Positions 1-41,523 of a DNA stretch of 41,523 nucleotides are shown piece after piece. Below the pieces are notes generated by a model. It was not told the origin of the DNA, searched no databases, and was given only the letters and a program-made list of their open reading frames with translations. The position numbers and the translations under genes are program-made. Position 1 is the stretch's first letter. Each line of letters opens with the position of its first letter. The stretch lies in the NCBI GenBank assembly GCA_947449135.1, contig CANFQO010000022.1, positions 1 through 41,523 of the forward strand, in the 5' to 3' direction. The DNA comes from Planctomycetaceae bacterium (GTDB taxonomy: Bacteria > Planctomycetota > Planctomycetia > Pirellulales > UBA1268).

Positions 1-600
1 GCTGCCTGGCTCCTGCCCGGTGTCGACAAGCTCCACAAGGTGACGATCATCCCGCGCGGTCGGGCCTTGGGCGTGACGCAACTCGTGCCCGAGGAGGACC
101 GCATGAACATCGGCGAGTCCGATCTCAACAACCGTCTGGTCTTCATTCTGGCCGGCCGTGCCGCCGAGAAGCTCGTCTTTGGCGAGTATTCGGCCGGCGC
201 CGAAAATGATCTGCAGCAGGCCACGCGGATTGCCCGCAAGATGGTCTCGCACTGGGGCATGAGTGAACGGGTGGGGCCGGTGGCCTGCCACGGATCCAAC
301 GAGCAACCGTTCCTCGGCCGCGACGTCTACGAACAGCGAGAGTTCGGCGAGCACACAGCGCAGATCATCGACGAAGAGGTCTCGCGACTCCTGGCCGAAG
401 CAGCCGTACGAGCCTCAGCATTGCTTTCCGAGCAACGCGGCAAACTCGACCGGCTCGCGGGTGAACTTGAGTCGCGCGAGATGCTTGACGACACCGAGGT
501 CGTGGAGATCATCGGTCCGGCCACGCCCCGCAGTGGCGGCGATGCCGCCACCACTCAAGCAGCCGTCTCAAACACCCCTCCCGTATCGGGCCCAATCTGA
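1..600 (+). CDS. ftsH: ATP-dependent zinc metalloprotease FtsH, C-terminal fragment (5' end outside window)
   Basis: The reading frame is open from base 1 and gives 199 residues ending at TGA 598-600. It starts with AAWLLPGVDKLHKVTIIPRG, the part of the M41 peptidase domain that follows the HEXXH zinc site, so the AAA+ domain, the membrane segments and HEXXH lie upstream of the window. The GAENDLQQAT segment holds the Asp expected to be the third zinc ligand of the family, and the typical helix IARKMVSHWGMSERVGPV follows. FtsH is a membrane-bound hexameric protease that degrades misfolded membrane proteins and some regulators. The tail after about residue 175 is low-complexity Ala/Thr/Pro and is not conserved. 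The stop codon overlaps the start of the next gene (TGATG), which suggests translational coupling. Family assignment is very secure. Confidence 0.95.
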   Translation, partial: AAWLLPGVDKLHKVTIIPRGRALGVTQLVPEEDRMNIGESDLNNRLVFILAGRAAEKLVFGEYSAGAENDLQQATRIARKMVSHWGMSERVGPVACHGSNEQPFLGRDVYEQREFGEHTAQIIDEEVSRLLAEAAVRASALLSEQRGKLDRLAGELESREMLDDTEVVEIIGPATPRSGGDAATTQAAVSNTPPVSGPI

Positions 601-917
601 TGATGCTCGCCCACTCGGTCTATTTCACGCTCAAGGACCGCTCGCCTGCCGCTGCAGCCAGGCTGATCGCTGGCTGCCGCGAGCACCTCACCAACCACCC
701 CGGCCTGCGGGCCTTCGCCGTCGGCACCTGCGCCGACTACGACCGTCAGGTGAACGACCGCGACTATGACGTGGCGCTGGTGCTCGTGTTCGATTCACAC
801 GCGTCGCACGATGCCTATCAGACGGCTGAACGCCACGACCGGTTCATCGCCGAGCACGCCGACTCGTGGGCCAAGGTTCGCGTCTTCGACGCCGACCTGG
901 AAACGTTCGAAACCTAG
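600..917 (+). CDS. Dabb (stress-responsive A/B barrel) domain protein
   Basis: A 105-residue protein made of a single ferredoxin-like alpha+beta module. It begins LAHSVYFTLKD, the usual first strand of Dabb proteins. A central DYDVALVLVFDSHASHDAYQ strand-helix and a final helix-strand (residues about 80-98) follow, as is typical of these dimeric barrels. Dabb proteins are small cytoplasmic proteins, mostly of unknown function, and some bind small ligands or act as stress proteins. The ATG at 600 overlaps the ftsH stop; a second in-frame ATG at 603 is an equally good start. The overlap suggests cotranscription with ftsH, but no functional link can be read from the sequence. Confidence 0.85.
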   Translation: MMLAHSVYFTLKDRSPAAAARLIAGCREHLTNHPGLRAFAVGTCADYDRQVNDRDYDVALVLVFDSHASHDAYQTAERHDRFIAEHADSWAKVRVFDADLETFET

Positions 918-932
918 TCGCTGCAGCCCCTC

Positions 933-1673
933 CTACACCACCCGGCCGCGCGAGAGGCTGATCGCGCCGCCGAAGCAGGCCGCGACGTCGCCGTCGGCCA
1001 CCCGCTGCCGCTCCTGATACCGCGACCGATAACGCCAGCCTTCCGGCTCGCTTGTATAGCCAAGCGGCAGCGGCGACGGATCGATCCGGCATTCCACCAG
1101 CGGCGGTCGGGCTGCAGCGGTGCCCACGCCGAGCGGGTGCGGAAAATTCACGTTCCAAAACTCGCCCGCGCCGAGTTGCATGGGCAGCACTTCGGCGAGC
1201 ACCTCCGCCATCCAGGCCGCGGCACGGCCCCAGTCGATCGGCTCCTCGCGGCGGTGGTAGTGCGAGGCCGCGAGCGCCGGCACACCGTGCAACGCCGCCT
1301 CGCGAGCAGCCGCAACCGTGCCCGAGTGATGGATGTCGACGCCGAGATTGCCGCCGGCGTTGATGCCCGACAACACCCAGTCGACCTGCGGTCGATCGTC
1401 TGCGCCACGGCCAACAGCCTCTCCCGACGGCCGCAGCAACGTCGTCAGCGCCAGGCGAACGCAGTCGGCCGGCGTGCCATCGACATGAAACCGGTCGGGC
1501 CCCACCTGCTCCAGCACAAGCGGACGGTCGGTCGTCACCCGGTGGCCGCAGCCCGAGTGCGGCTCCTTCGGCGCCACCACCAGCACCCGGCAGGCCCCAC
1601 CACGGCAAGCCGCCTCGAGCGCCGCAAGGCCCGGCGCATCGATGCCATCATCGTTGGTAAGCAGCACAATCAC
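933..1673 (-). CDS. surE: 5'/3'-nucleotidase SurE
   Basis: A 246-residue protein with all SurE landmarks. The N-terminus MIVLLTNDDGIDAPGL contains the metal-binding NDDG (residues 7-10), then PHSGCGH with the catalytic-region Ser (40) and SGINAGGNLG (102-111) with the metal-binding Asn. SurE is a metal-dependent cytoplasmic phosphatase that dephosphorylates nucleoside 5'- and 3'-monophosphates. Its start overlaps the stop of the upstream punA-type gene by 4 bases (1670-1673), so the two probably form a nucleotide-salvage operon in which SurE makes nucleosides and the phosphorylase cleaves them. The stop lies only 15 bases from that of the convergent Dabb gene. The length is normal for the family. 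Confidence 0.95.
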   Translation of the reverse strand: MIVLLTNDDGIDAPGLAALEAACRGGACRVLVVAPKEPHSGCGHRVTTDRPLVLEQVGPDRFHVDGTPADCVRLALTTLLRPSGEAVGRGADDRPQVDWVLSGINAGGNLGVDIHHSGTVAAAREAALHGVPALAASHYHRREEPIDWGRAAAWMAEVLAEVLPMQLGAGEFWNVNFPHPLGVGTAAARPPLVECRIDPSPLPLGYTSEPEGWRYRSRYQERQRVADGDVAACFGGAISLSRGRVV

Positions 1674-2653
1674 GATGACCTCTTCTCAGCATTCGCTTCG
1701 TGTTCAGCCGTCATTTCTGCGACCCGCACGAGCATGGCCCAGACACCCTCTGCGGCTGCGGCCGCGGCCCGGCAGACATCTTCCGCGTCGGTGGAGGCTG
1801 GCGCATCGGGCCGGGCGACGTTGGTCACGACCGAGACGGCCGCCATCCTGAGGCCAAGCTGCCGGCCTGCAATCACCTCGGGCACAGTCGACATGCCCAC
1901 CACATCAGCGCCGAACTTTCTGAGCATGCGATACTCCGCGCGTGTTTCATAGCTCGGCCCTGTCAGATGCGCATAGACACCCGCGCGGGCGAACGCGGCC
2001 GCCGCTCGTGCAGCTTCCAGCATGCTGGCGACCAACGTAGGGTCGTAGCACGGCGTTGTTGGCACAGTCCGCAACACTCCCGCGGCCGTAGTCTCGAGGC
2101 CACTTGTCCACGGCCGTCGCACCAGATCGATGTGATCGTTCAAGACGACCAGTTCGCCGACCTGCATGTCGGGACGCAGGCCGCCAGCGGCATTGGTGAG
2201 AAGCACGGTCGTTGCGCCAAGTGCAGCAAGCAGTTCCACACCGCGCGAGAGCGACTCCGGGGCGTGCCCTTCGTAGCCGTGCACCCGGCCCTGCAGCATC
2301 ACGACTTCACAAGCACCTGTCCTGCCGCCCAACGAAGGCCTGACGCCCAGCGAACCGCAGACCACTCGGCCAGCATGCCCGGTGGCAGTCGAGGGCACGA
2401 GCCAGCCGGTGTCGCGGGAGGGCATCGACCAGACATCGTCGAGACGGTCGGCGAGTCCGCCCAGGCCTGTACCGAGCACCACGCCCAGCCGGGGGCTACC
2501 GCGTGTGCCCGCTCCTTGCGGCCCCCGCGCCGCCTCCACCAATGCCGCCGCCGCCACGGCACCGGCCCGCAGTCGCGATGCATCGGCCCGACTGCCCCAC
2601 GGGGCCTCGGCGCAAGGCTGAATCGGTCCGCTCGCAAGGCTCTTCCCAACCAT
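1670..2653 (-). CDS. punA: purine nucleoside phosphorylase (trimeric, PNP/MTAP family)
   Basis: A 327-residue protein. It shows the phosphate-loop motif LGTGLGG (60-66), QGRVHGYEGH (121-130), TNAAGGLRPDMQVGELVVL (153-171), TGPSYETRAEYRML (231-244) and SVVTN (274-278). In trimeric PNPs the Glu of GPSYET and the Asn of SVVTN contact the purine base, and both are present, which favours 6-oxopurine nucleosides (inosine, guanosine). The enzyme splits nucleosides with phosphate to a free base and ribose-1-phosphate. The first 50 or so residues are a weakly conserved Ala-rich extension, so a later start is possible although no better Met is available. It overlaps surE and is divergent from dapA across a 190-base gap. 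Confidence 0.9.
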   Translation of the reverse strand: MVGKSLASGPIQPCAEAPWGSRADASRLRAGAVAAAALVEAARGPQGAGTRGSPRLGVVLGTGLGGLADRLDDVWSMPSRDTGWLVPSTATGHAGRVVCGSLGVRPSLGGRTGACEVVMLQGRVHGYEGHAPESLSRGVELLAALGATTVLLTNAAGGLRPDMQVGELVVLNDHIDLVRRPWTSGLETTAAGVLRTVPTTPCYDPTLVASMLEAARAAAAFARAGVYAHLTGPSYETRAEYRMLRKFGADVVGMSTVPEVIAGRQLGLRMAAVSVVTNVARPDAPASTDAEDVCRAAAAAAEGVWAMLVRVAEMTAEHEANAEKRSS

Positions 2654-2843
2654 GTTGTTCTTCCTGAGAAGACGATTCCTGCGACGTTTCCTGCCCCGGC
2701 ACGCGAGCCCTTTGCCGCCTGCCGCTGAAAATCATATCTTCCCGGAGTCGTTTTTCGGGGCCGATCACTCGATCAGGCAGCGTTCGCAGCCCGTCGCGGT
2801 GCAAACGAACCCCGAAACACAACCCCAAGGAGCACTCCTGCCG

Positions 2844-3743
2844 ATGTCCACGCGAGCCGAGAAGTTTGCCGGTCTGTCCGTCGCCATCGTCACCCCGTTT
2901 CGTGACGGCGGGATCGACACCAAGCGGCTGCACGAGCAGGTCGACTTCCAGGCCAAGGCGGGCGCGACCTGCATCTGCCCCGTGGGCACGACGGGCGAAT
3001 CCCCCACGCTCACGCACGACGAGCACGAGCGGGTGATCGCTGAAAGCATCCAGGCCGCCGCGGGCCGCCTGCTCGTGATGCCCGGCACCGGGAGCAACTC
3101 CACCGCCGAGGCGATTCGGCTGACCAAGTTTGCGGCAAAGGCTGGCGCCAATGCGGCGCTCGTCGTCGGCCCCTACTACAACCGCCCCACGCAGCAGGGC
3201 ATCTACGAACACTTCAAGGCGATCGCCGAGAGCGTCGACATCCCGATCTGCGTCTACAACATCCCCGCGCGAACGGGCCGCAACATCGAGCCTGAGACGA
3301 TCATCCGGCTGGCCTCTCTGCCTGGCATCGCCATGCTCAAGGAGGCGACCGGCTTGATGGACCAGGCGTCGCAGGTACTCGCGGCCACCGACCTCACCGT
3401 GCTCTCGGGCGACGACAGCATGACGCTGCCGCTCTTGGCAATCGGCGGCCGCGGCGTGATCTCGGTCGTCGGCAACCTTGTGCCGGCCGACATGAAGGCC
3501 CTCCTCGACGCCTTCGACAAGGGCGACCTCGCCACGGCCCGTAGGCTCCACGTGAAGTTGTTCACGCTCTGCCGGGATCTGCTCGGTCTGGCGAGCAATC
3601 CAATCCCGATCAAGGCCGCGATGGCGATGGTCGGCCGCGACACGGGCGAAGTCCGACTGCCGCTGATCAGCCTGGAGGCCCCGCTGGCCGCCAAGCTGCG
3701 GCAGGTGCTCGCCGACTACGGCCTGCCCGTCACGAAAGCCTGA
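2844..3743 (+). CDS. dapA: 4-hydroxy-tetrahydrodipicolinate synthase
   Basis: A 299-residue class I aldolase-type TIM barrel. GTTGESPTL (48-56) is the substrate-loop signature, the catalytic Tyr is in VYNIPARTGRN (Tyr138), and the Schiff-base Lys is in AMLKEATG (Lys166). The enzyme condenses pyruvate with aspartate semialdehyde, the first committed step to diaminopimelate and lysine. The frame stays open upstream to 2652, but ATG 2844 is chosen because family homology begins here and AAGGAG lies at 2827-2832. The gene is divergent from punA. Its 3' end overlaps the convergent GHMP-family gene by 28 bases (3716-3743), so the two transcripts must be complementary at their ends. Confidence 0.95.
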   Translation: MSTRAEKFAGLSVAIVTPFRDGGIDTKRLHEQVDFQAKAGATCICPVGTTGESPTLTHDEHERVIAESIQAAAGRLLVMPGTGSNSTAEAIRLTKFAAKAGANAALVVGPYYNRPTQQGIYEHFKAIAESVDIPICVYNIPARTGRNIEPETIIRLASLPGIAMLKEATGLMDQASQVLAATDLTVLSGDDSMTLPLLAIGGRGVISVVGNLVPADMKALLDAFDKGDLATARRLHVKLFTLCRDLLGLASNPIPIKAAMAMVGRDTGEVRLPLISLEAPLAAKLRQVLADYGLPVTKA

Positions 3744-4822
3744 TCCGACGCGATCTCGCGAAGTTCGGCGCCCTGCGAATCAAAGCGGGCAATCAGCGTG
3801 TTGTACTGCTGCGCGAGTTCGGTCGACTCAAACCGCGAGACGAGCGAGTCGGCCGCCTCATCCGATTCACAGCAGGCCATCACGGTCGGGCCCCAGCTGC
3901 TCTGACCGCAGCCACGCACTTCCCACGCCTGCAGGCTTTCGATGAGATGGGCCGTGCTCTCCGCGTAGGGCAGACACGCCGACGCCTGTTCGAAAGGTTT
4001 CCCCGCGAGGAGTCCGTATCGCAACAGCGCATCGGAAAACTCCGCGAACTGTCCATCGACAGCCGCGGGCAACAGTTCCATCAGCGCGATCCGCGACAGC
4101 TCCGCCGAGATCTCGCGAGGCACAGGCGGCAGGCTGGCAAACGCCTGCTTCTCCGCGTCGCCGTGCAGGCCCACCGTATCCCGCATTCCGAACACGACAC
4201 ACCGCCATGTCGCTGGCAGCGGCACGCGGGCTAGTAAAGGCGAGAACGATCGGGTGGCGTCGTTGTCGCTGGAACGATCGGCCGGCACGAACCTGCCTCC
4301 CTCGACGATCAGCCCGCCGCCGCCGAAGCCATAGATGCCGACGCACGACCGACGGCCACGGCCCACACTGCGGGCCAGTTCCACAGCATCGCTCGTGTCG
4401 AACCGCACGACAGCTCCAGGAGTCGCAAGCGTCGCTGGCGATCGAAACAATTGCCGCATGCCGGCCGCGACGGCCAGCCCCAGTTGCGTGCCGCTTCCGA
4501 GCCCCGCATGGCTCGGCGGCACCTGCAGCACCTCGATCGTGCAAGCGGCGGAGTCGCCAAGCCGCCAGGCTTCCGCGCACGAGTGGGAAAACGCCGCCGC
4601 CCGATCCGCCAGCGGCCCCGTGGCGTGGAAGCGATCACCAGTCGCTGGCTGCCCGCGTGTCATGCGGACGTGCACACCCGGCCGGTCGATCATCACGCCG
4701 ACGCCGCCATACGCACGGATGCCGGGCACCCCGAACGACAGCATGCCGAGGTGCAGCCGCCCCGGCGTTTTCACGTCGACGGTGCGTGCCAGATGGTCTG
4801 GTGAGAAAGCGTTGAGCGACAT
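3716..4822 (-). CDS. beta-ribofuranosylaminobenzene 5'-phosphate (beta-RFAP) synthase-like protein, GHMP superfamily
   Basis: A 368-residue protein. The N-terminus has TPGRLHLGMLSFG (19-31) and AYGGVGVMIDRP. The GHMP glycine-rich loop follows as PSHAGLGSGTQLG (103-115), in the form characteristic of beta-RFAP synthases rather than sugar kinases. Beta-RFAP synthase condenses p-aminobenzoate with phosphoribosyl pyrophosphate, releasing CO2 and PPi, as the first committed step of tetrahydromethanopterin biosynthesis. The context supports this: a DUF447 protein directly upstream on the same strand, and a dihydropteroate-synthase-like gene and both p-aminobenzoate synthase genes just beyond. Planctomycetes are among the few bacteria known to carry these archaeal-type C1-carrier genes. 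The remaining alternative is a GHMP kinase, but the loop and neighbours argue against it. Confidence 0.85.
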   Translation of the reverse strand: MSLNAFSPDHLARTVDVKTPGRLHLGMLSFGVPGIRAYGGVGVMIDRPGVHVRMTRGQPATGDRFHATGPLADRAAAFSHSCAEAWRLGDSAACTIEVLQVPPSHAGLGSGTQLGLAVAAGMRQLFRSPATLATPGAVVRFDTSDAVELARSVGRGRRSCVGIYGFGGGGLIVEGGRFVPADRSSDNDATRSFSPLLARVPLPATWRCVVFGMRDTVGLHGDAEKQAFASLPPVPREISAELSRIALMELLPAAVDGQFAEFSDALLRYGLLAGKPFEQASACLPYAESTAHLIESLQAWEVRGCGQSSWGPTVMACCESDEAADSLVSRFESTELAQQYNTLIARFDSQGAELREIASDQAFVTGRP

Positions 4823-4936
4823 GCGAAAAGTAGACTGCGGCCGACGATTAGGAACAAGCGACAGGTGTTCCGGAACGGCAGCGGGGACAGGATTCCATCG
4901 TGTACACGGGCACGATGAAAACGTCCCGCCACGGCA

Positions 4937-5521
4937 TCATCCCGCTGCGACCTTTTCCTCCAACAGGCGAAACGCCTCACGCTCGCGGGGCCCGCCCGTC
5001 TTCTCGACAAGCACCGCCAGCTCGCGGAGCTGCCGGCTCACTTCCTCGGCGCCGAGCAGATGCAGCCTCGTCACAAGGATCGCACCCTCCACGACGGCAT
5101 GCCTGGCCCGGTTGAATCCGATGAACGGCCGTCCTTCGTGCACCGCCACCACGTGGGCCTCGAGCCGCAACCGCTCCTGCGTGGTGTCGGCCGCAACCAC
5201 CTTGAACTCGTAGGCGCGGCAGGCCTCGTCGAGCACCCAGCCCCGCACGGCCGTCGCGGGCCGGCTCGCCGGCGGCGCAGCAAGCGTGCCCGTCACCACG
5301 CGGGCCAGCAGCAGGGCGTCGTCGGTGACATGAAACACCCCCTCTGGAAGCCTGAGGAGATTGCCCCCGGTCTGGCTTGAGGCGAAGGGCCGCAGCAGCA
5401 AGTGCTCGATCGCGGTAGCCGCGGCACCGGCCGGCGGGGAATCCTCCACCTGTGGGCCCATGGCCGCCAGATGCATGGCCCCGGCAGGGTCGGTGGTGGT
5501 GACAAGTCCTTCGAGAATCAT
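4937..5521 (-). CDS. DUF447-family protein linked to tetrahydromethanopterin genes
   Basis: A 194-residue protein beginning MILEGLVTTTDPAG, followed by LAAMGPQV, LLLRPFASSQTGGNL and GVFHVTDDALLLARVVTG. These are the hallmarks of DUF447 proteins, which have a flavin-reductase-like split-barrel fold and co-occur with tetrahydromethanopterin biosynthesis in methanogens and methylotrophic bacteria. The biochemical role is not settled; an FMN-dependent or structural role in cofactor assembly is inference. The frame extends upstream to a Met at 5578, but that would overlap the divergent gene at 5566, and homology starts at the Met at 5521, leaving 44 bases as a shared promoter region. It lies 114 bases upstream of the beta-RFAP synthase-like gene on the same strand. 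Confidence 0.8.
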   Translation of the reverse strand: MILEGLVTTTDPAGAMHLAAMGPQVEDSPPAGAAATAIEHLLLRPFASSQTGGNLLRLPEGVFHVTDDALLLARVVTGTLAAPPASRPATAVRGWVLDEACRAYEFKVVAADTTQERLRLEAHVVAVHEGRPFIGFNRARHAVVEGAILVTRLHLLGAEEVSRQLRELAVLVEKTGGPREREAFRLLEEKVAAG

Positions 5522-5565
5522 GCGAATCAGTCTACGGGCCGACAGCGAGTACGATAGATGGGGCA

Positions 5566-7011
5566 ATGTCTCCACCACCGGAAAAAATCCATTTCGTCAC
5601 CGGCAGGCTCGCCGAGCACTCGCTCCGGCAGGTGCTTGACCGCCTTGCGCCGCGGGTGAGCTTCGAGCCCACGGTGCAGGTGCTCCACATCACCGTCGCC
5701 GCACTGATGACCACCGAGTGGATCGCCCGCCGGCTCGTGGTTCCCGCGGGCACCACGCGGATCATCATCCCGGGCGGCTGCCGTGGCTCGCTCGACGCCT
5801 TCAAAGACGTGACCGCACTTCCAGTCGAGCGGGGCCCCGAAGACCTGCGGCGGCTTGATGAATACTTCGGCCAGCAGTCGCGGGATCTCGCTGGCTACGG
5901 GACCTTCGACATCGAGATTCTCGCCGAGATCAACCATGCGCCGCGGCTGACGCTGGCCACGATCCTCGACGAGTCCCGCCGGCTCCGGGCCGCCGGTGCC
6001 GATCGAATCGATCTCGGCTGCGATCCCGGCAGCGAGTGGGCCGGAGTTGGCGACGCGGTGCGGATGCTCGTCGCTGAGGGATTTCGGGTATCGATCGACA
6101 GCTTTGCGCCAGGAGAGATCGCCGCCGCCGTGCGGAACGGCGCAAGCCTCGTGCTCTCGGTCAACTCCACCAACGTCGCAGCCGCGGCCGACTGGGGCTG
6201 CGAGGTGGTGGTGGTGCCCGATGTGCCAGCCACGCTCGAAGGCTTTTTCGACACGATCGAGCGGCTCGATCGCGACGGCGTGAAGATGCGGCTCGATCCG
6301 GTGCTCGAGCCGATCGGCTTCGGGTTTGCGGCGAGCCTCGGACGGTATCTCGACGTGCGTCGCCGATTTCCAGATGCCGAGATGATGATGGGGGTCGGCA
6401 ACCTCACCGAACTCACCGACGTCGATTCCTCGGGCGTCAACACGCTCTTGATCGGGTTCTGCCAGGAGGTGGGCATCCGCTCGGTGCTGACCACTCAGGT
6501 GATCCACTGGGCGAGGGACAGTGTCCGCGAGTGCGCCCTCGCGCGGGCGCTCGTCCACCATGCCGTCACCCAGCGCACGCTTCCCAAGCATGTCGAGCCG
6601 CAGCTGGTGACGCTCCGCTCCGGGAAGCCGCAGACGCACGGCCAGGAGGTGCTCGACAGCCTGGCTGAGGCGATCCGTGATCCGAATTTTCGGATCTTCG
6701 CAGAACGCGGTGCGATCCATCTGGTGGGCGCGGGGCTGCACCTCGAATCCCGCGATCCCTTCGCGCTCTTCAAACAGTTGGCAGCGGCCGGCCGCACCGA
6801 CGTCGATCCGAGCCATGCCTTCTACCTGGGCTACGAGATGGCCAAGGCAGTGACGGCGCTCACGCTCGACAAGGACTACCGGCAGGATCAAGCCCTCGAC
6901 TGGGGCCACCTCACGCAGTCCGAGATCGGCCACGGGCCCTCCCGCGCAGCCGCCGAAGCGGCCCGCACCGCCGCGCAGCACACGGACGAAATCCCTGAGC
7001 TGAATCGTTGA
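5566..7011 (+). CDS. dihydropteroate synthase-like protein (DUF6513 / pterin-binding barrel / DUF4346)
   Basis: A 481-residue protein resembling the archaeal dihydropteroate-synthase-related family. The N-terminal 110 or so residues (KIHFVTGRLAEHSL onward) fit DUF6513. Residues about 120-330 form a pterin-binding TIM barrel with EINHAP (121-126), IDLGCDPG (148-155), VSIDSF (175-180) and LSVNSTN (197-203). The C-terminal part (about 400-455, RDPFALFKQL and FYLGYEMAKAV) matches DUF4346. In archaea, relatives have been linked to joining the pterin diphosphate to the aminobenzene partner. Here that would be beta-RFA-phosphate, which is inference from context. It is the first gene of a tight run: its TGA overlaps or abuts the start of pabB. 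Family secure, exact reaction not. Confidence 0.8.
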   Translation: MSPPPEKIHFVTGRLAEHSLRQVLDRLAPRVSFEPTVQVLHITVAALMTTEWIARRLVVPAGTTRIIIPGGCRGSLDAFKDVTALPVERGPEDLRRLDEYFGQQSRDLAGYGTFDIEILAEINHAPRLTLATILDESRRLRAAGADRIDLGCDPGSEWAGVGDAVRMLVAEGFRVSIDSFAPGEIAAAVRNGASLVLSVNSTNVAAAADWGCEVVVVPDVPATLEGFFDTIERLDRDGVKMRLDPVLEPIGFGFAASLGRYLDVRRRFPDAEMMMGVGNLTELTDVDSSGVNTLLIGFCQEVGIRSVLTTQVIHWARDSVRECALARALVHHAVTQRTLPKHVEPQLVTLRSGKPQTHGQEVLDSLAEAIRDPNFRIFAERGAIHLVGAGLHLESRDPFALFKQLAAAGRTDVDPSHAFYLGYEMAKAVTALTLDKDYRQDQALDWGHLTQSEIGHGPSRAAAEAARTAAQHTDEIPELNR

Positions 7012-7040
7012 GTGCTGATCCGATCCGTAGAAACGCACAC

Positions 7041-8684
7041 ATGCCCACACACCCTGCCACCGCAGACAAATCTGATCCGCGTCAGTGGATCGCCCGCCGC
7101 TGGTTCACGGCTTCGGGAGCGCTCGTCGCCGAACTCTGCGCGGGTGTCGAACCGCTCGCCGTCTTCGATCGGCTGTCGCGGCGGCGACACTGCCTGTTTC
7201 TCGACAGCGCAGTCCTCGACGGTTCCGTCCGCGCTGCTCACGTTCCGGATCAGGTCGCCACGGACGGCCCCGCGACGCCCCGCCTGGGCCGGTATTCATA
7301 CGTCGCCGTCGACCCGATCCATTCTCTCCAGATCGAGCCCGCCGGTGATGGCCGCGACACAGAGCGGGTGAACGAGGCTTTTCCCCTGCTGCGGTCGCTG
7401 CTGACTGACCTCGCCTGCGCGACGATTCCCGGCCTGCCGCCATTCCAGGGCGGTGTGGCAGGGCTCGTCTCCTATGACTGCGGGCTAGTGCGACTGGGCC
7501 TCGCGGCCCCCGGCAAAGGCGACGTGCCGCTGCTCTCGCTGCATGTCTACGACGTGGTCTACGCGTTCGACCATGATGCCGGCCGCGGCTGGATCATCTC
7601 ACAGGGCGTGCCCGAGCGGGGCCCGACGGCGCGGCGGGCCCGGGCGTCGGAACGGCTGGAATCGCTGCTTGCCACACTGACCGAGCCAATCGCGGCGCCG
7701 GCATCCGCAGTGGCCTCAGATCCATCGGTGCCGACGGCCACGGCGACGTCCCCTGGCCATGTGCTGCCCGGGCACGGGATTCCCGGCCGTGGAGACATCG
7801 TTTCGACCCAGTCGAGAGAAAGCTACCTCGAGATGGTGCGGGCCGGCATCGAACTGGTTCGCGCCGGCGACATCTTCCAGGTCAACCTCGCGCAGCGGCT
7901 CTGTCTTGCCGCCGCCATCGATCCGGTGGAACTCCACCGCCGAAGCCGCACCTTGAACCCCGCCCCGTTCGCAGCCTTCTTCGATGCGGGCCCCGCCGCC
8001 ATCGTGAGCATGTCGCCGGAGCGGCTGCTCCAGGTTGAGCGGGGCACCGTGCGGATGCACCCGATCAAGGGCACTCGTCGCATGCTGGCGAGCCCTGAGG
8101 CCGATCTCTATGCCGGCGAGGATCTTGGCCAGAGCGAAAAGGACCGGGCTGAAAACGTGATGATTGTCGACCTCGTGCGGAACGATCTCTCCCGAGTCTG
8201 CACGCCGGAGAGCGTCCGCGTAGAGGCGCTCTGCCGGTTGGAGCGATATCGCTATGTGCAGCACCTCGTGTCGATTGTCGCCGGCCGGCTGCGGCCCGGC
8301 CGCACGCCCCTCGACGCCCTCGACGCCGCCATCCCCGGAGGGAGCGTGACCGGCGCTCCAAAGCACCGGGCCTGCGAGATCATCAGCCAACTGGAAGGCT
8401 TCACCCGCGGTGCCTACTGCGGCTCAATCGGCTTCATCGGATTTGACGGTGCGGCCGACTTCAACCTGCTCATCCGCACGTTCGTTGTTGGCCCCGATTC
8501 GATCAGCTGTGCTGTCGGTGGCGGCATCACCGCGCGAAGCGAGCCAGCCGCCGAATATGCGGAGACGCTCCACAAGGCGGAGGGCATGCTCCGCGTGCTC
8601 GCCTCCTTCGGCACGAGGAACGATGACGGCACGCAAGGCACGGCCACTCCAGCCGTGAAGCCCCCAGCGGAGGCCGCCCGATGA
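7041..8684 (+). CDS. pabB: aminodeoxychorismate synthase component I
   Basis: A 547-residue chorismate-binding enzyme. The key discriminator is PIKGTRR with Lys343: PabB carries Lys here, where anthranilate synthase TrpE has PIAGT. Other motifs are GGVAGLVSYDCG, ENVMIVDLVRNDLSRV, GGSVTGAPKHRACEII and AYCGSIGFIGFDG. It converts chorismate plus ammonia from PabA to 4-amino-4-deoxychorismate, the precursor of p-aminobenzoate. ATG 7041 is chosen; an in-frame TTG at 7008 would overlap the upstream stop and add 11 residues. The 3' end overlaps pabA by ATGA. Next to beta-RFAP synthase and pterin-synthase-like genes, its product is likely shared between folate and tetrahydromethanopterin. No pabC lyase was seen in the window. 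Confidence 0.9.
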   Translation: MPTHPATADKSDPRQWIARRWFTASGALVAELCAGVEPLAVFDRLSRRRHCLFLDSAVLDGSVRAAHVPDQVATDGPATPRLGRYSYVAVDPIHSLQIEPAGDGRDTERVNEAFPLLRSLLTDLACATIPGLPPFQGGVAGLVSYDCGLVRLGLAAPGKGDVPLLSLHVYDVVYAFDHDAGRGWIISQGVPERGPTARRARASERLESLLATLTEPIAAPASAVASDPSVPTATATSPGHVLPGHGIPGRGDIVSTQSRESYLEMVRAGIELVRAGDIFQVNLAQRLCLAAAIDPVELHRRSRTLNPAPFAAFFDAGPAAIVSMSPERLLQVERGTVRMHPIKGTRRMLASPEADLYAGEDLGQSEKDRAENVMIVDLVRNDLSRVCTPESVRVEALCRLERYRYVQHLVSIVAGRLRPGRTPLDALDAAIPGGSVTGAPKHRACEIISQLEGFTRGAYCGSIGFIGFDGAADFNLLIRTFVVGPDSISCAVGGGITARSEPAAEYAETLHKAEGMLRVLASFGTRNDDGTQGTATPAVKPPAEAAR

Positions 8685-9358
8685 TCGTCGTCCTCGACAA
8701 CCGCGACAGCTTCGTCTTCAACCTCACCCGCCACTTTCATCTCCTCGGCGTGGCGGCGGTGGTGGTACCGAGCCACGCGATCGACGTCGAGGATCTGTGG
8801 CGGCTCGAACCGCAGGCCGTCGTGATTTCACCCGGCCCCTGCACGCCGGCCGAAGCGGGCTGTTCCGTGGCCGCGATTCAGGCCTGCCGGGGCCGCGTGC
8901 CGGTGCTCGGCGTCTGCCTCGGGCATCAGGCGATCGCCGCGGCACTCGGCGGCACGATCATCCGTGGACGGGAGCCGGTGCATGGCCGCACGAGCGCGGT
9001 GCACCATGACGGCATCAATCTCTTCGCGGGCATCCCGAGTCCGATGACCGCCTGCCGCTATCACTCGCTCGTCGTCGCCGGCGACAGGCTGCCCGCGGGC
9101 CTCACTGTGACCGCGAGAGACGACGAGGGCACGATCATGGCACTGGCGCACGAGGCCGACCGTCTCTACGGCGTGCAGTTCCATCCAGAATCGATCCTCA
9201 CACGGCATGGCTTCCGACTGCTGGCAAACTTTCTTGTCGCCGCCGGCATTCCCCACCACGCCGATCGTGTGGCGGACCTCGACGCCGATGTGGAAGAGCA
9301 GGCCATCGCCTGCCCCGAAAGCCGCGACGATGACGATCAACGCGTCGTGACGTTTTGA
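8681..9358 (+). CDS. pabA: aminodeoxychorismate synthase glutamine amidotransferase component
   Basis: A 225-residue class I glutamine amidotransferase. The nucleophile is Cys79 in LGVCLGHQ, and His168 and Glu170 in VQFHPESIL complete the triad. The N-terminus IVVLDNRDSFVFNL and SPGPCTPAEAG are standard for the PabA/TrpG family. It hydrolyses glutamine and passes ammonia to PabB. PabA and TrpG cannot be told apart on sequence alone, and one protein can serve both partners, but the 4-base overlap with a PIKGT-type PabB supports pabA. The last 35 or so residues after the domain are Asp/Glu-rich and not conserved. A strong hairpin terminator follows at 9416. Confidence 0.9.
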   Translation: MIVVLDNRDSFVFNLTRHFHLLGVAAVVVPSHAIDVEDLWRLEPQAVVISPGPCTPAEAGCSVAAIQACRGRVPVLGVCLGHQAIAAALGGTIIRGREPVHGRTSAVHHDGINLFAGIPSPMTACRYHSLVVAGDRLPAGLTVTARDDEGTIMALAHEADRLYGVQFHPESILTRHGFRLLANFLVAAGIPHHADRVADLDADVEEQAIACPESRDDDDQRVVTF

Positions 9359-9410
9359 AACGCTGGTGCTTGCATCGTTCGAAGTTGCTGCCTGTATCCG
9401 CTGCGTACCC

Positions 9411-9515
9411 GGAGTCCCCCGGCTTCCGCCGGGGGCTTTTATTCAACCGGTGCCCTCTCTCAGGCGGTTGTGTCACGATCGAATAAAAGCCCAGAGCGGA
9501 AGCGACGGGACAGCG
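9411..9515. repeat. dispersed palindromic element, copy A (forward half plus inverted half)
   Basis: Two related hairpin units in opposite orientation fill the gap between the convergent pabA and SDR genes. The forward unit (9411-9446) has stem CCCCCGGC/GCCGGGGG around TTCC, then CTTTTATTC. The inverted unit (about 9479-9515) has GAATAAAAGCCC, AGAGC, GGAA, GCGAC and GGGAC. The spacer between them contains CTCAGGCGGTTGTGTCACG. The same arrangement with nearly the same spacer recurs at 29751-29855, so this is a composite repeat of about 105 bases rather than two chance hairpins. Confidence 0.8.
9416..9439 (+). terminator. intrinsic terminator downstream of pabA
   Basis: A perfect 8-bp stem CCCCCGGC (9416-9423) pairs with GCCGGGGG (9428-9435) around a TTCC loop and is followed by CTTTTATT. 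It begins 57 bases after the pabA stop and forms the forward half of repeat copy A. Confidence 0.8.
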
Positions 9516-9541
9516 CGTGCATGGCGCCACACCGCCCCCCA

Positions 9542-10297
9542 TCACGCCGGGCGAAAGCCACCGTTGACGGGGAGCACCTGCCCCGTCACGAACGCCGCCT
9601 GCGGTGAGACGAGCCAGTGCACCGCGCCGGCAATGTCGGCAGGCGTGCCCCAACGGCCGAGCATGCTCTCGCGGATCGCCCGCTCTTGCCAGACGTCGCT
9701 GGCCCCCTCGCCCCAGGAGGTGCGAATCCAGCCGGGCGCCACGCAATTGACGCGAACCTGCGGCGCCAGCGATTTCGCGAGGCTCTTCGTGAAGGCCATC
9801 ACGGCCCCCTTCGTAGCGGCAAAGAGTTCGCCGCTGTCCCCTTCCATGCCGGTGGCCGCCTGATCCCAGCCGATCGTCACGATCGACCCCCCCTCGCGGG
9901 CACGCATCCATCTGCCGATGCCCCTCGCCAGAATCATGGTGGAGACGACGTCGACTCGCAGCAACTGGTCGAGCTTCTGTTCGAAGCTCCACTTCGCCGG
10001 TGCCCCGGTGAGCACGTCCGCTCCGGCCACAAGCACCAGCGTGTCGAGCTGCGGCAGACTCTGGCCAATGTCGGTGATCAACTGCTCGATGGCTTGCGTG
10101 TCGGCGAGATCGGCAAGAAACGTGCCCGCATGTCGGTCGGTTCGAGCTAACACCGCGGCCAGTTCGTCGGCTGCGTCGCGGGAGCGGCCATGCACGGCTA
10201 CCCGAGCACCAGCCGCCGCCAGGCTGACCGCCACCTCGCGACCAATGCCGTGCGTCGAACCGGTGACAAGCGCCGTCCGTCCCCCAAGATCGTTCAT
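9542..10297 (-). CDS. SDR-fold protein with a degenerate active site
   Basis: A 251-residue Rossmann protein of the classical short-chain dehydrogenase family. The nucleotide loop TGSTHGIG (12-19) is intact and HGRSRD (36-41) suggests NADP(H) preference. The C-terminal motifs RVNCVAPGWIRT and GGFRPA are normal. Aligned by eye to FabG, the catalytic Ser is Trp144 (TIGWDQ), the catalytic Tyr is Phe159 (LFAATK) and the assisting Asn is replaced near Asp116; only Lys163 remains. It may bind NADP(H) without ordinary oxidoreductase chemistry, or use a variant mechanism. ATG 10297 lies 8 bases after the upstream propeller stop; a GTG at 10309 overlapping that stop as GTGA is an alternative start. 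The two genes are probably cotranscribed. Confidence 0.75.
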   Translation of the reverse strand: MNDLGGRTALVTGSTHGIGREVAVSLAAAGARVAVHGRSRDAADELAAVLARTDRHAGTFLADLADTQAIEQLITDIGQSLPQLDTLVLVAGADVLTGAPAKWSFEQKLDQLLRVDVVSTMILARGIGRWMRAREGGSIVTIGWDQAATGMEGDSGELFAATKGAVMAFTKSLAKSLAPQVRVNCVAPGWIRTSWGEGASDVWQERAIRESMLGRWGTPADIAGAVHWLVSPQAAFVTGQVLPVNGGFRPA

Positions 10298-10305
10298 GGG
10301 GGCGT

Positions 10306-12051
10306 TCACGGCGTGTTTCCCGTGGCGGTACCTGCGTCCGTTACGACAGGCTCGTTGGCCCCGCTGATGACGGGCAGTTCGTAACATGCTGCCTCCTCGG
10401 CATTTCGCACGAGCAGTCGGCTGCCCGACAGGCAGAGGTTGTTCCATGTCTGGCCGTCGATCGCGGCCAGCCGGCCCCGCACGACATGCTTCTCCGGCGA
10501 GGCATCGACAAGCACCACCTCGCCCGACTCCGCCTGCACGAGCAGAAGGGCACCGACGCGGAGCACCTGTCCTTGGCCATAGCGACCGGCCTTCCACCGC
10601 CGCGTGCCGTCATCCACACGTACGCATTCGAGAATGCCATCGGACAGGCCGTAGGCATGGCCGTCGTGGATGGCGACATTCGTGAACTTCGTCTTCAAGA
10701 GACCGGCATTCCGCCAGACCTCGCGGAGGGTCCAGGGCTCGGCATCATTTTTTTCGATCTCGAAGACGGCAGCGCCGATGCCATAGCCTTTTGAAAGGAA
10801 CAGCCGTCGATCACCGATCGGCACCGCCTGCGAGCAACTGGCATCTGAGTTGGAGTGGCCCAGCCAGGGATGCTCCCAGAGTTCATGGCCGTCGGCCGGG
10901 TCGTAGCCGGCCACATGCCCCTCGTTGACGCTCAGGATCAGCTCGCGTCCACCGAACGACACAAGTTTCGGCGACGTGAAACTGATCTGTTCGTCGCCGG
11001 TCGTCCAGCGACGTTCCCCCGTAAGGCGATCGAACGCCACGAGCGCGAGAAACTCGGGTTCCTGTGCCGATCGCCGCGTCCGCGGGCCGCCTGCCGGCAC
11101 AACCACGAGGTCGGCAGTGACCAGCGGCGAGGCCGCCCTGCCCCAGGCCACCATCAGCGCGTGGGTCGCAGGATCGATGCCCAATTCTTCGAGCACGTTC
11201 TTCTTCCAAAGCACGGCGCCGGTTGCGCCATCGATGGCATGCAGCCAGCCGGTGGCCCCGTGGGTATAGACGACGCCGTCGTAAATCGTGGGGGTGGAAC
11301 GCGGACCGACGCCGCCGAGCACTGTCTCGTGCCGCCCCTTCACCGCCACCGTCCACTCAATCTCGCCGGTGAGCACCGAGCAGGATGAAACGATCTCGTC
11401 GTCGCCGCGCTGTTCAAGCGTCACAGCATGATCACCACAAGTGGCAAAGCCACTCCAGCCGGCGCCGATCGGCCGCCTCCACTGCCGCCGTGGCGGCTGC
11501 GCATCCCAGTTGGGATCGAGCGTGGGCGCATCGACTCCGCAGCTGCCAGTCGGTCCCAGGAACGTTGGAAAATCGCCGGACGAGGCCTGCCATGGAGCGG
11601 CCGACTGGGGAGCTACGGCATCCGGCGTGGCTGCTCGATGCTGCGGCAGCAGCCGATCGCGTGACGGATTCCAGCGCAATGCAAACTCGGGGATGAGATC
11701 CCCCGACACCCGCTCGATCCGCAGCAACGCGGCACCGAGTGCCACCGCGCCGAGCAGTCCGCCCAGCACGGCCCACTTCGCCTTCGGAGCATGGCCGCTT
11801 TCGCGGAGAAACCAGAGCAGAATCGTCATCAGCGCCGAGAAGCAGAGGATCAGCGTGATGATGTTCGCCACCGCCTGATCGATGATGGCCCCCGCGATCG
11901 GTTCGAGCCACCCGCCCCGGACGAGCGCCGCCGCGGCGGCCAGCGAGGCAACCCCGATCCACACACGGCGCGGCGGCGTGAGCGGCCGTGGGACCGAATG
12001 GCCCCCCCTAGCCACGGACTCTATGACACGGTTTTTTTGCTTTTTCTTCAT
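10306..12051 (-). CDS. membrane-anchored PQQ-like beta-propeller protein
   Basis: A 581-residue protein. A basic N-terminus MKKKQKNR precedes three hydrophobic stretches (about 30-48, 56-82 and 93-110), so it should be anchored in the cytoplasmic membrane. The remaining 430 or so residues show repeated propeller blades with the usual phrasing, for example GVVYTHGATGWLHAIDGATG, LVAFDRLTGERRW and VAGYDPADGHELWEHPW. These PQQ-like repeats resemble BamB and quinoprotein dehydrogenases, but no dehydrogenase active-site motifs were recognised. Such proteins are abundant in planctomycetes and mostly uncharacterised; a periplasmic scaffold or binding role is likely. The gene runs directly into the SDR-fold gene. 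Confidence 0.8.
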   Translation of the reverse strand: MKKKQKNRVIESVARGGHSVPRPLTPPRRVWIGVASLAAAAALVRGGWLEPIAGAIIDQAVANIITLILCFSALMTILLWFLRESGHAPKAKWAVLGGLLGAVALGAALLRIERVSGDLIPEFALRWNPSRDRLLPQHRAATPDAVAPQSAAPWQASSGDFPTFLGPTGSCGVDAPTLDPNWDAQPPRRQWRRPIGAGWSGFATCGDHAVTLEQRGDDEIVSSCSVLTGEIEWTVAVKGRHETVLGGVGPRSTPTIYDGVVYTHGATGWLHAIDGATGAVLWKKNVLEELGIDPATHALMVAWGRAASPLVTADLVVVPAGGPRTRRSAQEPEFLALVAFDRLTGERRWTTGDEQISFTSPKLVSFGGRELILSVNEGHVAGYDPADGHELWEHPWLGHSNSDASCSQAVPIGDRRLFLSKGYGIGAAVFEIEKNDAEPWTLREVWRNAGLLKTKFTNVAIHDGHAYGLSDGILECVRVDDGTRRWKAGRYGQGQVLRVGALLLVQAESGEVVLVDASPEKHVVRGRLAAIDGQTWNNLCLSGSRLLVRNAEEAACYELPVISGANEPVVTDAGTATGNTP

Positions 12052-12432
12052 GGCAACGGGAGTGTACCGATCTTCGCGATTTTAGGCGCACGATGGCAGA
12101 CAGCCTTCACACAAAGGCCGGAGATCTGCGGCCCTCGATCCCCGATCCTGAGGAGCCGGTCGGAGGCACGCGCAGGAGCCGGTGAATTCTGCGACTCACG
12201 AGCGATTCGCCATTGTCCATGAGCCTCCCGTAACAGAATCCGCCGGCGACGAGCATGCCGCAGCCGGCGAACCATCCAAGAAGACGTCGGCACCTAAACG
12301 AGCCCCACGGCGGAGGTCCGGATGCCGTCCCCGGCGGCGCGACGCCACAGAACGCTGCCCCACCGTGTTCCTTGTCGGTCTCCCGAGGCTCAACTAGACT
12401 CCCCCACACCATTTTTTCCAGCAGGATTCGGC
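12052..12432. other. 381-base divergent intergenic region
   Basis: This region separates two divergently transcribed genes, so both promoters should lie here, but no convincing -35/-10 pair was found. A 101-codon minus-strand frame (12107-12412) contains a hydrophobic stretch LLGWFAGCGMLVAGGFCYG. It is the only possible gene seen and is not supported by recognised homology. No SAM riboswitch-like or T-box-like structure was recognised upstream of the PLP enzyme. Confidence 0.4.
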
Positions 12433-13647
12433 ATGCTCAACCCCGACGTCTCCGGCTCAGCACACCCCGCCGCCTTGGGCCCGTCCACGACGGCCGTGCA
12501 TGCCGGCGAGGCCCGCCAGAAGCCCGGCTTCTCGATCACCGACCCGATCTTCGCGTCGAGCACCTACACCTTCCGCGACACACAGTCGATCATCGACTTC
12601 ATCGAGCAGAAGCAGCCCCGCGAGGAATACGGTCGCTACGGCAATCCGGGTGAGCGGGTCGTGGAGGATAAGCTGGCCGCGATCGAGGGAGGAGAGAGCG
12701 GGGTGCTCTTTGCCAGCGGCATGGCGGCGCTGGTCGGCCTGCTGATGGCCCACTTGAACGCAGGTGAGGAGATCGTCTTCTTCGACGAGTGCTACCACCG
12801 CAGCCGCGAGTTCTGTCGCAAGCACCTCACGCGGTTCGGCGTCACATTCCGCGAGGTCCCCACCTGTGATTATGCGGCGATGGAGGCCGCGATCACGCCA
12901 CGGACTAAATTCATTGTCAGCGAGTCGCCCACCAATCCGCACCTCAGCGTGGTCGACATCGGGAGGTTTGCCGAGATCGGCCGGCGGCACGGCGTGCTCT
13001 CGCTCATCGATGCCACGCTCTGCACGCCCTACAACCTCCGGCCGCTGGAGTCGGGCGTCGACTTCGTGCTCCACTCGGCAACGAAATATCTGGGCGGACA
13101 CAACGACCTGCTGGCGGGCGTTGTCATCGGCGGGCAGGAGAAACTCGAACCGGTCCGCCACCTTCGCGGCATCATGGGCGGCGTGAACTCGCCCCACAAT
13201 GCCTATCTTCTCGAGCGCGGCCTCAAAACGCTGGCGCTGCGGATGGAACGGCACAACGCCAACGGTTTGGCCGTAGCCCAATTCCTCGAGAGTCATCCGC
13301 GGGTGGAGAGGGTGCTTTATCCTGGCCTGGAAAGCCATCCCTACCACGCACTGGCGGTGCGGACGATGCGTGGCTTCGGCGGTCTGGTGACTTTCTTTGT
13401 GAAAGACGCCGACTGGCGGCAGACTGCGCGGGTGATCGATTCGGTCAAAATCCCGCGGATTGGCCCGAGCCTGGGGGGCGTTGAGTCGCTGATCGAGCAG
13501 CCACTTGTGATGAGCTACTGGAACTATTCGCCGACCGAGCGGGCGACGTTCCGCATCCCAGACAACATGATCCGTCTCGCCTGCGGCATCGAAGACTCGG
13601 CTGATCTGATTGCCGACCTCTCCGCCGCGCTCGACTGCGCAAGATAG
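12433..13647 (+). CDS. PLP-dependent trans-sulfuration-family enzyme (cystathionine gamma-synthase/lyase-like)
   Basis: A 404-residue fold-type I PLP enzyme of the Cys/Met metabolism family. Landmarks are STTAVHAGE near the N-terminus, YGRYGNPGERVVEDKLAAIE, FASGMAAL, ESPTNPHL, DATLCTPYN and the PLP-binding Lys218 in HSATKYLGGHND. The C-terminal SLGGVESLIEQP and RLACGIED are standard. The family catalyses gamma- or beta-replacement and elimination on cystathionine, homoserine esters, cysteine or methionine, and the exact reaction cannot be fixed from these motifs. An open frame continues to 12322, but ATG 12433 is used because recognisable sequence begins shortly after it. There are no sulfur-metabolism neighbours to narrow the role. 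Confidence 0.85.
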   Translation: MLNPDVSGSAHPAALGPSTTAVHAGEARQKPGFSITDPIFASSTYTFRDTQSIIDFIEQKQPREEYGRYGNPGERVVEDKLAAIEGGESGVLFASGMAALVGLLMAHLNAGEEIVFFDECYHRSREFCRKHLTRFGVTFREVPTCDYAAMEAAITPRTKFIVSESPTNPHLSVVDIGRFAEIGRRHGVLSLIDATLCTPYNLRPLESGVDFVLHSATKYLGGHNDLLAGVVIGGQEKLEPVRHLRGIMGGVNSPHNAYLLERGLKTLALRMERHNANGLAVAQFLESHPRVERVLYPGLESHPYHALAVRTMRGFGGLVTFFVKDADWRQTARVIDSVKIPRIGPSLGGVESLIEQPLVMSYWNYSPTERATFRIPDNMIRLACGIEDSADLIADLSAALDCAR

Positions 13648-13772
13648 ACAAACCCTGCCAGTCGCGTTGATTTTGGCGGAAGTTTCGGTCGTCCGGATGA
13701 CGATATCTATTCCGATTGACGAATATCGGCCGGGGCATCCCCGCCGTAGCGACGGATCGGAAGGAGATTGTC

Positions 13773-15710
13773 ATGCACGTTTCTCTCGGTTTGCGACATC
13801 TGGTTGGCATGTCGCTGGTAGTCCTGCTGGGCAACGGTATCGCGTTGTCGCAGCAGCCAGGCACTGAAGCTGCTTCAACTGGGCAGAGCCAGTTGAAGTG
13901 GACGCCACATCGGGCCGCCACATCAACCGAGGCGACGTCAGCCCCCATCTCCGGCAGCACCGCGAGCGCATCGCCGTCGCAGGCTGTCAGCACTACCGCC
14001 GGCAGTTCGCCGACGACAGGCGGGGCCCCAGTTGTGCCGCCAGTCGCACCGCCAAAACCAATGCTTGCTCAACCGCCCGCGTCGGTAGGTCTGCCAGCCG
14101 GCGTGCCGGCCGTGGCTGCCGCCCAGCGGCAGCCATCGAGCCCCCAGCAATACACGTCGCCACGCACGCGGCCCACGGGCCAGATGGGTGATTGGACCAG
14201 CGACAACCGGGTACCCGGTCGCTTCCGCTCGAGTTCCCCCACCGAAGGCCAGCTAGCGCTCCCCAGCATGCCTGATCTGAATCTGTTCCGCAGTCCGCAG
14301 GGCAATACTGGTCGCCCGGTCCTGGCAGTCGAGGGCACTCCGCGGCGAACAGCCAACGCTCCCGCAGCCAGCCAACTCGGCGGCGGTCTGGCCCCGAGGT
14401 ACGGCGCCACTGCCAGCAGCCCCGCAGGCCAGCGACGCGAGCGGCTGGCGATGAATGCTGATGGGCTGCCGTCGGTAATGGCCCGGGCCCCGCAGGCTGC
14501 GGCAATCGACGAGGGCTCTGCCCCTGGTCGGCTGCCCGCCGCCTCCGCCATGCCCAGCCAGACGCTGCCATCGCCTGCGGCCTCCGAGTCGATGACGATG
14601 AGCGACGATCCGTCCATCGTGATCAACACCATGCCTTCGGAGATGACGGAATACGGCCCGCAGGGATACGGCGACTACGGTGCCGAAGGGTATGACCCGT
14701 CGACGTCGCCTGCCGATGGAGGCATGTTGATGGGCGAGTATCCCTCCCAACTCCACGTCGAGTCGTTCTATGACGATCCCTTCGCCTGCGAGGAAGCGGA
14801 CGGGTTTCTTACCTGCTGGCCGCACGACGGCCGGGTCTGCGCCTGGCTGCGTCAGTTCGGCAAGCCCTACTACGGCTGGCATTGGTACCGCGACTTCACC
14901 GCCAGTGCCGGCGTCACGTCCTTCCAGAATCAGTCCAACTTCGGCCTGCTGGCCAACAACGGCACCAACGAATATCTCAACTGGGCTATGCCGTTCTGGA
15001 ACGCGTTCGGTATCGGCTGGCAGCTGGGTGCACGCGAAGTTCAGACCAACTTCCAGCAGCCTACGCTCTCCAATAGTCAGGGCACGTTTCAGGCCAACTC
15101 GCGACAGCAGACGTTCGTGACCACGGGCTTCTTCACGCGGGCGTTCGAGGGCCGCGGCCTGCAGGGCGGAGCCGTGTATGACTATCTGAGCGAAAGCTAC
15201 TTCGAACAGATCGACGTCTCACAGATCCGCGGCGAGCTGAGCTACGTCTGGGGCTACCACGAACTGGGCTTCTGGGGAGCCTTCAATGTCCTGGAACAGC
15301 AGGGCAACCTCGTGCCCGGGCAACGGACGCCTGGCGTGGCGAGCACCATCGATCTCTACACCGCCTTCTATCGACTGCACTTCGGCGACGCCAACGAGGC
15401 CCGCGTCTGGGGCGGTGCCTCGGGCAACGGTCAGGGGATCGTCGGATCGACGATCCGAGCCCCGCTGGCGAGGTCGGTGGCCATGGAAGGTAACTTCACC
15501 TATCTGCTCCCCGACAAGTCGCAGACCTACTCGCTGGGCGGCACCAGCGTCACCTTTTCTCCCTCTGCCTGGAACATGTCGATCAACCTGGTCTACTACC
15601 CGGCCGGTCGTGCCCGTCGGAGTCTGGCCAGCCCGTATCGGCCTCTCTTCGACGTGGCCGACAACGGCAGCATGATCCGCGCTCTCGCCCGCGGCCAGCG
15701 GATCCGGTAG
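13773..15710 (+). CDS. exported DUF6666-like outer-envelope protein
   Basis: A 645-residue protein. The first 27 or so residues (MHVSLGLRHLVGMSLVVLLG and on) form a signal peptide. Residues about 30-290 are low-complexity Ala/Pro/Ser/Gln, probably an unstructured spacer. From about residue 325 the sequence becomes aromatic-rich with alternating strands (HVESFYDDPFACEE, GWHWYRDFTASAGVTSF, GRGLQGGAVYDYLSESYF, NMSINLVYYPAGR), consistent with a beta-barrel-like domain resembling the planctomycete DUF6666 family. ATG 13773 is favoured over the upstream in-frame ATG 13716 because AAGGAG lies at 13761-13766 and the signal peptide starts there. Function unknown; an outer-membrane or surface location is inference. 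Confidence 0.7.
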   Translation: MHVSLGLRHLVGMSLVVLLGNGIALSQQPGTEAASTGQSQLKWTPHRAATSTEATSAPISGSTASASPSQAVSTTAGSSPTTGGAPVVPPVAPPKPMLAQPPASVGLPAGVPAVAAAQRQPSSPQQYTSPRTRPTGQMGDWTSDNRVPGRFRSSSPTEGQLALPSMPDLNLFRSPQGNTGRPVLAVEGTPRRTANAPAASQLGGGLAPRYGATASSPAGQRRERLAMNADGLPSVMARAPQAAAIDEGSAPGRLPAASAMPSQTLPSPAASESMTMSDDPSIVINTMPSEMTEYGPQGYGDYGAEGYDPSTSPADGGMLMGEYPSQLHVESFYDDPFACEEADGFLTCWPHDGRVCAWLRQFGKPYYGWHWYRDFTASAGVTSFQNQSNFGLLANNGTNEYLNWAMPFWNAFGIGWQLGAREVQTNFQQPTLSNSQGTFQANSRQQTFVTTGFFTRAFEGRGLQGGAVYDYLSESYFEQIDVSQIRGELSYVWGYHELGFWGAFNVLEQQGNLVPGQRTPGVASTIDLYTAFYRLHFGDANEARVWGGASGNGQGIVGSTIRAPLARSVAMEGNFTYLLPDKSQTYSLGGTSVTFSPSAWNMSINLVYYPAGRARRSLASPYRPLFDVADNGSMIRALARGQRIR

Positions 15711-15895
15711 CCCGCGGCTAGGGCTTGAAAACCTCGGCCGACTGCCACGGCGGCGCGATTTGTAGTATCTTGCTGGGGTACTGGTGCAGGCGGGTTGGAC
15801 TCGCCTCCGTGCGACGTGTCGCCGTGTCGACGTGTCGATGGGGGCCCCCGTCTTGGCACGCCGAAACCCCGCACACCATCGCCCTTTTGGAATTC

Positions 15896-17650
15896 ATGAT
15901 GTCGGAACACGAACACAAGAACGATCCCTGGGCCAACCTCGCCGATTCTCTCGGTGCCAAGCCCGTCGCCAAGCCCGCCTCACCGCCTGCGGCCGCAACG
16001 CCGCCGGCCCCTGCCCGCCCCCCGCAGAAAGCACGCGAGGAGAAGCCAACTCCCGCCGTCCGCTCCGATTGGGGTGGACTGGAATCGGCGTTGGGACTGG
16101 CACCCGCAGGTGAGCCGAAAACATCGACCCCGTCGAGCCGGTCGCAACCGGCCAAGCCTCTCCCACCGGCTGCTCCGCCGGCCCGGGAAGCGGTGGAGCC
16201 ACCGCAGCGTCGCAGCGATCGCGAGCGCGACGAGTTCTCCTTTGGCAGCCGCCGGCCGGCCCCTGAGTCGGCGCCCCAGCAAAGCCGTGAACCGATCGAC
16301 TCCGTCCCGCGACGTGATCCACCGCGGTCGCAGCGGACAGAAGAGCCCGCTTCCTCCGAGACCTTCCGATCAGGTGGCGGAGAACGCGCGGAATCCGGTT
16401 CCCGCGATCAAAACGATCGCGGTCACAACGAATCGGGCTCCGCACCGCGGGGCGGCGAGGACGAGCAGGGTGCGGGCCGTGGTCGCCGTCGTCGTGGCCG
16501 GCGTGGTGGCCGCGGACGTGGTCGCCGCGACGAAGGAAGGGACCGCCCGCTGCCGGGTCAGACGGATGGCGAACATGGCACGGGTGCAGGACCAGGACGT
16601 GTGCCTGCCGGCGCAGAAACGCATGATGGATACGAACGGCCACTAAGAGAGAATCAGGGCGAGGAACAGGGCGAACGGTTCGATCGTGCCGGAGTGGCCC
16701 GCGAATCGAACGGACCTGAGGATGGGGGGCAGCGACCGGACACCCTCGGCGAAGGTGACCGTGACGGGGAGTCCGCTCCCCGTCGCCGCCGCAGGGGCCG
16801 ACGTGGTGGCCGTCGCCGCGGCCGTGGCGACCGTGAAGGAGAGGTCGGCGGTGTTCGCCCGCAGGCCGATCGCGAGGGCGGAGAACCGCCACGTCGCTCC
16901 ACCGAAGGTGAGTCACGGATCCCAGCGGGTGATTCCGCTGGAGATTTTGACGATGAGCCGCTGCCGGCCGGTTACGGCGTGCGTCAGCCCACGAGGCCAG
17001 GTGACGCACCCCGATCGGATGGATCCCGGGCCGGAGGCGGCGATGCATCTGGGAGCCCAAAAACAGACGACCGTGAGCCGGGGGAGGCAGGTGGCCGCCG
17101 TCGTCGTCGCCGCCGTCGGGGCGAAGGCCGCGGCACCACTGGCAGCACCTCTACATCTTCAACCGCTGGCAGCCGCGAAGGCTCCACGGGCCGCCGTTCG
17201 AGCCGCTCCTCAGAGGGCAGCGGCGAACGTCGCGGCAGGCGCAGCCGTCGGAGTGCCGGGGAAGAGCGCCGTTCCGCATCGACGTTCGACCGCGGTCGTC
17301 GCGATGAGTTTGCTCCCGTAGCCGGTGGACGGGAGGAGGACGACGAGGGCCTGGAGTTTCTCGGCATCGAGGATGCTGGCCACGACGGACGAGCTCGTGA
17401 CGAGCGTCACCCTGCCGACGATGATGACAGCATCATCGAGAGCGGGCTCAACGAGGTGCTCGACGTGCCCAGTTGGGTGGAAGCGATCGGAATCGTCATC
17501 GCCGGTAATCTTGATGCTCGCAGCCGATCGCCCCGAAGTGGGGAGGGAAGCCGTGGAGGAGAACCACGCGGCGACTCCTCGACACGAGGTGGCTCATCGG
17601 AAAGATCGCGTGATTCCCGACGCGGCGGCCGCTCGGGCGACCAACGCTGA
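15896..17650 (+). CDS. Arg/Gly-rich low-complexity protein with conserved acidic C-terminal segment
   Basis: A 584-residue, highly charged protein starting MMSEHEHKNDPWANLADSLG. The middle has several Arg/Gly clusters, for example GRRRRGRRGGRGRGRRD (about 193-213), RRRRRGRRGGRRRGRGD (about 294-315) and GGRRRRRRRRGEGRG (about 398-415), separated by acidic Glu/Asp/Gly stretches. The C-terminus has an ordered segment EVLDVPSWVEAIGIVIAGNL before a final Arg/Ser/Gly tail. RGG-like clusters commonly bind RNA, and the layout recalls disordered RNase E scaffolds, but no nuclease domain is present. The frame is open from 15725, yet ordered sequence starts at ATG 15896 (or 15899). A strong terminator within repeat copy C follows. 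Function not known. Confidence 0.65.
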   Translation: MMSEHEHKNDPWANLADSLGAKPVAKPASPPAAATPPAPARPPQKAREEKPTPAVRSDWGGLESALGLAPAGEPKTSTPSSRSQPAKPLPPAAPPAREAVEPPQRRSDRERDEFSFGSRRPAPESAPQQSREPIDSVPRRDPPRSQRTEEPASSETFRSGGGERAESGSRDQNDRGHNESGSAPRGGEDEQGAGRGRRRRGRRGGRGRGRRDEGRDRPLPGQTDGEHGTGAGPGRVPAGAETHDGYERPLRENQGEEQGERFDRAGVARESNGPEDGGQRPDTLGEGDRDGESAPRRRRRGRRGGRRRGRGDREGEVGGVRPQADREGGEPPRRSTEGESRIPAGDSAGDFDDEPLPAGYGVRQPTRPGDAPRSDGSRAGGGDASGSPKTDDREPGEAGGRRRRRRRRGEGRGTTGSTSTSSTAGSREGSTGRRSSRSSEGSGERRGRRSRRSAGEERRSASTFDRGRRDEFAPVAGGREEDDEGLEFLGIEDAGHDGRARDERHPADDDDSIIESGLNEVLDVPSWVEAIGIVIAGNLDARSRSPRSGEGSRGGEPRGDSSTRGGSSERSRDSRRGGRSGDQR

Positions 17651-17684
17651 GGCTGGTTTTCCAGGCTGATGAAACCCGAACCGT

Positions 17685-17806
17685 TTGAATAAAAGCCCCC
17701 TGCGGAAGCCGGGGGACTCCGGTTGGAGCCATCGTCTCGCGTGCCATGCCGATCCGGGATCGCCCAACGGCCCGGTGTCCCCGGACTTCCGTCCGGGGCT
17801 TTTTTA
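17685..17806. repeat. dispersed palindromic element, copy C part 1 (reverse-orientation composite)
   Basis: This 122-base unit is the reverse complement of the unit at 29664-29787. In order it holds TTGAATAAAAGCCCCC, GCGGAAGC and GGGGGACTCC, a spacer with CATCGTCTCGCGTGCCAT and GATCCGGGAT, and a second hairpin GGTGTCCCCGGACTTCCG onward. Reading the reverse strand, the spacer matches CATCCCGGAT, GGATGGCACGCGAGA and CAACCGGAGTCCCC of the other copy. It lies between two convergent genes. Confidence 0.8.
17779..17805 (+). terminator. intrinsic terminator downstream of the Arg/Gly-rich gene
   Basis: A perfect 8-bp stem CCCCGGAC (17779-17786)/GTCCGGGG (17791-17798) around TTCC is followed by C and six T (17800-17805). 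It is the strongest terminator-like signal in the window and serves the plus-strand gene ending at 17650. Confidence 0.85.
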
Positions 17807-17904
17807 TATGGGACGCGCCAGGCCCCGGAGGGCCGGGTAAGCACCCGCGGGCGGAGGCCTGCCAAGCGAAAACGACGCGATGTCGTGTTTCGCGTGAAGA
17901 CAGA

Positions 17905-17964
17905 CAAAAAGCCCTCGGCGGAAGCCGGGGGACTCCGCGCGGAACGATCGTCCCGCGTGCGATG
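17905..17964. repeat. dispersed palindromic element, copy C part 2 (reverse-orientation half)
   Basis: AAAAAGCCCTCGGC, GGAA and GCCGGGGGACTCC are followed by a partial spacer GATCGTCCCGCGTGCGATGC that resembles the spacer of part 1. It is a truncated or single-ended copy directly downstream of the minus-strand gene ending at 17965. The 100 bases between parts 1 and 2 show no match to the other copies. Confidence 0.75.
17906..17931 (-). terminator. intrinsic terminator for the minus-strand gene at 17965-18708
   Basis: On the minus strand the stem CCCCCGGC/GCCGAGGG (one mismatch) encloses TTCC and is followed by CTTTTT. It lies 34 bases past the stop codon of the 247-residue protein gene. Confidence 0.7.
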
Positions 17965-18708
17965 CTATTTGAGTGAAATCGTCCTCGCCAGAGGACGCAG
18001 GATCTGATCGACCACGCAGGTGTCGACCACCTCGCGAGCCAGCGTGGCGAGTCGGTCCATAGCGTCGACGTAGGTGGTGCCCGGCTCGAGGCTCCCATAC
18101 TGCCGAGCCGTGACGTAGACGCTCAACTGCTCTTCGGAAAAGTCGCCAGTACGGACCTGAAACGCGTTGGTCCTCGACTCCGTGCTGACGCGAACTTGCA
18201 CCCGGCAGTCTTCGTCGAGAGAGATCGTGAGTGATGGCTCGTAATTGATGACCCGGCCGCCGGGCAGTTCGGACGTCCGATCGAAGGCCGGCCCGACGCC
18301 GAGCGCCTCCGCCAGCAGGGCGTTGTGGTTGCCGCGGAAGGCGAAATCGAATCCGAACAGCAGATCAAGCGCCTCGCAATCGAGGGGGCTGATCGAGAGA
18401 AATGCGGGCGCCAGATCGAGCACCAGCCGATGCTGGTCGAGCACGGCGTCGAGCGACGGTGGATTCACCTGGCCCGAACAGAGCCGCTTGGTCTCGACCG
18501 CCGCCCAGCGGTATCGGCCCTGGTCCTTGTCCTCCTCCAACACGAAATCCCGCTTGTCGCGGCAGTAGAACTTCCGCATGGTCGGGTAGCGTTTCTGCAC
18601 ACGCTCGAAGAAGTGGAGGATCGTCTCCCGCTGGCCCGGAAGTTCCATCTCCGTGGCCAGATTCATGTTGACGTAGAAATCGTCGGCGAGCGACGCATAC
18701 TGCGTCAT
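17965..18708 (-). CDS. uncharacterised conserved-looking cytoplasmic protein
   Basis: A 247-residue acidic protein with no signal peptide or membrane segment, and not recognised. It begins MTQYASLADDFYVNMNLATE. It has a basic motif QKRYPTMRKFYCRDKRDFVL (about 38-57) and a segment rich in alternating strands, ISPLDCEALDLLFGFDFAFR, that recalls a small-molecule or protein-interaction barrel. The C-terminal region has GSLEPGTTYVDAMDRLATL and a final helix. The evenly spread amino-acid use and ordered secondary-structure pattern make it a real gene. It is probably monocistronic: a terminator follows, and the next upstream genes run the other way. No function is proposed. Confidence 0.7.
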   Translation of the reverse strand: MTQYASLADDFYVNMNLATEMELPGQRETILHFFERVQKRYPTMRKFYCRDKRDFVLEEDKDQGRYRWAAVETKRLCSGQVNPPSLDAVLDQHRLVLDLAPAFLSISPLDCEALDLLFGFDFAFRGNHNALLAEALGVGPAFDRTSELPGGRVINYEPSLTISLDEDCRVQVRVSTESRTNAFQVRTGDFSEEQLSVYVTARQYGSLEPGTTYVDAMDRLATLAREVVDTCVVDQILRPLARTISLK

Positions 18709-18743
18709 AACGTATGCACTCCGGTGGGAAAATCATCCGAAAA

Positions 18744-18905
18744 ATGAGTATACGGGTGGCGTGCAGTGGGTGTCAAAAGAGGGTGCATGTCGACCGTGCC
18801 CAGGGTCACCGGCTGGATTCAGGGCGCACGAAACGCCATACTTTGCCGAGCAGGGAGTTTGGGTTCGCAGCACCTGGAGTGGAGCCCGCGTACTCGGGAA
18901 GCTGG
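18744..18905 (+). pseudogene. possible remnant of a small zinc-ribbon gene
   Basis: ATG 18744 opens MSIRVACSGCQKRVHVD, which closely resembles the first zinc knuckle (CxxC) of small zinc-ribbon starts common in planctomycetes. In that frame no second knuckle follows and the sequence becomes Arg/Ser-rich. In the frame two bases on, GACRPCPG supplies a CxxC-like motif at about 18783-18806. The first frame later continues open to 19100 without looking like a protein. A frameshifted remnant or a chance resemblance are both possible. Confidence 0.25.
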
Positions 18906-18910
18906 TCATC

Positions 18911-19114
18911 ATGCCACCGCAGCAGGAAGCTTCAGAGATCCCCGACGATCAAATTTCGATCGAGCAACGAGGCGATGGGAAGATCGTCGTCAGGGTCCGG
19001 TCGCAAGGTCCGGAGGAATCGCGGCTGCCCGATGCCGTGTTTTCCTTTCGTAACGGTGATCCTCAATACGCCTACTGGCTGGCTCGGCTCTCTGCGATGA
19101 GCCAGCCGAAGTGA
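18911..19114 (+). CDS. small uncharacterised acidic protein
   Basis: A 67-residue protein, MPPQQEASEIPDDQISIEQR and on, with a short strand-rich core (GKIVVRVRS) and an end FRNGDPQYAYWLARLSAM. The composition is ordered and protein-like, unlike the Arg-rich shadow frames around it, so it is probably real, but the family is not recognised. The frame is open further upstream to 18761 with poor-quality sequence; ATG 18911 has GGGAA about 10 bases ahead. Its TGA (19112-19114) overlaps a GTG that could start the next gene (GTGA at 19111-19114), suggesting cotranscription with the glycosidase-like gene. Confidence 0.5.
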   Translation: MPPQQEASEIPDDQISIEQRGDGKIVVRVRSQGPEESRLPDAVFSFRNGDPQYAYWLARLSAMSQPK

Positions 19115-19152
19115 ATGGCTGCCGTGATCGGCGGCCGCGCCTGATCAACCGT

Positions 19153-19160
19153 GAGGAAGG
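19153..19160 (+). promoter_or_regulatory. Shine-Dalgarno-like site deciding the start at 19165
   Basis: GAGGAAGG lies four bases before GTG 19165 and is the best ribosome-binding match near the glycosidase-like gene. It favours this start over the overlapping GTG at 19111. Confidence 0.5.
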
Positions 19161-19164
19161 CGTC

Positions 19165-20940
19165 GTGGGATCTTTGACGATTGAACGGACCTCGTGGCTC
19201 TCAACACGGCACACACTCGGTGCGAGGCTGCCTCTTCTGTTTCTGGCCAGCATGCTCCTGCTGCCTCTGGCACCCCCGATGCCTGGCATGGGTGCTGAAG
19301 ATGGGAATCGCATCGCGATAAGCCTTGCTGCTCCGGATCGCAACGATCACCCCGTGGTCCGCTACGCCGTGGCCCAACTGCAGAAACACCTCGCCAGCGA
19401 GGCCGCGACGTCTTCCTTCGTCAACGAGCCCACCGCGTCGGTTCGTGGCCGCATCGAGATGATCATCGACCCTGCCGCCGTCAATCCCCCGTCGACAGCG
19501 GTGCCGGAGAGTTTTCGGCTGATCGCCGCCGCGAACGGTTCGCTGAAGATGATTGCCGCGGATGGTCCGGCGTTGCTGTGGGCCGTGCGAGACTTTCAGC
19601 ACTACTACTGCACGGACTGGCTCGAGCATCTGCGGGACGGCACGCCCATGGAACTCAATATCCTCTCCGCGCCCACCATTCAGAACCGCGGCTTCTGGAC
19701 ATGGCTCTACGGGTGCAAGGACGTCTTCGCCTACATCGACCGCGCGAGCGACTGGAAGTTGAACCACATCATTTTCTGGAACCTCGGTGTGCCGATGAAT
19801 GCAGACCGAATCAACGAGTATGCCCACGAGCGCGGCGTAAAAATCTGGTGGGGCTTCAGCTTTGGATGGACGGCCGGCGATTTTCGAGATGCGTCGCCGG
19901 CCCTGGCGGCCCGATTGCAGGCGCTCTACGAAGCCCAAAAAGCGAAGATCGGCCCAACGCTGGCCAACCTGTGCCCGCAGGAACCGGAGACACCGCAGGC
20001 CCTGAAGGATTTCGTTCTCGACGTCTACGAACACCAGTATGCCTGGATTCCAGACATCGACGGCATCTATTTTCAGACCGCCACCGAGGCGATCTGTCCG
20101 TGCGATCGCTGCAAGCAGGTCCCAATCGGCGAGAGCGTCATGAAGACGATCTTGCCAATCATCGAGGAACTGCATCGGCGTCACCCGACCCTGAAGATCT
20201 CGGCTGGAATGCACAACAAGGGGGAGCAGTTTGCCGCTCTCCGCGGCCTGCCCGACTATGTGAACATCTGCTGGGAGGCGGGAACGACCTGGGCCCCCAC
20301 CATCGAAGACTTCAAGACGCAGATGACCTACCGCGGGGCCGAGGAGGACTTCTCTGGGATCTACCGCATCACCATGAACTGCGGGATGGATGTGCTCGGA
20401 CAGACCTACGGTGGTGAAAAGGACCGCGTCTGGCTGAACCGCGTGGATCAACTCTGGCACTACATCGAAGAAGGCCGCCTGCCCGAGTCTGGCAAGAAGT
20501 GGCCGATTGTGGTGAACGGCAAGGATGTCGGCTATCCATGCGTCTCCGACTGGCGACCGCCAGCCGGAAAGCGACTCCTGGACAACGCCAATTTCCAGAC
20601 GCTGCTTGAATGGTCCGGTGAACTGGCAAAGGGTCCACCGCGATCGAAGGGCGTCTTTCCGCTTGTCGAGGCAGGTTTTATCGATCTCAAGATGCGCCGA
20701 GTGCCGGCGATGGTGGCGGAAACCATTTGGAACCCGCTCGCCGACCAGACTGAACTCGAACGTCGTTGCCGCATGATCTGGGATGGCAGCGTGGGCGGAT
20801 GGCCGACCACTCCCAACCCATACTGGACTGCCTCACAAGGCGATCCGCCCCATCAAGAAGCCGGCACTGCCGGCGATCAAGCACTGGACGACCTAGGGAA
20901 CGTCTACAAGGAAGCATTGACAGGGGAAGCGAAGAAATAA
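19165..20940 (+). CDS. putative secreted glycoside hydrolase-like TIM-barrel protein
   Basis: A 591-residue protein with an N-terminal signal peptide (hydrophobic LPLLFLASMLLLPLAPP, processing near GMGAEDG). Residues about 45-150 look like the small alpha/beta domain preceding GH20/GH67-type catalytic barrels (PVVRYAVAQLQKHLASEA, ALLWAVRDFQHYY). The barrel follows with RGFWTWLYGCKDVFAYIDRA, WKLNHIIFWNLG, HERGVKIWWGFSFGW and a later acidic site DGIYFQTATEAICPCDRC. The resemblance is to GH20/GH67/DUF4838-type proteins, but the exact family and substrate are not identifiable by eye. GTG 19165 is chosen because GAGGAAGG lies at 19153-19160; GTG 19111, overlapping the upstream stop, is an alternative. 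Confidence 0.55.
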   Translation: MGSLTIERTSWLSTRHTLGARLPLLFLASMLLLPLAPPMPGMGAEDGNRIAISLAAPDRNDHPVVRYAVAQLQKHLASEAATSSFVNEPTASVRGRIEMIIDPAAVNPPSTAVPESFRLIAAANGSLKMIAADGPALLWAVRDFQHYYCTDWLEHLRDGTPMELNILSAPTIQNRGFWTWLYGCKDVFAYIDRASDWKLNHIIFWNLGVPMNADRINEYAHERGVKIWWGFSFGWTAGDFRDASPALAARLQALYEAQKAKIGPTLANLCPQEPETPQALKDFVLDVYEHQYAWIPDIDGIYFQTATEAICPCDRCKQVPIGESVMKTILPIIEELHRRHPTLKISAGMHNKGEQFAALRGLPDYVNICWEAGTTWAPTIEDFKTQMTYRGAEEDFSGIYRITMNCGMDVLGQTYGGEKDRVWLNRVDQLWHYIEEGRLPESGKKWPIVVNGKDVGYPCVSDWRPPAGKRLLDNANFQTLLEWSGELAKGPPRSKGVFPLVEAGFIDLKMRRVPAMVAETIWNPLADQTELERRCRMIWDGSVGGWPTTPNPYWTASQGDPPHQEAGTAGDQALDDLGNVYKEALTGEAKK

Positions 20941-21193
20941 TCGCCCACTCCCAGTCTCTTGCTGGATGTGGTGCCACAGGAGGGGCCGAGGGCAGCAATC
21001 CCCCTTCCCTCCACGTCCTTCCTGACGAGGATGTCTTCGAGCGTATCCCGGATAGCTGTAGCGACGTGTTGGCAAACCCAGAGACTTAGGCGAGGGGGTC
21101 GGCGGAAGCTCGAGGAGCGTTGGGCCGCCGCGGCCCCCGCGACGAGACTTTTGCCGCCCCCGAAGCCGGTGCTACACCAAACTCAGATGCGTC

Positions 21194-22588
21194 TTAGTCG
21201 TCGGCCCGGGAACTGGCGATCAGCGAGATGAACTCGCGATTGCTCTTGAACTTGGCGAGCTGCTTGGTGAGCTGCTCCATGGCATCGACATGATGCATCG
21301 TCGAGAGGGTGCGACGCAGCATGCCTACCGCGTGCAGCGTGTTGGCATCGAGCAACTTCTCTTCTCGCCTGGTCCCAGACTGCGAGATGTCGATGGACGG
21401 CCAGACCCGCCTGTCCGACAGCTTGCGGTCGAGCACCAATTCCATGTTTCCCGTGCCCTTGAACTCCTGAAAAATGAGTTCGTCCATCCGGCTGCCGGTA
21501 TCGATCAGAGCCGTCGCCACGATCGTCAGCGAGCCCCCTTCCTCGAACACACGGGCCGTTGCAAACAGCTTCTTGGGAATATCGAGCGCCTTGATGTCGA
21601 CGCCACCAGACATCGTACGGCCGGTATTGCCGACCCACTTGTTGAAGGCCCGTGCCATGCGGGTGATGGAGTCCATCAGCAGGAATACATCCTTGCCCGC
21701 CTCGGCCATCCGCTTGCAACGCTCGATCACCAGTTGCGACAGACGCACGTGGCTTTCGACATCACAGTCGAGACTGCTGGCCATCACCTCCCCCTTCACG
21801 GTCCGACGCATGTCGGTGACCTCCTCGGGACGCTCGTCGATGAGCAGCATCACGAGGTTCAATTCCGGGTGATTGGCTGAAATCGCCTGCGATACCTGCT
21901 GCAGCAGCACGGTCTTGCCCGTACGGGGCGGCGCCACGATGAGCGCCCGCTGACCTTTGCCCAGCGGCGTGAGCAGATCCATGACTCGGGTCGTGATCGG
22001 TTGCTGGCCGGTTTCGAGACGAAGCCAGGTTTCCGGGTTGATGGGCGTGAGTTGATCGAACGTTTTGACGTTGACGTACAGGTCGGGCGCCATGCCTTCG
22101 ACCTCTTGGATCTCGCGGACGCGCGGACCCTGCTGCCTTCTGCCCGGCTGCACGAGCACCTTGAGGGACACCCCTTCACGCAACCGATAACGCTCGATCA
22201 TCGTTGCGGGAACGAACGGATCGGTCCGCTCACGTTGGTAGTTTGTCTCAGGACTCCGCAGGAATCCGTACCCGTTCGGGTGCATCTCCAGAATGCCATT
22301 CCCCGGTTCGAGCGGTATTGGCTCGCCGTTTTCGGAGACCTCCGGCTCAAGTTCCGGCGGCCTCATCCCCTCCCCTTCCATGTCGACAGCACCGGCACCA
22401 GATGGCACTGGACCACCGCCACCGCCGCCACCGCGACGAAACCGCCGCCGCCGGCCGCCGTAGCCGCCGCCGCCGCCGTGGGCCTGTCCCTGTCCCTGTC
22501 CCTGCCCACCGCCCCCGTAACCGCCCGGTGATTGGCCTCCCTGTCCGCCAAATCCACCACGGCCCCGCGATCGCCTCCGCTTCGACAT
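21194..22588 (-). CDS. rho: transcription termination factor Rho with Gly/Arg-rich N-terminal extension
   Basis: A 464-residue protein. Residues 1-60 or so (MSKRRRSRGRGGFGGQGGQS onward) are a Gly/Arg/Gln-rich low-complexity extension. The cold-shock-like RNA-binding domain follows (GILEMHPNGYGFLRSPE, about 100-165). The RecA-type ATPase has Walker A APPRTGKT (219-226, Lys225), Walker B region LLIDERPEEVTDM, and SITRMARAFN plus MSGGVDIKAL for the Q- and R-loop regions. Rho is a hexameric helicase that terminates transcription. An N-terminal helix-bundle domain was not recognised; the glycine-rich segment stands in its place. The upstream in-frame ATG at 22714 is rejected because it would add unrelated sequence. 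It is convergent with the glycosidase-like gene. Confidence 0.95.
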   Translation of the reverse strand: MSKRRRSRGRGGFGGQGGQSPGGYGGGGQGQGQGQAHGGGGGYGGRRRRFRRGGGGGGGPVPSGAGAVDMEGEGMRPPELEPEVSENGEPIPLEPGNGILEMHPNGYGFLRSPETNYQRERTDPFVPATMIERYRLREGVSLKVLVQPGRRQQGPRVREIQEVEGMAPDLYVNVKTFDQLTPINPETWLRLETGQQPITTRVMDLLTPLGKGQRALIVAPPRTGKTVLLQQVSQAISANHPELNLVMLLIDERPEEVTDMRRTVKGEVMASSLDCDVESHVRLSQLVIERCKRMAEAGKDVFLLMDSITRMARAFNKWVGNTGRTMSGGVDIKALDIPKKLFATARVFEEGGSLTIVATALIDTGSRMDELIFQEFKGTGNMELVLDRKLSDRRVWPSIDISQSGTRREEKLLDANTLHAVGMLRRTLSTMHHVDAMEQLTKQLAKFKSNREFISLIASSRADD

Positions 22589-23242
22589 GGATACAACACA
22601 CCTAAGGAAAAAGGATCTGACTACAACCGTTAATCGTTCGTACCGCGTGCAATCCGGCCGCACCAAATTGACCGCCCAAACTGTCCTTACAGTGAACGAC
22701 GTGCGGTCAATCAAGCTGGGACGGTCGAAACGACCGAACGAGACCTCAGAGATTCGGCTCAGAGGCCCAAGGCTTCAGTGCCCAAACGTTCCAGCGGCCC
22801 TACGTTCCACGTGAACGGTTGGGAAACCGGAAGAAGATCCCGGGGAGGCCTTTGAACGGCCCTCTATCTCGAAAAATCTTTCGTTCGAAAAATCTTTCGA
22901 CGATTCCTCGGGAGCGACACGGCGGCTTAGCCGCTGCTGAAAAACCCCATCGCGACGTGTCAGGCAGAAGTATCCTCCGACCGCGTCGGATTGTCAAGCG
23001 GCGGAGCGGCGGAGGGATACCACAACACCCGGTAAAGATAGGGGACACAAGGCCCCTAGGCAGGCTATTTCTGGCCCAAATCACAGCCAGCGGCCTTTTC
23101 GATGCGATTCCTGCGACCGTTTCGACCGATACATCTTCCGGGCCTGAAAACGGACAGATCGAAAGTCCACAAGGGCCCGCCGCCTGGATGGCAGCTCATC
23201 CAGGCTTGATGGTCGTGCCAGATGTCCCCTGAGGCTGGAGTG
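22589..23242. other. 654-base divergent intergenic region between rho and the thioredoxin-like gene
   Basis: No credible gene is seen. The short frames here (for example plus 22819-23232) have Arg/Pro-rich shadow composition. The region contains a 6-bp hairpin CGGTCG-AAA-CGACCG at 22722-22736, a tandem 14-base repeat at 22870-22899 and AT-richer stretches unlike the flanking coding DNA. Its length leaves room for a long rho leader, which is known for rho genes in other bacteria, but no attenuator could be defined. Confidence 0.5.
22870..22899. repeat. tandem 14-base repeat with inverted symmetry
   Basis: CGAAAAATCTTTCG occurs at 22870-22883 and again at 22886-22899, separated by TT (period 16). 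Each copy is an imperfect palindrome (CGAAA/TTTCG), and the junction forms a further inverted pair, TTTCG-TT-CGAAA. Its position between divergent genes fits an operator, but no cognate regulator is known. Confidence 0.6.
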
Positions 23243-25048
23243 ATGTCTTCCACCTGTATGGTGATCCCAATGCCAATCCCATCCCGAATCTGCCGCCTCC
23301 TGGCCACCGTGGCCCTCATGACGCTGTCGTCTGCGTGGGCGGCCAGCGCCTCCGCCGCAGTGGCGTGGCATGCAGATATCGCCACTGCCCACCGTGCCTC
23401 CGAGGTCAGTCACCGACCGGTGCTTGCCATCTTCACGGCAAGTTGGAGTTCGGCGAGCACGACACTCGATCGAACGACGCTCGCGAGCGACGAAGCCGTC
23501 GCCCTGATCACAGCCTGTTTTGAGCCGGTCTGCGTGGATGTCGACGAGAGTCCTGAAGCCACGCGTCGGCTCGGCATCTCGAAAGTGCCCACCGCCTGCA
23601 TCCTCACCGCCGATGACCAGGTGCTTTCGAAATTCGAACTCCCTGAGACGCCCGCTGGCTTCGTAGCGGCGGCGGCCCGCGCAGCGCAAGAGGCCGCCTT
23701 TGCTTCCGCCACCGTTTCGCGATCCCAGTCCGCGGTCACGACGGCAGAATCAGCCGCAAATCTGAGGACTCTGAACGACATCTCCGCAAACGATTCGGGT
23801 GCGCTCGCCGGCTTCGGGGGCGAAGTTGGGAAGGCCCGGCAGGTGACCGCTCGCGCCGGGGAGCAGGGCACGGTGCCTTCTGGTGGCCAGTCGATCAATG
23901 CGATCGCCGCCAAAGTACGCAGACTCTCCGACTTCGCCAGCGACGACGATTCTTCTGCGGTCAGCGCGAATCCGGCGGTCGCCGCCGCGTTCCGCGAAGG
24001 CGCTGCCGACCAGTTGGCCACCGCTCCAGCCGTCATGCCGCCCCAAGGCGAATCGAATGATTCGCTTCCTGCTCCGCCAGCGGATGTGGCAGCGGAAGAA
24101 GAGTCGATGCCTCTGGTTGCGGACACTACTGCTACGACATCGGCGGCGGGCCCGGCCACGGTGGCATTCGTCGCACCAACTCAGTCAGCGACCGGCTCGG
24201 CTGCTGCAGCCAGCAACTTCACGCCGGGCGGTCAGGGGACGCAATCACCACTGGCCATCGAGCCCGCTCCCTCGGCCCCGTCGAACACGACCGCTGGGGC
24301 TGCTTCGTGGCTGGGCGCCACGCAGCAGAATCAGCCCACCTCGGCGATGCCGACAGCCCCTGCCACCGCCACGGCGGCAATTCCCCCGGCACCTTCGGCA
24401 CCCCAGCCCCCTGCAGACGCCAAGCCGACTACGCCGGAACAGCCGACCGCTGGAGCTGCCGCCTCCCTTGCGGAAACCAAACCGTCGAAGCTCGCCACGG
24501 CCACATCCTCGCTGGTTGCGGCGATCCAGAAACCCTTCAGCATGCTTGCGAAGTCCGCGGCTCCCAAATCGACCGACAAGGCGGCTCCCAAGAGTACGAC
24601 GACTCCCGCCAATGCATCGCCCGAGGCGACCGCAGCTACTGCCGCGCCTGTCGAACCCGATACCTTTGGCTCCATGCCGGTCGGCCTCGAGGGCTACTGC
24701 CCGGTCACACTCGCGGAGCGCGGCACGTGGGTCGAGGGCCGCGCCCAGTGGGGCGTGCGACACCGCGGACGCACGTATCTCTTTGCCAGCGTCGAGCAGC
24801 AGCAGGCTTTCCTGGCCGATCCTGACCGGTATGCCCCTGCACTCTCTGGCGACGATCCCGTACTGGCATTCGATGCCGGCAAGAGCACGCCCGGCCAGCG
24901 CCGCTACGGGGTCACGTACCAGTCGCGGACCTATCTGTTCACGTCGCCGGAAACCCGCGACGCCTTCGCAGCCAACCCCCAGCGTTACACCTCCGGGGCC
25001 TTGGTCGCCGAGAATCGCACGCCGACCAACGGCCCGGTCGTTCGCTGA
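23243..25048 (+). CDS. exported thioredoxin-fold protein without CxxC, with two C-terminal YHS-like modules
   Basis: A 601-residue protein. A signal peptide (RLLATVALMTLSSAWAASAS) is followed by a thioredoxin-like domain (about 55-145). Where thioredoxins have WCxxC this protein has WSSAS (68-72), while the cis-Pro motif KVPTA (Pro116) remains, so it cannot do dithiol exchange. Residues 150-470 or so are Ala/Pro/Ser/Thr-rich and probably unstructured. The C-terminus has two related modules: GLEGYCPVTLAERG with RTYLFASVEQQQAFLADPDR, then YGVTYQSRTYLFTSPETR with DAFAANPQRY. These resemble YHS-type domains. Start choice among 23222, 23243 and 23258 is uncertain. Likely a periplasmic binding or scaffold protein; function unknown. 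Confidence 0.7.
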   Translation: MSSTCMVIPMPIPSRICRLLATVALMTLSSAWAASASAAVAWHADIATAHRASEVSHRPVLAIFTASWSSASTTLDRTTLASDEAVALITACFEPVCVDVDESPEATRRLGISKVPTACILTADDQVLSKFELPETPAGFVAAAARAAQEAAFASATVSRSQSAVTTAESAANLRTLNDISANDSGALAGFGGEVGKARQVTARAGEQGTVPSGGQSINAIAAKVRRLSDFASDDDSSAVSANPAVAAAFREGAADQLATAPAVMPPQGESNDSLPAPPADVAAEEESMPLVADTTATTSAAGPATVAFVAPTQSATGSAAAASNFTPGGQGTQSPLAIEPAPSAPSNTTAGAASWLGATQQNQPTSAMPTAPATATAAIPPAPSAPQPPADAKPTTPEQPTAGAAASLAETKPSKLATATSSLVAAIQKPFSMLAKSAAPKSTDKAAPKSTTTPANASPEATAATAAPVEPDTFGSMPVGLEGYCPVTLAERGTWVEGRAQWGVRHRGRTYLFASVEQQQAFLADPDRYAPALSGDDPVLAFDAGKSTPGQRRYGVTYQSRTYLFTSPETRDAFAANPQRYTSGALVAENRTPTNGPVVR

Positions 25049-25069
25049 GACGCGTCGCCTGCTGCAGCA

Positions 25070-26671
25070 TCACGCTTGTCGAGCCCAGCCGCGGCTGCGT
25101 TCGACGGCGTTCTGCCAGCGGTCAAGGAGCCGTGTGCGTGCCTGCTCGGCCATGCTCGGCTCGAAGACCCGTTCCACCCGCCGTGCCTCATGCACGGCGG
25201 CGGGCCCCGGGAAAAAGCCCGTCGCCATCCCAGCGAGCAACGCCGCGCCAAGGCTCGTGGTCTCGAGCACCATGGGCCGTTCCACCGGCAGACCGAGGAC
25301 ATCGGCCTGCATCTGCATGAGCAGGTCGTTCCTGCTGGCACCACCATCGACCCGCAGGCGGCCGAGGCTCCCCCCCGCATCCTGCTGCATGCAAGACACG
25401 ACATCGGCCACCGACAGGGCAATCGACTCCAGCGCCGCACGGGCAATGTGGGCCCGACTGGTGGCCCGCGAGAGCCCGATGATGAGCCCACGGGCGAAGG
25501 GGTCCCACTGGGGCGCGCCCAGACCGGTCAATGCGGGGACGATCATCACGCCGCCGCTGTCCTCCACACGCCGTGCCAGCGGCTCGATCTCGTGCGCATG
25601 CGCGATTATTCCCAGGCCATCCCGGAGCCAGCCGACAAGGCTGCCGGCTACGAACACCGACCCTTCCAGAAAATAGTCCGTCGCCGCCGGACGGTCAGTC
25701 TCCCCGCTGCTCGGAAACGTACACGCCGGCGTGGTGAGCAGGCCGTGGCGACTGGCCACCGGTTTGCTTCCGGTCGAGAACATCAGAAACGCGCCGGTAC
25801 CGTAGGTGGTTTTGGCGTCGCCAGGCCGCACGCAACCCTGACCAAATGCCGCTGCCTCCTGGTCACCGGCACAGCCCGCGATCGGGATCGACGCTCCCAG
25901 CCAGGCGGCGTCGGCCTCCCCAAACGAACCGCTCGATGGACGCACCTCCGGCAGCATCGCCCGCGGCACGCCAAACAGCCTGCAGAGTTCGTCGCTCCAG
26001 TCGAGCTGGTGGATGTCGAAGAGCAGTGTCCGGCTGGCGTTGGTGACATCGGTGGCATGCACACGGCCGCCCGTGAGCCGCCAGATGAGGAACGTGTCGA
26101 CCGTGCCAAAAAGAATCTCGCCCGCCTCGCATCGTGACCGCAGTCCCGGCAGCGTCTCCAGCAGGTGGATGATCTTGGTGGCCGAAAAATAGGGATCGAT
26201 GAGCAGGCCCGTGCGACGGCGAACGGTGTCTTCAATGCCCTGTGCCCGGAGCGAACTGCAGATGGCCGCCGAGACGCGGCTCTGCCAGACGATCGCCGGT
26301 GCCACAGGCCGCCCTGTGACGCGATCCCAGAGGATCGTCGTCTCCCGCTGATTGGTGATGCCGATGGCGGCCACCTGCTCCGGAGAAGTCCCGCTCGACT
26401 CCAAGACGCTTCGGGCGCAGAAGAGCTGCGACTGCCAGATGGCCTCCGGATCATGTTCGACGATCGCCACCTCTTCGCCGTCGCCATCAGCCGAGGCCTG
26501 CGTCCCACCCGAACCAGTCCGCAGCCACTCGCTCCGCGTGATCTGGGGAAACTCCTGCTGCGCCGTCGCCAGCGGAACACCGCGACGGTCGAACAGGATC
26601 GCACGGCTCGAAGTGGTGCCCTGATCGAGCGCAAGGATGCAGGTCTTCTGTGATCCCGGTGCTGTCATCAT
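25070..26671 (-). CDS. glpK: glycerol kinase
   Basis: A 533-residue FGGY-family kinase. Motifs are LDQGTTSSRAILFD near the N-terminus, GITNQRETTILWDRVTG, DVTNASRTLLFDIH, GCAGDQEAAAFGQG, TYGTGAFLMF and PALTGLGAPQWDPFARG. The last four are characteristic of glycerol kinase. It phosphorylates glycerol with ATP to sn-glycerol-3-phosphate. A 15- to 20-residue Gly/Asp/Ala-rich insertion (about 53-70, between SEWLRTG and EHDPEAIW) is not usual for the family and probably forms a surface loop. The start overlaps the glpD stop (ATGATGA, 26668-26671 region), so the genes form a glpD-glpK operon. It is convergent with the thioredoxin-like gene, leaving 21 bases. Confidence 0.95.
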   Translation of the reverse strand: MMTAPGSQKTCILALDQGTTSSRAILFDRRGVPLATAQQEFPQITRSEWLRTGSGGTQASADGDGEEVAIVEHDPEAIWQSQLFCARSVLESSGTSPEQVAAIGITNQRETTILWDRVTGRPVAPAIVWQSRVSAAICSSLRAQGIEDTVRRRTGLLIDPYFSATKIIHLLETLPGLRSRCEAGEILFGTVDTFLIWRLTGGRVHATDVTNASRTLLFDIHQLDWSDELCRLFGVPRAMLPEVRPSSGSFGEADAAWLGASIPIAGCAGDQEAAAFGQGCVRPGDAKTTYGTGAFLMFSTGSKPVASRHGLLTTPACTFPSSGETDRPAATDYFLEGSVFVAGSLVGWLRDGLGIIAHAHEIEPLARRVEDSGGVMIVPALTGLGAPQWDPFARGLIIGLSRATSRAHIARAALESIALSVADVVSCMQQDAGGSLGRLRVDGGASRNDLLMQMQADVLGLPVERPMVLETTSLGAALLAGMATGFFPGPAAVHEARRVERVFEPSMAEQARTRLLDRWQNAVERSRGWARQA

Positions 26672-28452
26672 TGGCTCCCCTGGATGGTCCCATCGTCATC
26701 GTCCGACCAACTGATCGAATCTGGCACGATCCGGCCATACCGCTCTTTGAGTCGGGCCACGCAGTCGTCGACAGCTTCCGCCACCCGATCCCGCGGCAGT
26801 GCGCCGGCAGCGGACATCGACTCCGCCACGTCTGTCAGTGCTTCGCGGCTGAGTCGTTCGTGGAATGAGAGCATCAACCGCCGTTCGATGAGGTCGTCGA
26901 GCGTGGCGGCCCACTCCTCGCGGAGGCAGAACTCCACGGCCGCAGTCGGCAGGCCGACCCCGCGGATCAAGCCTCCATGTGGTGCCGTGTGTGGCGACGA
27001 AAGTGAACCGCCGCTCCGTTGCCACAGCGCTGACGCCCGCGTTCCAAACAGCCCCACGGCGTGCTCCGCGACCGCTGCGGCACGGCCCCGCGGCAGTCCC
27101 GCCTCCTCGGCCAGTCGACGACACTCCAGCACGGCGGCATCTCGCGCAGCCCCGGCGCAATTGCCCGGCAGTGGCCGCTCTCGCGATGTGCCCCGCACCG
27201 GCATCCCCAGCGTGCCGAGCACCGTGGCGGCCGTCGTTTCAGCAAGGCTGCGGCAGGTGGTGAGCTTGCCGCCCACAATCGACCAGAGCGGCCACGGCGC
27301 CTCGTCGTGCCTCACGAGCAGGTGGCGACGGGTAACGCCTGCAGGCGACCGCGGATTTCCGGCCTCGTTCGGCAGTGGCCGCACGCCACAGTAATGCTGC
27401 TGCACGTGGTCGCGGCCGACCGCAGCCGTCGGAAACAAGCGGGCCACCGCCGCCAGCAGGTAGCCGATCTCTGCCTCGTCGGCACGGGCTTCCGCAGGAT
27501 CTCCGGTGAACGGAATGTCGGTGGTGCCAACGAGCACGAGTTCGGGGCCAAACGGCAGCACGAAGACAGGACGACCATCGGCCGCCTCGGCGTAGATGCC
27601 ATGATCGGCGATCGCCGCCCGCAGGCTCGCATGCCGCACCACGAGATGGCTCCCCTTCGTGCCACCGATCAGCCGGCGACCGACATCGCCGGCAGTACCT
27701 GCACACAGCGCGTCGAGCGTGCGATCCACCCAGGCACCGGTGGCATTCACGACCGCGTCGGGCCAGACTTCGACAGAGCTACTGCCACTGGATCCGCCGA
27801 TCGTGATCATGCCGTCGCGGCCGACCTCCGCCCGCCGGTGGGTGCAGACCTCAAACCGCGTGCCGGCGGCCGCCGCGATGCCGCGTGCATCGACGAGCAG
27901 TTCCACCGTGAAGCGTTCGGGAAAGAGCATCTGCGCGTCGGAATAGAGGGCCGCCCGGGGAAAGACTGTGGTGTCGATCTGCGGCATCCCGGTATGCCCC
28001 GCCCGCACCAGGCGGTGCCGCGGCCAGCCGGCGCCGGCAGCCAGCAGGTCGTAGAGCGCAAGCCCCATTCCCACCGTCCAACTGCCCCGCCCTCGCCGCC
28101 CCCGCCACGCGCGGGCCAACACTTCCCAGCCGGCGAGCCGTGCGGCGGCCGCCCACATACCGCCCCACCGTCCCTCGACCGGCAGATAGAAGGGCAGCGG
28201 CCGCACGAGATGGGCCGCCAGTTTCACGAGCCGGTTACGTTCAACGAGGCTTTCTCGAACCAGTCCAATCTCGCCATATTCGAGGTACCGCAGGCCGCCG
28301 TGGATGAGCCGTGTCGACCAGGCCGTGGCGCCGGCGGCGATATCGCCGCCATCAACAACAATCACGCCCACACCTGAAAGGGCGAGTTCCCGGGCCACGG
28401 CGGCGCCGTTGATTCCCGCCCCGAGCACGACGATCGTTTTTTCGACTGGCAT
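26668..28452 (-). CDS. glpD: FAD-dependent glycerol-3-phosphate dehydrogenase
   Basis: A 594-residue flavoprotein. The dinucleotide fold IVVLGAGINGAAVARELAL starts at about residue 6, and the GlpD signatures AGATAWSTRLIHGGLRYLE and GLVRESLVERN follow. Further motifs are NATGAWVD, GGTKGSHLVV, LVGTTDIPF, GVRPLPNE and VGGKLTTCRSLAE. It oxidises sn-glycerol-3-phosphate to dihydroxyacetone phosphate, passing electrons to membrane quinone. The frame opens at 28533, but ATG 28452 is chosen because the Rossmann motif begins right after it. It is the first gene of the operon, followed immediately by glycerol kinase; together they channel glycerol into glycolysis. No glpF or glpR is visible nearby. Confidence 0.95.
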   Translation of the reverse strand: MPVEKTIVVLGAGINGAAVARELALSGVGVIVVDGGDIAAGATAWSTRLIHGGLRYLEYGEIGLVRESLVERNRLVKLAAHLVRPLPFYLPVEGRWGGMWAAAARLAGWEVLARAWRGRRGRGSWTVGMGLALYDLLAAGAGWPRHRLVRAGHTGMPQIDTTVFPRAALYSDAQMLFPERFTVELLVDARGIAAAAGTRFEVCTHRRAEVGRDGMITIGGSSGSSSVEVWPDAVVNATGAWVDRTLDALCAGTAGDVGRRLIGGTKGSHLVVRHASLRAAIADHGIYAEAADGRPVFVLPFGPELVLVGTTDIPFTGDPAEARADEAEIGYLLAAVARLFPTAAVGRDHVQQHYCGVRPLPNEAGNPRSPAGVTRRHLLVRHDEAPWPLWSIVGGKLTTCRSLAETTAATVLGTLGMPVRGTSRERPLPGNCAGAARDAAVLECRRLAEEAGLPRGRAAAVAEHAVGLFGTRASALWQRSGGSLSSPHTAPHGGLIRGVGLPTAAVEFCLREEWAATLDDLIERRLMLSFHERLSREALTDVAESMSAAGALPRDRVAEAVDDCVARLKERYGRIVPDSISWSDDDDGTIQGSQ

Positions 28453-28526
28453 ATGTCTGTCGTCGCGGCCGATGTCGAGGGTATGCTCCGCGGCACCGCC
28501 CCGCAGCTGTTCTCTGGAGCATTGCC

Positions 28527-29642
28527 GTGCCACTGCCCGTTTCTTCCCGCTGCGGGGCTGAGCCTACTGCACGGCGGGCGTTCCCGCCTGCCCGTGCCAC
28601 GCCGTGGCCGACTTCCCGCCGGCTTGTTGCGATCGGTGCGGGCATTCTCTGGGGCATGAACTGGTGGCTCGTCGGGGCCACGTGCCGGGCCGCCGACACA
28701 GATATGGCCGCCCCCGTGACGGCGACATGGAGCGGCATCGGCCTGCGGGCATGGGCCGAACGGATCAGCGAGACGGCTGGCGTGCCGGTGCTGATCGACC
28801 GCAGGCTCGACCCCGACACGGCGATCAGACTCGAGTGCCAGGGCGAACCGCTGCTCGACGTGCTCACCCGCGCTGCCGCGGTCGCCGGTGGCGAACTGGC
28901 CGTGTTGAAGTCGTCGATCCGAATCGTGCCACGTGGCACGGCCGACGTCACCATCCGCGCCGAAGCGGCCCGCACCACACGAATCGGCTCCCTCCCGCCA
29001 CGGCAGCGATCGGTGCTCACGCACACCCAGCCGTGGCACTGGCCAGCCGGAGCCCGTCCCCAAAATCTGCTCACAGACGCAGCCGCACAGGCTGGCATCA
29101 GGCTCGAAGGGATCGACACGGTGCCGCACGATCACCTGGCTGCAGTGTCGCTCCCCGAGATGACGCTGGCCGAACGGATCGACCTGCTGCTGGCCCCCTT
29201 CGATCTCCGGGTCGACTGGCTGGTTGACCGGACTGCCGCTAGTGAAGGGGCGACTGCCGCCCTCACGGGCCGGATCATCGCCATTGCTGCCGGACTGCCA
29301 TCCACCACGGCGAGCGCCGCGACAGAAAAACCAGCCGGTCCCAAGCCCACCCGCCGCTTCTCTCCCTCTCGACAGAAGGCAGCTGTGGCAGGAGAAACCT
29401 TCTCCCTGAAGGTTGCGGCACCACTGGAGGAGGTGCTCACGGCGATCGCCACGCGGCTGAGCTTACAGCTCGACCTCGATCGTGAATCACTCACCCGCAG
29501 AGGGATCGCCCCCGGGGAGATCGTGCGGGCCACGGTCACGAATGCGTCGCGTGACGAACTGCTCCGTGCCATTCTGGATCCGCTCGCACTCGACTGGACG
29601 GTCGACGGCACGACGCTTCGCGTCTTTGCGCCAAAGAAATAG
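28527..29642 (+). CDS. exported protein with three STN/secretin-N-like modules
   Basis: A 371-residue protein. After an Arg/Pro-rich start it has a hydrophobic segment (LVAIGAGILWGMNWWLVGA) acting as signal or anchor. Three similar alpha-beta modules follow: about 68-122 (GIGLRAWAERISETAGVPVL and LLDVLTRAAAVAGGELAVL), about 175-245 (PQNLLTDAAAQAGIRLEGID and LAERIDLLLAPFDLRVDWLV) and about 292-368 (LEEVLTAIATRLSLQLDLD and RDELLRAILDPLALDWTVDG). Each has the helix-strand pattern of secretin/TonB short N-terminal domains, which form periplasmic rings or ligand contacts. No secretin pore domain is present. GTG 28527 has CTGGAG about seven bases upstream. Exact role unknown. Confidence 0.6.
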   Translation: MPLPVSSRCGAEPTARRAFPPARATPWPTSRRLVAIGAGILWGMNWWLVGATCRAADTDMAAPVTATWSGIGLRAWAERISETAGVPVLIDRRLDPDTAIRLECQGEPLLDVLTRAAAVAGGELAVLKSSIRIVPRGTADVTIRAEAARTTRIGSLPPRQRSVLTHTQPWHWPAGARPQNLLTDAAAQAGIRLEGIDTVPHDHLAAVSLPEMTLAERIDLLLAPFDLRVDWLVDRTAASEGATAALTGRIIAIAAGLPSTTASAATEKPAGPKPTRRFSPSRQKAAVAGETFSLKVAAPLEEVLTAIATRLSLQLDLDRESLTRRGIAPGEIVRATVTNASRDELLRAILDPLALDWTVDGTTLRVFAPKK

Positions 29643-29663
29643 ATGGATCTCGGTTCGCTGGCT

Positions 29664-29867
29664 TGAAGAGAAGCCCGGAGCGGAAGCGACGGGACACCGC
29701 GTCGTTGAGCCATCCCGGATTAGGATGGCACGCGAGATCATGTTCACAACCGGAGTCCCCCGGCTTCCGCCAGGGGCTTTTATTCCAACGGTGCGTTCAC
29801 TCAGGCGGTTCGGTCACGCTTGAATAGAAGCCCGGAGCGAAAGCGATGGGACACCGGGCTGTTGAGC
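29664..29867. repeat. dispersed palindromic element, copy B (three hairpin units)
   Basis: Three hairpin units, inverted-forward-inverted, fill the gap between two convergent genes. Unit 1 (about 29664-29695): CCCGGAGC, GGAA, GCGACGGG. Unit 2 (29751-29787): GTCCCCCGGC, TTCC, GCCAGGGG then CTTTTATTC. Unit 3 (about 29818-29855): CCCGGAGC, GAAA, GCGATGGG. Units 1-2 with their spacer match 17685-17806 in reverse; units 2-3 with theirs match 9411-9515. This copy joins both composite types. Its right end (GTTGAGC) abuts the stop codon of the TPR gene. Confidence 0.8.
29757..29781 (+). terminator. intrinsic terminator downstream of the STN-like gene
   Basis: CCCC (29757-29760) pairs with GGGG (29773-29776) and GGC with GCC around TTCC, with a single C-A mismatch, followed by CTTTTATT. 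It is the middle unit of repeat copy B. Confidence 0.65.
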
Positions 29868-31018
29868 TACCGACTGCGTTGCTGTTTTTCTTGTCCGGCC
29901 ATGCGGCGGGCGGCCTCAAGATTGACCCGCGCCGGCTTGTCGTTGGGACTGATCCCGAGCGCCGTCTCGTAGGATTCGATCGCCTCACGAAAGCGGCCCT
30001 GTCGTGCCTGCGCCACACCGCGGTTCGACCAGGCACGAACATCCTTCGGCTGCTGGCGGATGGCCTGATTGAAATCGAACTCTGCCTTCCGGGGCTCATT
30101 CGTGGCGAGGTACGCCAGTCCACGATTGAGATAGGCCAGCATGCAGGTGCGGTCGCGCCGGATCGCTGACGCATAGGCATTGATGGCCTCCAGGGGCCGG
30201 TCGAGTTCAATGAGCGTCAGGCCTCGCCAGAGCTCCGGTCGCGGATCGTCATAGGACATGCCCGCCGCCTCTTCGAAGTCTTCCAGAGCGATGCCGTAGA
30301 GGCCCAGATGAAACCAGGCGATGCCGCGACGAAGATAGAGTTCTGGTTGCTGGGGATCGACCTCGATCCCCTTCGAGCATGCCTCCACCGAGCCCCGAAA
30401 ATCCCCGAGCCGCCTCAGTACCACTCCCAGTGCCAGATGGCCCATGGTCAGCATGGGATCGAGCTTCACCACTTCGCGAAGCGCGTCCCGCGACTCTTCG
30501 AGCTTTCCCTGCCGTTCGAGCTTTTCCGCCTCGACGAGTTTCTGTTCGGCTTCTGTCGGCTCGGCGCCGGGGGCATCACCGCCAAACATCTGGTCGCGTT
30601 GCTGGTCGTCTACGCCGCCACCACGCGGGCCAGCCTGACGATCGCGGAAGCGCGACCGGTCCTCGCGGTCTGGCAACCGCCCCCGTGGGCCTGCGGGCTC
30701 GTCCGGTTCCGCGGTGTCAGGAAACGGCAGCGGCAGTTTGGCACGGGGAGTGTCGGGCTGAACCTTGGCCGCCGGACGCTGCGGTTCTGGCCTCGATTCC
30801 GACTCCGGTTGCGGCTCCCGCCTCGGCGGCGGGGACTCCGGCACCACCGCCGGCGCGGCTGCCTTCCCGGTGCCGAACGGGTTGAGTTCATCGGCAAAAG
30901 GATCGTCAGGCTGCATGAGTGCGGCCACCGCCTCCGGGCAGAAGGTGGCAACCATCGCCGCGACCAGAGCGATGCCCAGCAGCCGACGGACCTGAGGCGT
31001 GGAGTGCATGACGTTCAT
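29867..31018 (-). CDS. exported TPR-repeat protein
   Basis: A 383-residue protein. A signal peptide (LLGIALVAAMVATFCPEAVA) is followed by a Pro/Arg/Glu-rich linker (about 35-150). Five or six tetratricopeptide repeats then run to the end, for example AEKLERQGKLEESRDALREV, GHLALGVVLRRLGDFRGSVE, ELYLRRGIAWFHLGLYGIAL, AYLNRGLAYLATNEPRKAEF and AWSNRGVAQARQGRFREAIE. TPRs mediate protein-protein contacts; location after export is probably periplasmic. No enzymatic domain is present. The first ATG (31018) is used; a second three codons on is possible. The stop codon touches repeat copy B. Partner unknown. Confidence 0.85.
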   Translation of the reverse strand: MNVMHSTPQVRRLLGIALVAAMVATFCPEAVAALMQPDDPFADELNPFGTGKAAAPAVVPESPPPRREPQPESESRPEPQRPAAKVQPDTPRAKLPLPFPDTAEPDEPAGPRGRLPDREDRSRFRDRQAGPRGGGVDDQQRDQMFGGDAPGAEPTEAEQKLVEAEKLERQGKLEESRDALREVVKLDPMLTMGHLALGVVLRRLGDFRGSVEACSKGIEVDPQQPELYLRRGIAWFHLGLYGIALEDFEEAAGMSYDDPRPELWRGLTLIELDRPLEAINAYASAIRRDRTCMLAYLNRGLAYLATNEPRKAEFDFNQAIRQQPKDVRAWSNRGVAQARQGRFREAIESYETALGISPNDKPARVNLEAARRMAGQEKQQRSR

Positions 31019-31136
31019 CGTATCGATCCGTCAATCAACTCTCGCAGGAACTGTGGGGACGACTGCCTGTCGAACAGAATGAATCGACCATCGGCAGTCC
31101 TTCCGGCGAGAACCTGCAGGAGAGACTGCTTGAACC

Positions 31137-31454
31137 CTACGCCTGCTGCGACCCGATCAACCCTCCCAGCCGTTCCTGGATTCCCTCACGAATACGGCCG
31201 GAAAATAGGGCCGCCATGCCGGGCACCTGCAGGCCGACGACGAGTTCTTCAATAAGGATGTCGACCGTGCCGTCGAATTTCATGCCGCTGACGGTGAGCA
31301 ACACCCGCAGGCGGTCGTCCCCCTCCCATGAAGCCTCGATGTCACCCACGGTGGCCGCATATTGTTCACGGGCCGTCACGAGCGCCGTGTCCAGTCGACG
31401 GCGGACCTCGTCACGCTCAAGCGAGTGGGGCACCCGAACTTCGATCGATTTCAT
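31137..31454 (-). CDS. polyhydroxyalkanoic acid system family protein-like small protein
   Basis: A 105-residue protein, MKSIEVRVPHSLERDEVRRR and on, with an alpha-beta pattern and a C-terminal FSGRIREGIQERLGGLIG helix. It resembles the small proteins annotated as polyhydroxyalkanoic acid system (PHA granule region) family, which are widespread and structurally related to START/SRPBCC-like or polyketide-cyclase-like folds; their function is poorly defined. The frame is open to 31613, but ATG 31454 is favoured since GGAG lies about seven bases upstream and the earlier sequence is Arg/Pro-rich. It lies 38 bases downstream of mfnB on the same strand, so it is probably the last gene of that operon. 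No PHA synthase is visible. Confidence 0.65.
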   Translation of the reverse strand: MKSIEVRVPHSLERDEVRRRLDTALVTAREQYAATVGDIEASWEGDDRLRVLLTVSGMKFDGTVDILIEELVVGLQVPGMAALFSGRIREGIQERLGGLIGSQQA

Positions 31455-31492
31455 ACCCGTTCTCCTGCATGCATGGTTTTGGGATGGGGGGG

Positions 31493-32308
31493 TCAGAGCG
31501 ATGGCGTCGTGAGGCTGTCCGGGACACCGGTTGATCCCACACTGCGTGCGTCCAACTGAACGGCACGGCGGACCAGCCCGGCCTGCACCGCGCCCGCCCT
31601 GCCATTGAAGCATACAGCCGACCGCAACGCGACAACATCAGGACTGAGGGCCCAGGCCGCAGGGATTTCTGTCAACGCAATTCGTCCGGCGAGGGCGACC
31701 TGGAGGCCGGCGTCACGGGCGGCTGTCACCCAGGCCGCCGGCATCCCTCGCGGGCAGCACGAAAACAGGCCGCCAGCAGATTTGTCGAAGGTATCAATGA
31801 GCAGCGTGGAACAGCCGAGCCCGAACGCCGCCGCGATCACCTCCGGTGGGGAAGGCGCCCCGGCCCGCTGCCAGTCGGCGTAGGCCACCGCCACCCGCTC
31901 GCTGTCGAACGGCAGTGACTCAAACGTGGCACGCAGTCGGCGTTGCCAGTCGGTGCCAGCCGTGCCCGCCAGGCCGATCTTCACGGCGGCGGGTGGCACC
32001 GCGTCGGCCCCCAGCAGCAACCGCACGCGTTGGAGGTGGCCGCAGATCGCCTTTGCCGCAGGTTCTAAGCCCGTGCCCTGTGAGACGCCATGCCGGGGCT
32101 CTGGTGCACCTCCGAGTTCGCCGCAGGCCATCGTCCATGATCGCTGGGTGCCCACGATGCTGGCCACGGCCGCGATCGTCTCCGGATCCGCGGGGCCGAG
32201 CGAGCCGTGCAGCGGCTCCTTGACGTCGATGATCGCGGCACCGCCGGCAATCGCCTCGGCCGCCTCAGCGGCGTCTCGCACACTCACGAGCAGCCCGCGC
32301 CAGTTCAC
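31493..32308 (-). CDS. mfnB: (5-formylfuran-3-yl)methyl phosphate synthase-like (methanofuran biosynthesis)
   Basis: A 271-residue TIM-barrel protein. It opens LLVSVRDAAEAAEAIAGGA and IIDVKEPLHGSLG, the family signature with the Schiff-base Lys in DVKEP, then AVKIGLAGT and LLIDTFDKSAGGLF carrying two further conserved Lys. MfnB condenses two glyceraldehyde-3-phosphate molecules to the furan precursor of methanofuran, the C1 carrier used with tetrahydromethanopterin in formaldehyde oxidation or methanogenesis. GTG 32308 is chosen: it overlaps the upstream stop as GTGA (32305-32308), and homology begins two residues later, although the frame opens at 32410. No other methanofuran gene is visible, but the tetrahydromethanopterin block at 3716-9358 supports the assignment. 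Confidence 0.85.
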   Translation of the reverse strand: MNWRGLLVSVRDAAEAAEAIAGGAAIIDVKEPLHGSLGPADPETIAAVASIVGTQRSWTMACGELGGAPEPRHGVSQGTGLEPAAKAICGHLQRVRLLLGADAVPPAAVKIGLAGTAGTDWQRRLRATFESLPFDSERVAVAYADWQRAGAPSPPEVIAAAFGLGCSTLLIDTFDKSAGGLFSCCPRGMPAAWVTAARDAGLQVALAGRIALTEIPAAWALSPDVVALRSAVCFNGRAGAVQAGLVRRAVQLDARSVGSTGVPDSLTTPSL

Positions 32309-32892
32309 GCCCCAACTCCCGCCGCCGACTGCCCGGTGGAGAGCGACCGCTTGGCCTCGATGAGCCGCCGGCTCAGGGAGCGGGCGAGGTCTGCTGACAG
32401 CGGCTCGCACCAGCGGCCGTCAAAGATCACGTAGCCGTCGTCCCACGTTCCCCAGGGCGTGAAGGTCGGGCATGACGAAATATCCGCGGCACGTTCGGCC
32501 AGCCGCATCACCAGCGTGTTCACCCGGAAGGCCGCATGGTCGCCGCAGGTCGGTTCGCCGCTGCGGGCGATCGGATTGGAGCCCTGGAAAAAGCACTCGA
32601 CCGCTTCCAGCGGCACCTGCTGAACGGACGTTGGCGACAGCCGGATCTGCAGGAAGTCGCCCTTCCGTTCCAGCCTCGGCCGCGCCGCGACCCAGGCCAG
32701 CATGCCGACGCTGCCCCCCGCGATGCCACAGAACGCCGCCACGAGCAGCCAATACAGCGGCCCCGTTGCTCCCATGCTCCCTGCCGCGATGAGCCCACCG
32801 GCCACCACGGCCACCATCAGGGCTAGCCATGCCACGGGCCGAATGTTGCCTCGCAGCCAGATCTCGGCGTGCTGGCTCCCTGCGTTTGTCAT
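32305..32892 (-). CDS. small membrane protein with two transmembrane segments
   Basis: A 195-residue protein, not recognised. Residues 20-40 (VAWLALMVAVVAGGLIAAGS) and 45-70 (PLYWLLVAAFCGIAGGSVGM) are two transmembrane helices joined by a short turn. The remainder is a soluble domain with KGDFLQIRLSPTSVQQVPLE and VNTLVMRLAERAADI, a PH-like pattern seen in many bacterial membrane proteins; a PH-like fold is inference. ATG 32892 is chosen, since the upstream extension to 33048 is not protein-like. Its stop overlaps the mfnB start (GTGA), so they are translationally coupled. A direct role in methanofuran metabolism cannot be read from the sequence. It is divergent from the antiporter gene by 67 bases. 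Confidence 0.65.
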   Translation of the reverse strand: MTNAGSQHAEIWLRGNIRPVAWLALMVAVVAGGLIAAGSMGATGPLYWLLVAAFCGIAGGSVGMLAWVAARPRLERKGDFLQIRLSPTSVQQVPLEAVECFFQGSNPIARSGEPTCGDHAAFRVNTLVMRLAERAADISSCPTFTPWGTWDDGYVIFDGRWCEPLSADLARSLSRRLIEAKRSLSTGQSAAGVGA

Positions 32893-32959
32893 GGTGCTTT
32901 CACGATCGCAGCCGGTTTCATACGATTCGCGCGGCGGATTCACGCTGGAGCCCTCTCTG

Positions 32960-34558
32960 ATGCACGAGCCGATACCCTCCCTGCCCGCCGGCCCGGTATT
33001 CTCCGCCCCGTCGGCGGCATCTTCCCGGACCATTGCGGGCATCGCCATCCTGCTGGCAGCCTATGCCGCCGCGGCCACGTTTGGCTGGCCCCAACATGGT
33101 CGTGATTTGCTGGTGCGGGCACAAGCCGCCCACGACGCGGTGGCCCACGAAGAAGCCCACGGTCATGGCGCCGCGGCCCACAGTGACGTCAGCACCTCGC
33201 CGCCGCCGCTCACGGTGCTGCCATTCGCAGTGCTCCTGGCGGCCATCGCAATCCTGCCGCTCACGTCGCACCTCTCCCACTGGTGGGAACACAACTCCAG
33301 CAAACTGCTGGTGGCCGGCGGGCTCGCGCTCGTCACACTGGCCTACTACGCATTCATGCATCGGCATCCGGTCGACCTCCACTTCCCCACGCACGGTCTC
33401 GTCCAGCCTGCCGCGGCCGGGCCCTCATGGGGCGTGGCAGGCACCATCCTCACCAACGCCATGCTGGCGGAATATGTGCCGTTCATCGTGCTTTTGTTTG
33501 CGCTCTACTGCATCACGGGCGGCGTGCGGATCGAGGGCGACCTTCAGGCGACGCCCACCGTCAACACCACGTTTCTCGGAGTGGGGGCCCTCGCCGCCAG
33601 CTTCATCGGGACGACCGGCGCCGCCATGCTGCTGGTGCGGCCACTCCTGGAGACCAACCGGGAGCGGCGGATCGTCGCCCACACGCTCGTGTTCTTCATC
33701 TTCATCGTCTGCAACTGTGGTGGCTGCCTGCTACCGATCGGTGATCCGCCGCTGTTCCTCGGCTACCTGGAGGGCGTCGATTTCCTCTGGACCCTGTCGC
33801 TCTGGAAGCCATGGCTCGTCACGAATGGGCTCTTGCTGGCGATCTACTGGCTCTGGGACACATTCTACGCCCATCCCCACGAGCGGGCCGGGGACATCCG
33901 TCGCGACATCCGCCTGGCCGGTCCACTGAAGATCAGCGGCCTGTGGCCAAACGCCCTGCTGATGGCCGGCGTGATTGCGGCGGTGGCGTTGCTCGACCCG
34001 GCCAAGGCCGTGCCCGGCACGAACTGGCACCCGTGGATCTTTCTCCGCGAGGTGGTGCTGCTGACGCTCGTGGCCCTGTCGCTTGTCCTCGGTTCGCGGG
34101 AAGTCCGTGATCGCAACGGCTTCACCTACGGCGCGATCCTGGAAGTGGCCGCGCTCTTTCTCGGTATTTTCATCTGCATGCAGCCGGCCCTGGCTCTGCT
34201 GCACGAACATGGCGCGAGTCTCGGAATCAATTCGCCGCGGGCGTTTTTCTGGGCGACCGGGGCCCTCTCCAGCGTTCTCGACAACGCACCAACCTACCTC
34301 GTCTTCTTCAAGGCGGCCCAGTCACTGCCGTCAAACGGCGTTACGATGGCCGACGTCGAAGTGGGTCGGCTGGCGGCCGTCAGTCTGGGCGCCGTCTTTC
34401 TGGGGGCGATGACCTACATCGGCAACGGCCCCAACTTCATGGTGAAGGCGATCGCCGAGCAGTCTGGTGTGAAGATGCCGAGCTTTTTCGGCTATTGTGT
34501 ATACAGCTTCGGTGTCCTCCTGCCGGTCTTCATTCTCGTGTCCCTGCTTTTCCTCTGA
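32960..34558 (+). CDS. NhaD-like / ion-transporter-superfamily sodium:proton antiporter
   Basis: A 532-residue membrane protein with about 12 transmembrane segments from residue 25 to the end. Landmarks are TNAMLAEYVPFIVLLFALYC, FIGTTGAAMLLVRPLLE, CNCGGCLLPIGDPPLFLGYL, SSVLDNAPTYLVFFKAAQ and MTYIGNGPNFMVKAIAE. The two NxP/GDPP-type segments are the paired re-entrant motifs of the NhaD/CitM/ArsB ion-transporter superfamily. Residues 58-74 form a His-rich loop (AHDAVAHEEAHGHGAAAHSD) between the first two helices. It probably exchanges Na+ for H+; substrate is inferred from family resemblance. ATG 32960 is used; the earlier open frame (32702) overlaps the divergent gene. Confidence 0.8.
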   Translation: MHEPIPSLPAGPVFSAPSAASSRTIAGIAILLAAYAAAATFGWPQHGRDLLVRAQAAHDAVAHEEAHGHGAAAHSDVSTSPPPLTVLPFAVLLAAIAILPLTSHLSHWWEHNSSKLLVAGGLALVTLAYYAFMHRHPVDLHFPTHGLVQPAAAGPSWGVAGTILTNAMLAEYVPFIVLLFALYCITGGVRIEGDLQATPTVNTTFLGVGALAASFIGTTGAAMLLVRPLLETNRERRIVAHTLVFFIFIVCNCGGCLLPIGDPPLFLGYLEGVDFLWTLSLWKPWLVTNGLLLAIYWLWDTFYAHPHERAGDIRRDIRLAGPLKISGLWPNALLMAGVIAAVALLDPAKAVPGTNWHPWIFLREVVLLTLVALSLVLGSREVRDRNGFTYGAILEVAALFLGIFICMQPALALLHEHGASLGINSPRAFFWATGALSSVLDNAPTYLVFFKAAQSLPSNGVTMADVEVGRLAAVSLGAVFLGAMTYIGNGPNFMVKAIAEQSGVKMPSFFGYCVYSFGVLLPVFILVSLLFL

Positions 34559-34622
34559 AATCGCTTCCCCTGCACTCACTCTCTGAACCCACTGCAGCCC
34601 GTAATCCCCGGCATTCAACCGC

Positions 34623-35834
34623 GTGACTCAAGCCCATTCTTCCGCAGACGGCTACGATCTGATCACGACCGAGTCGCAACTCGGTGCACTCGTTGACCGT
34701 CTCGCCGCCCATTCGTATGTCGCCTTTGACACGGAATTCGTGTCGGAACACACCTACCGCAGCCAACTCTGCCTGATTCAGGTGGCGGCGCCAGACACGC
34801 TGGCGGTGATCGACACGCTCAAGGTTCGTGAACTGGAGCCATTCTGGCGGCTCCTCACGGAGCCCGGCCGCACCACCGTCGTGCATGCCGGCCGCGAGGA
34901 GATGGGATTCATCCTGCAGGCGATCAAGGCCCGGCCATCGTCGCTCTTCGACGTGCAGGTGGCCTCAGGCCTTGTCGATCACGACTACCCCGCCGGCTAT
35001 GCCTCGATCGTGCGGCGGTTTCTGAACCTGCCGACCAATAAGGGGGAAACCCGCACCGACTGGCGTCAGCGGCCGCTCACGCCGGCGCAGTTGGAATACG
35101 CCCTCGATGACGTCCGACACCTGGAAAAGCTCTGGCGGAAGCTGGAGGGCAAACTGGCGGCGTCGGGCCGAACTGCCTGGATGCAGGACGAGATGCAGGC
35201 CTGGCAGGACGAGGTGGAGGAGTCGTTCATCCGCAAGCGCTGGCGGCGCGTATCGGGCCTTTCCGGCCTGTCGCGGCGAGAACTGGCGATCGCCCGAGAA
35301 CTCTGGCACTGGCGGGACAGCGTGGCCGATTCCCGCGACATGCCGCCGAAGCGGGTGCTCCGCGACGACCTCCTCGTGGAACTCTGCAAGCGGAAGAGTG
35401 CCGACGAGCGGCAGATCTCGGCCATCCGCGGCATGCAGCGTTCAGACCTGCGGCACATCCTCCGCGGACTCTCCGAGGCGATCCAGCGCGGCCTCGAGCT
35501 GCCCGATGAGGAATGCCCAGGGGGCGAGAAGCACCGGGCGCCGCCTCCGCAGCTCGCCGTGCTGGGCCAGTTCCTGGCGACGGCGGTGGCGGGCGTCTGC
35601 CGGCAGATGCACCTGGCACCAGCGCTTGTAGGCACATCCTCCGACATGCGCGACCTGCTCGCCTACAAGCTCGGCTATTTCGATAGCGAAGACGACCGCC
35701 CGCCGCTGCTGGCGGCGGGCTGGCGGGCCGATGTGGTGGGATCGCTGGTGGATGACCTGCTCTCGGGAAAGGCTTCTCTGCGAATCGGCGACGTTCGCTC
35801 CCACGACCCGCTAGTCATCGACCGGCGGGAGTGA
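34623..35834 (+). CDS. rnd: ribonuclease D-like 3'-5' exonuclease with HRDC domain
   Basis: A 403-residue protein. The DEDDy exonuclease domain has Exo I FDTEF (Asp36, Glu38), Exo II in VVHAGREEMGFIL and Exo III YALDDVRHL (Tyr159, Asp163). Compared with E. coli RNase D, whose Exo II reads HAGSEDLEVF, the metal-binding Asp position holds Glu93. A HRDC domain follows at about 220-300 (LSRRELAIARELWHWRDSVA). RNase D trims the 3' ends of tRNA and other stable RNAs. GTG 34623 is the first start in frame; homology begins about 10 residues later. It is convergent with the DUF2130 gene across a 30-base gap. Confidence 0.9.
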   Translation: MTQAHSSADGYDLITTESQLGALVDRLAAHSYVAFDTEFVSEHTYRSQLCLIQVAAPDTLAVIDTLKVRELEPFWRLLTEPGRTTVVHAGREEMGFILQAIKARPSSLFDVQVASGLVDHDYPAGYASIVRRFLNLPTNKGETRTDWRQRPLTPAQLEYALDDVRHLEKLWRKLEGKLAASGRTAWMQDEMQAWQDEVEESFIRKRWRRVSGLSGLSRRELAIARELWHWRDSVADSRDMPPKRVLRDDLLVELCKRKSADERQISAIRGMQRSDLRHILRGLSEAIQRGLELPDEECPGGEKHRAPPPQLAVLGQFLATAVAGVCRQMHLAPALVGTSSDMRDLLAYKLGYFDSEDDRPPLLAAGWRADVVGSLVDDLLSGKASLRIGDVRSHDPLVIDRRE

Positions 35835-35850
35835 GGCCGCCTTGGCCCGC

Positions 35851-35866
35851 GATCGCGTGCGCGATC
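35851..35866. terminator. short symmetric hairpin at the rnd/DUF2130 convergent junction
   Basis: GATCGCG (35851-35857) and CGCGATC (35860-35866) form a perfect 7-bp stem around TG. The hairpin overlaps the stop codon of the minus-strand gene. No T-run follows on either strand, so a terminator role is only tentative. Confidence 0.35.
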
Positions 35867-37091
35867 ACGCCTGAGCCCGCGACGCCCCGTTGCTCGACTT
35901 CACCGCCTCCGCCTGGCCGAGATTCGTGCCGGCTGTTGCGGTAAGCCGCGAAATATCGAGCGCGTCGATCGTCTCGATCGCCTGTCCGGCGATTCCCTGC
36001 AGATCGCCGTACATGCCAGCCGTGGAGGCCAGCACAGACTGAATCTGCATCTCTCGCTTGGACCAGAGCTTGGTCATCGTGGTCCGCTCCTTGACGAGAT
36101 CGGCGTGCATCTCTTCGAACTTCTCGATGATGGCAGTGACCCGCTGCCGAAACCGGTGGCCGGTCAGATATTGATAGACAAGCTCCATCTTCGTCTGCTG
36201 CCCTTCGCCAGCCTGGCGGGCCAGTGACAATTCGAGGAGCGTATGCCTGAGTGCGATGGCCAGCGGAACAAACGTCCGCGTGCCCGTCACCCAGATGCCA
36301 TCAACGTGACCGAATGTCTCGATCCCCTTGGGCAATGTGTGTGTGACGATGACGGCAAGATCGGCCTTTGCGGCCCGCTGATCATCCCGCAATTTGGGCA
36401 GCCATGTGTCGGTCCAGTTCTTCGTCCGCTTCGACTCCCAGAGGATCTTGCCGCAGGGCTGTCCGTCGCCGCGGGCCACGGCATGCAGACAATCCCCGCC
36501 AAACTCCCCCTTCGGCACCGGCGTGAAGAGATCGCTCGGAAACGACTGCTTGAGCACCGCCTCGATCTCGAGTTCCTGCACCTCCCCCTGCAACTGCTGC
36601 GAGCCCTGCTCCGCCCGCCGCTTCAAGTCCTCGATCTGTCGCTGCATGGCGGTGATCGTCTGCTCTTTCTCGGCCATCTTCAGCCTGAGGTCGGTCTCGG
36701 CCTCTTTTTTCGCATGCTCGCGGGCAGTGGCCAATGACTCCTGAACCCGCTTCTCGATCGAGAGCTCGAGTTCACGTTTGGCGTCGTCGAGCTCACGCTG
36801 CTTGCGGATCGCCTCGGTCTGCGCCTTCTGCGCCTCGGCCAACTTGCGGTCGCGTTCCGCCAGCACGGCATTCAGATCAGCGAGATCCTTGGCACGCTGC
36901 TCCAATTCCCCCGACAATTCGAGCCTGGCCTTTTTCGACTCAGCGGCGGCGATGGCAGCCCGTTCTGTCCGGAGCTTCGCTTCGTACTGTTCGCGAGTCG
37001 CCTCCACCAGCGGCGCTGCCAGCGACTCCGTCAGCCGAACCTCATTCTTGCAATGCGGACACGTGATCTTCGGATCGGCTGGAGATGTCAT
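35865..37091 (-). CDS. DUF2130-domain protein (zinc knuckle, coiled coil, nuclease-like domain)
   Basis: A 408-residue protein. An N-terminal CPHC (11-14) with KITCPHCKNEVRL looks like half a zinc ribbon. A long charged coiled coil spans about 30-180 (heptad-like Ala/Leu/Glu/Lys/Arg). The C-terminal 200 or so residues match DUF2130: EAVLKQSFPSDLFTPVPKGE, GGDCLHAV, KILWESKRTKNWTDTWLPKL, DLAVIVTHTLP and GIWVTGTRTFVPLA. The WESKRTK segment fits the strand with ExK of PD-(D/E)xK-type nucleases, which suggests a nuclease-like fold; activity is inference. Family function is not established. It lies downstream of the ECF sigma gene on the same strand, with 128 bases between. Confidence 0.85.
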   Translation of the reverse strand: MTSPADPKITCPHCKNEVRLTESLAAPLVEATREQYEAKLRTERAAIAAAESKKARLELSGELEQRAKDLADLNAVLAERDRKLAEAQKAQTEAIRKQRELDDAKRELELSIEKRVQESLATAREHAKKEAETDLRLKMAEKEQTITAMQRQIEDLKRRAEQGSQQLQGEVQELEIEAVLKQSFPSDLFTPVPKGEFGGDCLHAVARGDGQPCGKILWESKRTKNWTDTWLPKLRDDQRAAKADLAVIVTHTLPKGIETFGHVDGIWVTGTRTFVPLAIALRHTLLELSLARQAGEGQQTKMELVYQYLTGHRFRQRVTAIIEKFEEMHADLVKERTTMTKLWSKREMQIQSVLASTAGMYGDLQGIAGQAIETIDALDISRLTATAGTNLGQAEAVKSSNGASRAQA

Positions 37092-37219
37092 GTTTCGGTA
37101 ACGGCGGCGGCCCGACCGGGCGTCTTCTTCCGTGACGACTTCACGAGCGGGTCATTGTGTCCATCCGTTCAGATATGTCTAGAGGCGACAACATCCGGAC
37201 CAAACCGCGGCCAGCACGA

Positions 37220-37816
37220 TCAATTCGTGCCCTGGCTCTCCTGCCAGGAACGGGTCAGCCTGGTCAGGGCGGTGTGGAGACGGCTCTTCACGGTTCCCAC
37301 GGGAATGCCCATCGACGCGGCCACTTCGTGATACTTCATGCCTTGCTGATAGACGAGCATCAGAGGTGTCCGCATCCGCTCCGGAAGCTCCTGGACCGCC
37401 GACGCGATCCACTCCCGTGACTCCGCCTGCTCGGCACGATCATCGGCCGTTGCCTCATCACCGGCTATCACATCGACGATGGTTGCACCATCGGTGGCCC
37501 CGCCGAGGCCTGTGTCGAGTTCCACCATGCGATGGCGGCGGGCAATGCGGCAGGCGTCGATGGCCTGGTGGGTAGCGATCGCGTAGAGCCACGGACGAAA
37601 CCGCCGTCCGTCGGTAAAGGAGTGCCGCTTGAGATGCACCCGCAGAAACGTGGCCTGGCAGACGTCCTCGGCCATCTCGGCATTGCCCAGATAGCGGCGG
37701 AGATATCCCAGAATCTTCTGCTCATACCGGTGCATGAGGGACTCGAACGCCACCTCATCATCAGCGGTACGGACCCGGCAGATCAGGTCCTCATCGGTCG
37801 GCACAGCGGATACCAT
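37220..37816 (-). CDS. ECF-type RNA polymerase sigma factor
   Basis: A 198-residue sigma-70-family protein. Region 2 is AFESLMHRYEQKILGYLRRY through AEDVCQATFLRVHLKR and FRPWLYAIATHQAIDACRIA. Region 4 is LPERMRTPLMLVYQQGMKYHEVAASMGIPVGTVKSRLH with its helix-turn-helix. Regions 1 and 3 are absent, typical of ECF sigmas. It would direct RNA polymerase to a specific promoter set. The ATG at 37816 has AGGAGG (complement of 37825-37830) seven bases upstream and is preferred over the frame opening at 37930. No anti-sigma gene is adjacent. It is divergent from the DUF1549/DUF1553 gene, which could be a target, though this is untested. Confidence 0.9.
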   Translation of the reverse strand: MVSAVPTDEDLICRVRTADDEVAFESLMHRYEQKILGYLRRYLGNAEMAEDVCQATFLRVHLKRHSFTDGRRFRPWLYAIATHQAIDACRIARRHRMVELDTGLGGATDGATIVDVIAGDEATADDRAEQAESREWIASAVQELPERMRTPLMLVYQQGMKYHEVAASMGIPVGTVKSRLHTALTRLTRSWQESQGTN

Positions 37817-37824
37817 GGCTCGTC

Positions 37825-37830
37825 CCTCCT
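37825..37830 (-). promoter_or_regulatory. Shine-Dalgarno site of the ECF sigma gene
   Basis: The minus strand reads AGGAGG here, eight bases before the ATG at 37816. It fixes this start against the longer frame opening at 37930. Confidence 0.65.
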
Positions 37831-37992
37831 CGACCACCCGTTCCGGCCACCAGAAGTCCATCGCTACCAGAGCACAAGCCGGCGGGTGATGGCCTCTCAT
37901 AATGCACACGCCGTGCCAAACCCGCGCCAATGCTCATAACCCTCAAAAACCGACGCTTTTGGAGGGGATCGCCGCGAAACCGCCGCTGGGAT

Positions 37993-38028
37993 GCCGCATT
38001 TTGCAATGTCATGCCGGCAAAATGCGGC
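37993..38028. promoter_or_regulatory. perfect 12-bp inverted repeat (possible operator or leader hairpin)
   Basis: GCCGCATTTTGC (37993-38004) and GCAAAATGCGGC (38017-38028) are exact reverse complements separated by 12 bases. No T-run follows on either strand, so it is not a terminator. It lies about 100 bases upstream of the ATG at 38127 and 177 bases from the sigma-factor start, a position that fits an operator or 5'-leader hairpin. Confidence 0.6.
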
Positions 38029-38126
38029 GGTGAGGCGGTCACGACACCGCCATCCTCGCCGGTTTCATGACCGTGAAGCCCCCTCGCTGGTACAGTGGTT
38101 GAGAGCCGACGGAGTTTCGCCACGTA

Positions 38127-41100
38127 ATGGCACAGCGCACCAGACACCCCGCCGATCGCACCATGCCTACGGCGCTCGTGCTGATCGCCATCTCTTGCGG
38201 CATATTCGGGTCGATTGCCCGAGCAGACGACGCTGAGGCCGTCTTCGAAACCTCGATCCGCCCGGTGCTCGTCACCAGCTGCTTCCGCTGCCATGGCGGC
38301 GAGCGTGTCTGCGGAGGACTTCGCGTCGATTCTCGTGCCGCGTTACTGCAGGGGGGCGATTCGGGGCCAGCCATCGTGCCCGGCAATCCGAACGGGAGCC
38401 TGCTCGTGCAGGCAATCAGCCGCCATCCCGACGTGTCGGCGATGCCTCCCGAAACCGAAAAAGCACTCCGCCCCGATCAGGTGACCGACTTCGCCTCATG
38501 GATCGGGGCCGATGCGGTCTGGCCGGCGCAGGGGCCGGCCTTCGAGGTTGCAGGGCACTGGGCCTTCGCGCCGGTCGGGGCGGTGACACCGCCGCCGGTC
38601 AACGACGCAGGATGGTGCCGGACGACGATCGATCGGTTTATCCGCGGTCGACAGGAAGCGGCAGGCGTCGATCCGCTGCCGACCGCCGACCGTCACACGC
38701 TCATCCGGCGGGCAACATTCGATCTGACCGGACTCCCTCCCACTCAGGAGGAGGTGGAGGCGTTCCTCAGCGATCCCTCGCCCGATGCATTTGCGTCGGT
38801 CGTGGATCGCCTTCTTGAGTCTCCCGCCTACGGCGAGCGGTGGGGGCGGCACTGGCTCGACGTCGTCCGCTATGCCGACACTGCCGGAGAGACCGCTGAC
38901 TATCCGGTGCCGGTGGCCTGGCGCTACCGCAACTACTGCATCGACGCCTTCAACCGCGACCTGCCCTATGACCAGTTCTTGCGTGAGCAGCTCGCCGGCG
39001 ACATCCTCGCCGGCGAGTCCCCGGAAACGAATCGTGCCGAGCAGATCATCGCCACGGGCTATCTGGCAATCTCACGCCGTTTCGGTTTCGACTCGGAGAA
39101 CTACCATCACCTCACGATTCAGGACACGATCGACACGGTGGGGCAGTCGGTCATGGGCCTGAGCCTCGGCTGTGCCCGCTGCCACGACCACAAGTTTGAT
39201 CCCATCAGCATGCGCGACTACTACGCGCTCTACGGAATTTTCGAGAGCAGCCGCTACCCCTTCCCGGGATCGGAACAGAAGCAGCGAGTTCGGTCGCTCG
39301 CCCCCCTGGTCAGTCCGCAGGCGAACGAACGTCGCTGGCGGGATTTCGAGACACATGTCGCCCGGCTCTCGCAGGAACTCGCGTCGCTCGATCGTTCCCC
39401 ACCGACGGCGACACTTCGCTCCGTCACCGACATCGACGGCGACTTCGAACTGCAAGCCCCTGCCAATGGAGGAAGTTACGGTGTGCTCGTGGCTCCCTGG
39501 CGTTACGAGGGGCCAATCGCCGTCACGGCGGCCGCGCAGAGCCCGTTTCAGCATCTCTACCCAAGGGGGCGCTGCGGCGTGAGCATTGCCGCGGGAGCCG
39601 GCCCTTACCGCTTCAGCCAGTCGCTGCGGCCCGCACCGCAGGGGAACGATGCGCTGCGGTTCATCAACCTCGACATCCGCACGGCCTCCCCCACCGCCGA
39701 CGCTGCTGGGCGACACCGGTTCACGATCGGCAACGCCCAGGAATCCGCCGTTGACGTCATCATTACTACCGAGACTCTGTCACTGCGGGCCGACGGTGAG
39801 GTTTACGAACTCGGTTCGATCGCCGCCGGGCAATGGATCAATCTCCAACTGGTGATCGACAGGATTGGGCAAAGCGTCTCTGGCCGCTATGGCAGCCCTG
39901 GCTCGATCAGGGAGTTTGGTCCGTTCCGTCTGGGCTCTACGTGGAGTGGTGAGATCGATCGCGTGGAACTCGCTGCGGCTATCGACGCTGTTGTCGACCC
40001 TAGGGCCACGGCATACGCCGCCACGCCGATCGACTACGACAACATCGCCGTGCAGTCGTTTCCGATCGCGACCGTGAGCACCGAACTCCTCGCGACGGCG
40101 GCATCGAACATTGCGCTGGGCCCCGCACAGGGCCCTAAGGCGATCCGCGACCGACTGCGGGAACTCTCCGGCATCGACGGCGACCTCGAACTGCAATCTG
40201 CCGGCGCCGCACCGGCAAGCCCCTGGAACGCCGGGCCTGCCAGCGTGGTACGACTGGAAGCGAATGCCCAAAGCCCATTCACCAACCACTACCCGGCCGG
40301 ACGCCTCGGGCTTTCTCTGCCCAACCGGGCCGAGTACGACGGCTTTGGGCTCACGTTCCCGCCAATCTCCCCCAATGCCGACGGCCGCCTCCATGTTGCC
40401 TTCGACTTCCGGCAGGGAAACCGTGATCGCGGTGGAGACGGCTCCTGGCGGTATTACCTCGGCCACGGCGGAGGCACCTCGGCTGCCGTGGAACTCTTCT
40501 TCAACGGAAATCATTTCTTTGCCCGGGACGGGCAGACGACGGAGCCGGTGGCGTCGCTCGATCCCGACCGGTGGTACCAGGTGCAACTCGTCATCGAGGT
40601 TGGGAAGCGCACCTACGAAGGCCTCCTCCTGACCGAACGCTCGTCCACACCATTCTCCGGCACGCTGTCGAGCACGTGGGACGGCACCTTCGACTACACC
40701 TTCATCGACAGCTACGGTCATCTGGGCGGCGTTCGCCCCGCGCTCGATGTCGACAACGTCATCGTCTCCGCCGAGCCACTCCGCGCACTCGACAGCACCG
40801 CCATCCTGGGTCCCTCCGCCGAACGGCAGGCGGAGATCGCGGCCCTGCGAAACACGCTCTCCGCACTGGAAGCACGAGCCGACGCGGTCGCGGAGGAACT
40901 GCGGCGGCTCCTCACGGACGGTCCGGTGGAGATGGCCTATGGCATGGCGGAGGGAACGCCACACGACGCGCGGATCCACGTGCGTGGTGAGCCGGCCGAG
41001 CCGGGTGCAGAGGTGCCGCGGGGGTTCATCGAGGCGATGGGCAATGCCGACCTCGCGATCAAGCCTGCCGCAAGCGGCCGGCTCGAACTTGCCCAGTGGC

Positions 41101-41523
41101 TGACCCGTCCCGATCATCCGCTCACGGCACGAGTGATGGTGAATCGGATCTGGCAGCACCACTTCGGCCGCGGACTGGTTGCGACCCCAAACGACTTCGG
41201 CGTCCGCGGACGGCCGCCAACCCATCCAGAGCTCCTCGATTGGCTCGCCACCGAGTTCGTCCGTGGCGGTTGGTCGGTGAAATCACTGCACCGCCAGATC
41301 CTCGGCAGCGCCACCTGGCAGCAGGCGACCGCCGTCCCGAACGACGATCCGTCGTCGCCAGACACCCGCAGCCTCTACGTGGGATTCCAGCGGCGGCGGC
41401 TGGCGGCGGAAGAGATTCGCGACGCGGTGCTGGCGGTAAGCGGCGGTCTCGACCGATCGCGTGGGGAGGGGCACCCCTTCCCACCGCCGTTCGAGTGGGG
41501 CTTCACGCAGCACGGGCCGTTTA
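38127..41523 (+). CDS. planctomycete cytochrome-c-domain protein with DUF1549, duplicated LamG-like region and DUF1553 (3' end outside window)
   Basis: The frame stays open to the window edge (1,132 codons). A signal peptide (PTALVLIAISCGIFGSIARA) is followed by a heme-binding SCFRCHGG (Cys52, Cys55, His56) of the PSCyt1 type. DUF1549 follows (about 170-380: RRATFDLTGLPPTQEEVEAF, YGERWGRHWLDVVRYADTAG, and a second CARCHDHKFDPI). Residues about 430-900 hold two similar LamG/concanavalin-like regions, IDGDFELQAPANGG and IDGDLELQSAGAAP. DUF1553 begins near 985 (ELAQWLTRPDHPLTARVMVN, IWQHHFGRGLV). Such exported proteins are highly expanded in planctomycetes and thought to act in polysaccharide breakdown or surface electron transfer; the exact role is unknown. 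ATG 38127 has GGAG 12 bases ahead; ATG 38163 is an alternative. Confidence 0.9.
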   Translation, partial: MAQRTRHPADRTMPTALVLIAISCGIFGSIARADDAEAVFETSIRPVLVTSCFRCHGGERVCGGLRVDSRAALLQGGDSGPAIVPGNPNGSLLVQAISRHPDVSAMPPETEKALRPDQVTDFASWIGADAVWPAQGPAFEVAGHWAFAPVGAVTPPPVNDAGWCRTTIDRFIRGRQEAAGVDPLPTADRHTLIRRATFDLTGLPPTQEEVEAFLSDPSPDAFASVVDRLLESPAYGERWGRHWLDVVRYADTAGETADYPVPVAWRYRNYCIDAFNRDLPYDQFLREQLAGDILAGESPETNRAEQIIATGYLAISRRFGFDSENYHHLTIQDTIDTVGQSVMGLSLGCARCHDHKFDPISMRDYYALYGIFESSRYPFPGSEQKQRVRSLAPLVSPQANERRWRDFETHVARLSQELASLDRSPPTATLRSVTDIDGDFELQAPANGGSYGVLVAPWRYEGPIAVTAAAQSPFQHLYPRGRCGVSIAAGAGPYRFSQSLRPAPQGNDALRFINLDIRTASPTADAAGRHRFTIGNAQESAVDVIITTETLSLRADGEVYELGSIAAGQWINLQLVIDRIGQSVSGRYGSPGSIREFGPFRLGSTWSGEIDRVELAAAIDAVVDPRATAYAATPIDYDNIAVQSFPIATVSTELLATAASNIALGPAQGPKAIRDRLRELSGIDGDLELQSAGAAPASPWNAGPASVVRLEANAQSPFTNHYPAGRLGLSLPNRAEYDGFGLTFPPISPNADGRLHVAFDFRQGNRDRGGDGSWRYYLGHGGGTSAAVELFFNGNHFFARDGQTTEPVASLDPDRWYQVQLVIEVGKRTYEGLLLTERSSTPFSGTLSSTWDGTFDYTFIDSYGHLGGVRPALDVDNVIVSAEPLRALDSTAILGPSAERQAEIAALRNTLSALEARADAVAEELRRLLTDGPVEMAYGMAEGTPHDARIHVRGEPAEPGAEVPRGFIEAMGNADLAIKPAASGRLELAQWLTRPDHPLTARVMVNRIWQHHFGRGLVATPNDFGVRGRPPTHPELLDWLATEFVRGGWSVKSLHRQILGSATWQQATAVPNDDPSSPDTRSLYVGFQRRRLAAEEIRDAVLAVSGGLDRSRGEGHPFPPPFEWGFTQHGPF

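Follow-up and report, generated by a model that had tools for sequence, protein, structure and literature searches.

Alternating array of opposed hairpins between convergent genes of a planctomycete as a probable part of a class-3-type BIME/REPIN population

The segment 29664-29867 of the window (the whole stretch of 41,523 nucleotides that was analysed, contig CANFQO010000022.1 of a Planctomycetaceae bacterium) is a copy comprising one and a half periods of an alternating array, A>-s1-B<-s2-A>. With high confidence we regard it as part of a class-3-type BIME/REPIN population, i.e., of a dispersed REP/REPIN family of planctomycetes, spread and termination included. The opposed pairing of hairpins, the quantised spacing, the copy number, the homogeneity within arrays, the position at gene 3′ ends and the presence of same-design hairpins on both sides of class-3-like HUH genes in relatives are direct observations. 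The segment is composed of three hairpins (A> at 29671, B< at 29755 and A> at 29828) and two spacers, arranged as A>-84-B<-73-A> with a period of about 157 bp. Its features and those of the related copies in the window are given below.

29643-29866, no strand: convergent gap of 224 nt filled by the array, between reading frames ending at 29642 (+) and 29867 (-); from ORFs and gene model
29671-29695, + strand: hairpin of type A, first unit of the array, imperfect stem, GGAA loop; core pattern with 0 mismatches
29696-29754, + strand: 59-nt palindromic spacer s1, between hairpins whose 3′ ends face each other; reversed match to 17718-17776, 46/59
29755-29779, - strand: shared middle hairpin of type B, stem near-perfect; core pattern with 0 mismatches
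29780-29827, + strand: spacer s2, 48 nt, T/A-rich hairpin 5′ ends facing each other; match to 9439-9486, 38/48
29828-29852, + strand: hairpin of type A, third unit, GAAA loop; 1 mismatch to the core
9414-9438, - strand: hairpin B of an s2 pair, with an s3-subfamily outer flank; core pattern
9487-9511, + strand: hairpin A of the s2 pair; core pattern
17693-17717, + strand: hairpin B of an s1 pair; core pattern
17777-17801, - strand: hairpin of type C of the s1 pair, GGAC/GTCC stem; 2 mismatches to the core
17909-17933, + strand: another hairpin resembling type B, at a distance of 132 nt from the s1 pair; core pattern

Thus eight hairpins occur in the window, sharing the core AAGCCC-NNN-GCGGAAGC-NNN-GGGAC, starting at 9414(-), 9487(+), 17693(+), 17777(-), 17909(+), 29671(+), 29755(-) and 29828(+), while no Rfam family is found at gathering scores anywhere in it. 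An earlier note on this DNA had proposed that the first two and the last two units recur at two other places of the window and share the middle hairpin, and both correspondences were reproduced: 101 of 125 bases of composite 1 (29671-29795) are identical to 17677-17801 in inverted orientation, 92 of 107 of composite 2 (29750-29856) to 9409-9515 in direct orientation, and hairpin B at 29755-29779 is common to both. The similarity extends beyond the stems, as with hairpins excluded spacer 1 alone retains 46/59 identical positions with 17718-17776 and spacer 2 alone 38/48 with 9439-9486, against 34/59 and 29/48 for the best of 200 mononucleotide shuffles of the window. What had to be abandoned is the description of the segment as two different composites joined in one copy, since its two parts rather represent the two kinds of junction within a single tandem array of alternating units, and the same alternation is present elsewhere in arrays of 4, 5, 6 and 9 hairpins. 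Nor can the 9.4 kb copy be taken for a partial remnant of the one at 29664: its outer flanks belong to a subfamily with a third spacer type (s3), different from s1 and recurring in sister species (several matches, 94-98% identity along some 50 nt), so that 9411-9515 is not simply a fragment. This difference in outer flanks could be read in favor of a chance meeting of two unrelated composite elements in one gap; the recurrence of the A-s1-B-s2 order in numerous clusters, the longest with nine hairpins, refutes such an encounter at the level of the unit map and makes it scarcely credible. At 17806-17899, a tail beyond the s1 pair is repeated together with the pair in sister species.

Genome-wide, the core pattern gives 277 matches at no more than 3 mismatches (places being given for the first 100 of the 277) versus 7 for the reversed-pattern control, and BLAST with the whole copy returned at least 76 matches with 40 of 125 candidates scored. 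Unit-level mapping of genomic copies, suggested by the earlier note, placed 208 hairpins with up to 4 mismatches within the fetched parts of the genome, forming 77 clusters, or 70 after removal of seven single 4-mismatch matches. The size distribution of these 70 (nine single hairpins, 26 clusters of two, 15 of three, 12 of four, four of five, three of six and one of nine) comes from a sample partly chosen for containing matches; in contigs C55-C74, taken whole or nearly whole and picked by number, 3 of 12 clusters are single and two of these three lie at contig ends. Neighboring hairpins are opposed in 130 of 131 pairs in the fetched part of the genome, and types A or C alternate with type B along the arrays. 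Of 60 pairs facing each other by 3′ ends, 50 are spaced by 84-85 (s1) and the other 10 by 109-131 (s3), and of 70 facing by 5′ ends, 63 are spaced by 72-75 (s2). The paired hairpin as a unit, postulated earlier, is thereby upheld, and a predominance of single hairpins with unrelated spacers, named at the time as the outcome speaking against it, is the opposite of what the map revealed: few clusters are single, spacings are quantised and spacers match. Loops of 199 hairpins read GGAA (168), GGGA (15) or GAAA (3), all fitting GNRA, or else GGCA (12) and AAAA (1), which do not, with the reservation that the search pattern itself favors GGAA. The complement of a GTAG tag is absent from the 12 commonest 3′ five-mers in the flanks of the same 199 hairpins; before the stem, one strand reads CGGA or CGGT in most of them (complements TCCGG in 77/199 and ACCGG in 61/199). 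As for short palindromes present in many extragenic copies, only 1 of 40 clusters falls within a called gene.

Contigs C61, C111, C147 and C110 of G000 start in or near hairpin arrays, so that the arrays probably break the assembly at these points. Two further repeats were encountered in the window. A 135-bp element at 12141-12275 has nine matches (78-100%) in 8 of 41 own stretches and many copies of about 88-95% in G001-G004, where genes are often only 75-85% alike; it has no Rfam match, and a similar stretch adjoins a hairpin at L134:18773. The second family, of 141 bp (21051-21191), recurs, with identity up to 96%, in several own stretches as well as in sister species.

The spacers—consensus sequences were derived from 50 s1 and 65 s2 units—are informative about the way arrays are extended. 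Identity of s1 has a median of 0.915 within arrays (19 pairs) versus 0.767 between arrays (1206 pairs), and 18 of the 19 within-array pairs exceed the 95th percentile of the between-array distribution; for s2 the medians are 0.917 (22 pairs) and 0.667 (2058 pairs), with 15 of 22 pairs above this percentile and 7 not. Since spacers of one array resemble each other more than those of different arrays, the data fit growth by tandem duplication. The palindromic s1 is the better conserved of the two, and the typed s1-pair consensus is predicted to fold as one long hairpin (-65.4 kcal/mol as RNA). Neither s1 nor s2 shows any pair changed on both sides; the paired columns being almost invariant, covariation lends the fold no support. 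Among 79 outward-facing 3′ flanks, 24 retain spacer-1 sequence (identity not lower than the 99.9th percentile for random sequence of the genome) and lack a partner hairpin of 3 or fewer mismatches; one of these ends (C6:15664) has a 4-mismatch partner and seven are weak, with identity of 0.50-0.57. Judged by such flanks, partial copies produced by loss or decay of one side do exist, as the earlier note had supposed. Its more specific version, the loss of one side, is matched by an equally good account, decay of the partner explaining the s1-retaining ends as well as deletion does.

The arrangement of adjacent genes was assessed with a simple, home-made gene finder based on codon usage, applied to 787,992 bases. 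Forty clusters were placed, among which 24 are in convergent gaps, 11 in co-directional and none in divergent ones, one lies inside a called gene and four at contig ends, whereas 568 background gene pairs of the same sequence comprise 101 convergent, 101 divergent and 366 co-directional. For the 35 assessable clusters, the convergent excess (24/35) has binomial p of 5e-11 by pairs and 1e-16 by intergenic length, and the lack of divergent ones (0/35) p of 0.001 and 1e-7, respectively. The 17.7 kb cluster was counted here as co-directional from a spurious ORF at 17210-17410, being convergent according to the ORF list, and 24/35 is kept as computed. In 180 of 199 hairpins, the 8 nt downstream of the stem on one strand contain at least five T, in a terminator-like manner, the first two of these belonging to the search pattern. 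Convergent position and T tails argue for ordinary bidirectional intrinsic terminators, which would be alike owing to convergence of function and G+C-rich sequence and not as copies; the unrelated stems occupying 3 of 10 sister junctions, reached by no more than 4 of 200 shuffles, speak for the same. Terminators, however, require neither alternation of A and B at fixed spacing nor homology outside the stems, while spacers are homologous genome-wide (the between-array median of s1 cited above, about 0.77), and this already disfavored explanation we consider very improbable.

Comparison of orthologous junctions in sister species, also suggested earlier, relied, like everything else here, on draft assemblies, one per species. 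The 224-nt gap of the 29.6 kb junction corresponds, by our reading, to about 7 nt in G003, where the array is lacking; G001 has a fused C-B hairpin, G002 a hairpin of another AAGCCC family and G004 an unrelated 9-bp stem. At 17.7 kb, the C hairpin and part of s1 are kept in G004 and the B hairpin is absent, which may reflect either loss or gain of the latter; G001 and G002 carry the other AAGCCC family, while G003 has a 9-bp stem of unrelated sequence. At the 9.4 kb junction, there is a 7-bp stem in G003 and nothing beyond chance in G001, and G002 and G004 lack a complete stretch, hence 10 sister junctions overall: five with an AAGCCC-type hairpin, three with another stem (at most 4 of 200 shuffles reach it) and two with neither. 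A perfect stem beyond shuffles is absent at S9 in G001, S29 in G002 and G003, and S17 in G002; two of these, S29 and S17 of G002, nevertheless contain an imperfect AAGCCC-type hairpin. The comparison thus supplied one sister lacking the array at 29.6 kb, and the pattern of turnover, drawn from only three junctions, is suggestive only.

These differences bear on another explanation, namely that REPs are kept for RNA or chromosome function (protection of mRNA 3′ ends, gyrase binding), their mobility being long over. The bias toward gene 3′ ends and the failure to find tnpA in this genome, G003 and G004 are in accord with it, but the same junctions differ in occupancy between sister species, so turnover went on after the species split; we see such retention as possible, if on the unlikely side. 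Rather speculatively, and with belief weighted clearly against it, planctomycete convergent junctions might be pictured as terminator sockets, in which class-3-type REP families and ordinary stems replace one another between sister species, selfish hairpins persisting without their own transposase by supplying bidirectional termination. Own-type hairpins with up to 2 mismatches number 269 in this genome, 97, 159, 136 and 74 in G001-G004, respectively, and 71 in G017.

The search for a mobilizing enzyme gave a less complete picture. The single Y1_Tnp gene (PF01797) of this genome, at L031 1195-1878 at a contig end, was rejected as the partner, having no hairpin of the array family around it and scoring below the cut-off of NCBIfam REP_Tyr_transpos; a short TGAATTTCCGC inverted repeat stands on both sides of the gene and marks an element different from the array hairpins. 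Two diverged Y1 genes of G002 lie between AAGCCC hairpins, and a protein search with one of them found 25 places in 12 of 39 genomes and no class-3-like tnpA in this genome. Profile search with E up to 1 likewise detected none in this genome, G003, G004, G005, G007 and G021, and among 80 loci from Planctomycetota MAGs a core match was present in three and class 3 tnpA, by tblastn, in none. G003 has 136 hairpins of the array kind also without a tnpA match. In 12 aligned proteins of relatives, the second His of HUH, the Tyr and the Gln of Y----Q are invariant and the first H is found in at least 90%; invariant His together with Y----Q corresponds to the class 3 TnpA-Y1 signature in its published outline (PMC6006769). 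Their filing as class 3 relies on motif and architecture, and their NCBIfam and Pfam matches are below cut-offs. Same-design hairpins stand on both sides of the gene at 10 of the 25 places (10 of the 12 first chosen), compared with none among 25 other Y1_Tnp loci, of which three are copies within a single genome, and 1 of 500 shuffled flank pairs. The GGAA loop of this genome's family occurs in none of the hairpins beside relatives' tnpA genes, which are related but not identical to its own, so that none of these genes is singled out as the cognate one. The type next to the G002 gene (GCAA loop, GGGAT end) is represented by 310 copies in G002, 173 in G001, 60 in G003, three in this genome and none in G004, so hairpin subfamily and enzyme travel together in part. 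Both tnpA genes of G001 end at contig edges, and the absence of tnpA from this genome is weak evidence, since MAG assemblies often break at these repeats.

For the dispersed REP/REPIN family the following course may be proposed. Type A or C alternates with type B, the units being oppositely oriented and separated by the fixed spacers s1 and s2; a hairpin pair could have spread as single-stranded DNA by means of a class-3-like transposase acting in trans, whose gene would now be lost or unassembled, or would have been active in an ancestor; arrays would then be lengthened or shortened via tandem duplication and deletion, and an array placed between converging genes would end transcription from both sides. 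Taken as a whole, the earlier model is partly supported.

Several features have counterparts in known systems, in so far as these are outlined in the cited accounts. E. coli BIMEs (y and z REPs, mobilized by TnpA-REP) also consist of two opposed, alternating types with fixed spacers, form arrays and are extragenic; unlike them, the population described here has no GTAG tag, a GNRA-type loop instead and no tnpA in the assembly (PMC8266576). Pseudomonas fluorescens REPINs (Bertels and Rainey 2011) likewise have opposed doublets that make up a long hairpin, single copies that are remnants, and tandem clusters, whereas here mostly heterodimers with larger spacing are found (PMC3116915). GTAG/CGTC-tagged REP super-families resemble it in dimers with the spacer conserved in one orientation and variable in the other and in the occupation of convergent and co-directional gaps, although neither tag is seen here (PMC3733652). 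Opposed doublets, one-orientation spacer conservation, tandem clusters and convergent/co-directional bias are thus already documented for REPINs, BIMEs and tagged REPs (PMC3116915, PMC8266576, PMC3733652). Class 3 TnpA-Y1 proteins are reported to be rare, perhaps standing between IS200 transposases and RAYTs, and their flanking structures were recognized by manual inspection (PMC6006769); likeness to them lies in the mostly planctomycete distribution, the Y----Q motif and the gene flanked by high-copy hairpins (here in relatives only), and a possible difference in the reported foot CnGA, which is not clearly present in our family. Hairpin pairing and arrays are not among the features listed in the pertinent part of that description (PMC6006769). 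It is beside the class 3 system that the hairpin family fits best.

What is known, then, is the bacterial paired-REP kind; the novelty, in a little-studied lineage, is a class 3 population that is large and ordered and has no visible enzyme. Hairpins of class 3 kind here form large, ordered, heterodimeric populations, one of which, with its 269 matches, resides in a genome without a detectable enzyme, and such an enzyme-less population makes the upkeep of hairpins and their role in ending transcription testable.
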